Source of the DNA: Kineosporia babensis | GTDB taxonomy: Bacteria > Actinomycetota > Actinomycetes > Actinomycetales > Kineosporiaceae | DNA length: 42,160 nt | Assembly: GCF_021129305.1 (NCBI RefSeq) | Contig: NZ_JAJOMB010000039.1 | Span: 1 to 42,160 of the forward strand | Direction of reading: 5' to 3' | In this document: in pieces, positions 1 to 42,160 of the stretch | Layout: each line of letters opens with the position of its first letter | Position numbering within the stretch: the first letter of the stretch is position 1 | The notes under the pieces: model-generated | What the model saw: only the letters and a program-made list of their open reading frames with translations | The model's database searches: none | Told to the model about the DNA's origin: nothing | Program-made: the position numbers and the translations under genes

Positions 1-1916
1 GGGCTGTCCAGCCGCATGATGTTCAGGGTGTCCAGGCCCGGGTAGACCGCGGCGAAGATGGCCGGGATGATCGCGAAGTACTTGGCGATGTCGTTGGCGA
101 TCGAGAACGTGGTCAGCGCGCCGCGGGTGATCAGGAGCTGCTTGCCGATCTCGACGATCTCGATGAGCTTGGTCGGGTCGGAGTCCAGGTCCACCATGTT
201 CCCGGCCTCTTTCGCGGCCGAGGTTCCGGTGTTCATCGCCACGCCCACATCGGCCTGGGCCAGAGCAGGGGCGTCGTTGGTGCCGTCGCCGGTCATCGCG
301 ACCAGCTTGCCGCCGTCCTGCTCCTTCTTGATCAGGGCGAGCTTGTCCTCGGGGGTGGCCTCGGCGAGGAAGTCGTCGACACCGGCCTCCTTGGCGATCG
401 CCTCGGCGGTGCGCGGGTTGTCGCCGGTGATCATCACCGTGCGGATGCCCATCCGGCGCATCTCGTCGAAACGCTCACGCATCCCGTTCTTCACCACGTC
501 CTTGAGGTGGATCACCCCGAGGATGCGGTGTTCCTCGGCCACCACCAGCGGCGTTCCGCCAGCCGAGGAGACCTCGTCCACGATGCCCTTGAGGTCGTCC
601 GGGATCCGGCCGCCGTTGCCCCGCACCCACTCGATCACCGCAGAGGCGGCGCCCTTGCGCAGGGCCCGGCCGTCCACGTCCACACCCGACATCCGGGTCT
701 GGGCGGTGAACTCGATCCAGGTGGCGTCGTGGATCTCACGCTCGCGCAGGCCATGTGCCGACTTGGCGTGGACCACGATCGAGCGGCCCTCAGGTGTCTC
801 GTCGGCCAGGCTCGAAAGCTGGGCCGCATCGGCCAGCTCGTCCACTGAGACACCGTGCACCGGAACGAATTCACTGGCCTGGCGGTTGCCCAGGGTGATC
901 GTGCCGGTCTTGTCCAGCAGCAGCACGTTCACGTCGCCCGCAGCCTCGACCGCGCGGCCGGACATGGCCAGCACGTTGCGCTGGACCAGCCGGTCCATCC
1001 CGGCGATGCCGATGGCCGACAGCAGCGCGCCGATCGTCGTCGGGATCAGGCAGACCAGGAGCGAGACCAGCACGATGCCGGTGACCCCGCCGGCCCCGAT
1101 CACCTCGTTGTCAGTACCGAAGCCCTGCTCCCCCACCGCGTAGATGGCCAGCGGCTGCAGCGTGGCCACCGCCATCAGGAAAATGATGGTCAGCGACGCG
1201 AGCAGGATGTTCAGCGCGATCTCGTTCGGCGTCTTCTGCCGGTTCGCGCCCTCGACCAGGGCGATCATCCGGTCCACGAAGCTCTCGCCGGGCTTCTGGG
1301 TGATCCGCACGACGATCCGGTCGGACAGCACCCGGGTGCCGCCGGTGACCGCCGAACGGTCGCCGCCGGACTCCCGGATCACCGGCGCGGACTCACCGGT
1401 GATGGCCGACTCGTCGACGCTGGCGATGCCCTGGACTACCTCGCCGTCGCCGGGGATGACCTCGCCGGCATCGACGACCACGAAGTCACCGAGCCGCAGT
1501 TCCGGGGCCCCGACCACGGTCTCGTCCAGGACGTGGGTCCCGGGGCTCCAGTTGTTCAGCCGGCGCCCGGTGGTGTCCTGCTTGGCCTTGCGCAGGGTGT
1601 CGGCCTGGGCCTTGCCCCGGCCCTCGGCCACGGCCTCGGCCAGGTTGGCGAAGAGCACGGTCAGCCAGAGCCAGACCGTGATCACCCAGGCGAAGACCGA
1701 CGGGTCGGTGATCGCCAGGACCGTGGTGAACACCGAGCCGATCTCGACGATCAGCATCACCGGGTTGCGCCACATGATCCGGGGGTCGAGCTTGCGGATC
1801 GCATCAGGCAGCGAGATCCACAGCTGTTTGGGGTCCAGCAGCCCGCCGCCGACCTTGCGGGGCGGCTGGGACGGGTCCGGCTGGGCCGCTGGGCGTTCCG
1901 TAGTGGTAGCAGTCAT
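1..1916 (-). CDS. kdpB: Potassium-transporting P-type ATPase catalytic subunit KdpB (C-terminus outside window)
   Basis: ATP-hydrolysing subunit of the KdpFABC high-affinity K+ pump in the cytoplasmic membrane. About 638 codons lie in the window; the family is near 690, so roughly the last 50 residues are off the left edge. Read on the minus strand it begins [10 protein letters not shown], then shows the TGES actuator loop, the phosphorylation motif DKTGT (aspartyl-phosphate site), the MITGDN segment and the hinge motif [12 protein letters not shown]. All diagnostic P-type ATPase residues I looked for are present. It follows kdpA by 14 nt and belongs to the same operon. No kdpD/kdpE sensor genes are visible in this window; they could lie beyond the left edge. 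Confidence 0.97.
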
Positions 1917-1930
1917 GTCAGAGTCCTTAC

Positions 1931-3595
1931 TCAGCTCAGGCCTTCGGCGATCGGCCCCAGGGCCAGCGCCGGCAGGAAGGTCAGGGCGACGACGATCACC
2001 ATCACGCCGACGAGCATCCCGACGAAGAGCGGCTGGTACGTCTTGAGCGTGCCGGCCGACTCGGGAGTGGGCTGCTGCTGCGCCAGGGAACCGGCCAGAG
2101 CCAGCACGAAGATGATCGGCAGCAACCGGCCGAACAGCATGGCCAGGCCGAGAGTCGTGTTGTACCAGCCGGTGTCGACACCGATGCCGGCGAAGGCCGA
2201 CCCGTTGTTGTTACCGGCCGAGGTGTAGGCGTAGAGCACCTCGGAGAAGCCGTGCGCGCCGATGTTGTTCATCGTCTCGCGCGGGCCTTCCTGGGCCATC
2301 GCCACGGCTGTGCCGACCAGCACGATGGCCGGGGTGGTGAGCAGGTACAGGGAGGCGAACTTCATCTCCCGCGCACCGATCTTCTTACCCAGGTACTCCG
2401 GGGTCCGCCCGACCATCAGGCCGGCGACGAACACCGTGATCACCGCGATCACCAGCATCCCGTACAGGCCGGAACCCACACCACCGGGCGCGATCTCACC
2501 GAGCATCATGTTGAACATCGTGATCCCGCCACCGAACGAGGTGTACGAGTCGTGGAACGAGTTCACCGATCCGGTCGAGGTCAGCGTGGTCGCGGCCGCG
2601 AAGGTGGCCGAGTTGAGCACGCCGAAGCGGGTCTCGGTGCCCTCGGTCGCCGCCCCGGCCGAGGCCGGCACGACGTCGCCGCCGCCCAGTCCCTGGGACA
2701 GGTTCATCAGGCTGACGCTCAGGATCGCGATCACGCCCATCGCGGCGACGATGGCGTAGCCCTGCTTGTTGCTGCCGACCATCCGGCCGAAGGCCCGCGG
2801 CAGGCTGATCGGGATCAGCAGGATCAGGAAGATCTCGATGAAGTTGGTCCAGGTGGTGGGGTTCTCGAACGGGTGCGCGGAGTTGACGTTGTAGAAACCG
2901 CCACCGTTCGTTCCCAGTTCCTTGATCACTTCCTGGCTGGCCACCGCGCCACCGGTGATGGTCTGCGAGTTGCCGGCCAGGGTGGTGATCTCGGTGCCCG
3001 CGGAGAAGTTCTGCACCATGCCGGCCGCGACGAAGACGATCGCGAAGGCCACCGAGATCGGCAGCAGTAGGCGCAGCACGACGCGGGTCAGGTCCACCCA
3101 GAAGTTACCCAGCTGGGTGGTCCGGCTCCGGGCGAAGCCCCGGATCACGGCCGTGGCCACGGCGATCCCGACCGCGGCGGAGACGAAGTTCTGGACCGCC
3201 AGGCCGGCCATCTGGACCAGGTGGCCCATCGCCGACTCACCGGAGTAGGCCTGCCAGTTCGTGTTGGTGGTGAAGCTGACCGCGGTGTTCCAGGCCAGGT
3301 CCGGGTCCAGCCCGCCCAGGCCGTTGTTCATCAGCAGATGGCCCTGCAGCCGCAGGAACCCGAAGAGGAACAGGATCGAGACCACGGAGAAGGCCAGCAC
3401 GCTGCGTGCGTACACGCCCCAGGGCTGCTCGCCGTCCGGGTCGACCCCGATCGCCCGGTAGATGCCGCGCTCGACGCGAGAGTGCTTGGCCGGGGTCATG
3501 ACCCCGTAGATGTAGTCGCCGACCGGGCGGTAGGCAGCCGCCAGGAGGACGACGAGCGTCACGACGAAGATGACGCCCGCGACAGTGGAGTCCAT
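1931..3595 (-). CDS. kdpA: Potassium-transporting ATPase subunit KdpA
   Basis: Channel-like, K+-binding membrane subunit of KdpFABC. 554 aa, the usual family length, with about ten hydrophobic segments and the repeated pore-loop signatures typical of the KdpA/Trk superfamily: SFTTNTNWQ near residue 112 and [19 protein letters not shown] in the second repeat. The start ATG shares its A with the kdpF stop (TGATG), so translation is probably coupled. Identification rests on clear family resemblance over the whole length. Confidence 0.97.
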
Positions 3596-3684
3596 CAGAA
3601 TTTCTCCGGGTAGAGCAGGGCAGCCAGCAGGAAGACGGTCAGGCCGAGAGCGATCACCAGTCCGGCCACGTTCACGACGGTCAC
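3595..3684 (-). CDS. kdpF: KdpF small accessory subunit
   Basis: 29-aa single-helix peptide read from GTG ([13 protein letters not shown]...) and ending LLYPEKF. The LYPEKF tail is the classical KdpF C-terminus. KdpF stabilises the KdpABC complex in the membrane. The GTG start overlaps the stop of the 27-aa upstream ORF (GTGA) and its TGA overlaps the kdpA start, which places it firmly in the operon. Confidence 0.93.
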
Positions 3685-3764
3685 AGCCGCTCCACCCCCT
3701 TGACGATCAGCGCCAGGCCGCCGAACAGCGCCAGCGTCAACAGCACGAACACCAGGTCAAGCAC
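3681..3764 (-). CDS. 27-aa hydrophobic peptide leading the kdp operon
   Basis: Short ORF starting with GTG 3762-3764 and reading [20 protein letters not shown] followed by VKGVERL. It is one transmembrane helix with a basic/acidic cytoplasmic end. A GAGGG-like ribosome binding site precedes it, and its TGA overlaps the kdpF GTG by 4 nt, exactly the coupling seen in the rest of the operon. Such arrangement argues that it is translated. I do not know a named function; as inference it could be a second KdpF-like stabilising peptide or a translational leader. Confidence 0.7.
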
Positions 3765-3871
3765 CGCTATCCCTCACAGTTCAGATCGAAGGCCCGACAT
3801 CGTGCCGGGCCGGGACACAGCACACCGCCTGCCGTTCGGCCTCGACAGAGGGCTTGACTGCTTCTTGACAG

Positions 3872-4750
3872 GTGCCGCTGCGATTCCGACGGATTCTTGA
3901 CACCCCCGAGCTGTGCGACGTCGCCCGGGAGGCCGCCTCCGACGTGGCCGCCGCGCTGAGGCAGCTGGGTGTCAGCGAGAACGCCACCATGGCGATGGAG
4001 GACATCGATGCGATCCGGTCCAAGGCGGCCGACGCCGCCGAACGGGCCGCGCCCGGCTCCCCCGACGACGGCATCGTCTGGGAGCGGGTCGTCGGTCAGG
4101 CCCGGTCGGATTCGCGTGGGTCCTGGGCCTTCCACACGTTCCTGGTCCTGGCCACCCTGATCGCGGGCGTCGCCGTCCTGACCGACTCGGCCATTCTTGT
4201 GGTCGGTGCCATGGTGGTCGGCCCGGAGTTCGGCCCGATCTCCGCGATCGCGGTGGGCCTGGTGCTGGGCATGCGCAGCATCGTTCTGGGAGCGATCAAG
4301 CTTCTGGGGGTGGGATTCCTGCTCGCCGTAGCGGTGACTGCGCTGGTGGCCCTGGTCGGGCGGGCCGCCGGCTGGGTCACCGCCGAGGCTGTGGCCGCCG
4401 ATCGCCCACTGACGGCCTTCATCTGGACCCCGGACCGGTGGTCCTTCGTCGTGGCGCTGCTGGCCGGGGCGGCCGGGGTGCTGTCGCTGACCGCCAGCCG
4501 TTCCAATGCCCTGGTGGGCGTGTTCATCTCGGTGACCACGGTGCCGGCCGCCGGGAACCTCGCCCTGGCTCTCGCGGTCTGGGTTCCTCACGAGATCGGT
4601 GGGGCGGTGGCCCAGCTGGCGGTGAACCTGCTGGGCATGGTGATCGCCGGTTGTCTGGTTCTGGCCATCCAGCGCGTCTATTCGCGTCTCAACGGCGCCG
4701 CCTGGTCACCAGGACGACAACGATCGCGACCGTCAGCAGAAGGAGCATGA
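3872..4750 (+). CDS. DUF389 membrane protein, apparently lacking its N-terminus
   Basis: The residues LCDVAREAASDVAAAL, then AADAAERAAPG and the membrane motif ILVVGAMVVGPEFGPISA mark a DUF389 family protein with about six hydrophobic helices between residues 88 and 270. Function of the family is not established. In the relatives I remember, the LCDVAREA segment is preceded by roughly 50 residues with a beta-strand-rich start; here only about 13 unrelated residues (GTG, PLRFRRILDTPE) precede it, there is no convincing ribosome binding site, and the stretch also has to hold the kdp promoter. The gene may therefore be 5'-truncated and non-functional, or use an unusual short form. It converges on the next gene with a 3-nt gap. 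Confidence 0.7.
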   Translation: MPLRFRRILDTPELCDVAREAASDVAAALRQLGVSENATMAMEDIDAIRSKAADAAERAAPGSPDDGIVWERVVGQARSDSRGSWAFHTFLVLATLIAGVAVLTDSAILVVGAMVVGPEFGPISAIAVGLVLGMRSIVLGAIKLLGVGFLLAVAVTALVALVGRAAGWVTAEAVAADRPLTAFIWTPDRWSFVVALLAGAAGVLSLTASRSNALVGVFISVTTVPAAGNLALALAVWVPHEIGGAVAQLAVNLLGMVIAGCLVLAIQRVYSRLNGAAWSPGRQRSRPSAEGA

Positions 4751-4753
4751 GCC

Positions 4754-5164
4754 TCACCCCTGGCTCAGCACAGCAGGTTTCACCCGCCGCTGCGCCGCTT
4801 GGGCAAGAGACTGCGCCTGTCGCAGGGCCCCCGTCACGTCCTCCACCGAGGCGGCCTCACGCAGGCAGACCATCGGGACCTCCACGGCTCGCATCAGCCG
4901 GTCGCACACCTGTGGGTGCAGGCTGCCGCACAGCACGATGACAGCTGCCTCGGCTTGCTGCATGGCCTCGGCCCGCTCCTGCAGCAGCAGGCAGGCGGCA
5001 TCCCAGTCGACCGTCACCTGCAGGAACTCGAACTCGTGATCGTCCACCCATTCCACCAGCAGACGCGTGCCGTCACCCTGGCGGTTCAGGTAGCCCTTCG
5101 CCAGGCGGTAGTACCGCAGGGTTTCCGACCAGTTGGTACCGCCCAGCAGGCCGATTCTCACCAC
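4754..5164 (-). CDS. Aspartate/glutamate racemase-like protein, half length
   Basis: 136 aa. The start MVRIGLLGGTNWSETLRYYR matches the N-terminal signature of the Asp/Glu racemase superfamily (GGMSWESTxxYY). A Cys within VIVLCGSLHP sits where the first catalytic Cys motif is expected. Members normally have two similar domains totalling about 230 aa; this one ends soon after the equivalent of domain 1, with a tail VEDVTGALRQAQSLAQAAQR. A second Cys (MVCLRE) lies in the last third, so whether a two-Cys active site could form is unclear. It may be a binding protein rather than a racemase. Confidence 0.6.
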   Translation of the reverse strand: MVRIGLLGGTNWSETLRYYRLAKGYLNRQGDGTRLLVEWVDDHEFEFLQVTVDWDAACLLLQERAEAMQQAEAAVIVLCGSLHPQVCDRLMRAVEVPMVCLREAASVEDVTGALRQAQSLAQAAQRRVKPAVLSQG

Positions 5165-5312
5165 TGTTGCTCTCTTTCGCCACCGGTTGCGGGTATTCAG
5201 CCGAATGCCCCTCGTACCAGTAACGTCTCGTGCGATCGTCGCGAACCGTCTCTTGACGGGACCCTGACGAGGAGCAGGTGGTTCCTGACAGCTCCTTGAT
5301 CGCGCTCCGCCC
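5165..5312. other. Intergenic spacer with no recognised gene
   Basis: Upstream region of the racemase-like gene. I see no confident promoter or open reading frame. Together with the adjacent fragment it forms a roughly 360-nt stretch without an intact gene. Confidence 0.5.
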
Positions 5313-5522
5313 TCAGTCGGCTTCAGCGAAACGCTCCACCTTGTGGGTCGGACCGACCACGAGAATGGTTTCCCGTAGGCAAGAACCGTTCGGCCGTGGT
5401 ATGGGTGAAGCCCAGGCGTGCTGCTTGTTGATCGCCGTGACCCAGATGCTGCTGACCCTCAGGTCAGCCAGCAGCGAGGTGGTCAGGATGCTGGCCTGGA
5501 TGTGGCTCTCAACGGGTGTCTC
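5313..5522 (-). pseudogene. TrkA-C/RCK-like domain fragment
   Basis: A minus-strand frame is open from after a stop at 5523-5525 down to a TGA at 5313-5315. It has no start codon in a sensible place. It reads HIQASILTTSLLADLRVSSI, then WVTAINKQHAW, and ends ILVVGPTHKVERFAEAD. The final segment has the pattern of a TrkA-C regulatory domain (a hydrophobic strand, GP, then VERF). These domains sit at the cytoplasmic end of K+ channels and cation/proton antiporters, which fits a position beside kdp and nhaA. Interpreted as the decayed 3' end of such a gene; the assignment rests on a short match. Confidence 0.4.
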
Positions 5523-5530
5523 TCACGGTC

Positions 5531-6835
5531 TCAGCGCTGCTCACCGTTGCTCGCCCGGTCGTGCTCATAGACGTCCGGGATGCCGTCCTCGTCCTCGTCC
5601 ACCTGCTCGGCGGCGTACGTCTGGGCGTAGAAACGGTTACGGGCGCGCAGCACCACCGAGGCCAGGACCGCCGCTGTCAGCGAGCCGGCGAGGACGGCGA
5701 CCTTGACGTGGTCGTCCTGCTCGGTGCCCGGGCCGAAGGCCAGTTCCCCGATCAGCAGCGAGACGGTGAAGCCGATCCCGGCCAGCAGGGCCAGCCCGAA
5801 CTGGTCGATCCAGGTGAAGCCCTGATCCATCTTGCCGCCGCTGAGCCGGCTCACCAGCCAGACCGCGCCGAGGATGCCCAGCGGCTTGCCCAGGACCAGG
5901 CCGGCGACGATCCCGATCGAGACCGGATCGCTGAGCGCCGAACCCAGCCCGGAGAGCCCGCCGACGGCCACCCCGGCCGACATGAAAGCGAAGATCGGCA
6001 CGGCAACCCCGGCCGACAGCGGCCGGAAACGGTGCTCGAAGTGCTCGGCCAGCCCTTCGCCCTTCTCGTCCGGTCGGGTCAGCACCGGAACGGCGAACCC
6101 GAGCAGCACACCGGCCACCGTCGCGTGCACCCCGGAGGCGTGGACCAGGGTCCAGGTCGCGAAGGCCAGCGGCAGCAGGAGCCACCACGAGCGCACCCGC
6201 CGCTGCACCAGCACGGTGAACAGGGCCAGCGGGACCAGAGCGCCGAGCAGCGGCAGGATTGCCAGGTCCGAGGTGTAGAACAGGGCGATGATGGTGATCG
6301 CAATCAGGTCGTCGACCACCGCCAGGGTGAGCAGGAAGGTGCGCATCGCGGCCGGCAGGTGCTGCCCGACCACGGCCAGGACGGCCAGGGCGAACGCGAT
6401 GTCGGTAGCGGTCGGGATCGCCCAGCCCTGCCCGCTGCCGGAGCTGACGGCGACCACGGTGTAGATGATCGCCGGTACCAGGACGCCGCCGGCCGCCGCC
6501 GCGACCGGGACCACCGCCCGCCGGGGAGCACGCAGGTCACCCGCGACGAACTCGCGCTTCAGCTCGAGTCCCGCGACGAAGAAGAAGATCGCGAGCAGGC
6601 CGTCCGCCGCCCAGGTGGCGACCGACAGGTCCAGATGCAGCGCGGCCGGGCCGAACTCGAACGCCCGGATGTCCTCGTACAGATCGTTCCAGGGCGAGTT
6701 CGCCCAGATCAGGGCCAGAACTGCGCCGACCATGAGCAGCATCCCGCCGATGGTCTCTTTGCGGAGGATGTCTCCGATGCGGCGGGTCTCGGGCCAGGAG
6801 CCACGACGGAACAGGCCGGCAGGGGAGGTCGACAC
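5531..6835 (-). CDS. nhaA: Na+/H+ antiporter NhaA with acidic EF-hand-like tail
   Basis: Exchanges internal Na+ for external H+ at the cytoplasmic membrane. The NhaA signatures are clear: [23 protein letters not shown], the [10 protein letters not shown] segment and the ion-binding Asp pair in [11 protein letters not shown], with about 12 hydrophobic helices. I start it at GTG 6833-6835 because CAGGAG lies 5 nt upstream, giving 434 aa; an upstream in-frame ATG at 6890-6892 would add 19 residues. The tail contains a 12-residue loop [12 protein letters not shown] (about residues 413-424), which has acidic residues at positions 1, 3, 5, 9 and 12 as in an EF-hand calcium loop. Confidence 0.95.
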
Positions 6836-6996
6836 ACAAACTCCTGTTTTTGGGGTCAGGAAGGACATCGCCGACCAGACTTCCCGGCACACCTGTTAAG
6901 AACCCTAGCCCAGACCTCCGCGCCGGTCCTCCTGGACCCCTTCAGACCCACCCCAACGGATCAGACGCCGTGACCGACCCGCCCACCAAACGCGTT

Positions 6997-7413
6997 TCAG
7001 GGGATCGGACCGGCCGCAATCAGGCGACCTGCACCCCACCCCGTCAGGGCGGCGACGCTCAGCGCGGCCAGGCACCACACCAGCGTGTCCGGCCCGGTGA
7101 CCAGGAATCCGCTGACCAGCATCCAGGCGAGCGGGACCAGGAACAGCCCTGCCAGAGGATTACGGCTGCATCCGGCCAGCACCGTCACGGCGAAGGCCAC
7201 AACCAGACATCGAGCCTCGCTCGCGGAGGTCGGCAGACGGTCGGCGAGCAAGGCCGCGGTCATGATGACCAGGCTTCCGGCGGCGACCTCGACCCCCCAC
7301 CGCGAGCGGCCGTACGCCTGCGCGGAACTACCCGTCCCAGGAACCGGGGGCCGTCGCTGGGCACCCGGATCGAAGTCGTCCTGCCTCGACGACATCGCCG
7401 CGCCCACATCCAT
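6997..7413 (-). CDS. Small integral membrane protein of unknown function
   Basis: 138 aa. The first 35 residues are polar and disordered-looking (SSRQDDFDPGAQRRPPVPG). Then come three to four hydrophobic helices: about 45-57, 68-80, 84-105 and 110-132. I recognise no family motif. Codon use (GC-rich third positions) is like its neighbours. The start is uncertain; an ATG six codons downstream at 7395 is equally possible, as neither has a strong ribosome binding site. Confidence 0.6.
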   Translation of the reverse strand: MDVGAAMSSRQDDFDPGAQRRPPVPGTGSSAQAYGRSRWGVEVAAGSLVIMTAALLADRLPTSASEARCLVVAFAVTVLAGCSRNPLAGLFLVPLAWMLVSGFLVTGPDTLVWCLAALSVAALTGWGAGRLIAAGPIP

Positions 7414-7621
7414 TCGCTGTTGTGTTGTCTGTGCTGTCGTTGCTCGGCCGACCCCAGAAGGCCGAGCGGTTTCAGCAGTGAACCTCCCATCCGCCGTCGA
7501 ATCACCCGTCTTGACAGTTTTCTGACACAGAGCCCGGCGATCCTGACAACACCGTTACCGAATTCGTGCGGCGAGCGCCCTTCACGCCGGACCGTCCACC
7601 GGGCGTGTCCTGACAGACCGT
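7414..7621. other. Intergenic region without a supported gene
   Basis: The stretch between the small membrane protein and the frame downstream of the LysE gene holds no convincing ORF, promoter or hairpin that I can see. With 7622-7789 it makes about 375 nt without an intact gene. Confidence 0.5.
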
Positions 7622-7789
7622 TCAGCCCGCCAGATCACAACGCCGGTAGCAGCTCAGTCCAGCAAGCATCAGCAGCAGCGACACCGTGATCATCACCAGA
7701 CCGCCGACCCAGTTCGTCGTTTCCCCGGGGGTACCGCAGCCAGGCGAAGGAGAGCTGCCCGAATTGCTGCGGCGCTCTTCCGGGCCGGC
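7622..7789 (-). other. In-frame transmembrane stretch just after the LysE-family stop codon
   Basis: After the exporter's TAA at 7790-7792 the same frame stays open for 55 codons to a TGA at 7622-7624. It contains a Ser/Gly/Pro linker, then GETTNWVGG and a clear helix LVMITVSLLLMLAGLSCY with basic residues after it. No start with a ribosome binding site precedes it; GTG and ATG codons occur only inside the helix. It may be a remnant of another membrane protein gene, or a coincidence. Confidence 0.3.
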
Positions 7790-8416
7790 TTAGCGAGCGG
7801 TCAGGGCCACACGGAGGCCGAGCGCGATGAGTACTCCACCGGTGACCCGCTCGATCGTGACCCGGACGCGCTCGCGGGACAGCACGCGTCCCAAATTTCC
7901 GACTGCCAGCGAGAAGATCCGCCACCACAGCACGGCCAGGAGCAGGAAGGCGACGGCCAGAGTGCCGGTGGTGGGCAGCGCTGCTTCGCCGGGTGAGACG
8001 AACTGGGGAATGAGAGTCAGGAAGATCAGCGCGATCTTGGGGTTGAGCAGGTTGCTGAGCAGGCCCTGCCGGAACGCCTGCCCCGGCCCCACCGCGGCCG
8101 CCGCAGCCGGTTCGACGTGCTGGTCCGGCTTCGTGCGGGCGTGCCACAACGCCGTCACGCCCAGGTAGATCAGGTAGGCGGCGCCGAGCAGCTTGATGAT
8201 CAGGAACGCGGTGGCCGACGCAGCCAGGATCGCGGCCAGCCCGATCGCCGAGGCGGCGGCGTACCCGGCGATGCCGGCGCAGCAACCCAGGCCCGTCCAC
8301 CAGGCCACACGGGAACCGCCGCGGACACCGTTGCGCAGAACCAGAGCCATGTCGGGCCCGGGGGTCAGCGTCAGGACCAGGGCTACAGCGAGAAAGGGCA
8401 CAAGCTGTTGCGGCAC
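7790..8416 (-). CDS. LysE/RhtB-family amino acid or metabolite exporter
   Basis: Inner-membrane exporter of the LysE/RhtB superfamily, which pumps out amino acids and related small molecules. The N-terminal signature LTLTPGPDMALVLRNGVRGG, the helix AAYLIYLGVTALWHAR and the conserved SNLLNPKIALIFLTLIPQF segment are all present, with six predicted helices. The frame is open far upstream, but homology begins at VPQQLVPFLAVAL, so I use GTG 8414-8416 (208 aa, the family's usual size). ATG 8450-8452 would add 12 residues. The substrate cannot be told. Confidence 0.88.
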   Translation of the reverse strand: MPQQLVPFLAVALVLTLTPGPDMALVLRNGVRGGSRVAWWTGLGCCAGIAGYAAASAIGLAAILAASATAFLIIKLLGAAYLIYLGVTALWHARTKPDQHVEPAAAAAVGPGQAFRQGLLSNLLNPKIALIFLTLIPQFVSPGEAALPTTGTLAVAFLLLAVLWWRIFSLAVGNLGRVLSRERVRVTIERVTGGVLIALGLRVALTAR

Positions 8417-8572
8417 CCGTGAATCATACGTGGGCGCCAGGACGTCAGACATATGCCAGGCAGGGAAGACGAGTGTGGTGGCATCCGTTCCCCGGGAAGG
8501 AAAAACCTGTGCCTGACGAGCGGACTCCAGGCTGGATCCGGGGAGATCCACGAGTTCCATCCCTCGCCTCAT

Positions 8573-8674
8573 CGAAGCCTGGCCGCTGAGCTGCGTGGCT
8601 CCGGTGCGCGGGTTGTGCTGGCCCACCCCGGTGCGACCGCCAACGCCTTCTTCGACGAAAGCAACCGCGTCCAT
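8573..8674 (+). pseudogene. Short-chain dehydrogenase fragment
   Basis: A plus-strand frame reads SLAAELRGSGARVVLAHPGA followed by TANAFFDES. This is the pattern of the SDR region after the catalytic Tyr/Lys helix (LAxELRGTGVxVxxxxPGxxxTxFFD). Nothing before or after it resembles an SDR, and there is no plausible start, so it is a leftover piece of a deleted gene. The enclosing gap 8453-8757 holds no other gene I can support. Confidence 0.5.
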
Positions 8675-8757
8675 CCACGCGAGAGCCAGCCGTCCGGAAC
8701 GGGGCACGAGGTCAGACGCCTCCCGCATTGGCGGACGGCGCCCAGACCACGTGTCGG

Positions 8758-9309
8758 TCAGCCGAAGAAGTGGGCCTGAATCCGGCCCGCCGCCTCGGCG
8801 GACGACTGCGTACCGGTGTCGACCTCCAGGTCGTACGCGATGCCCTCATGCACTGCGTCCGCCTGCTTGGCCGCCATCCCGGTCACCCGATCGCCGCGGA
8901 CCTGCTCGCGCGCCGCTGCGATCGACGGGGCGCACCGCACCCCGACCCATCCCACCGGTGCCTCAGCCAAGACGGCCTGCCATCGCTGCTGGCCACCTGG
9001 ACCGGAGACGAAGTTGTCCTCGATCAGCACCCGCGCCCCGGTCTGGACCATCCGGGCCACGCCGGCCATCCACCAGTCCTCGACCTGCTGGAAACCCGCG
9101 CCCACCACCACTTCGCCGTCTGCCGCGAAGCTCAGGGAATCCTCACTGAAGAACGAGGCCGGCAACGCGTCGATCAAAGTGTCCACGCCCAGACGCAGCC
9201 AGACCCCGTCCAGCGTCTCCTGCAGTTCCCTGGCCACCGACGTCTTACCTGAACTGGATCCACCGTTCAGGACCAGTACCCGGGGCCGGGATCGTTCGTG
9301 GTGCGGCAC
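8758..9309 (-). CDS. Chloramphenicol 3-O-phosphotransferase-like kinase
   Basis: 183 aa, close in length and motifs to the phosphotransferase of the chloramphenicol producer Streptomyces venezuelae (178 aa), which inactivates the drug by phosphorylating its primary hydroxyl. Seen here: P-loop NGGSSSGKTS (residues 15-24); GVDTLIDALP with Asp43 in the place of the catalytic Asp37 as I recall it; GWVGVRC; and GDRVTGMAAKQADAVHEG with YDLEVDT near the end. It is the last gene of the biosynthetic operon, 3 nt after the phosphatase stop, and reads from GTG. Inferred role: self-protection against, or protective-group chemistry on, the cluster's hydroxylated product. Confidence 0.88.
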   Translation of the reverse strand: MPHHERSRPRVLVLNGGSSSGKTSVARELQETLDGVWLRLGVDTLIDALPASFFSEDSLSFAADGEVVVGAGFQQVEDWWMAGVARMVQTGARVLIEDNFVSGPGGQQRWQAVLAEAPVGWVGVRCAPSIAAAREQVRGDRVTGMAAKQADAVHEGIAYDLEVDTGTQSSAEAAGRIQAHFFG

Positions 9310-9312
9310 CTT

Positions 9313-9957
9313 CTACACCACCGCTTTCGGTCGGGGTGCTTCCCATTGTGTACAAATAAGCTCGTTGTTCACGTGAGTAGCCTGCACCAGACCGGTGTTG
9401 CTGATCCACCGGTCATGAACGTTGCGCGTCGGGATGTTGACGCACAAGCAGGTCAGTGCCAGTTGCAGCAAGGTCCCGTGGCTCACGACCAGGATCCGCT
9501 GGCCCGGTCGCGCAGCCGCCGTGGCCCGTACGAAGTCCTGGAACCGCTCAACCGCGTCCCGCCCGCTCTCGGAGTGCTCAGCCGGACGGTGCCCAAGGTC
9601 GTCCTGGTCGAGCCAGCGGGACCAGGCGCTCCACAGTTGCCGGCGGGCCGCGTCGTCCGTGCGTCCTTCGAGCTCCCCCACCTCGAACTCGCGCAGCCGG
9701 TCATCGGCGAGGATCGCCAGTTCGCGGATTCGATCGGGGCCTGCGCCCCGCACGTGCTCAGCGGTCTCTCGCGCCCGCCGAAGCGGGCTGGATAAGATCA
9801 CGGACAGCCGTCCGAGCGCGCTCTTGCGGCCGGCGAGCCCGGCCTGCTGCACGCCCTCCAGACTGAGACCGGTACCGGGCCGGGCCGATGTCACCGTTCC
9901 GAGCAGGTTGCTCTGCGACTCGGCGTGCCGCATGAACACGAATTCAGTCTCGGCCAT
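9313..9957 (-). CDS. Histidine phosphatase family protein
   Basis: 214 aa. The phosphoglycerate-mutase-like catalytic motif FMRHAES (His11 the phospho-acceptor), SSPLRRARETAEHV, the acidic FEVGELEGR and the second catalytic His in ILVVSHGTLLQ are all present. It belongs to the broad branch that dephosphorylates small molecules. A GGAAGG ribosome binding site precedes the ATG, and the first 14 nt overlap the end of the ATP-grasp gene. Placed between the ligases and a drug-kinase homologue, it may remove a phosphate added during biosynthesis or resistance (inference). Confidence 0.85.
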   Translation of the reverse strand: MAETEFVFMRHAESQSNLLGTVTSARPGTGLSLEGVQQAGLAGRKSALGRLSVILSSPLRRARETAEHVRGAGPDRIRELAILADDRLREFEVGELEGRTDDAARRQLWSAWSRWLDQDDLGHRPAEHSESGRDAVERFQDFVRATAAARPGQRILVVSHGTLLQLALTCLCVNIPTRNVHDRWISNTGLVQATHVNNELICTQWEAPRPKAVV

Positions 9958-11236
9958 CAGACCCTTCCTCCAGCCGGCGGTATGACACCTTCACCTGTTG
10001 GGCCAGGCGGTGGACGGCCGCCGCGACGACTTCGGTGTCACCACCGGGAGCCGCCAGGACGAAGGCGGCGGCCGCATCCACTCCGACTCCCTGCCGGGCC
10101 AGGACCCGACCAGGTTCGAACACGTCTGCGGTAAGGACGAACTCGCCGGTGTCCGGAGGGGACTGCGCGTCGGTCACTACACAGGGCTCGTCCTCGGCCC
10201 GCGGGACGAGCAGCCATCCTGAGGATCCCGGCACGCGGTCGCACGCGAGCACTGGACCGTCGAGACGGCTCGGCTCCTGGCATTGCGCCAGGAACGCCTC
10301 AGCGGTCAGGTCCACTTCGAAGACCCTGCGCAGATGCGGCTGGATGTTGATCCCGCCGACGCGTACCGCTGCCTCGAGCATCCGGAAACCGGTCCCCTCG
10401 AAGAACGCCTCGATGTGAAAGGCGCTGTCCTCGACGCCCAGGCCGGTCAGGACCCGGCTGGCGAAGTCGAGGCCCATCCGGTGCGCGTCCCGGTCCATGA
10501 CGGCCGATCCCATCGGGATCCGGTCGCGGTGGTACAGCAGGTTGTCGCCGACGAACCGGCTGACGCTGAGGAACGTGACAACGCCGTCCCGGATCAGGCC
10601 GTCGAGATGGCAGATCGGCTTCTCGATGAACGGCTGAACTTCGAGTTCCTCGGTGAAACCGGCGGCGACCCCGGATCGGAACGCATCGACGGACGCAAAC
10701 TCAACGACCCCCAGGCTGGCCGCCCCGTCGCGCGGCTTGAGAATCACCCGACCCGCCCCGCACTCGTGCAACCAGTTCACCACTGCACCGGCATCGGTGC
10801 TCTCGTCGACCGGGAAGGTGCTCACCACCGGCGCGTGCGACTCGACCGCCCGGACCATGGCGACCTTGTCCCGGCACCGTTCAACCTGCTCGGGGCTCAT
10901 CCCCGCCAGGCCGAGACCCGAACGCAGTCGGGCGGCCGTGCGCAGGGTGTGCTCGTACAGCGCGACGACCTGCAGATCCTGCTGGTCGCAGTCGATCTCC
11001 CGGATCCAGGAGAGAATCTCGGGCAGATGGGCCTCGTACTCGTCCAGCGAAGCCCCGGCCAGGTCCAGTTCCAGGATCGACCCCAGCCCGGCCCTCTCCT
11101 CCGTCGACAGGCGCTGCCCACTGCGCGTGCTCATCACGACATGACATTCGAACTCGTCCAGCGGCAGGTACCAGCGATCCTCCGATCGCCACCCCACCAG
11201 GACCACCGGCCGTCGGCGCCGCGCCCCCGAGGACAT
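9944..11236 (-). CDS. ATP-grasp ligase (copy 1)
   Basis: About 430 aa. An N-terminal alpha/beta part with VALYEHTLRTAARLR and CRDKVAMVRAVE is followed by the ATP-grasp fold: nucleotide-binding GRVILKPRDGAASLGVVEF, the E-PF-IE segment (EVQPFIEKPICHLDG) and the metal-binding FRMLEAAVRVGG. Such enzymes activate a carboxylate as acyl phosphate and join it to an amine. It resembles the other ATP-grasp protein of the operon (12100-13416) along most of its length. The ATG at 11236 overlaps the dioxygenase stop (TGATG), so I prefer it to the GTG three codons upstream. Confidence 0.85.
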   Translation of the reverse strand: MSSGARRRRPVVLVGWRSEDRWYLPLDEFECHVVMSTRSGQRLSTEERAGLGSILELDLAGASLDEYEAHLPEILSWIREIDCDQQDLQVVALYEHTLRTAARLRSGLGLAGMSPEQVERCRDKVAMVRAVESHAPVVSTFPVDESTDAGAVVNWLHECGAGRVILKPRDGAASLGVVEFASVDAFRSGVAAGFTEELEVQPFIEKPICHLDGLIRDGVVTFLSVSRFVGDNLLYHRDRIPMGSAVMDRDAHRMGLDFASRVLTGLGVEDSAFHIEAFFEGTGFRMLEAAVRVGGINIQPHLRRVFEVDLTAEAFLAQCQEPSRLDGPVLACDRVPGSSGWLLVPRAEDEPCVVTDAQSPPDTGEFVLTADVFEPGRVLARQGVGVDAAAAFVLAAPGGDTEVVAAAVHRLAQQVKVSYRRLEEGSDGRD

Positions 11237-12090
11237 CAGTCCCACAGCCTCTCGCTGGACACGGTGACCCGCTCCATGCGGCGCTCATGCGGGGCGTAGT
11301 CCGACACCGCGTAGTGCTGAACGGCAAGGTTGTCCCACATCGTCACATCGCCCGCCTCCCAGGAGAACCGGCACTGGACCTCGGGGAGAGAGGCGCGCCG
11401 GTGGACCAGATCCATCAGTTCCAGAGACCTTTCGTCGGTCGTTCCGACGAAACGGCGTCCGGAGACCCGGTTCGAGAACAGCACCGGTGCCTTGGACACC
11501 GGGTGGGTCAGGACCAGCGGGTGATACTGGGCAGGGTACTTCTCACGCAGGGTGGCCAGCAGCTCCGGGTTCGAGGCGAACGACTTGCGGTAGATGTTCA
11601 TCCAGTCGTGCTCGACCTTGAGGCCCTGCAACTCCTCCCGGATCTCAGCCGGAAGGGTCAGGAAGGCCGCTGACATGTCGGCGAAGACGGTGTCACCGCC
11701 CACCGGCGGGATCTTCCGGGCGATCAGGACGGAGGCGTAGGTCGGGTACTGACGCCAGTTCAGGTCGCTGTGCCAGGCGTTCAGGTTCCCGGTGTGTTCG
11801 GCGGTGTGGTAGATACCGGAGACCTCGGGCTGTTCCCGATAGGGCTGGAACGGCGTGATTCCCTGCACCACTGGGTCCTTCTCCGAACCGAAGGGGTGGA
11901 TCTCCGGAGTGGCGATGGTGGCGGCCACCGCGACGTGATCGGCGGGTGAGAGGAACTGCCGCTTGAACTTGACCACCTTGTGGGCGGTGAGGAGCTGCCG
12001 CAGCACCTTGCCCAGGTCCGGATCCCCGGGGTCGAGGGTGAAGTCCTCCACCATCGCACCGAGGTAAGTACCGACGCGCGTGATCTTCAT
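11236..12090 (-). CDS. TauD/TfdA-like Fe(II)/2-oxoglutarate dioxygenase
   Basis: 284 aa, typical size. The iron-binding triad is visible: His107 and Asp109 in NAWHSDLNW, and His259 in WDNLAVQHYAV; the 2-oxoglutarate-binding Arg is probably Arg274 in RRMERVT. The preceding HTAEHTGN loop is also usual for this family. It hydroxylates, desaturates or cleaves an unactivated carbon; in this setting the likely substrate is an amino acid or the assembled intermediate. AGGA lies 5 nt before the ATG. It sits 9 nt after the second ATP-grasp gene and overlaps the next. Confidence 0.92.
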   Translation of the reverse strand: MKITRVGTYLGAMVEDFTLDPGDPDLGKVLRQLLTAHKVVKFKRQFLSPADHVAVAATIATPEIHPFGSEKDPVVQGITPFQPYREQPEVSGIYHTAEHTGNLNAWHSDLNWRQYPTYASVLIARKIPPVGGDTVFADMSAAFLTLPAEIREELQGLKVEHDWMNIYRKSFASNPELLATLREKYPAQYHPLVLTHPVSKAPVLFSNRVSGRRFVGTTDERSLELMDLVHRRASLPEVQCRFSWEAGDVTMWDNLAVQHYAVSDYAPHERRMERVTVSSERLWD

Positions 12091-12099
12091 AGTGATCCT

Positions 12100-13416
12100 C
12101 TATCCGATCTCTTCTGCGAGCGGGACGCTCGTGGCTGGTACTGACTGCAGGTCGACCCGGTAGGTCGCCAGGACCTGGTGGATGTCGCGGCGCACGGTCT
12201 CCTCGTCGGCGCCGGCGAGAATGAAGACTCCGAGGTGGGGAAAGGGTCGAAACTCGTCGGTGACAACGTCCCCCGCTTCAGGCAGCCGTGCGCTAACGAT
12301 TCCTGGTACGTCCTCGGGCGGGTGCACCGCGGTCACGGTGAACTGGCCAGAGGCTTTCATCGGGGCGAGCAGCCAGGCTGAGCAGGCATGCTCGGGACGC
12401 AACGGAGTCTGCTCCCGGGCCGGCGGTACGAGGCTGGGGTCGAGAACGTTCGCCCGATAGGATTCGTCAAGGAGGTCCACCCCGAAGATCTCCTGCAGGT
12501 GCGGTACCACCGCGGCGCCGCCGTGACGGCAGGCGATCTCCAGGAAGATCCACTCACCTGCGCTGCGGAACAGCTCCAGATGGATGACCGCGTCGGCTAT
12601 CCCCAGCGCGCTCACGCACCGGTCGGCCACCTCGCGCGCACCGGCGACGAGTTCGCCGTCTGTGACCGTGATCGACGCCAGCGGCAGGCGGTGCACAGAG
12701 CTGTCGTGGCAGGAGTTCAGGTATCGGGAGAGGGAGTGGAAGGAGATGGTTGCGTCGCGGACGACGGCATCCAGATGGAAGATCTCGCCCTCGACGAATT
12801 CCTCGACTTCGTAACGGTTCAGCTCGGCCGCGGGAATCCGGGAGATTGCCGCCAGGCCGGCTGTCGGGTTGTCCACGATCTGCACCCCGACGGCACCGCC
12901 CTCACTCTTGGGCTTGATCACCCACCGGCCCGGTCGGCTGTTGAGCCACGACCGGATCCGCTCCCCGGTGGCACCGGCCAGATCCAGCCACTGCGGGACC
13001 GCGACGCCCGCCTGCGCGACCAGGTGCTTCATCCGCACCTTGTCGCGGCAGTTGAGCGCGGTGTCGACGCTCGTCCCGGGCAGGTTGAAGCGTTCGCGCA
13101 GCCGGGCCGCCGGAACCACGGTGTGTTCGTAAAGTCCCACCACAGCCTGAGGAGCACCGAGTTGCTCGGCAATCTTCTCGGCGCCCGCCTGGAACTCGGG
13201 ATAGAAGTCGTCGTAGTCGTTGTTGTTCAGGCGGTGAGGCACGTCGACCGGCTGCAGACGAGCCAGGCGGAGGCTGATGCCGGGTGCCGTCTCGTCGGCG
13301 GCCCGCTGGTGCAGCAGAACGCTCAGGAGATCTCTGGACACGTCGACGTGATCGAGGATCTCCGGGAAGAACCCCACGTGCATCACGTGCCGGGTGCCTT
13401 CCCCGGGACCGGTCAT
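12100..13416 (-). CDS. ATP-grasp ligase (copy 2)
   Basis: 438 aa. Same plan as the ligase at 9944-11236: VVGLYEHTVVPAARLRERF, CRDKVRMKHLV, then WVIKPKSEGGAVGVQ, the EVEEFVEGEIFHLDAVV segment and FLEIACRHGGAAVVPHLQ with the Glu/Arg pair that binds Mg-ATP. The two are paralogues rather than recent duplicates, as many residues differ. Family role: amide-bond formation through an acyl phosphate. Its ATG overlaps the stop of the CmlA-like gene (ATGA). The second copy suggests two separate amide or ester bonds in the product. Confidence 0.85.
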   Translation of the reverse strand: MTGPGEGTRHVMHVGFFPEILDHVDVSRDLLSVLLHQRAADETAPGISLRLARLQPVDVPHRLNNNDYDDFYPEFQAGAEKIAEQLGAPQAVVGLYEHTVVPAARLRERFNLPGTSVDTALNCRDKVRMKHLVAQAGVAVPQWLDLAGATGERIRSWLNSRPGRWVIKPKSEGGAVGVQIVDNPTAGLAAISRIPAAELNRYEVEEFVEGEIFHLDAVVRDATISFHSLSRYLNSCHDSSVHRLPLASITVTDGELVAGAREVADRCVSALGIADAVIHLELFRSAGEWIFLEIACRHGGAAVVPHLQEIFGVDLLDESYRANVLDPSLVPPAREQTPLRPEHACSAWLLAPMKASGQFTVTAVHPPEDVPGIVSARLPEAGDVVTDEFRPFPHLGVFILAGADEETVRRDIHQVLATYRVDLQSVPATSVPLAEEIG

Positions 13417-15008
13417 CGTTCGCCCAGGATCTCTTCGTACCGGAAGAGCCGCTTACTGCGAATTCCTCTCTGCTGCGCGTAGGCGACCAGCTTGTCGCTC
13501 TCCACCATCGCCGGATGGCTCTCGTCGTACTCGACGCACATCACCGCACCCAGCCACGGCTCCTGGCCCATGGCGTAGACAAAGACCTCGTCGGCCCCGA
13601 CCGCCTCGACGATCTCGCGGGCCTGGTCGAAGTTGGAACCGCGCAGGCGCCGGCTCTGGTCGAAGGCGCGTTCCAGCCTCGTCGGGAAGAACGGCCCGTA
13701 CAGCCAGCTCACCGGGGCGCCGACGCATTCCATCCCGATGAACACGGTGTCGATCCGGCCGATGATCCGTGCGATCCGGTCGTACATCCCCGGGTTGATG
13801 TTCGTGGCATCGGCGGCGAAGGCCATCGACCGGTCACCGGCCTGCAGATGGAAACAGGACTTGGTCTGGATTCTCAGGTCGCCGTGCTCACCCACGAAGG
13901 GCAGCGCGGTCACCCGCATGCTGCCGACCTGGTGGGACTGCAGGTCTCGCAGACCTCGTACGCGAAAGCCCAGACGCTCCAGAATCAACGGGAGATTCGG
14001 ATCGATGGTGGAGCCGTTGCTCGATTCGGAGACCACTACTTCCTTCACCTTGTGGCGGATCCGCAGCAGGGTCTCCAGGAGCATGTGGTCCTGGTGGTTG
14101 TGCGAGATCAGCAGGCAGTCAATGGTGGCCGGCAGCTTCTCGAACGTCACCCGCTCGTCATCCACCTCGTCGTAGCCGGAGTAGCTCAGCACGGGATCGA
14201 CCAAGATGGTGGTGCCCTGATGCTCGACCAGCACGCAGGCGTGCCCGGCGTACTGCACGCGGGTCGTCGCCGACGCGGGCCGGGCTCGCACCTCCCCCTG
14301 GTCCGGGGTGAAATACGATCTCCAGCGTTTCTGATGTTCCGCGGTGAGACCGAACCCAACCGCCAGTGCGTTGAGTTCCTCCTCGGACAGTCGCCCGGCG
14401 AACATGGTGTCCAGCAGCGGGGACGAAAGGTCCGTGTCCACCACCAGTTGGGTGTCGTCGAACTCCAGCAGCGGTGTGGTCAGGGCGAAGTCGCGAGCGT
14501 CCTGCTCGACGAACGAGAACCGGACGTGCTGGCGGATCGCGTCACCGAACTCGCTGGCGTAGACCAGGGGCTCGATGAAACGGTAGTCCGCGGTGTGGTT
14601 GTCCCGTGCGTAGAACAATTCGACCAGGCCCCGCAGATTCGCGGGCAACTGCTTGTAGGCCTCGACCAGGCTGCCACCGGTGAAACGGGGCAGGATGTTG
14701 GTCTCAAGCTCGGTGACGGACTCTGCCATCCGGTCGAGAGGGCCGGCGCCGCCCGCATCGGCCCACCACTTGGCGATGACCTCGTAACGGGATCCCAGTC
14801 CGTTGACGAACGGCCCGCCCTGCATGCGCGGGTTGCGCAGCGCCGTCGCGTGTGTTTCGGGAGAGGCCAGGTAGCCCTCGACGATTGAGCGATAGTGGTT
14901 GCGCCGCAACATCGCCGCACTGTGCGGGGCCATCAGGTACGACCAGGCGTACCATCCGTCGATCCCGGGTTCCACGATCACATCCGGGCGGAGCGAGTAG
15001 GTCGTCAC
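13413..15008 (-). CDS. CmlA-like di-iron beta-hydroxylase with metallo-beta-lactamase fold
   Basis: 531 aa, almost exactly the length of CmlA (about 532), which beta-hydroxylates p-aminophenylalanine while bound to the CmlP carrier domain in chloramphenicol synthesis. An N-terminal helical region of about 245 residues is followed by a lactamase fold: YAGHACVLVEHQGTTILVDP, LLISHNHQDHM (His303, His305, Asp307, His308), FVGEHGDL (Glu374) and FAADATN (Asp400). The spacing matches the CmlA iron ligands I remember (H305, H307, D309, H310, E377, D403) shifted by two or three. The counterpart of the last His ligand I could not place. GTG start with AAGGAG 5 nt upstream; 4-nt overlap with the methyltransferase. 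Confidence 0.82.
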   Translation of the reverse strand: MTTYSLRPDVIVEPGIDGWYAWSYLMAPHSAAMLRRNHYRSIVEGYLASPETHATALRNPRMQGGPFVNGLGSRYEVIAKWWADAGGAGPLDRMAESVTELETNILPRFTGGSLVEAYKQLPANLRGLVELFYARDNHTADYRFIEPLVYASEFGDAIRQHVRFSFVEQDARDFALTTPLLEFDDTQLVVDTDLSSPLLDTMFAGRLSEEELNALAVGFGLTAEHQKRWRSYFTPDQGEVRARPASATTRVQYAGHACVLVEHQGTTILVDPVLSYSGYDEVDDERVTFEKLPATIDCLLISHNHQDHMLLETLLRIRHKVKEVVVSESSNGSTIDPNLPLILERLGFRVRGLRDLQSHQVGSMRVTALPFVGEHGDLRIQTKSCFHLQAGDRSMAFAADATNINPGMYDRIARIIGRIDTVFIGMECVGAPVSWLYGPFFPTRLERAFDQSRRLRGSNFDQAREIVEAVGADEVFVYAMGQEPWLGAVMCVEYDESHPAMVESDKLVAYAQQRGIRSKRLFRYEEILGER

Positions 15009-16012
15009 TGGGACTCCTTGGTTGCGATGTAGTACTGGAAGACGTCAGTGCCCCGCCGTCCGATGGTCTGGTTCATGACTAGCCCGTGCGCGCCCAGGTC
15101 CTCCTGATCGATCAGCACGGGAGTGTGGCCGAAAGCCACGAAGAGACCACCCGGTTTCAGTGTCCGGGCCAGCGGCCCGGCGATCAGGCGCGCCTCTTCG
15201 CTGGTGACGACCTCACTGTTGAGGAAACGAGCAAAGACGACGTCGACCGTCCCGGGTTCGCAGACCGGTGAGCGCGCGTCGCCGCAGTGCACGGAGTCCA
15301 GCCGTGGTTTCGCGTAGGAGACCATCTGAGCGCTGAGGTCCTGGCCGACCGTGGTCACCGCGCACTGGGCCGCGGAGGCGAACTCGGCGAGGAACTGCCC
15401 TGTCGAGCAGGCGGGGTCAAAAGCGACGATACGCTGGTCTTTCGGCCAGTGTCCAGCGAATCGTTCCGCCGTGTAGGCCCGCAGGTGCAGTTCCCCGGTG
15501 CTGAGGAAGTCGGCGCGGTCCTCGTTGACGAACCAGCCCTCGGGCGGGCTACCGGTCTCCCGCCCGGCGCCGTCCATCTTGGGATAGGGATGAACGATCT
15601 CGTCGAGATGCGACAGTCCCTCGAACGCCGCCTCACGTTCGGCCCGTGACGCCATCCGCGCACGCACTCTCACGCCTTGCTCCGACACCCGCAGGCTCTC
15701 CAGCCGGCCGAGAAGGTTGTGCCAGCGCACCCTGCTGCAGAACACGCCGGGGATGCCGTCGCTCAGCACATAGTCGGAGACGGTCTTCAGTCCCAGCCAA
15801 GTCTCACCACCGACTCGAACATGGAAGATCCGCTCGGGATGGGCGTTCCAGGGTTCCACCCACTCCATGCTCGCGCCGACGTCCCAGGGACCCGAGACGC
15901 TCTCCAGCCGCCGGCGCAGGGCCTGCTCCGGGATCAGGTCGTCCTCGGTCACGGAAACGCCGCGATCCCAGCAGTCCTCACGCCGGAACGGCTCGAAATC
16001 CACCTGAGTCAT
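15005..16012 (-). CDS. Class I SAM-dependent methyltransferase
   Basis: 335 aa. The C-terminal half has the Rossmann methyltransferase pattern: motif I VAFDPACSTGQFL (about 196-208), an acidic GQDLS, a CGDAR step, VDVVFARFLNSEVV and the LKPGGLFVAFGH strand. The first 180 residues form a separate domain I do not recognise (EPWNAHPERIFHVRVGGETW and others); it may be a substrate-binding cap. The long open frame extends upstream, but ATG 16010-16012 has GGAG 7 nt before it and overlaps the NRPS stop (ATGA). The methyl acceptor (O, N or C) is not predictable. Confidence 0.8.
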   Translation of the reverse strand: MTQVDFEPFRREDCWDRGVSVTEDDLIPEQALRRRLESVSGPWDVGASMEWVEPWNAHPERIFHVRVGGETWLGLKTVSDYVLSDGIPGVFCSRVRWHNLLGRLESLRVSEQGVRVRARMASRAEREAAFEGLSHLDEIVHPYPKMDGAGRETGSPPEGWFVNEDRADFLSTGELHLRAYTAERFAGHWPKDQRIVAFDPACSTGQFLAEFASAAQCAVTTVGQDLSAQMVSYAKPRLDSVHCGDARSPVCEPGTVDVVFARFLNSEVVTSEEARLIAGPLARTLKPGGLFVAFGHTPVLIDQEDLGAHGLVMNQTIGRRGTDVFQYYIATKESQ

Positions 16013-18753
16013 CGTGCTGCTCCGATCGTCCGCAACGCGGCCGAGATCAGGGCGACGCCGTCGGGCTCGCCGTCTTCTGGTTGTCCGATCATGGGGATTA
16101 CCTGCCGGACGCGGGTCAGCATCTCCGGTGCCATCACGCCTGCCGCCTCGACCCGGGCCAGCCAGGCGGCCGCCAGCAAGGTCACCAGCCGGCCGGGGGC
16201 CAGGCCCGCCAGCGATTGGGCCGTGACGACCGCTTCGCTGACAAAGCGTTCTGTGCCGGGGCTCTCGAGGGCTTCCAGGACCGCGTCGGTCACCGTGTCG
16301 ACATGACACAGCGGGAAAGCTCCCGTTGTTTCGGGCAGAGCGCCTACTGCCAGGGCGGCCCGGACGACGCCCAAGAAGACGTTGTTCTCCAGGAATGCCT
16401 GGTCGGCAGGCCGATGCCCGTAGACCAGTGGGAGCCGCAGGACGGTGACGTCCAGCCCGAACCGGCGCGCCCGGTGCAGTCCTTCCTCGCAGATCAGCTT
16501 GGCCTGGGAGTACGGATCCTGGCAGGCATCCCATGCCTCCCGGCCCCACTTCCGGAAACTGGGGCCGCTGGATGTGGCCGACAGGAAGACGAACCGCCGG
16601 GCGCCCTGCTCGCAAGCGGCCCGGATCAGGTCCAGGGTCGGGATGATGTTTCGAGTGTGCTGGGCCGACAATGGAAGTGAATGGTTCACGGTGTAACCGC
16701 TGTGGATGACATCACGGCCCGCCAGCAGGTCGCCACCGGCCACGTCGGTCATGGCCACGGCCGGGACCTGCCCGGGTCCGCCGAATCGGCGCGTGTGCTC
16801 GACGGGCAACGAGGCCGGGTCGGACGAAGTGAGTGCCACGACGTCGCGCTCAGCGCTCAGCAGGCGGTTCAGCAGGTGCCCGCCGATGAAGCCTCGGGCC
16901 CCGGTGAGCACCACCCCGGTGGCCGACGCCGTTGTGCTGGGCCGGGTGGCCGTGGTGAGACCCGCCTCGAATTCCTCGAGCAGCCGGGTGGACAGAAGGA
17001 AGCTGTCTTCGGCCTCGTCCTGCGCCGACGGCGCTGGTGGGCCAGGAATCGCGCGGCTGTCGGGGGCCTGAGTCAGCTCGTGCAGTGTGTGGACGAAATC
17101 GTTGCTCACGAAGTCGAAATCCAGTTTGGTGAAGATGCTCTCGACGAGTTCGTCGCCGTACACCTTGCCCAGCTCCACCTGCAGGGTGACGAAGGTGAAG
17201 GAGTCCGCACCCTGGTCGAAGATCGTCCGGTCGGCCTCAGGAGTGAAGCCCAGCACGCCCTTGGCAATCAGCTCGACCTGCGCGACCAAGGTCTGCGCGG
17301 GGGGCGGCTCGTCTGCCGGAGCGGCTTCGAGCAGCTGCTCGATGGCCTCACGGTCCAGTTTTCCGCTGGCCTGGAGCGGCACCTGGGCCAGCTGCCGGAC
17401 ATCGTTCGGCACTTCCCACGGCGCCAGGACCCGGCGCAGCTTCTCCAGGAGATCCGAGGCGAGGGTGTCCTGCTCGCAGACCAGCACCACCTCCTCGTCA
17501 CGCCGCACGCACCAGGCGGCCCGGCCCAGTACGGTGCTCCACCGGTTCTCCAGCTCCGAGCGGGATATCCGGTGCCCGAGCCGCTTGAACTGGTCGTCCT
17601 GACGGCCGTGGAAGACGACCGCCCCGTCCTCGCCCAGGGTGACGACGTCCCCCGTGCGGTAGGTGCGCAGGCCGGTGTGTTCACCGAACGCCTCACGGGC
17701 GCGACCGTGATAGCCGAGGGCGACGCCAGGGCCGCACAGCACCAGTTCGCCGGTACCCTGTTCGCTCAACCCGCCGCCCGGAGCTGTCTCATCGAGGACG
17801 TACAGGCTGAAGCCGGGCAGCGGATACCCCACCGAACGGGAGAACTTCTTCAGTTCGCCGATCGTGGCGCAGACAGTGGCCTCGGTCGGCCCGTAGGCGT
17901 TGAGAACCCGACCGTGCGACTGTGCGAGCAGGAATTCGTTCTCCTCCAGTGCCTCGCCGACGAAGACCATCGTGCGGATGTTGCGCTGGGCCGAGGCTCC
18001 GAGCAGCCGGTACACGGTCGGCGGCAGGGTGGCGAAGTCCACGGGGTTCTTGCGCAGGAAGGCGGTGACGCTTGCCAGCCAGCCGCCGTCGGTGACGGGA
18101 GGCAAGCACAAGGTGGCGCCCGCGTGCAGGGCGACCATAATTTCGGCGATCGAGGCGTCGAAGGCGAGCGACGCGAACTGCAGCAGGCGGTCACCGGGAC
18201 CGATCTCGAGCGCCTCGCTCTGTCCCCGGCACAGGTGCAGCAGGCCTTCGTGGCCGACCTCGACCGGCTTCGGTTCGCCGGTGGAGCCCGAGGTCAGGAT
18301 CGAGTAGGCGACGGCGAGACCGGGGTCGGGCAGCAGTCCGGCCGCCGCATCGGCTGCGGTCTCGGCCAGCTCGACGGCCCCCAGGCGACGCCATTCGGTC
18401 CGGGCCGGGACCTCGCCCCGATCCTGCCAGCGCTCGTCGCAGGCCAGCACGAGCCCGCCGCCCAGTTCCTCGATGATCGAGTCGATTCGGGCGCCGGGTA
18501 GCTCGGGATTGAGCGGCGTGTACGTCAGGCCTGATCGCAGCACCGCCAGCGCCGCAGTCGTGGCCTCGATGCTGTGGTGTCCCAGGACGTACACCCGCCC
18601 GTTGCCGGGGGCAGCCTGCTGGAGCCGGGAAGCCAGGCGGATCGTCGCCCGGTCGAGTTCCGCGTAACTGATGCCGGGTCCTTCACCGCTGAACAGGGCG
18701 GTGCGATCGGGCCAGGCCGCGAAGGCCGCGGCCAGGATTTCTGGGGCTCTCAC
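16009..18753 (-). CDS. NRPS module with adenylation, carrier and thioester-reductase domains (A-T-R)
   Basis: 914 aa from GTG 18751-18753. Adenylation domain: TSGSTGEPKP (154-163), FDASIAEIMVAL, NAYGPTEATVCAT (285-297), YRTGDVV, and SGKLDR with the catalytic Lys near 465. Carrier: FDQGADSFTF with the phosphopantetheine Ser near 518. Reductase: NAD(P)-binding LTGARGFIGGH (about 616-626) and the YSQAK catalytic Tyr/Lys (748, 752). Hand alignment to GrsA gives the pocket code D-A-A-T-V-V-A-V-C, which fits an aromatic amino acid. CmlP of the chloramphenicol pathway has the same order as I recall. Predicted action: load an aryl amino acid, present it to the CmlA-like hydroxylase, release it as aldehyde or alcohol. 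There is no condensation domain in cis. Confidence 0.9.
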   Translation of the reverse strand: MRAPEILAAAFAAWPDRTALFSGEGPGISYAELDRATIRLASRLQQAAPGNGRVYVLGHHSIEATTAALAVLRSGLTYTPLNPELPGARIDSIIEELGGGLVLACDERWQDRGEVPARTEWRRLGAVELAETAADAAAGLLPDPGLAVAYSILTSGSTGEPKPVEVGHEGLLHLCRGQSEALEIGPGDRLLQFASLAFDASIAEIMVALHAGATLCLPPVTDGGWLASVTAFLRKNPVDFATLPPTVYRLLGASAQRNIRTMVFVGEALEENEFLLAQSHGRVLNAYGPTEATVCATIGELKKFSRSVGYPLPGFSLYVLDETAPGGGLSEQGTGELVLCGPGVALGYHGRAREAFGEHTGLRTYRTGDVVTLGEDGAVVFHGRQDDQFKRLGHRISRSELENRWSTVLGRAAWCVRRDEEVVLVCEQDTLASDLLEKLRRVLAPWEVPNDVRQLAQVPLQASGKLDREAIEQLLEAAPADEPPPAQTLVAQVELIAKGVLGFTPEADRTIFDQGADSFTFVTLQVELGKVYGDELVESIFTKLDFDFVSNDFVHTLHELTQAPDSRAIPGPPAPSAQDEAEDSFLLSTRLLEEFEAGLTTATRPSTTASATGVVLTGARGFIGGHLLNRLLSAERDVVALTSSDPASLPVEHTRRFGGPGQVPAVAMTDVAGGDLLAGRDVIHSGYTVNHSLPLSAQHTRNIIPTLDLIRAACEQGARRFVFLSATSSGPSFRKWGREAWDACQDPYSQAKLICEEGLHRARRFGLDVTVLRLPLVYGHRPADQAFLENNVFLGVVRAALAVGALPETTGAFPLCHVDTVTDAVLEALESPGTERFVSEAVVTAQSLAGLAPGRLVTLLAAAWLARVEAAGVMAPEMLTRVRQVIPMIGQPEDGEPDGVALISAALRTIGAAR

Positions 18754-19865
18754 GCGATGAACCTTTCTATCCGGTGCGTCAGATCCCCTGCCTCGTGAGC
18801 ATTCAGGAATCTGCGCTTGTACTGGACGCGGAGCTCGCCGTCGGCGGCCGGAGACCGGTCCCACAGGAACCGGATGTCGTCCAGGCTGCGACGGCTGTAG
18901 GTGGGCAGGTACTCGAAGGGAGAATCCGGAACGCGGTAGAACGAGGTGTCGCTCAGGACGAGGCGAGGGCTTCGGGACTGGGCGAGTCTGCGCGCGAGGG
19001 CCGGAAAATCGCCCTCGGAGTAGCGGCCCAGGGACTCGGCCCGGGTTCGCGCTGCGCTGACCGTGGCGCCCAGATCGCCGACGGACGTCGGGATCCGGAT
19101 GCTCTTGATCTCGGCGAAATATCCTCGCCGGTCGCGAAAACGCCTTCTGGTGTATGGATAGGTCCAGATCTGATCAGGGCCGACGATTGGCTCCACCGCG
19201 CGGGCGAGCGCCGCCAGCAGGGTGTCGAACCGGTGCTCCGCGCCCACCTGCGCAACGGCCGTGGCGACTTCGCCCAAGCCGCCCAGGCCTGGGCGCACGG
19301 GATCGGGGACTTCGCCCAGCATCGCGCCCACCGCAGCTTCATCAGCCCCCGGGACGGCGTACAGCTCGAGCGCGGAGGCCGACTCGAAGGTGTACATCCC
19401 TAGGGCCGCCCCGTCACCGGCGAGAAACCGCGTCGCCGCTACGAACAGGTCCCTCGCATCCACGGCGTCGGCGATCAGATGGCTGACCTTAAGAGTCAGT
19501 ACTCCGTCTCCGTTCGCGGCATCCACATAGTGCGCGCGGAACACGGTGCTCAGATCGAGTGGGACGCTTCCCCGGGATGCTTGGGCCGTCGCTGCCGGAG
19601 AGACCAGGTGATCGGCGGCTTCGATGGTGATGTCGACCCCGATGTCTGACTGTTCGCAGTCCAACACCCAGGCCAGGGCCCGGTCCACCGCGGCGGCCCG
19701 GAGCCAGGCCTCGATGCGGGCCAGCTGGGTCCTGAGCGTCTCCCGGGGTCCAGCCGGGACCCGCCAGGAGACCGAGGGGGTGGTGTCGCTGTCCAGCCCT
19801 AACCGGGTGACAAGGTCAGCCACACGTCGTAAGTACGGCAACTCGGCCCTTACCCGATTCATCAT
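18750..19865 (-). CDS. Stand-alone condensation-domain-like acyltransferase
   Basis: About 371 aa. The segment LKVSHLIADAVDARDLFVAA resembles the catalytic HHxxxDG motif of condensation domains: the second His and the Asp are kept, the first His is Ser and the Gly is Ala. Further pieces, such as the YRVPDSPFEYLPTYSRRS stretch, fit a chloramphenicol-acetyltransferase-like fold but are divergent. Such proteins move an acyl or peptidyl group to an amine or alcohol. It starts at ATGATG overlapping the MFS stop and overlaps the NRPS start (GTGA). It may acylate the NRPS-bound or released amino alcohol. Confidence 0.6.
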   Translation of the reverse strand: MMNRVRAELPYLRRVADLVTRLGLDSDTTPSVSWRVPAGPRETLRTQLARIEAWLRAAAVDRALAWVLDCEQSDIGVDITIEAADHLVSPAATAQASRGSVPLDLSTVFRAHYVDAANGDGVLTLKVSHLIADAVDARDLFVAATRFLAGDGAALGMYTFESASALELYAVPGADEAAVGAMLGEVPDPVRPGLGGLGEVATAVAQVGAEHRFDTLLAALARAVEPIVGPDQIWTYPYTRRRFRDRRGYFAEIKSIRIPTSVGDLGATVSAARTRAESLGRYSEGDFPALARRLAQSRSPRLVLSDTSFYRVPDSPFEYLPTYSRRSLDDIRFLWDRSPAADGELRVQYKRRFLNAHEAGDLTHRIERFIA

Positions 19866-21112
19866 GCGGCCCCGAGCATCTGGCCACGGCGCAGCGACAC
19901 CAGCGTCGTGACGACCATGCCGAGGCACACCACACTGACCGCGGCGACCGCCAGCTGCGCAGGCACCCGATCGCCCACCAGGCCCAGGTAGGCGCCGGCG
20001 ACCGGGTAGGCGGCAGTAGTCCCGGTCATGATCACCGATGCCTGCAGCGAAAAGTGCCGAGGATCGAGCAGCTGGTTGCGGACAACGCGGGACCAGATGG
20101 TGAAAGCGACCATGGGACCTATGGATACGGCGAACACCACCACCGCCAGAACCGGGGTGTTCGTCGTGGCCAGGGCAAGGGGCGCGCCGGCAGTGGTGAG
20201 AGCCGCGGCTATGCCGAGCTTGGCGACCAGATGATGGCGGTGCAGCCAGGCCGCTGATCGGAAGTAGAGCAGAGAGATCAGCGCCGCCGAGCCGTATCCC
20301 AACGGCAACAGCACATCCGCGTGCCCACCTGCTGAGGTCAGAGCCGGAAGTGCCGTGTAGAGGACCCCATAGGTGAGATTGACCGCGAACAGCAGCACGA
20401 TGACCGTTCTGGCCAGAGGATTGCGGGCAAGCTGGACCGCGGCCCGGAGACGGTCGGGCCAGCTCGGCTCTGCCTCGCCCGGTTCGCTCGCGGCCGGCAG
20501 CTGCATCGACGGGCCCAGCAAGGCCGCTACCGCGTAGACCGCTGCGCACAGAGCGAACAGCCAGGGAAGTCCGTGCCCGGACAGTGCCAGGCCGCCCACA
20601 ACGGGCATCGCCAGGAGCATGGTGTACTGCAGCGTCTGGAAATACGAGTACGCCGTCGCCACGCCTTCGCCGGAGAATCCGGAGACGTAGCGCTCGAAAA
20701 TGATGTAGGCGAAGATGTTTGCGACACCCAGCACCGACCCCGCCAGAACCAGCGGTACAACCCCGAGACCAAGCGTGGTCGAGAGTCCCACCAGGGCACA
20801 CACCACAGCCCGGCAGATGTTCGTGACCCTCAGCAAGCGTGGCCCGGACGACCGATCGACGACGGCCCCGACCAAGGGCAGCAACACAATGACCGGGAGC
20901 CATTCGGCAACATAGGCCAGCCCGCTGCTGCTCAGGCTTCCGGTCTGCCGGTAGACCGCTACCGGAACGACGAAGAGCAGCAGCCGCTCGATCGCGGTCT
21001 GAACCCCGAGATAGAAGGCAGTACCCCGCGGCAGACGTTCACCGGAGACAGAATCCACTGAATCGGGTTCCACATCATGTTTTTCCCCGGTCCCGGAATC
21101 GACATACTTCAC
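19862..21112 (-). CDS. MFS-family exporter
   Basis: About 416 aa from GTG 21110-21112, which has TGAGGG 7 nt upstream; the frame is open to a TTG at 21154. Roughly eleven to twelve hydrophobic helices in two halves, with a polar central loop (about LPAASEPGEAEPSWPDRL). The loop LVGAVVDRSSGPRLLRVTN matches the MFS motif between helices 2 and 3. It looks most like the EntS/MFS_3 branch. It is the first gene of the ten-gene operon, and the natural role is secretion of, and resistance to, the product. Confidence 0.85.
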   Translation of the reverse strand: MKYVDSGTGEKHDVEPDSVDSVSGERLPRGTAFYLGVQTAIERLLLFVVPVAVYRQTGSLSSSGLAYVAEWLPVIVLLPLVGAVVDRSSGPRLLRVTNICRAVVCALVGLSTTLGLGVVPLVLAGSVLGVANIFAYIIFERYVSGFSGEGVATAYSYFQTLQYTMLLAMPVVGGLALSGHGLPWLFALCAAVYAVAALLGPSMQLPAASEPGEAEPSWPDRLRAAVQLARNPLARTVIVLLFAVNLTYGVLYTALPALTSAGGHADVLLPLGYGSAALISLLYFRSAAWLHRHHLVAKLGIAAALTTAGAPLALATTNTPVLAVVVFAVSIGPMVAFTIWSRVVRNQLLDPRHFSLQASVIMTGTTAAYPVAGAYLGLVGDRVPAQLAVAAVSVVCLGMVVTTLVSLRRGQMLGAA

Positions 21113-21842
21113 TGGCTGGCCCTCACATGACTGAAATCGCGAGCGTGAAATCAACGAGTGAGATCACCTGAGCAACCGTCCGGAGACAGCACGCAATTCA
21201 TGCGCTCCGCGAACGCAATAAAGATCTTTCACAGGAAAGGCACAGTCAGAATTCGGCCCCCCGGCGGGCGAGGGAACATGGACCGGAACTCTGAAATCTC
21301 GTTCGGGCCGTTCCGGTACCCGACCGGCGACCCCGAACCGGGCAAGTCCCGGCCCTAGCGCCACCGGTCAGCCACGACCGACCCTACACACCGCAAACGC
21401 GCAGACCAGCGGGCAAGCAGGCAAGCAAGGCCTGGATCGGTCCATCGCCACGGCAGAGCGCTTCTCACAGATCCCCCTAATATCATTGACCCAGGTCCAG
21501 CACCAGAGAATGGGCAATGCCCGCATTCCCGGCTTAGAGATTCCCACCCCGGCCTCGGCCTCGATCCCGGAAAAGATTTACATCCGCTTGTACCCGTGTC
21601 AACCAGTTCTGTAACCCGTGTGACATGAAGCACGCACCGTTCATTGACGCAATGTAATCACGCCGGATGGCTCTACGCATCGAGAGCCCGTCGGCAGTTG
21701 CTCGCGGTAACTAGGCTGCCCCTAAGGGCGCTATCAGGTGCACCCGCGGGGCAGTGGGGCAGCGCCACGGCGGCCGGTCGAGGCAAATGCAGCAGGGGTG
21801 CCAACTCTTCCTTACCCGGCCCCCTGCTTCTAAGTTCCTCCC
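21113..21842. promoter_or_regulatory. Long non-coding region upstream of the biosynthetic operon
   Basis: About 730 nt between the divergent MFS and aldo/keto reductase genes, clearly less GC-rich in places than its surroundings (for example 21180-21240 and 21470-21660). It must hold the promoter of the biosynthetic operon and that of the reductase. I see no reliable -35/-10 pair and no gene; small ORFs in it have no recognisable product or ribosome binding site. A pair of direct repeats at 21589-21625 is annotated separately. Confidence 0.5.
21589..21625. repeat. Direct repeat TGTA(A)CCCGTGT, possible regulator site
   Basis: TGTACCCGTGTCAAC at 21589-21603 and TGTAACCCGTGTGACA at 21610-21625 share TGTA, then CCCGTGT, then a CA step; their starts are 21 nt apart, about two helical turns. 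This geometry is typical of operators bound by a dimeric regulator on one DNA face. Position in the control region of the biosynthetic operon makes it a candidate site; the regulator is unknown. Confidence 0.35.
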
Positions 21843-22730
21843 ATGCACTGGATCACGCTCAACAACGGCGTCAGGCTGCCAAGTCTTGGCCTCGGGGTCT
21901 ACCAGAGTTCACCCGGGCAGACGTCCACCGCCGTCGCCACCGCCCTGAGGGCCGGCTACCGGCACGTGGACACCGCTGCCCAGTACGGCAACGAGCGTCA
22001 GGTCGGGGAGGGCATCCGCCGGTCTGGTGTGCAACGGTCCATGATCGTCGTCGAGACAAAGCTCTGGATCAGCGATTTCGGATACGATCAAACTCTGAGC
22101 GGCTTCGACAAGAGCGCCCGCAAGCTCGGGCTTGAGCAGATCGACCTGCTGATCCTTCATCATCCGGCCCCGCAGCGCTTCGACCAGACGCTGCAGGCCT
22201 ACCGCGCCTTGGAGAAGCTCCTCGCGGATCAGCGAGTAAGAGCCATCGGGGTCAGCAACTTCACGGCCGAGCATCTGCGGCGACTGATCGCGCGCACGGC
22301 GATCGTGCCGGCCGTCAATCAGGTGGAACTCCACCCCTACTTCTCCCAGCCCGGTCTGCGAGAGGTACACGCTCAGCACGGGATCATCACCCAGGCCTGG
22401 TCCCCGATCGGCGGGATCACGTTCTATCCAGGCTGGGGCGCGGACCGTCGCAACGTGATGCGGGACCCGGTGATCGCACGGATAGCCCATGTCCACGGCC
22501 GGTCTCCGGCCCAGATCATGCTGCGCTGGCACATTCAGCAGGGACGCTCGGCCATCCCCAAGTCCGTTGATCCGCAGCGTATTGCAGAGAACCTCAACAT
22601 CTTCGATTTCGCCCTGTCCGAAAAGGAGTTGGCCGATATCGATGACCTCGACACCGGTCGGCGGACCGGTCCGGACCCCGATGCGCAGATACCGGAAGAT
22701 GTCCTCGAACTGTCCATACCTGATGATTGA
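21843..22730 (+). CDS. Aldo/keto reductase
   Basis: 295 aa. NAD(P)H-dependent reduction of aldehydes or ketones. The catalytic tetrad is visible: Asp in HVDTAAQYGNE, Tyr in the same segment, Lys in VVETKLW, His in LLILHHPAP. Family signatures LIDL-like LEQIDLLILHH, IGVSNF and the cofactor segment IPKSVDPQRIAENLNIFDF follow in the normal order. It is divergent from the biosynthetic operon and could act on its aldehyde intermediates, but the 730-nt gap gives no firm link. Followed at once by a hairpin at 22729-22749. Confidence 0.93.
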   Translation: MHWITLNNGVRLPSLGLGVYQSSPGQTSTAVATALRAGYRHVDTAAQYGNERQVGEGIRRSGVQRSMIVVETKLWISDFGYDQTLSGFDKSARKLGLEQIDLLILHHPAPQRFDQTLQAYRALEKLLADQRVRAIGVSNFTAEHLRRLIARTAIVPAVNQVELHPYFSQPGLREVHAQHGIITQAWSPIGGITFYPGWGADRRNVMRDPVIARIAHVHGRSPAQIMLRWHIQQGRSAIPKSVDPQRIAENLNIFDFALSEKELADIDDLDTGRRTGPDPDAQIPEDVLELSIPDD

Positions 22731-22749
22731 CAGATGTTTTCATCCTGTC
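22729..22749 (+). terminator. Hairpin overlapping the aldo/keto reductase stop codon
   Basis: GACAGATG, loop TTTT, then CATCCTGTC: an 8-bp stem with one bulged C. It begins inside the TGA stop at 22728-22730. No T-run follows, so termination is likely but unproven. Confidence 0.45.
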
Positions 22750-22793
22750 AGAGCCCTGAGATCGGCGGACCCCCTGACTTGTCCGCCGTAGAC

Positions 22794-22919
22794 TTCGTCG
22801 ACGTCATCGGGACGCTCACCGATCCGTGCAACCACGGCGGTGATGCCGCAGAAGCCTCCCACTTGCTTATTCTTTCGCTGCCGGGATTCGGGGTCTCGCC
22901 CCGCTGGCCCTACCGGGGA
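22794..22919 (+). pseudogene. Epoxide hydrolase fragment
   Basis: A plus-strand frame reads [20 protein letters not shown], then [16 protein letters not shown], and ends at a TGA. This matches the N-terminal region of epoxide hydrolases (LTDPxxHGGDxxDAFHxVxPSLPGFGFS). The frame stops right after, no catalytic residues follow, and several consensus residues are altered. It is a decayed gene remnant inside the 365-nt gap 22731-23095, which holds nothing else I can name. Confidence 0.5.
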
Positions 22920-23095
22920 TGAACGCCGGCCGAGTCGCGAGGATCCACCGCTCTGGTCACCTTCCCGGTCGGTCATGGTCGTCACCTGTCTTCAGGCTTG
23001 ACTCGGCTTCCCGGCCACCTGGCCTTGCCGTTCAGCATCACGGTGGTGGGGGTGTTACCCAGAATCGCAGACAGAACTCAGGCTGCGTTGAAGAC

Positions 23096-23956
23096 TTAGG
23101 ACCGGTTGAGGATCCGGCGGGTCGTCCCGCCCAGAAGAGCAGCCTTCTCGTCGATGGTGAGCTGGTCGTTGTCGAGTAGGTAGTGCAGGCCCTGTGCGTA
23201 GGAGTGGTAGCCCGGGTACTTGGGTAGCGGGTCCATGCCGGGGAATCGCCCAAGGATGCGGTGGTGGTCGGTGCCCCACATGACCCGATCGACGCCGAAA
23301 GACTCCAGTACCCGGTTCAGGTGCGGCCAGATGTCGGGGTATGGGTAACCGGTCGTCGAGAGAGTCGGCGCTCCAGAGAGTTTCACGGCAACGTTGGGCA
23401 GGGCGGCCAGCGACAGGAGGTCGTCCAGGCCGTGCCATGGCGAGGTGTCCACCGGGGCGAAAGGCGGCTGAGCGAGCCCTAAGTGGTCGATCGTCAGCGA
23501 CAGGTCGGGATGAGTGCGGGCCACGTCGGCGACATCGGTGAGGTTTCCTGCGGCCAGGACGCAGACCGGTACGCCGTGCGTCTCGGCGGCGCTGAGCAGG
23601 TTCTCGTACGCGCCAGCGCGCAACCGCTCGGCGTTGGCGGGCGGAAAGATGGTGTTGATGCGGGCTCCCACGACGCCGGGCCGGTGACGGATGTCGGCGA
23701 TCTGCTCCGCGATGTCGAGGGCGCTCTCGTCGTACTCCAGCACTGTCGCGAACCGGTCGGGGTAGGCGGTCGCAGCCTGGATGCACACCTCGGCCGGGAA
23801 CAGGTGGGGAGTGTGGACGAGCACTGCGGAGTCGACGCCGGCGGCATCCAGCTGGGCCAGAAGGATCTCGATCTGCAGGTCAGGCAGTGACTCATCGCCG
23901 TGCTGCCACGGTCGGGCCGGGGTGGGCAGGTGGAGTTGTGCGTCGACGATGTCCAT
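23096..23956 (-). CDS. Amidohydrolase family 2 (TIM-barrel metal-dependent hydrolase)
   Basis: 286 aa from ATG 23954-23956, with GGAG 9 nt upstream. Begins MDIVDAQLHLPTPARPW, the usual DxHxH-type start of the family (here with Gln before Leu-His). Further conserved parts: LDAAGVDSAVLVHTP, YPDRFATVLEYD, LTIDHLGLAQ with the metal-binding His, and RVMWGTDHH with the catalytic Asp. Members hydrolyse lactones or decarboxylate aromatic acids. Divergent from the LysR gene at 24098, which probably controls it. Confidence 0.88.
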   Translation of the reverse strand: MDIVDAQLHLPTPARPWQHGDESLPDLQIEILLAQLDAAGVDSAVLVHTPHLFPAEVCIQAATAYPDRFATVLEYDESALDIAEQIADIRHRPGVVGARINTIFPPANAERLRAGAYENLLSAAETHGVPVCVLAAGNLTDVADVARTHPDLSLTIDHLGLAQPPFAPVDTSPWHGLDDLLSLAALPNVAVKLSGAPTLSTTGYPYPDIWPHLNRVLESFGVDRVMWGTDHHRILGRFPGMDPLPKYPGYHSYAQGLHYLLDNDQLTIDEKAALLGGTTRRILNRS

Positions 23957-24056
23957 CAGGTGTTTCTCCATGCATCGAAAAGCTGGGTGGTGGGCGGGCG
24001 CCGGGCCAGGCTGCCTCGCCGCCGTCCGCCCTGGCCAATGAAACATCCGCAGCGCA

Positions 24057-24075
24057 CGATACGAGGAACGTATCG
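24057..24075. promoter_or_regulatory. LysR-type operator (ATAC-N7-GTAT)
   Basis: A perfect inverted repeat with 7-nt arms CGATACG and CGTATCG around AGGAA. It contains the classical LysR box ATAC-N7-GTAT (24059-24073), which also satisfies T-N11-A. It lies between the divergent amidohydrolase and LysR genes, 22 nt before the chosen LysR start, and supports the GTG start at 24098 over the ATG at 24038. Confidence 0.75.
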
Positions 24076-24097
24076 CCGCAGGTTAAAGTGGCTGACC

Positions 24098-24991
24098 GTG
24101 GCCGAGACCCGAGCGCTGGTGGACCTGGACCTGCGGCTGGTTCACTGCTTCAGCGTGCTGGCGCAGTACCAGCACTTCGGCCGCGCCGCCGTGGCCTTGC
24201 ACACCACCCAGCCGTCGCTGACCCGTCAGATCCGCCGCCTGGAAAATCAAGTGGGAACGCGACTGCTCGAACGCTCGCCACGAGGCACGTCGCTCACCCC
24301 GGCCGGCGAGGCGTTCCTGCCTCTCGCAGACGAGTTGCTCACCGTGGCGGGCCGAGCGCTGGCCCAGACGCACGCCGTCGGCGTTTCTCGCGCGATCACC
24401 ATCGGCTACACCATGAACCTCATCGTCACCCGGGCGGCACAGGAGCTGAGCCGTCTGCATCCGACAGCCGAGGTCCGGACCCGTCATCTGTCCTGGGACC
24501 AGCCCCGCACCGCTCTGCTCGAGCACCAGGTCGACGCCGTGCTCACCCGATCGCCGCTGAACACCCAGGGACTGGAGACCATCGTCCTGCGTGAGGAACC
24601 CCGGGTTCTCCTGCTCTCCACCGGTCACCGACTGGCCGAGCGCACGTCCCTCACTCTCGACGACATCGCCGACGAACCGATGCCCCGCACCAGCGATCCG
24701 GGCTGGAACGCGTTCTGGCGCATCGATCCCCGGCCCGACGGCAGGCCTGCTCCCACCGGCCCTCTGCTGGAAGACCTCGAGGACAAGTCCGAGGCCGTCG
24801 CCTCCGGGCGCGCCGTCGCCATCGTTCCTGCGGGCGAATACATCCAGCGCCTGCGCCCCGATCTGACCACCGTTCCAGTCGCGGGTCTGGCCCCCAGCGA
24901 GGTCCTCATGGCCACTCGCCGCGACGACCACCGCCCACTCACCCGCGCCCTCCAGGAGATCGCCAAACAAGTTCTGAGCGCTGAGGATTAG
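24098..24991 (+). CDS. LysR-family transcriptional regulator
   Basis: 297 aa. N-terminal winged helix-turn-helix VHCFSVLAQYQHFGRAAVAL then HTTQPSLTRQIRRLENQVG, and LLERSPRGTSLTPAG; the rest is a substrate-binding domain. The frame is open further upstream, but homology begins just after GTG 24098-24100 and the operator lies before it. Most likely regulates itself and the divergent amidohydrolase in response to that enzyme's substrate. Similar in sequence to the second LysR at 25023-25922. Confidence 0.92.
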   Translation: MAETRALVDLDLRLVHCFSVLAQYQHFGRAAVALHTTQPSLTRQIRRLENQVGTRLLERSPRGTSLTPAGEAFLPLADELLTVAGRALAQTHAVGVSRAITIGYTMNLIVTRAAQELSRLHPTAEVRTRHLSWDQPRTALLEHQVDAVLTRSPLNTQGLETIVLREEPRVLLLSTGHRLAERTSLTLDDIADEPMPRTSDPGWNAFWRIDPRPDGRPAPTGPLLEDLEDKSEAVASGRAVAIVPAGEYIQRLRPDLTTVPVAGLAPSEVLMATRRDDHRPLTRALQEIAKQVLSAED

Positions 24992-25022
24992 CGCGTACAG
25001 CGCTATCTCGCCGCAGCGACCA

Positions 25023-25922
25023 TCACCGCGCGGCCGGTACCGGTCTCGTTCTGCAGCGGTCAACAATGATGTCGGAGAAGTCCTGGACCAGGGGGTTGAC
25101 TTCGCCGATCCGCCCAGCCACCACGACATCGCTGGGCGGAGCGCCGTCCAGGACGACGGTGGTGACGCCCGGGTGCAGGAGGGTGCGCCGGTCTCCGGCG
25201 GGCTGGATGCCGATCGCCCGGCCGCTGGCGATCAGTTCCAGCTTGTCCTCGTAGGCCTCGACCGGGCGGGTCTGCTGCGGTTCCTCGCCCAGAAGCCGGT
25301 GGACCATCCAGCCGTCCACCGTGGGAGCGGTGCAGGGATAGGGCTTCTCATCGGCGACTTCGTTGACGTGCACCGAAGCCTGGCCGGCGAGGGGGTGGCT
25401 TGTCGCTACGACGAGGACCCGGGCTTCTTCGTACAGCGTCTTGGTCCAGAGGTTGCCGGCCGGGAAGGTGAACGGGGTGCGGCCGATGAGAACGTCGATC
25501 TGGCCGTCCTCGAACGAGAGCAGGGTCTGGCAGGTCAGATGCCGGGTCTCGATGGTGGCCTGGGGATGCCGGACCCGTAGTTCACTCACGGCCGGGGTGA
25601 TGATCAGGTCGTCGAGATAGCCGATGACCAGGTGGCCCTCCGCAGCGTGGGCGCGAGCCACGTGAGCGGCCCGGTTCGCAGCGCGCAGCAGGTCCTGGGC
25701 CTCGGGCAGGAAGGCCCTGCCTGCGGCCGTGAGGTGATTACCCTGCGGTGTGCGTTCCAGGAGACGAGCACCGAGTCGTTGTTCCAGGCGCCCGATCTGC
25801 CGGCTCAGTGAGGGCTGGGCCAGGTGCAGTTCCTCGGCCGCGCGGGAGAAGTTCAGGTGCTTGGCCACCACGGTGAAGTAGCGCACCAGCCGTAGCTCGA
25901 GATCCAGGCCCAGGTCGTTCAC
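25023..25922 (-). CDS. LysR-family transcriptional regulator
   Basis: 299 aa from GTG. DNA-binding part LRLVRYFTVVAKHLNFSRAA then HLAQPSLSRQIGRLEQRLG, LLERTPQGNHLTAAG; co-inducer domain after about residue 90. Convergent with the first LysR (31-nt gap) and divergent from the oxidoreductase at 26052, its probable target. The shared pattern of the two proteins suggests they arose from a common ancestor. Confidence 0.92.
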   Translation of the reverse strand: MNDLGLDLELRLVRYFTVVAKHLNFSRAAEELHLAQPSLSRQIGRLEQRLGARLLERTPQGNHLTAAGRAFLPEAQDLLRAANRAAHVARAHAAEGHLVIGYLDDLIITPAVSELRVRHPQATIETRHLTCQTLLSFEDGQIDVLIGRTPFTFPAGNLWTKTLYEEARVLVVATSHPLAGQASVHVNEVADEKPYPCTAPTVDGWMVHRLLGEEPQQTRPVEAYEDKLELIASGRAIGIQPAGDRRTLLHPGVTTVVLDGAPPSDVVVAGRIGEVNPLVQDFSDIIVDRCRTRPVPAAR

Positions 25923-26051
25923 CGCTTCACCCTACTGGCGGGCATTCCTTTTCGGCATGGGCCCCTGCCAACCAGGTCTTGGACGGTTGTGCAGGCCGGC
26001 GGCTTGACTCGGGGCATCGCAGTTGAACGCCGCAACCAGGAGTCGTGAACC

Positions 26052-27047
26052 ATGAAGGCTGTCCAGATCCACGAGCACGGCGAGCCTTCCGTGCTCCGCT
26101 ACGAAGAAGTACCGGTGCCCGCACTGCAGGCCGGCGAGGTGCTGGTCCAGGTGCACGCCGTGGGCCTCAATCCCCCGGACTGGTATCTGCGCGAGGGCAT
26201 GAGCATGCTCCCGCCGGACATGCGCCCCCAGCTGCCGTTCCCGTACATCCTCGGCACTGACATCTCCGGTGTGGTCGTCGAGGTCGCCGAAGGTGTGACC
26301 GAGCACGCGGTCGGTGACGAGGTCTTCGGCATGCTGCGTTTTCCTCACCCAGGAACCAGCGCGTACGCCGAATACGTGGCCGCCCCCGCCGCCGAACTGG
26401 CCCGCAAGCCGGCCGGTGTGAGCCATGCCGAAGCCGCCGCCGTGGCCATGTCCGGCCTGACCGCCTGGCAGTTCCTGATCGAGCTCGGGCACGATCACCC
26501 GAACCCGCTTCAGCCGGGCAAGCACGTCCCGGTGCCTCTCGAGGCCGGGATGACGGTGCTGGTGAACGGGGCTGCCGGGGGCGTCGGTCACCTCGCCTTG
26601 CAGTTGGCTCGGTGGAAGGGCGCACGGACGATCGCCGTGGCTTCCGCACGCCACGAGGAGTTTCTGAGGAAGTTGGGTGCCGACGAGTACCTCGACTACG
26701 CCCGGGTCAAGCCCGAAGACGTTGTCCGGGACGTCGATCTGGTCGTGGACAACGTCGGTGGTCCCACCAGCGGACGCTTCCTGCCCACGCTGAAGCGCGG
26801 CGGTGCCCTGTTCCCGATCTTCCTGGCCCAGGTCGACCCCGCCGACGTAGCGAAGTACGGAGTTACCGTTTCCTCTACCCAGGTGCGCCCCAACGCCGCC
26901 CAGCTCGACCAAATCGGACGTCTGCTCGCCTCCGGCGACCTGCGTGTGGCGATCGACAGCACCTTCCCGTTGCCGGAGGCGGCCGCTGCCCACGAACGCG
27001 CCGAGAACGGCCATCTGCAAGGCAAGATCGTCCTGCAGGTGATCTGA
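26052..27047 (+). CDS. Quinone-oxidoreductase-like medium-chain dehydrogenase/reductase
   Basis: 331 aa, zinc-free MDR superfamily. Start MKAVQIHEHGEPSVLRYEEV; then VHAVGLNPPDWYLREG, ILGTDISGVVVEVA and the NADPH-binding VNGAAGGVGHLALQLAR; no structural-zinc cysteines are seen. Such enzymes reduce quinones or enones with NADPH. GGAG lies 11 nt before the ATG. Divergent from the LysR gene (129-nt gap), a common regulator/target pair. A hairpin follows its stop. Confidence 0.92.
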   Translation: MKAVQIHEHGEPSVLRYEEVPVPALQAGEVLVQVHAVGLNPPDWYLREGMSMLPPDMRPQLPFPYILGTDISGVVVEVAEGVTEHAVGDEVFGMLRFPHPGTSAYAEYVAAPAAELARKPAGVSHAEAAAVAMSGLTAWQFLIELGHDHPNPLQPGKHVPVPLEAGMTVLVNGAAGGVGHLALQLARWKGARTIAVASARHEEFLRKLGADEYLDYARVKPEDVVRDVDLVVDNVGGPTSGRFLPTLKRGGALFPIFLAQVDPADVAKYGVTVSSTQVRPNAAQLDQIGRLLASGDLRVAIDSTFPLPEAAAAHERAENGHLQGKIVLQVI

Positions 27048-27050
27048 ATC

Positions 27051-27071
27051 CCCGGCCTCGCTCCGGCCGGG
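27051..27071. terminator. Hairpin between convergent genes
   Basis: CCCGGCC, 7-nt loop TCGCTCC, GGCCGGG: a 7-bp all-GC stem between the convergent oxidoreductase and lectin genes. It could serve both strands. There is no T-run. Confidence 0.5.
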
Positions 27072-27092
27072 TTCCGCTCAGCAGTCAGCCGG

Positions 27093-27950
27093 TCAGAGCG
27101 AGGTCCAGACGTGATCGTCGGCCGGGTCGCAGGGGTAGAGGGTGAGGCTCTGCCCGGCCACGGTGTTGCCCTTGCCGTGGTTCGACACGTCCAGGCAGTG
27201 CCCGCTCTTGACGTGGACCAGGTAGAAGCCGTTCGGGCGCGGCTCCTTGCGGAACATCATGTTCTCCTGGTCGCCCGCCACACACGGGTCGACGGCCACC
27301 CGGGTCCGGGCCTTGACGTCTCCGGTCCCCAGAAAATTGAAGCAGAGCTTGGCTTTGACGCTGCGGATCGCAAATTGCCCGTCGATCCGCAGCAACTCGA
27401 ACATCTGGTTGTCGGCAACCCCGGAGCGGCACTGCCCCTGCGACACCAGGGCGCCGGCCTTGACCGAACCGGCTCCGGGCAGATCCGCGCAGAAGCCGGT
27501 TTCGGCGTTCTTGAACTGCACCGGGCCCTGAACTGTCACCGGATCCGGATCCGGTGCAGGCTCTGCCGATTCGGGAGTTCCCGAGGGCTCCACCCCATCG
27601 ACGCCCTCCACCGAATCAGGGACGGCGTAGGTCCCCTTCACCGGTGCCTCGCCCAACTCCACCGAGGCCTCACCCCTCACCGGAGCGGGTCCTTCATCGG
27701 CGTTGGCCTCCACTAGCTTCTCCGTCGCCACGTCGGAGGACGAGGACGGCGAAGGAGACGGTGCATCAACGGGCGCGGCATCACCGGCAACCGGCTCGAC
27801 CTCGGCTTCGGCCTCCACGCTGGGCAGAGAACCGGTGACCACCCCGGCGCCCAGCCCCAGCACGGCCACGCCCGCGATCACCGCACATCTGCGTGCCAGG
27901 GTGGTGCGGCCGGGCCGGTCGTCGGTCTGATCGTCAGGCCTCAAGTCCAC
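27093..27950 (-). CDS. Membrane-anchored or secreted ricin-B-like lectin domain protein
   Basis: 285 aa. A short basic cytoplasmic start (DQTDDRPGRTTLARR), one hydrophobic helix (about 21-40), a long acidic Ser/Pro/Glu linker (about 45-140), then a beta-trefoil-like domain with three repeats: GFCADLPGAGSV...DNQMFEL, LCFNFLGTGDV...QENMMFR, and HCLDVSNHGKG ending in CDPADDHVWTSL. The paired Cys and the (Q/D)xxW-like repeats are those of ricin B lectins that bind sugars. No enzyme domain is attached. Probably a cell-surface carbohydrate-binding protein. The GTG start is provisional. Confidence 0.75.
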   Translation of the reverse strand: MDLRPDDQTDDRPGRTTLARRCAVIAGVAVLGLGAGVVTGSLPSVEAEAEVEPVAGDAAPVDAPSPSPSSSSDVATEKLVEANADEGPAPVRGEASVELGEAPVKGTYAVPDSVEGVDGVEPSGTPESAEPAPDPDPVTVQGPVQFKNAETGFCADLPGAGSVKAGALVSQGQCRSGVADNQMFELLRIDGQFAIRSVKAKLCFNFLGTGDVKARTRVAVDPCVAGDQENMMFRKEPRPNGFYLVHVKSGHCLDVSNHGKGNTVAGQSLTLYPCDPADDHVWTSL

Positions 27951-28058
27951 GCTCCCCGGAACATCAGCCCAGCTTGCGCTGATTTACGTCTTTTACGACG
28001 TGGACAACGTAGCCGGGCTGAGCACAACCGCAAGCCGACGCCACCGCAGCGATCAAAA

Positions 28059-28094
28059 GGAGACGTCGGTGGCCAGGCGCGCACCGACGTCTCC
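28059..28094 (-). terminator. Intrinsic terminator of the alpha/beta hydrolase gene
   Basis: Perfect 13-bp stem GGAGACGTCGGTG / CACCGACGTCTCC with a 10-nt loop, 10 nt past the hydrolase stop. On the minus strand the stem is followed by TTTTGATC, a short U-tract, so this is the clearest rho-independent terminator in the window. Confidence 0.85.
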
Positions 28095-28104
28095 CATTCG
28101 AGGA

Positions 28105-28932
28105 TCAGGCCGGGTATTCCTTCAGGAAGGTGAGCAGGTCGTCACCGAGCTGGACCTTGTGGGTCTCGGTGATGCCGTGCGGGGCGTCGGGGTACACGAT
28201 CAGGCGGGCCTCCTTGACCAGGGCGGCCGAGGCCTGGCCGCCGACCTCGAGCGGCACCACCTGGTCGGCGTCCCCGTGCACGACCAGTGTGGGGATGTCG
28301 AACTTGGCCAGGTCGTCGCGGAAGTCGGTGGCCGAGAACGCGGCGATGGACTCGTACGCGTTGCGGTGGCCGGCCGCCATCCCCTGCGCCCAGAACGCGT
28401 CCCGGGCACCCGCGGAAACAGGCTTACGCGGGTGATTGAAGAACGGGCCGTCGGCCAGGTCCCGGTACAGCTGCGAGCGGTCGGCCAGCGAACCGGCCCG
28501 CAGGCCGTCGAACACCTCGATCGGCAGGCCGCCCGGGTTGTCGTCGCGGCGCAGCATCAGCGGCGGGACGGCCGACACCAGGACGGCCTGGGCCACGCGG
28601 GCGGTGCCGTGCCGGCCGATGTACCGGGTGATCTCGCCGCCGCCGGTGGAGAAGCCGACCAGGGTGACGTCCTGCAGGTCCAGGTGCTCGATCACGGCGG
28701 CCAGGTCGTCGGCGTAGGTGTTCATCTCGTTGCCGTGCCAGGTCTGGGTGGATCGGCCGTGTCCGCGCCGGTCGTGGGCGATGACCCGGTAGCCGTTCTC
28801 GGCCAGGAACAGCTGCTGGGCCTCCCAGCTGTCGGAGTTCAGCGGCCATCCGTGGGCGAGAACGACAGGACGGCCGGTGCCCCAGTCCTTGTAGAAGATC
28901 TGGGCGCCGTCGGTGGTGGTCACGTAACTCAT
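28105..28932 (-). CDS. Alpha/beta hydrolase (non-haem chloroperoxidase/esterase type)
   Basis: 275 aa from ATG 28930-28932 with AGGAAAG upstream; a longer frame to 29010 lacks homology. Typical motifs: oxyanion [20 protein letters not shown], nucleophile elbow [10 protein letters not shown] (Ser), acid HGDADQVVP and catalytic His in [12 protein letters not shown]. This pattern is that of cofactor-free chloroperoxidase-like esterases. It lies 79 nt after the large LuxR gene on the same strand and may be co-regulated. Confidence 0.93.
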
Positions 28933-29011
28933 TGCGTCTGCTTTCCTCATGGGGTGGAGCCGGGGTGCCCTTGACGCTAGGGACCGGCGTGGGGAGATCG
29001 CGTACGTCAAA

Positions 29012-31678
29012 CTACGTATTCGGGATGAACCGGCTCAGCTGTGAGCGTGAGCGGATCCCGAGCTTGCGGTAGATCCGCGAGAGGTGAGTGGAGACGGTTC
29101 GGGGTGACAGGGACAGGCGCTCGGCGATTTCGCGGGTGCTGAGGCCCTCCGCGGCCAGCCGGGCGATCTGGCGCTCCTGCGGAGTCAGCTCTTCTGCGGA
29201 GCTGTTGCGGCGCAGTGATTCTCCAGAAGCCCGCAGTTCGTTGCGGGAGCGTTCGGCCCAGGCCAGGGCGCCGAGGGAGTCGAAGGTGGCGGCGGCCGCG
29301 CGCAGCAACGGGCGGGATTCGGCGGGCTGACGGTGACGGCGCAGCCAGGCACCGTAGGCGTGCCGGCGTCGGGCCAGTTCGAACGGCCGGCCGGTCAGGT
29401 CCTCGCCGACTGCCTTCTCGTAGGCCTCGGCGGTGTCGCTCAGCACAGCTTCGGCGTAGCCCAGCCCGGTCAGCAGAGCGGGCGATCGGCTGGTCTCGGC
29501 GACCGGAGCGAGTTCGGCGACGAGCCGCCGTAGCTGGGCGGTGCCGCCGCATCCGGCTGCTGCTTCAGCGAGGAATCCCAGCAGGTGGTGGCCGGTGGAG
29601 GGGTGGAAGCCGGGGTCGGCGACCTCGAAGATGCGGTGCAACTGGGAGAAGGCCTCCTCGAAGCGTCCATCGGCCAGTGCGGCCAGCCCTCGGACCTGGT
29701 GCACTCCGGCCAGCAGCGGGTTGCGACCGTAGGCCAGGAGCATCGATTCGGCGGCAGCTGCTTGCTCTTCGGCCTCGTCGAGCTCACCGCGCAACGCGTG
29801 GGCGGCCCCGGCTGCGACGCAGGCGGTCGGGATCCAGTTCGGCGCCCGGACCTCCCGGGCCAGCTCCTCGACCTCCGGCATCAGCGCCATGGCCGTGCGC
29901 GCGTCCCCCAGATAAGTGGCACCGATCGCCTGGCTGATCCGGGCCGTGTAGAGCATGCCCAGACGTCCCTGCTCCCGCAGCCCGACCTGGGCCATCGCCT
30001 GCAGAGCGAACCCGGTGGGGGTGTCACCGACGGCTGCGGCCGCCAGCCCCAGCAGGTGGGTGCTGTACGGATCGACGCCCCCGCGGGCCAGCAGGTCCCG
30101 GATCCGTGGACGGCAGTACCGGCCACGGGTCAGCGGCGCGATCAGCCCCAGCCCACCGAGGAGCTGCGGGTCGTCCGACACCGACATCGCCCGCTCGATC
30201 GCCGCGACCAAGCGCTCCACCGTGACCGGATCGGGTTCGGAGTAGTTGGCGCGCAACGCGATCCGGTCCACCAGCCGAACCAATCGGGCCACGTCACCGG
30301 ATCGCTCCAGCGCCTCGATCGCGTCAGCCACCCGGATCAGATGCTCACCACCGGACCAGTGCGTGGCATGCACTGTTTCGACGTCGAGTTCGTAGACGGC
30401 CCGCTCCCCCACCGGAAGGTCCTGCGGGCGAATCTCGGCCAGCAGCCGCGCGGTTTCAGTGAAATTCCCCTGTTCCGAGGCCATGTCGGCCGCAGCCAGC
30501 AGACGCTGGGCGCGAGCGGTCGGATCCTCGCTCAGCCGGGCCGCCCGTTCAAAGGCGGTCTGCGCGATCCCCGGAGCCTGACGGTGCCGGGCCCGGACCG
30601 CAGCATCGTCCAGCGCAGAGGCCAGCACCTCGTCCGGACGATCCGCTGCCGCTGCTCGGTGCCAGAGAACCCGTTCCGGATCGGCGCCCAGCACGTCCGC
30701 CAGCGCGGTGTGCGCCTGCCGGCGCCGAGCGGGGCCGGCGGTACCCTGCAGCGCCGAGCGCAGCAGTGGATGCCGAAACCGCAGGCGCATCTGGTCATTC
30801 ACCTGGACCAGACGCGCCTGCAGGGCCGGCTCGAGGTCCTCGGGACCGGCCGGGTCGTTGACCAGGGCGGCGCCGGCCCGGACGATCTCGTCAACGTCGT
30901 CGCCGTCGTCCAGAGCCGCCACCAGCAACAACGCCCTGGTCGGGGCCGGCAGCTCAGCGACCAGCCCGGAAAACGTCCGCTCCAGCCGCTCGCTCAGCGC
31001 AATCGAGCCGGGCAGCGTGGCCAAGCTGCCGGACTTCGCCCCGGCGACACCCAGTTCGATCAACCCCAGAGGGTTACCGGCAGCGGCGTCCAGAACCTGC
31101 GCCCGCAGCACCCCGGACAGTTGCGGAGCTACCTCGCTCAGCAAAGTCTGCGCATCAGGCTCCGGCAAGGTCTCGAGCCGTCGTTCTGGTAGGCCCGCCT
31201 CGTTCAGGCGCCGCTCGACCGCACCGCCGTCGCGCGCGGTCAGCACCATGGCGGCGCTTTCGGTGTTGAGCCTGCGGGCCACGAAGGCCAGTGCGGCCCA
31301 GCTGCTCTCGTCCACCCACTGCAGGTCGTCCACCGCGATCAGGACCGCAGGCCCGATTTCGGCAATCGCGGTCAGCAGCATCGTCGCGGCCCGGAAAGGC
31401 ACCATGTCCGGCGCCGCCAGAACCGCTTCGCGAACCCCCGGCACCGCGTGCAGCAGCCGATGCACCGCCGCGTACGGAATGTGCACCTCAGCCTGCACTC
31501 CCGCGGTACTCAACAGCCGCAGCCCAGCCCGCTCGGCCTCTTCACCGGCCCACTCCAGCAGGGCCGACTTACCGACCCCGGCCTCGCCTCGCAGCACCAG
31601 AGCGCCACCCCGGCCCACCGCTGCACCCTCCACCAACGCGGACAACACCGCCAGCTCCGCGTCTCGCCCAACCATCAC
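29012..31678 (-). CDS. Large ATP-binding LuxR-family (LAL) regulator
   Basis: 888 aa. N-terminal AAA/STAND ATPase: [19 protein letters not shown]-loop [15 protein letters not shown], and the Walker B strand [15 protein letters not shown]. The middle 400 residues are helical repeats of TPR type. The C-terminal LuxR helix-turn-helix reads [20 protein letters not shown] followed by [23 protein letters not shown] regulators respond to nucleotide and a ligand or partner and control catabolic or antibiotic genes. Start GTG 31676-31678, with an ATG as the next codon. Target unknown; the hydrolase downstream is the nearest candidate. Confidence 0.93.
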
Positions 31679-31825
31679 CGGGCGATCCTAAATGCCGACA
31701 ACGCCCCAGAAGGCGATCGTCACGAGTGAGCGCCGAGGGCAGCGCGCTGGGGAACGATGACCCGGCGGGCAATGCGCCACCCACGCCACCCGCGCCGCCG
31801 GGGCGCAGACCCCGGTCACTAGGGC

Positions 31826-33343
31826 TCAGACCGCGGGTTCCGACGGCGAGCGGGTCTTCTCGCGCTGTCGGGGCACCACGCCGGCGCCCGGCAAACCGGC
31901 CACCACCGAGCGGTCACGGCCGCCGCTCTTGGCCCGGTAGAGAGCTTCATCGGCCCGTTTCAGCAAATCGCCTGCCGATTCGGTGCCGTCCCAACGAGCG
32001 ATTCCGATTGAACACGTCTGCCCGTGCGGGACCACCAGGCGCAGGCCGTCCAGCTCAGCGGCTCCCTCGGAGACCGTGGTGCAGAACAGGAGTGCGGCAA
32101 ACTCCTCGCCACCCCAGCGGGCCAGCCGTCCCTCTGATCCCAGAGTGCCCTGCCAGGCCGCACCCGCCTCGCGCAGCAGATCGTCGCCGGCCTGATGCCC
32201 GTGGCTGTCGTTGTACTTCTTGAAGAAGTCCAGGTCGAGCAGCCCGACCAGAAGGATGCCGCCGCCCTCCGGCACCCGGGCGAAGGCTCGTTCCAGTTCG
32301 AAGTCCCAGGAGCGGCGGTTGGCCAGACCGGTGAGCGGGTCGGTGCGCGCCACCAGGGCGAGCTGCTCGGCCTGGCGGCGCAGCACGGCCAGGAGATCCC
32401 AGATCCGCAGCGCCACCAGGATCAGCAGGAGCAGCGCACCGGCCCCCAGCGCGGTGACGTGGTTGGCGCGCACCAGCTGGTCCAGCACGATGAGCAGAAG
32501 GGCCGGGACGGCGGCGGCCAGGATCAGCACGAGCAGACGCACCCGGGTCAGGCCACTGCCGTCGGGCCGCGGGGGCGGGGGCGGCACCGAGCGCTGGGCT
32601 TCGCACGCACCGAAGCCCACGCACAGGTAGTACCCCTGCCAGAGCACGAACATGATCCACGGGTAGTCACTGTTCTGCTGCACGACGGCGTACACGTTCT
32701 GGAAGGTGTCGGCGGCGAGGGTGCAGACCATCCCGGCGACGAGCCACCACACCGCCCGGGTGCGGCGCGTCCTGGTCACCGGGTCCCGGCGGCCGGCCGA
32801 GGCCCCGATCAGGATGCGGACCACCAGGAAGATGGTGAGGACGTCCATGATCGGGTACAGCGAACTGACCACCCGGGCCGCTGTGGACTGCTCTTCGTCG
32901 CTGGCCACCGGGAGGATCAGGAAGACCAGGACCGGAACGCCCAGACCGGCCGTCACGATGAGCGAGTCCAGCACGGTGCCGGTCGGTGGCGAACGGATCT
33001 CCTGCCGGTCCAGCAGCAGGATCCCGGCCATGAAGACCAGACTCGAGGAGATGTAGAGGATGTCGGAGGGGGTCGGGTAGGAGAAGTCGCCGTGGATCAC
33101 CCCGATCCGGTAGCGCACCGTGGCCACCAGGCAGAGCGTCACCATCAGCAGGAAGAGGAGCCAAGGACCCCGGCGGGCCCGGGGCACCCCGCTCACGGCC
33201 ACCGCCAGGAACAGCGTCTGCAGGGCGATCGCGGCCGGGTACAGCAGGAGCGCCGCCGTGCCCTCGGCCCAGGGCAGCACGGACACCGGCACCGCCAGCA
33301 CCGCCAGTGCCCCGAGCAGCCGGGTGAGCGCGGTCCTGGTCAT
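31826..33343 (-). CDS. Membrane-bound GGDEF-domain protein (probable diguanylate cyclase)
   Basis: About 505 aa from ATG 33341-33343 (a GTG at 33415 would add 24). Eight to nine hydrophobic helices occupy residues 5-320, then a cytoplasmic GGDEF domain: RTDPLTGLANRRSWDFEL, LLDLDFFKKYNDSHGHQAGD and the active site RWGGEEFAALL (GGEEF, an active variant). Such domains make cyclic di-GMP. The inhibitory RxxD motif upstream of GGEEF is not obvious. The central hydrophobic part is a probable sensor. Confidence 0.9.
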   Translation of the reverse strand: MTRTALTRLLGALAVLAVPVSVLPWAEGTAALLLYPAAIALQTLFLAVAVSGVPRARRGPWLLFLLMVTLCLVATVRYRIGVIHGDFSYPTPSDILYISSSLVFMAGILLLDRQEIRSPPTGTVLDSLIVTAGLGVPVLVFLILPVASDEEQSTAARVVSSLYPIMDVLTIFLVVRILIGASAGRRDPVTRTRRTRAVWWLVAGMVCTLAADTFQNVYAVVQQNSDYPWIMFVLWQGYYLCVGFGACEAQRSVPPPPPRPDGSGLTRVRLLVLILAAAVPALLLIVLDQLVRANHVTALGAGALLLLILVALRIWDLLAVLRRQAEQLALVARTDPLTGLANRRSWDFELERAFARVPEGGGILLVGLLDLDFFKKYNDSHGHQAGDDLLREAGAAWQGTLGSEGRLARWGGEEFAALLFCTTVSEGAAELDGLRLVVPHGQTCSIGIARWDGTESAGDLLKRADEALYRAKSGGRDRSVVAGLPGAGVVPRQREKTRSPSEPAV

Positions 33344-33435
33344 GATCGGGAGATCGGCGCCCCACCGGCCTCGGTTCTTCCCGGTGAGGAGTTCGGACCC
33401 GAACAGCGCAATCACCGCTGCGCTGCGTGAACGCC

Positions 33436-33474
33436 GAAGTGGGCCGCCACCAGAATCTGGTGACGGCCCACTTC
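33436..33474 (-). terminator. Two-part hairpin ending the ABC transporter operon
   Basis: GAAGTGGGCCG pairs with CGGCCCACTTC (11 bp); a single C/A mismatch follows, then CACCAG-AAT-CTGGTG. It sits just past the substrate-binding protein stop. The AAT loop capped by CAG/CTG after a C/A mismatch recurs in the hairpin at 41726-41762. Confidence 0.7.
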
Positions 33475-33484
33475 TCCGGAAGAC

Positions 33485-34675
33485 CTACAGCCCGATGCTC
33501 TCGTCGACGAACTCGTTGGTGGCGATGTCCTCGGCCTTCAGGTCGGCCGGCACGTCCACGCCCTTCTTCTCCAGGATCGGCTGCATCTCGTCGATCAGCT
33601 TCTGCACCCGCTCCATGTCCATGTTGCCCAGGGTGGAGTCCGGGCCGTTGGAGACGATCCCGAGGTCCTTCTGGGTCTGGACCGAGTACTCGGCCACCCC
33701 GGCCGAGTACTGCCAGCCGGTGTCGTACTCCTCGACCAGCTTCACGATCAGCTCGTTGGCCGCGGCCGGGTCCTCGAGGAAGTCGATCTGCGCGGCCTGG
33801 ATGATCGGCACCAGCTTGGCCAGGCAGTCGGAGTTCTCCGCGACCTTGGCGCTGGGCATCGACAGGGCCTGCACGTAGATCTGGTAGCCGGTGTTGGCGA
33901 CCAGGTCGAAGGCGAGCTCCTTGCCCCACTGGCTGATCTCGTTCTGGTACAGGTACGGCTCGGCGGTGGCGTAGCCCTGCTGGCCGGACTTGCCGGCGTC
34001 GGCCACGAAGTTGCCCGGGGAGCCGTCGTAGGAGCCGTCGACCTGGTCGGCGCTGAGCTTGCCGGTCTCGGTCAGGTAGTCCATGTAGGCCAGGCCGTTG
34101 GTGTAGCGGACCTTGATCCCGGCCGCCTTCACGTCCGCGATCGTCTTCACGTCGGGGTAGGTCTGCGGGTCCCACATGATCGAGGTGGGGCTGATCTCGG
34201 TGGGCGCGACCACGGCGGTGACCGGCTGCTTGGTGCCCGCGGCGATCATCGCGTCATCGGTGCTGACGTAGCCCATCAGGATGTCCGGGTCGGTGTACAT
34301 CTGGTTGGTGACGCTGTCGTAGCCGATCGCCGGCCCGCCGGCCCGGATCTCGAGCTTGACCCCGGTGTCGTTGCCCTCGGTGTCGACCAGGGTGCCGGTG
34401 ACCCGCTTCTTGTCGGTGTCGATCTTCACGTCGCCGCCGAGCATCTGGTACAGCGCGCCGTGCTCGGACTCGGGGTTCCAGTCGGCCTGCATGACCACGG
34501 TGGCCGGGCAGGCGTCGGCCAGGAAGCTGGCCGAGTCGGCGGCCGCGGAGGCAGCGACCTCGACGCCCTGGCCGTCAGCACCTTCGTCGGAACTGCCGCC
34601 CCCGCAGGCGGCCAGAGAGACCAGGACAGAGGTCATCACGACGCCGGTGAGGGCGCGGTTGCGGTACTTGGGCAT
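33485..34675 (-). CDS. ABC transporter substrate-binding lipoprotein (NitT/TauT or NMT1-like)
   Basis: About 396 aa from ATG 34673-34675, or 400 from 34687. The signal peptide MPKYRNRALTGVVMTSVLVS ends in a lipobox LAAC (Cys24) followed by a Gly/Ser-rich tether. The mature protein reads LRMQADWNPESEHGALYQML-like (VVMQADWNPESEHGALYQ), the pattern of NMT1/SsuA-like proteins that carry sulfonates, pyrimidines or aromatic acids. It is the last gene of the import operon. A hairpin precedes it and a terminator follows, which suggests it is made at a different level from the permease. Confidence 0.85.
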   Translation of the reverse strand: MPKYRNRALTGVVMTSVLVSLAACGGGSSDEGADGQGVEVAASAAADSASFLADACPATVVMQADWNPESEHGALYQMLGGDVKIDTDKKRVTGTLVDTEGNDTGVKLEIRAGGPAIGYDSVTNQMYTDPDILMGYVSTDDAMIAAGTKQPVTAVVAPTEISPTSIMWDPQTYPDVKTIADVKAAGIKVRYTNGLAYMDYLTETGKLSADQVDGSYDGSPGNFVADAGKSGQQGYATAEPYLYQNEISQWGKELAFDLVANTGYQIYVQALSMPSAKVAENSDCLAKLVPIIQAAQIDFLEDPAAANELIVKLVEEYDTGWQYSAGVAEYSVQTQKDLGIVSNGPDSTLGNMDMERVQKLIDEMQPILEKKGVDVPADLKAEDIATNEFVDESIGL

Positions 34676-34704
34676 GCTGGATCCCATCGATCGGTGGGGT
34701 GGGG

Positions 34705-34734
34705 TTCTGGCTCCCAGGGCAGCGGGAGCCAGAA
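34705..34734 (-). terminator. Intercistronic hairpin between permease and binding-protein genes
   Basis: TTCTGGCTCCC and GGGAGCCAGAA form a perfect 11-bp stem with an 8-nt loop in the 106-nt gap. Such hairpins within ABC operons can protect or separate the binding-protein mRNA; alternatively it marks a partial terminator. Confidence 0.55.
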
Positions 34735-34781
34735 GTCTGAAAAGGGCTTACGAGCAACGGACGTTCGTGGGCGCGGAACGC

Positions 34782-35636
34782 CTACAGGCGTCCGCTGGCG
34801 TGCCAGTGGCCGACCAGGCGACGGCTCAGCCAGGTGAAGAAGGCGAAGACCACGATGCCGAGCAGGGAAGAGGCGATGATCGCGCCGAAGAGCTGCTCGG
34901 ACTGCAGGCGGGAACGGAACAGGTCGATCAGGATGCCGATGCCGGGATCACCCTGGCGGAAGTAGGTGTCGCCGACGATCGCGCCGATCACCGAGGCGCC
35001 GGCCGAGATCCGCAGGCCGGTGAAGACGCTGGGCAGGGCGGCCGGGATCAGCAGCTTGGTGAGCACGGTACCGGGCTTGGCGCCGCGCAGCCGGAACAGG
35101 TCGCGGTGGCCGGGCTCGACCGACTGCAGGCCGAACAGGGTGTTGGCGATGATCGGGAAGATCGAGCAGATCACGCAAACGATCACCCGGGCGGTGAAGC
35201 CGAAGCCGAACCAGAAGCCCATCAGCGGGACCAGGGCCAGGATCGGGATGGCCTGCAGGACGACCGCGTACGGGAAGAGCGAGCGCTCCAGCCAGCGGGC
35301 CGAGGCCATCACCACCGCGAAGACGGTGCCGAGCAGGACCGAGATGGCCAGGCCGACCATGGCGATCACGGTGGTGCGCCACAGCGCCTCGAGGATCTGG
35401 TTACGGTTGTCGGCGTCCAGGAACGACACCTGGATCACCTCGTGCAGCGGCGGCAGCAGGAAGCGCCGGTCCTCGGCCAGCACCACGTAGGTGACGAAGT
35501 AGGCGAAGCCGATGATCAGGGCCAGCACGAGCAGCGGCAGGCCGAAGTCGGCCAGATAGCTGCCTTTACGGTTCTTCCTGGTGGTCTTGCCGGCGGGACG
35601 GGCGAGGGCGCTCGCGCCCACGGTCTCGGTGCTCAC
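34782..35636 (-). CDS. ABC transporter permease
   Basis: 284 aa from GTG 35634-35636, with AAGGAG 8 nt upstream. A Lys/Arg-rich start, then about six helices. The cytoplasmic-loop signature of ABC permeases is seen in GATVSAARTR-like LFRLRGAKPGTVLTKLLIPA followed by ALPSVFTGLRI (EAA motif). Pairs with the ATPase 2 nt upstream and the lipoprotein downstream to form a NitT/TauT-type importer. Confidence 0.9.
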   Translation of the reverse strand: MSTETVGASALARPAGKTTRKNRKGSYLADFGLPLLVLALIIGFAYFVTYVVLAEDRRFLLPPLHEVIQVSFLDADNRNQILEALWRTTVIAMVGLAISVLLGTVFAVVMASARWLERSLFPYAVVLQAIPILALVPLMGFWFGFGFTARVIVCVICSIFPIIANTLFGLQSVEPGHRDLFRLRGAKPGTVLTKLLIPAALPSVFTGLRISAGASVIGAIVGDTYFRQGDPGIGILIDLFRSRLQSEQLFGAIIASSLLGIVVFAFFTWLSRRLVGHWHASGRL

Positions 35637-35638
35637 GA

Positions 35639-36400
35639 TCAGTGCTCCTTGCCGGCGAGCGAGGTGGAGATGCGGGCGCACAGGTGCGCGAACTCCTCGG
35701 AGTAACGGATCTGCGGATCGCGCGGGTAGGCGAACGGGATCGGGACCCGGTCCAGGATCTTGCCGGGCCGCCCGGACATCACCACCACCTCGGTGGACAG
35801 GTACACGGCCTCGGCGATGGAGTGGGTGACGAACAGCGCCGCGAACTTCCGGTCGTGGAAGAGGGCCTGCAGATCGTCGTTCAGCTTCTGCCGGCTGATC
35901 TCGTCGAGCGCGCCGAACGGCTCGTCGAACAGGAAGACGCCCGGGTCGACGGTCAGGCAGCGGGCCACGCTGACCCGCATCCGCATCCCGCCGGAGAGCT
36001 GGTGCGGGAAGTGGTCCTCGAAGCCGGTCAGGCCGACCAGGTCGATCGCCTCCTGGACCCGGCGGGCGGTGTCGGCCTTGCCGTCGCCGCGCAGTTCGCA
36101 GAACAGCCCGACGTTCTTCCTCACGCTGCGCCAGGGCAGCAGGGTGGCGTCCTGGAACACGTAGGCCAGGGCGCTCGGGTCGACCGCCACTTCGCCGGCG
36201 GTGTGTTCCTCCAGCCGGGAGGCCAGCCGCAGCAGGGTGCTCTTGCCACAGCCGGACGGGCCGACCACCGAGATGAACTGCCCGGGTTCGACCGTCAGGT
36301 CCACCCCGCTCAGGGCGACGGTTCCGTCCGGGTACTCCATGGCGGTCTCGGTGAACCGCAGACCGACTCCGGTCGCGGTGGTGGGGGTGGCGACAGACAC
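35639..36400 (-). CDS. ABC transporter ATP-binding protein
   Basis: 253 aa. Walker A VGPSGCGKST, Q-loop YVFQDATLLPW, signature QLSGGMRMRVSVAR (LSGGM), Walker B VFLFDEPFGALDE and H-loop LFVTHSIAEA. These match the TauB/SsuB-type ATPases. It begins at GTG with GGAGAAGGAC before it, 51 nt after the BMP-like gene, so the whole regulator-importer arm is probably one transcript. Confidence 0.95.
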   Translation of the reverse strand: MSVATPTTATGVGLRFTETAMEYPDGTVALSGVDLTVEPGQFISVVGPSGCGKSTLLRLASRLEEHTAGEVAVDPSALAYVFQDATLLPWRSVRKNVGLFCELRGDGKADTARRVQEAIDLVGLTGFEDHFPHQLSGGMRMRVSVARCLTVDPGVFLFDEPFGALDEISRQKLNDDLQALFHDRKFAALFVTHSIAEAVYLSTEVVVMSGRPGKILDRVPIPFAYPRDPQIRYSEEFAHLCARISTSLAGKEH

Positions 36401-36451
36401 GTCCTTCTCCTCAGTTTCGGCTCGACCCAGTTGGTGCTGATCGTGCTGGGA

Positions 36452-37207
36452 CTACCAGGTCGGTTCGGTTACCAGGGCCAGATGCCCTGTTCTGAGTCCG
36501 CATTCGTAGACTTCGGGCAGCGCTGCCCCGGTCGCGAGGGCCGTGAGCAGATGCTCCAGGACCCCGCTGATGTCGCTGTGCACCGTGGCCAGGTGCTCGC
36601 CCAGCGGCTCGACGAAGCCGATGGTGCGGGCGTTGCGGCTGCGGGCGGCGGTGCAGGCCACCTCGCCCGCGGAGTCGGCCGCGTGTGCGATCACCGCGCA
36701 GTTCAGCTCGCCGACCAGGACTTCCCCGGCACGGCAGCCGTTCTCGGTGTCGTCGAAGGCCTTCAGGTGCACGACGTTGATGGCGCCGGTGTGGCCGTTC
36801 TCGTAGGCGCCCTCGGTGAAGGCCTGGGCGAAGCGGCGCTGGGTGAGCACGGCCGGGCCCGCCACCAGGCCGATCGGGGCGCCCTCGGCCTGCTCCGAAG
36901 CGAATCTTCCGGCTTCGTAGGCTGCTTCGTGCCAGGCCCAGTCCACCAGAGTCACGCCGGCCAGCCCGGACGTGTCGGTGGGCCTGTCGGTCAGAACCGC
37001 CGGCCGGCACCGATGTCCGGCCAGCCAGTTCCGGTACTGCACCCCGTGACACAGCACAGCCTGCCAGGTCTCGTCGGGTTCGCCGGTGTAGCCGTGCCGC
37101 ACGTCCAGATCGAAACCCTGCTTCTGGACGTTGTGCGCGGCGGTGCGGGCCCCTTCGGCGAAGCCGCCGGTCACCTCGAGCGGGGGCAGGAGCACTCCCA
37201 CCTTCAT
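36452..37207 (-). CDS. BMP/PnrA-like ligand-binding protein without signal peptide
   Basis: 251 aa. Start MKVGVLLPPLEVTGGFAEGA, then GRFASEQAEGAPIGLVAGPA, and the segment INVVHLKAFDDTENGCRAGE, in which DDTENG mimics the D-x-x-x-G step of basic-membrane-protein (BMP) binding domains; AVIAHAADSAGEVACTAARS corresponds to their G-AGE core. BMP proteins normally are exported lipoproteins that bind nucleosides; this one has no signal sequence or lipobox, so it should be cytoplasmic. Its ATG overlaps the GntR stop (ATGA). It may be an intracellular sensor or a nucleotide-related binding partner (inference). Confidence 0.65.
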   Translation of the reverse strand: MKVGVLLPPLEVTGGFAEGARTAAHNVQKQGFDLDVRHGYTGEPDETWQAVLCHGVQYRNWLAGHRCRPAVLTDRPTDTSGLAGVTLVDWAWHEAAYEAGRFASEQAEGAPIGLVAGPAVLTQRRFAQAFTEGAYENGHTGAINVVHLKAFDDTENGCRAGEVLVGELNCAVIAHAADSAGEVACTAARSRNARTIGFVEPLGEHLATVHSDISGVLEHLLTALATGAALPEVYECGLRTGHLALVTEPTW

Positions 37208-37899
37208 CGCGAGCTCCTGACCATGTGGTACGGAATGATGTCGTCGCGGTGCACTTCCTGCGCCACGTACAGCACCTCGCCGCTGCGCGAGACGCCGGTG
37301 ATGTCCAGCTGGATCAGCGGTTTGGCGGCCCCGGTGTGCAGCATGTCCTGGTCCTGGGCGGTGGCCGAGCGAGCCCGCAGCCGGGCCGACTCCCACTCCA
37401 CCGTCTCCCCGCGCAGGTCGCGGACCAGCTGGAAGATGGAAGTGCGGGCGTCGGGCAGGGCCACTGATTCGCGGGTCATCGGGATGTGGTCCACCGCGTA
37501 CATCACCGGCGTGCCGCTGGCGCACCAGCGCTTGGTCATCTCGAACGCCACCGTACCCTCGGGCAGCGAATGCCGCTGGGCCAGTTCGGTGTTCATCCGG
37601 ATCCAGCCGGAGCTGATCAGCTGGATCGACGGCTCGAACCCGGCCTCGGAGATCCCGGCCGAGAACTCGAAGCTCTCGTCGATGCGCAGGCCCAGGTCGA
37701 GTGCGACCACGTTGGGAAAGGTGCCCCGGTGGGCGTCGCGCCGGATCAGCCCCTGAGCTTCCATCCGGGCCAGGGCTTCTCGCAAGGTCGGCCGGCTGAC
37801 CCCGAGCTGGGCGGCCAGGTCCTTCTCCGGCGGCAGCGGCATCCGGGAACGCGCGGCGTCGGCCCAGACGGCCCGCAGCCTGCTCGTCACCTCGCTCAT
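37204..37899 (-). CDS. GntR-family regulator of the HutC/UTRA type
   Basis: 231 aa. Winged helix PPEKDLAAQLGVSRPTLREA then LARMEAQGLIRRDAHRGTF; after residue 75 a UTRA ligand-binding domain with EMTKRWCASGTPVMYAVDHI and ITGVSRSGEVLYVAQEVH. UTRA regulators are usually repressors released by the substrate of the genes beside them. Likely binds the two 22-bp elements at 37970-37991 and 38117-38138 and controls both arms. Confidence 0.92.
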   Translation of the reverse strand: MSEVTSRLRAVWADAARSRMPLPPEKDLAAQLGVSRPTLREALARMEAQGLIRRDAHRGTFPNVVALDLGLRIDESFEFSAGISEAGFEPSIQLISSGWIRMNTELAQRHSLPEGTVAFEMTKRWCASGTPVMYAVDHIPMTRESVALPDARTSIFQLVRDLRGETVEWESARLRARSATAQDQDMLHTGAAKPLIQLDITGVSRSGEVLYVAQEVHRDDIIPYHMVRSSR

Positions 37900-37969
37900 G
37901 CCGGTCCTTCCGTCGGATGTCCTGTCTTGTGCCGCCGCCGAAGAGGACGTTGGTCCCTGGCGGTGGCAT

Positions 37970-37991
37970 CAAGGTAAGACCAGCAAGTAAC
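37970..37991 (+). promoter_or_regulatory. Putative GntR operator, copy 1
   Basis: A 22-bp element CAAGGTAAGACCAG then CAA then GTAAC, about 70 nt before the gntR start. The core GGT-AAG-ACC is a small dyad, as in HutC-type sites. A second copy in opposite orientation lies at 38117-38138, with 19 of 22 positions the same. Confidence 0.7.
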
Positions 37992-38116
37992 GCAGACGCT
38001 CGCCGGATGTGTCCCCCAGGTAAAGCCCCGGTTCGGCCAAATCGGACATCCCGTGGATTACGAGGCACGATCACGGAAAGTCGTTTAACGCCGACGGCTT
38101 CCTGGGAAATCTTCCA

Positions 38117-38138
38117 GTTACAAACTGGTCTTACCTTG
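38117..38138 (-). promoter_or_regulatory. Putative GntR operator, copy 2
   Basis: Inverted copy of the element at 37970-37991; only the 3-nt spacer (TTT read on this strand, against CAA) differs. It lies 38 nt before the amidohydrolase ATG, where it would overlap the promoter of the plus-strand operon. The centres of the two copies are 147 nt apart, allowing DNA looping between dimers. Confidence 0.7.
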
Positions 38139-38176
38139 GCGGAGAAGCGAATCGCACACCGGCTGGAAGGAATCCG

Positions 38177-39502
38177 ATGCGCGACGTCCTGGTCGTCAAC
38201 GCCCACCTGATCCGCGACCGCAGCACGCTGGTCACGAACGGGTGGATGCACGTGTCTGACGGAAAGATCGCGGCCCTGGGCTCCGGCCCGGCCCCGCAGG
38301 TCGAGGGCACCGAGATCATCGACGTGCAGGGTGCCTTCGTGGCCCCCGGTTTTGTCTCGACGCACAGCCACCTGTTCACCAGTGCCTCGCGGGGCCTGGG
38401 CGCGAGCGAGTACCTGTACGGCTGGGCCACCGCGATGTACGCGCCCACCGCAAGGTGCACGCCGGAGCAGATGTACTGGCACACCCTGCACGGCGCCCTC
38501 GACGTGCTGGCCAACGGCGTCACCACACTGTTCGACTTCAACGACCCGCGCCGGCCGTGGGCCCCGATGGTGCAGGGCCGCCGGCAGGAGCTCCCGCCGC
38601 TGCGGCCGTTCGAGTTCGGCACCGCCCAGCTCGACGCCAAGGTCGCCAGTGGGCTGCGCACCATCTCGGCGATCCAGCTGGAGTCCGAGAACGACGACCC
38701 GGAAAAGGCCTTCGAGGACTGGGCCGCGACCGTGGAGTACCTGCGCGGGCAGGACCGCTCGCTGGCCCTGGACGCCGCGGTGTACGGCGCCGTGCAGTGG
38801 GCCCCGAACCCGGCCGTCGCCGAACTGGAGGTTCGGGCGATGGGCGAGTACAGCGTCCTCAATCAGGCGCATTTTCTGGAGACGCCGGAGCACGTCGAAC
38901 TGCAGCAGTCCAAGTTCGCCTGGTACGCCGACGCCGGGGCGCTCGGGCCGCAGATGATTTTCGGGCACTTCGTGCAGACCACCCCGGCCATCGTCGAGGC
39001 CGTCGCCGACTCGGGCGCGGCGGTGTCGTGGCAACCAGTGGCCAACGGACGTCTGGGGTCGGGTTTCGCCGATGTCGTCGGGTTGCGCAAAGCGGGCGTG
39101 CGGGTCGGGATCGGCATCGACGACCAGGCCTGCACCGACCTGTCCGACCCCTGGCAGGCCATGCGTTTCGGGTTGTTCGGCACCCGGGCGCACCAGCAGG
39201 ACCCGACCGTACTGACCCCGGCCGACGTGTTCGCGATGGCCACGCAAGACGCCGCCGACGTTCTCGGGGTCGGTGACCGGGTGGGCAGCCTCGACGTGGG
39301 CAAGTTCGCCGACTTCGTCGTCGTCGACCCCCGCGACCCCGACATCGGTCCGGTACGAGACCCACTCGCGTCCTACGTCCTGGCCATGAGCCTGCGCAAC
39401 CTGCGCTCGGTCTACGTCGGCGGCCGGCCCGTCGCCCACGGCTCTCGTTCCACACATCCCCTGGCCGACGAATGCCGTCGCCGCATCCACGCCCTGGCCT
39501 GA
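38177..39502 (+). CDS. HxH amidohydrolase/deaminase (triazine or nucleobase-type)
   Basis: 441 aa. Type-III amidohydrolase pattern: FVAPGFVSTHSHLF (His63, His65), NQAHFLET (His232, Glu235), FGHFVQTT (His264) and GIDDQACTD (Asp315/316), giving a full mononuclear metal site. C-terminal VGDRVGSLDVGKFADFVVVD is typical of the SAH-deaminase/TrzN/cytosine-deaminase relatives. Those hydrolyse C-N bonds on nitrogen heterocycles. GGAAGG precedes the ATG. First gene of the plus-strand arm, behind a putative GntR operator. The exact substrate is unknown. Confidence 0.9.
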   Translation: MRDVLVVNAHLIRDRSTLVTNGWMHVSDGKIAALGSGPAPQVEGTEIIDVQGAFVAPGFVSTHSHLFTSASRGLGASEYLYGWATAMYAPTARCTPEQMYWHTLHGALDVLANGVTTLFDFNDPRRPWAPMVQGRRQELPPLRPFEFGTAQLDAKVASGLRTISAIQLESENDDPEKAFEDWAATVEYLRGQDRSLALDAAVYGAVQWAPNPAVAELEVRAMGEYSVLNQAHFLETPEHVELQQSKFAWYADAGALGPQMIFGHFVQTTPAIVEAVADSGAAVSWQPVANGRLGSGFADVVGLRKAGVRVGIGIDDQACTDLSDPWQAMRFGLFGTRAHQQDPTVLTPADVFAMATQDAADVLGVGDRVGSLDVGKFADFVVVDPRDPDIGPVRDPLASYVLAMSLRNLRSVYVGGRPVAHGSRSTHPLADECRRRIHALA

Positions 39503-39541
39503 GGCCCTCCCCTTTTCCGAACCAGCACCGGAGACTTTCCC

Positions 39542-40678
39542 ATGACCGACATCGCCCTGCCCGTGGCCGTCTGCCCCAAGAACATGAATGTGGGGCCGTG
39601 CGGCGGCGTCACCGAGGACCATCGCTGCGAGATCGACGACTCGATGATCTGCGCCCTGCTCACCGAGCCGGTCCGGCAGCAGGTGATCGCCAGCGAACGC
39701 GACCTGCTGGCCCGGATCTCCGCTCCCCTGGTGCCGGAACGGCCGATCAGCCGACTGCACGAGTCGCTGCTGTCGGGCAGGTTCACGGTGATCGCGGAGA
39801 TCAACGGCGCCGACTCGGCCGACGCCTCCGGGACGGTCTCCGCGGCGCAGGACATCGCCGCGGTGGCGGACGTGGTCTCGGTGACCGACCATTCCGGCGC
39901 CAACGTGCACATGGGCAACGTGGCGGTCTCGGCGCATCTGGCGATGGCCGGGATCGAGGTGATGACCACCTTCGGCTGCCGCGACCGGAACCGGATGGCG
40001 TTGCAGGGCGATCTGCTCGGAGTTTCCAGCCTGGGCGTACGTAACGTGCTGTGCGTGACCGGAAATCACGTTCAGGTCGGCGACAGCCACGAGGCCAAGC
40101 CGGTGTTCGATCTGGATTCGCCCCGGCTTCTCTCGATCGCCGAGAAGCTGCGGTCCGAGGGCAAGTACGACAACGGCCGTTCGCTGGACGTGAAGCCGGA
40201 GTACCTGCTGGGAGCCACAGCGGCGCCCTTCGCCCCGCCGTACGAGGAACGGCCCTGGCATGTCCTGCGCAAGGTCCGGCTCGGCGCGGACTTCGTTATC
40301 AGCCAGCACATTTTCGACGTGGAACGCTGGAACAGCTTCCTGGCCGGGGTGAACGCATTGCGGGCCGACGAGAAGCCTTTCTGGCTGCTGGGTGGAGTCG
40401 CGGTGCTGCCCAACGAGCAGGTGGCGCGGGCGGTGAACGCCGGTCTGCGGGGCTTCTCGATCCCGGAGTCGCTGCTCAAGCGGCTGAAGCAGGCCAAGGA
40501 CCCGCAGCAGGAGGGCATCCTGATCGCGGCTGAGCTGGTGGTCGCGCTGAACGAGGCCGAAGGAGTGGCCGGGTGCCTGATCGCGCCGGTCACCGGGCGG
40601 CAGAACGCGCTGGCCGCCTCGAGCGAGCAGCGTGACCTGATCGCCGAGGTCCGCAAGGTGGCGGGGGTGCCGGCGTGA
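39542..40678 (+). CDS. Methylenetetrahydrofolate-reductase-like protein with N-terminal Cys motif
   Basis: 378 aa. The first 35 residues contain VCPKNMNVGPCGGV and HRCEIDD, with Cys11, Cys20 and Cys29. This CPK-x-GPCGG-x-C pattern belongs to the MTHFR C-terminal (MetV-like) domain, here placed at the front. The rest is a MetF-like TIM barrel: FTVIAEINGADSADASGTVS, VVSVTDHSGANVHM, LCVTGNHVQVGD, and DFVISQHIFDVERW. MetF enzymes interconvert methylene- and methyl-tetrahydrofolate using flavin. In this operon it may accept a one-carbon unit from the substrate (inference). Overlaps the next gene by 4 nt (GTGA). Confidence 0.8.
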   Translation: MTDIALPVAVCPKNMNVGPCGGVTEDHRCEIDDSMICALLTEPVRQQVIASERDLLARISAPLVPERPISRLHESLLSGRFTVIAEINGADSADASGTVSAAQDIAAVADVVSVTDHSGANVHMGNVAVSAHLAMAGIEVMTTFGCRDRNRMALQGDLLGVSSLGVRNVLCVTGNHVQVGDSHEAKPVFDLDSPRLLSIAEKLRSEGKYDNGRSLDVKPEYLLGATAAPFAPPYEERPWHVLRKVRLGADFVISQHIFDVERWNSFLAGVNALRADEKPFWLLGGVAVLPNEQVARAVNAGLRGFSIPESLLKRLKQAKDPQQEGILIAAELVVALNEAEGVAGCLIAPVTGRQNALAASSEQRDLIAEVRKVAGVPA

Positions 40679-41721
40679 ACGTGACCACCGTCCTCGGTGA
40701 GATTCCCGCCGAGCAGCTGGGAGTCGTCCTCCCGCACGAGCATCTGATCGCGAATGCCAACGCCCAGTGGATCGTCCCGGCCGCTGACGAGGATCTGGCC
40801 GAGTACACCCAGCCGTTCTCGGCCCAGCTGAAGGGAAAGGTGCAGACCCAGCCGTTCTCGTACCGCTCAGCCATGCAGCAGCTGGACTTCGACGTTGCCC
40901 TGGAAGAAGTTTCCCGGTTCCAGGCCGCCGGCGGGGCAACGGTCGTCGACCTGGGCATTCCGGGCTTCGGCCGGGATCACGTGGCGCTGGCCGTGCTGTC
41001 CCGGATGACCGGGGTGAACATCGTGATGGGCTGCGGCGAGTACGTCGAGCCCGCCCACTCCCCCTACGTGCGCTACGCCTCCCCCGAGATGATCCGCGAC
41101 GTGCTCCTGGACGAGCTACGCGTGGGCGTGGGCAAGACCGGGATCCGCGCCGGCATCATCGGCGAGATCGGCAGCGGCAACCCGATCACCGCCGAAGAAC
41201 GCAAGGTGCTACGCGGAGCCGCACTGGCTCAGCTCGAGACCGGCGTCGCGATCAACGTGCACCGCACCATCTTTCCCGACGAGATGGCCGGGCTGGAGGC
41301 CGTGGACCTCCTCCTGGAGTGCGGCGTCGACCCGGGCAAGATCATCGTCAGCCACTGCGACGAACGCCCGGAGTCCGGCTTCGCCCTGGAAGTGGCCCGC
41401 CGCGGCGCCTGGGTCGAACTGGACACGTTCGGCATGGAGCAGTGGGCCGTCAGCGCCCGCCGCCCCGACGGTTCCTACCCCCGCCGGGCCTTCGACCACC
41501 ACCGCATCGACATGCTGCTCGAGCTGGCCGCGGCCGGTTTCCTCGGGCAGACCCTGATCAGTCACGACATCGCGATGAAGCCCCAGTTCACCCGCCACGG
41601 CGGCTGGGGACTGACGCACATCGGCGAGACCATCGTCCCTCAGTTGCTGGCTCTGGGGATGACCGACGCCGACATCACGACACTGCGGGTCGACAACCCC
41701 CGAAAGGCCCTGGCGAGTTGA
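40675..41721 (+). CDS. Phosphotriesterase-like metal-dependent hydrolase
   Basis: 348 aa, GTG start. Amidohydrolase fold of the phosphotriesterase/lactonase family: LPHEHL (His21, His23), the bridging position in GIIGEIG occupied by Glu164 instead of carbamylated Lys, NVHRT (His196), VSHCDE (His227) and LISHDIA (Asp298). The Glu is seen in the PHP-type subgroup. Natural members open lactones or hydrolyse amides and phosphate esters. As the third enzyme of the arm, it may act on a ring-opened product of the amidohydrolase. A strong hairpin follows its stop by 5 nt. Confidence 0.88.
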   Translation: MNVTTVLGEIPAEQLGVVLPHEHLIANANAQWIVPAADEDLAEYTQPFSAQLKGKVQTQPFSYRSAMQQLDFDVALEEVSRFQAAGGATVVDLGIPGFGRDHVALAVLSRMTGVNIVMGCGEYVEPAHSPYVRYASPEMIRDVLLDELRVGVGKTGIRAGIIGEIGSGNPITAEERKVLRGAALAQLETGVAINVHRTIFPDEMAGLEAVDLLLECGVDPGKIIVSHCDERPESGFALEVARRGAWVELDTFGMEQWAVSARRPDGSYPRRAFDHHRIDMLLELAAAGFLGQTLISHDIAMKPQFTRHGGWGLTHIGETIVPQLLALGMTDADITTLRVDNPRKALAS

Positions 41722-41725
41722 GATC

Positions 41726-41762
41726 CCGGGGGTAGAGGCCAGAATCTGACCTCTACCCCCGG
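41726..41762 (+). terminator. Hairpin ending the plus-strand catabolic arm
   Basis: CCGGGGGTAGAGG pairs with CCTCTACCCCCGG (13 bp), then a C/A mismatch and CAG-AAT-CTG at the tip, 4 nt after the hydrolase stop. No U-tract follows. It has the same tip design as the hairpin at 33436-33474. Confidence 0.75.
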
Positions 41763-41811
41763 CATGGTTTGAGCACGGCACGACGCCGCTCAGACCACCG
41801 GAAGGCTCACC

Positions 41812-41931
41812 ATGCTCGACTTCGCGATCAACCCGAACTTCCCGCACCCGTTCCGCTACACCGCGCTCAACGCGCCGTACTTCATCGTCTGCAGTGTGCT
41901 CACCAGCCTGATCGTCACGCTGTTCGCCTGA
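41812..41931 (+). CDS. 39-aa single-helix membrane peptide
   Basis: ATG preceded by GGAAGG at 6 nt. Reads MLDFAINPNFPHPFRYTALN, then a hydrophobic helix APYFIVCSVLTSLIVTLFA that ends at the C-terminus. The long polar/aromatic front and the good ribosome binding site argue that it is real. It has no family I recognise. It stands alone between a terminator and the next gene. Confidence 0.55.
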   Translation: MLDFAINPNFPHPFRYTALNAPYFIVCSVLTSLIVTLFA

Positions 41932-42008
41932 ACTGCCAGGTGCCCGTTGGCGCAGTTCGCCCGACCCCCACCTACTCGCCAGTTATGCTCGGGAGCGGAG
42001 GGGATCGA

Positions 42009-42160
42009 ATGGACATCATTGTTGCGGTATTTGTCTGGATCGCGCCGTTGGCGCTGGTCCTGGCGTTGATTGGCTTCGTTCTGAGGAAGGTTCTGGGGAG
42101 CCTTCCCCAGTGGCTCTTCGGGGTGGCGCTGGTGCTCTGCCTGGGGATCGTGGCGTGGTG
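42009..42160 (+). CDS. Start of a hydrophobic protein, cut by the window edge
   Basis: ATG 42009-42011 with GGAGGGG just before it. The visible 50 codons read MDIIVAVFVWIAPLALVLAL, IGFVLRKVLGSLPQWLFG and then a second helix, so at least two membrane helices. The family cannot be named from this part. Confidence 0.55.
   Translation, partial: MDIIVAVFVWIAPLALVLALIGFVLRKVLGSLPQWLFGVALVLCLGIVAW

Follow-up and report, generated by a model that had tools for sequence, protein, structure and literature searches.

Chloramphenicol has so far been a seemingly isolated invention. Among the described systems that come closest in other respects, isonocardicin synthase adds a 3-amino-3-carboxypropyl group to a phenol, and leupeptin-type pathways offer a precedent for ATP-grasp ligases combined with reduction of the peptide by an A-T-R enzyme. 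For the chloramphenicol cluster of Streptomyces venezuelae, the cluster table of PMC4249514 gives the same gene order as our locus L134, and lists CmlH, an essential gene, merely as an amidase. Here we describe ten closely packed minus-strand genes (8758-21112) in a stretch of 42,160 nucleotides, hereafter the window, from contig NZ_JAJOMB010000039.1 of Kineosporia babensis. We lean, with some caution, towards an operon that uses tyrosine, not p-aminophenylalanine, to build an amphenicol-like small molecule and that decorates it with a homoseryl ether extended by ATP-grasp ligases.

An Operon with a Chloramphenicol-Type Core

With the gene starts that we chose from the list of open reading frames, adjacent genes either overlap by 4-14 bases or are separated by gaps of 3-9 bases, and therefore the ten genes look like one operon (Table 1). 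An A-T-R NRPS, a CmlA-type hydroxylase, a chloramphenicol phosphotransferase (CPT) homologue, an exporter, two ATP-grasp ligases, a TauD-like oxygenase and a condensation-like protein had been placed here by the initial annotation, and all of them are present; the histidine phosphatase, and with it the kinase/phosphatase pair, had been overlooked.

Table 1. Genes of the K. babensis operon, in the order of the minus strand.
Gene product	Position	Strand	Basis and remarks
MFS exporter	21112-19862	-	operon gene 1; Pfam MFS_1 4.2e-12
CmlH-like stand-alone protein with a putative condensation fold, predicted N-acyltransferase	19865-18750	-	30% identical to CmlH of L134
CmlP-like A-T-R NRPS, predicted reductive release	18753-16009	-	domains, motifs, clade 100/100
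SAM-dependent transferase resembling isonocardicin synthase, predicted to be a phenol O-(3-amino-3-carboxypropyl)transferase	16012-15005	-	PDB 8zhu
CmlA-like di-iron beta-hydroxylase	15008-13413	-	PDB CmlA 4jo0; clade 100/100
Amide ligase a (ATP-grasp), corresponding to the family ligase	13416-12100	-	PDB 4wd3 1.4e-11
TauD-type Fe/2-oxoglutarate oxygenase	12090-11236	-	Pfam TauD 5.1e-48
ATP-grasp ligase b, probable diverged paralogue of ligase a	11245-9944	-	PDB 4wd3 4.3e-6
Histidine phosphatase, predicted to act together with the CPT kinase	9957-9313	-	Pfam His_Phos_1 4.9e-34
Chloramphenicol phosphotransferase-like kinase, predicted self-protection	9309-8758	-	Pfam CPT 1.1e-48

The hydroxylase, which is predicted to act on the beta carbon of a carrier-bound aryl amino acid, matches CmlA in the PDB with an E-value of 1.2e-177. 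It contains the Pfam domains CmlA_N (2e-50) and Lactamase_B_3 (1e-13, a metallo-beta-lactamase domain) and conserves HxHxDH as well as the equivalents of E377 and D403, which we take to be the metal ligands of CmlA. Against 20 outgroup sequences it forms a clade with four chloramphenicol-type and ten family sequences (support 100/100), and the same clade was recovered, again at 100/100, with 11 outgroup sequences, a set from which nine of the 20 had been dropped, picked after the 20-outgroup result was known. The topology test gave p-AU 0.006 with 11 outgroups and 0.0345 with all 20, the topology being identical. In the NRPS we find an A domain, the T-domain serine and the reductase motifs TGARGFIG and YSQAK, and its tree, with four outgroup sequences, likewise joins it to CmlP. 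As both trees put the window inside the chloramphenicol-type clade, phylogeny does not speak against a chloramphenicol-type reading, and the initial assignment of the two enzymes to the CmlA and CmlP groups holds.

The condensation-like protein turned out by alignment to be a homologue of CmlH that retains the K..H...D motif, so its label is refined to CmlH-like and the gene order CmlH-CmlP-CmlA is shared with chloramphenicol. The protein has no Pfam match, and its AlphaFold model is of low confidence (pLDDT 53.9); among the Foldseek matches listed for this model (50 of 279, E<=0.001), all are condensation-type or condensation-domain-containing proteins, the best E being 6.6e-12 at a TM of about 0.3. 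In sequence searches the protein weakly matched condensation and PCP-E chains at E about 0.2 (6cgo, 5isw) and, at E 0.03, a DEAD-box chain that is unrelated; hhalign gave 3.7% and 9%, with 0.8% for the control. The family would suggest for CmlH a role in condensation-type N-acylation.

Adenylation Code and Precursor Genes

Adenylation codes were obtained for 11 of 14 proteins in a first pass, and seven proteins were read by alignment. The window code is DAATVVAVCK and that of all nine relatives read DAATVAAVC, residue 301 being V in the former and A in the latter, whereas the chloramphenicol-type loci have DASMECAVCK (three) or DASMQSAVCK (one); M278 and E/Q299 of the chloramphenicol enzymes are replaced by T and V in the window. 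The codes of the window and the family, which we read as tyrosine-like, point to tyrosine or phenylalanine as the substrate; the strings themselves were absent from the papers found by an open-literature search.

When 16 chloramphenicol-cluster proteins were compared with the window ORFs, only CmlA, CmlP and CmlH gave best-hit matches. The genes for p-aminophenylalanine, the halogenase CmlS and the N-oxygenase CmlI had been described as absent from the window, and indeed none appears among its ORFs. Moreover, CmlC and CmlD gave just weak partial matches across the draft genome, an assembly of 89 contigs that is 99% complete. The window has the CmlH-CmlP-CmlA core and no CmlI/CmlS; since CmlB/C/D are missing from it, we do not class it as a chloramphenicol cluster. 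The original description of a chloramphenicol logic without its precursor is borne out by the clade membership of CmlA and CmlP and by the CmlH homology.

Tailoring, Ligation and Self-Protection Enzymes

The protein initially called a methyltransferase, which Pfam does assign to Methyltransf_25/11, is probably something else in function. A search of all PDB chains matches its residues 57-331 to isonocardicin synthase (8zhu, E 3e-31) and to nothing else at E<=0.01, the next chains following at E 0.04 or worse, and methyltransferase was discarded as the best label on these grounds. The similarity covers most of the length, N-terminal region included, and comes with the motifs ACSTG, GQDLS, R-LN-VV and GH[TS]P, common to the transferase and three isonocardicin-synthase-like proteins adjoining NRPS genes, as befits a member of this family. 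This relationship makes the transfer of a 3-amino-3-carboxypropyl group onto a phenol likelier than methylation. Four genomes also encode proteins of this kind (46-49% identical to that of the window) by themselves, away from any such cluster, so homology does not fix the substrate. Among 396 sampled genomes of the phylum the transferase was found only in K. babensis itself, while three plasmid records match it (L165 examined). Its structure model has a pLDDT of 66.4.

Ligase a is 35-39% identical to an ATP-grasp ligase found in all ten related loci described below. Ligase b, for which no Pfam match was obtained, groups with it (support 87/97, both on long branches) and is probably a diverged paralogue. 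A motif pattern for ATP-grasp enzymes matched one of 19 proteins and was set aside as evidence. The TauD oxygenase has counterparts with 51-57% identity in nine of the ten loci, and the MFS protein is 34-36% identical to MFS proteins encoded one or two genes away from CPT in three of them (L004, L006 and L007).

The kinase matches CPT in the PDB (1grq and 1qhx, E 8.7e-48) and is predicted to serve self-protection. Calling it a close CPT homologue, as was done at first, is right as to homology, given the Pfam match, and somewhat strong as to closeness, since it is 49% identical to the S. venezuelae enzyme (56-64% in the relatives) and scores 212.5 bits against an NCBIfam equivalog cut-off of 250. 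Two CPT trees were poorly supported, with 0 and 1 well-supported (starred) branches; the first did not include the S. venezuelae CPT and the second did not include L150, and L147 is the same gene as that of L010. None of the related loci has a homologue of the histidine phosphatase, although a HAD phosphatase, which is unrelated, is encoded in five of them or on their contigs. A kinase is accompanied by a phosphatase in the window and in these five relatives, from unrelated phosphatase families, and neither kind was found in the other five within the stretches covered. Genes in the loci were called with a simple caller, which missed the HAD gene of L010, detected by tblastn.

A Family of Related Loci

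The cluster is no lone oddity: a scan for CmlA relatives reveals a family with members in Streptomyces, Microbispora, Lentzea and Actinokineospora, within which it branches deeply. Of 330 loci the best 80 were compared with the window, and ten of these 80, all actinobacterial (L003-L012), have a CmlA 52-55% identical to that of the window. ATP-grasp and CPT genes occur in 10/10 of them, the SAM-dependent transferase and TauD in 9/10. In the other 70 (CmlA 37-43%; covered for up to 10 kb on each side, often less), at E<=1e-6, the transferase, TauD and CPT were found in none and a weak ATP-grasp match in one. Because the scan depends on exact short peptide matches, only the best 80 of 330 were taken and the S. 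venezuelae cluster was not among its results, the family is undercounted; further genome comparisons scored the first three candidates per genome. Twenty plasmid records match the hydroxylase (L001 and L002 examined).

In the window, and in eight of the nine loci with an A-T-R, the transferase gene is placed between those of the A-T-R and CmlA; in L008, with no A-T-R in the stretch covered, it precedes CmlA. Five of the ten relatives also have a CmlR-like regulator, a label based on gene position in L134. Five relatives carry arginine-tailoring genes and, upstream of the A-T-R, an additional NRPS, which Pfam reads as A-T-C in L003 and which was recognized by similarity in the others. As a search for a VioC-like gene in the K. 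babensis genome gave no match at E<=0.001, we do not expect this species to have the capreomycidine-like portion of some relatives. No description of the family was found in open papers, although several queries were swamped by unrelated ones, and the family is apparently uncharacterised; we know of no enzyme activity for any member. A family with the core enzymes of chloramphenicol but without its precursor, in which a kinase is paired with a phosphatase and a predicted phenol-modifying enzyme comes as a surprise, would offer new amphenicol-like scaffolds for testing and account for the origin of chloramphenicol and of its phosphotransferase.

Proposed Pathway and Alternative Products

In the pathway that we infer, from its substrate and individual reactions to the order of the steps and the antibiotic nature of the product, the A domain of the CmlP-like enzyme would load L-tyrosine onto the carrier domain, where the CmlA-like enzyme would hydroxylate the beta carbon. 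The amine would be acylated by the CmlH-like protein and the chain released by the reductase domain as an aldehyde or primary alcohol, to give a putative beta-hydroxylated aryl amino-alcohol core. The isonocardicin-synthase-like enzyme would then transfer the 3-amino-3-carboxypropyl group of SAM to the phenol, so that the para position would bear a homoseryl ether instead of the nitro group of chloramphenicol. At this new amino-acid handle the ATP-grasp ligases (two in the window, one counterpart in the relatives) may form amides, and the TauD oxygenase may oxidize one of these parts. The primary alcohol would be phosphorylated inside the cell by the CPT-like kinase and freed again by the phosphatase, and the MFS protein would export the product. 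L010 retains ATP-grasp and CPT genes despite a remnant transferase and a TauD that was not found, which means that a homoseryl group is not necessarily what the ligase acts on.

Other products can be envisaged. If the SAM-dependent protein were a plain O- or N-methyltransferase, as its Pfam call and the existence of stand-alone relatives with no assigned function would allow, the product would be a methylated, amide-extended aryl amino alcohol; we consider this unlikely in view of the single PDB match, N-terminal region included, and of the four motifs common to isonocardicin-synthase-like proteins beside NRPS genes. The co-occurrence of A-T-R and ATP-grasp genes, together with the further NRPS and arginine-tailoring genes of five relatives, recalls instead a peptide-aldehyde or -alcohol inhibitor, in which the A-T-R would reduce the hydroxylated Phe/Tyr end of an ATP-grasp peptide, and CPT and phosphatase would act on an intermediate and not in resistance. 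The core enzymes are, however, specifically of the chloramphenicol lineage and a CPT relative with 56-64% identity to the S. venezuelae enzyme is found in 10/10 loci, which leaves such an inhibitor quite improbable. Hardly credible to us is an ordinary amphenicol built on p-aminophenylalanine from elsewhere. The genome does encode a CmlB-like aminodeoxychorismate synthase (50%, the best of nine CmlB matches), but folate synthesis needs an enzyme of this type anyway, and the gene, at C28, was rejected as a hidden precursor locus because its neighbours are unrelated (of the nine matches, this neighbourhood was the one examined). The weak CmlC/CmlD matches and the T and V of the window A domain argue in the same direction.

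Evolutionary Implications

When the CmlA tree is rooted, the window forms the deepest branch seen, outside chloramphenicol and its relatives, and an ancestor of this kind may therefore have given rise to chloramphenicol. In this regard, we tentatively suggest that it could descend from a tyrosine-based, homoseryl-ether, ATP-grasp-extended pathway, by loss of the transferase, ligase and TauD, gain of the p-aminophenylalanine and N-oxygenase genes (a swap at the para position) and conversion of the cluster CPT into an unlinked resistance gene. A doubtful alternative is that the window lineage and the Streptomyces family exchanged the cassette of transferase, ATP-grasp, TauD and CPT genes, in which case its sharing would be uninformative on the ancestor of chloramphenicol. 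L010 suggests that chloramphenicol-type modules are mobile (CmlM/J/K/S at 72-77% beside CmlH/P/A at 45-59%), and the CPT and transferase trees leave the window, on a long branch, ungrouped with the family. Yet the cassette is about as diverged from the family (ligase a 35-39%, transferase 42-46%, CPT 43-53%, TauD 51-57%) as the core (A-T-R 38-40%, CmlA 52-55%), and the gene order is the same.

Comparison with Known Systems

The window ligases have in common with BacD-type L-amino acid ligases (PDB 4wd3) the fold and a weak sequence similarity, and are too remote for their substrates to be predictable from it. Isonocardicin synthase of nocardicin biosynthesis has a relative in the SAM-dependent transferase, similar over residues 57-331 and in motifs, but set in an amphenicol-type operon without a beta-lactam NRPS. 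The chloramphenicol-type locus of Rhodococcus qingshengii plasmid pCP209 (L001) has the CmlH-, CmlP- and CmlA-like core in common with the window and differs in carrying precursor genes and a di-iron (AurF-type) oxygenase; the stretch examined gave no match to ATP-grasp, TauD, the transferase or CPT. The Streptomyces sp. ODS25 locus (L010, L152) shares the family core, ATP-grasp and CPT, but it is a chimera with the dichloroacetyl genes CmlM/J/K/S, a short transferase remnant and no TauD found. With the S. venezuelae cluster, as given in PMC4249514 and in L134, the window shares CmlH-, CmlP- and CmlA-like genes in the same order and a CPT relative in the genome. Its A-domain code differs; CmlB/C/D/E, CmlI and CmlS/K/M/J are all missing from the window, which adds an isonocardicin-synthase-like transferase, two ATP-grasp ligases, a TauD oxygenase and a phosphatase.

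Layout of the operon and its core enzymes

Our reading of the open reading frames placed ten genes in a single direction (see the Table), spaced, given the starts chosen, by 4-14 base overlaps or 3-9 base gaps. The order of transcription is an MFS exporter, a condensation-like protein, the A-T-R NRPS, a SAM-dependent transferase, the CmlA-like hydroxylase, ATP-grasp ligase a, a TauD-type oxygenase, ATP-grasp ligase b, a histidine phosphatase and a kinase similar to chloramphenicol phosphotransferase (CPT). The window, a complete contig of 42160 bases, comes from a draft assembly that totals 9.4 Mb over 89 contigs and is 99.27% complete, so further genes past the window's ends may be missing.

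Positions of the operon and of other features mentioned in the text
Feature	Source	Position	Strand
Ten-gene operon	window	21112-8758	minus
Ricin-B-lectin domain protein, outside the operon	window	27093-27950	
Fragments of a second CPT-like gene (L148, L151), 62% over residues 121-183	genome of the window	G000:C12:642976-643213	
Two CPT-like genes in one cluster	L007	13709-14242; 17537-18082	
Example of a 184-189 aa protein conserved in five loci	L003	15665-16234	
30% match to the C-terminal half of the transferase	Pantoea eucrina plasmid (L165)	7749-8588	

The hydroxylase matches the solved CmlA with an E of 1.2e-177 and retains in alignment the HxHxDH motif together with the residues corresponding to E377 and D403, metal ligands of CmlA. 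The A-T-R protein keeps its carrier serine and reductase motifs. Pfam gave no match for ATP-grasp ligase b or for the condensation-like protein, which in alignment shares about 30% identity with CmlH and has a K..H...D motif in common with it. An AlphaFold model of this protein, built with five sequences, was weak (mean pLDDT 53.9). The best 50 of its 279 Foldseek matches at E<=0.001 were condensation-type domains, multidomain chains containing one, or CmnI, itself a condensation-type protein, at TM-scores of only ~0.3 that make the overall shape untrustworthy; sequence profiles supported a condensation fold weakly. CmlH is described as an essential 'amidase' in PMC4249514. Altogether, the CmlH alignment, the matches of the weak model and the weak profiles suggest that CmlH is a condensation-type acyltransferase.

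Adenylation code and precursor supply

The ten-residue code of the window A-domain is DAATVVAVCK, and the first nine residues are DAATVAAVC in 9/9 relatives; of these, only L003 and L010 had the final K determined. A tyrosine-type code is DASTVAAVCK, and gramicidin synthetase uses DAWTIAAICK for phenylalanine; our literature search found no paper with the tyrosine code or those of the cluster. The three Streptomyces-type chloramphenicol loci (L133-L135) carry DASMECAVCK, and Rhodococcus DASMQSAVCK. The M278 and E/Q299 of the chloramphenicol enzymes, plausible contacts for an amino group, are replaced by T and V in the window. In the window's draft genome, CmlC and CmlD gave partial matches only (E 9e-5 and 3e-4). 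CmlB had nine matches, the best of which (50%) sits among unrelated genes. Among four relatives' genomes, CmlC had no match at E<=0.001 in three and a weak one in the other.

The transferase and the proposed kinase-phosphatase pair

Isonocardicin synthase, which alkylates the nocardicin phenol with a 3-amino-3-carboxypropyl group, was the sole PDB match of the transferase at E<=0.01 (E 3e-31, residues 57-331 of 335), and signature motifs are common to the window protein and isonocardicin synthase-type proteins. In L010 (Streptomyces sp. ODS25) the gene is reduced to a match of ~41 residues between A-T-R and CmlA (E 3e-5). Relatives occur in 15/390 genomes of the family of G398; of eight such loci examined, one lies in a cluster of the present kind (L188, the contig of L011), three adjoin NRPS genes and four stand alone, one of the latter with an internal stop in the search output. 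These four stand-alone relatives (L181-L184, 46-49%) come from four different genomes and lie outside amphenicol-type clusters. The match on the Pantoea plasmid is immediately preceded by a YcaO-like gene, the two being perhaps a peptide-modifying pair.

A histidine phosphatase adjoins the CPT gene in the window. Five relatives have a HAD phosphatase, on the L003 contig and in L004, L006, L007 and L010; these proteins share 63-88% identity with the L004 copy, and in three of the five the gene adjoins CPT. Neither kind was found in the stretches examined for the other five relatives. From this gene-neighbour pattern, kinase and phosphatase would form a working pair, and the presence of different phosphatase families at the same place argues that dephosphorylation matters. 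Comparable pairs are known for hygromycin A and A201A.

A family of related loci

When species genomes were scanned by pattern for the window hydroxylase, 330 relatives were confirmed and the best 80 kept: ten (L003-L012, from Streptomyces, Microbispora, Lentzea and Actinokineospora) at 52-55% identity and the other 70 at 37-43%. ATP-grasp and CPT occur in 10/10 of the former, and transferase, TauD and A-T-R in 9/10 each; the 70 lower-identity loci had no transferase, TauD or CPT and a single, weak ATP-grasp match. A CmlH-like gene was found in 4/10 (in L008 ~8 kb or more from CmlA), and five loci without it carry an additional NRPS upstream of A-T-R, which in L003 Pfam reads as A-T-C; at that site the L006 contig stops. 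The conserved 184-189 aa protein had, in L003, no Pfam or NCBIfam match.

Arginine-tailoring genes (VioC/GntD-like, argininosuccinate-synthase-like) and a further NRPS were observed in L003, L005, L009, L011 and L012, some also with MppQ/VioD-like genes; the protein-family scan covered L003 (contig L141) and L005, the others being assigned by similarity. This gene content suggests a capreomycidine- or enduracididine-like moiety in their predicted products.

The family looks rare. Of 392 genomes of the Streptomyces genus of G396 (genome of L003), five have a hydroxylase at 54-55% identity, two in family loci (one the search centre) and three in chloramphenicol clusters. In the window's order, with 396 genomes covered, only its own genome had one. 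The literature searched, most subscription papers and MIBiG lying beyond it, held no account of the family; given this scope, the apparently undescribed variant of the chloramphenicol-type pathway may have a known product.

Possible ancestry of the cassette

In a CmlA tree of the window, the ten family members, four chloramphenicol-type sequences and 20 outgroup hydroxylases, the first three formed one clade (100/100), with the window outside a family plus chloramphenicol grouping (100/99). Constraining the family with the window gave a p-AU of 0.0345, and the window with chloramphenicol 0.036; with 11 of the 20 outgroups the topology was unchanged (99/97; p-AU 0.006 and 0.007). The A-T-R tree keeps the joint clade (100/100) and does not resolve how window, family and chloramphenicol branch within it. 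If the rooted CmlA tree is right, the transferase-ligase-TauD-CPT cassette, in the same order in window and family, would most simply be ancestral and lost en route to chloramphenicol. Against this, window and family do not group in the trees of transferase and CPT, several trees show the window on a long branch, and L010 points to a transfer of modules.

Comparison with chloramphenicol clusters

The gene order of L134 is that published for the S. venezuelae cluster in PMC4249514. Its genome holds a CPT 3.3 Mb away from the cluster, agreeing by eye with the solved enzyme; no CPT at E<=0.001 was found in G725 or G745, which likewise carry chloramphenicol clusters. L010/L152 is chimeric, joining the family core, ATP-grasp and CPT to the dichloroacetyl genes CmlM/J/K/S at 72-77%; CmlB/C/D/I had no match within the stretches read. 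Family CPTs are 56-64% identical to the CPT of the L134 genome and that of the window 49%. To the family itself the chloramphenicol core proteins are closer than those of the window, both for CmlA (57-61% versus 52-55%) and for CmlP (44-48% versus 38-40%).
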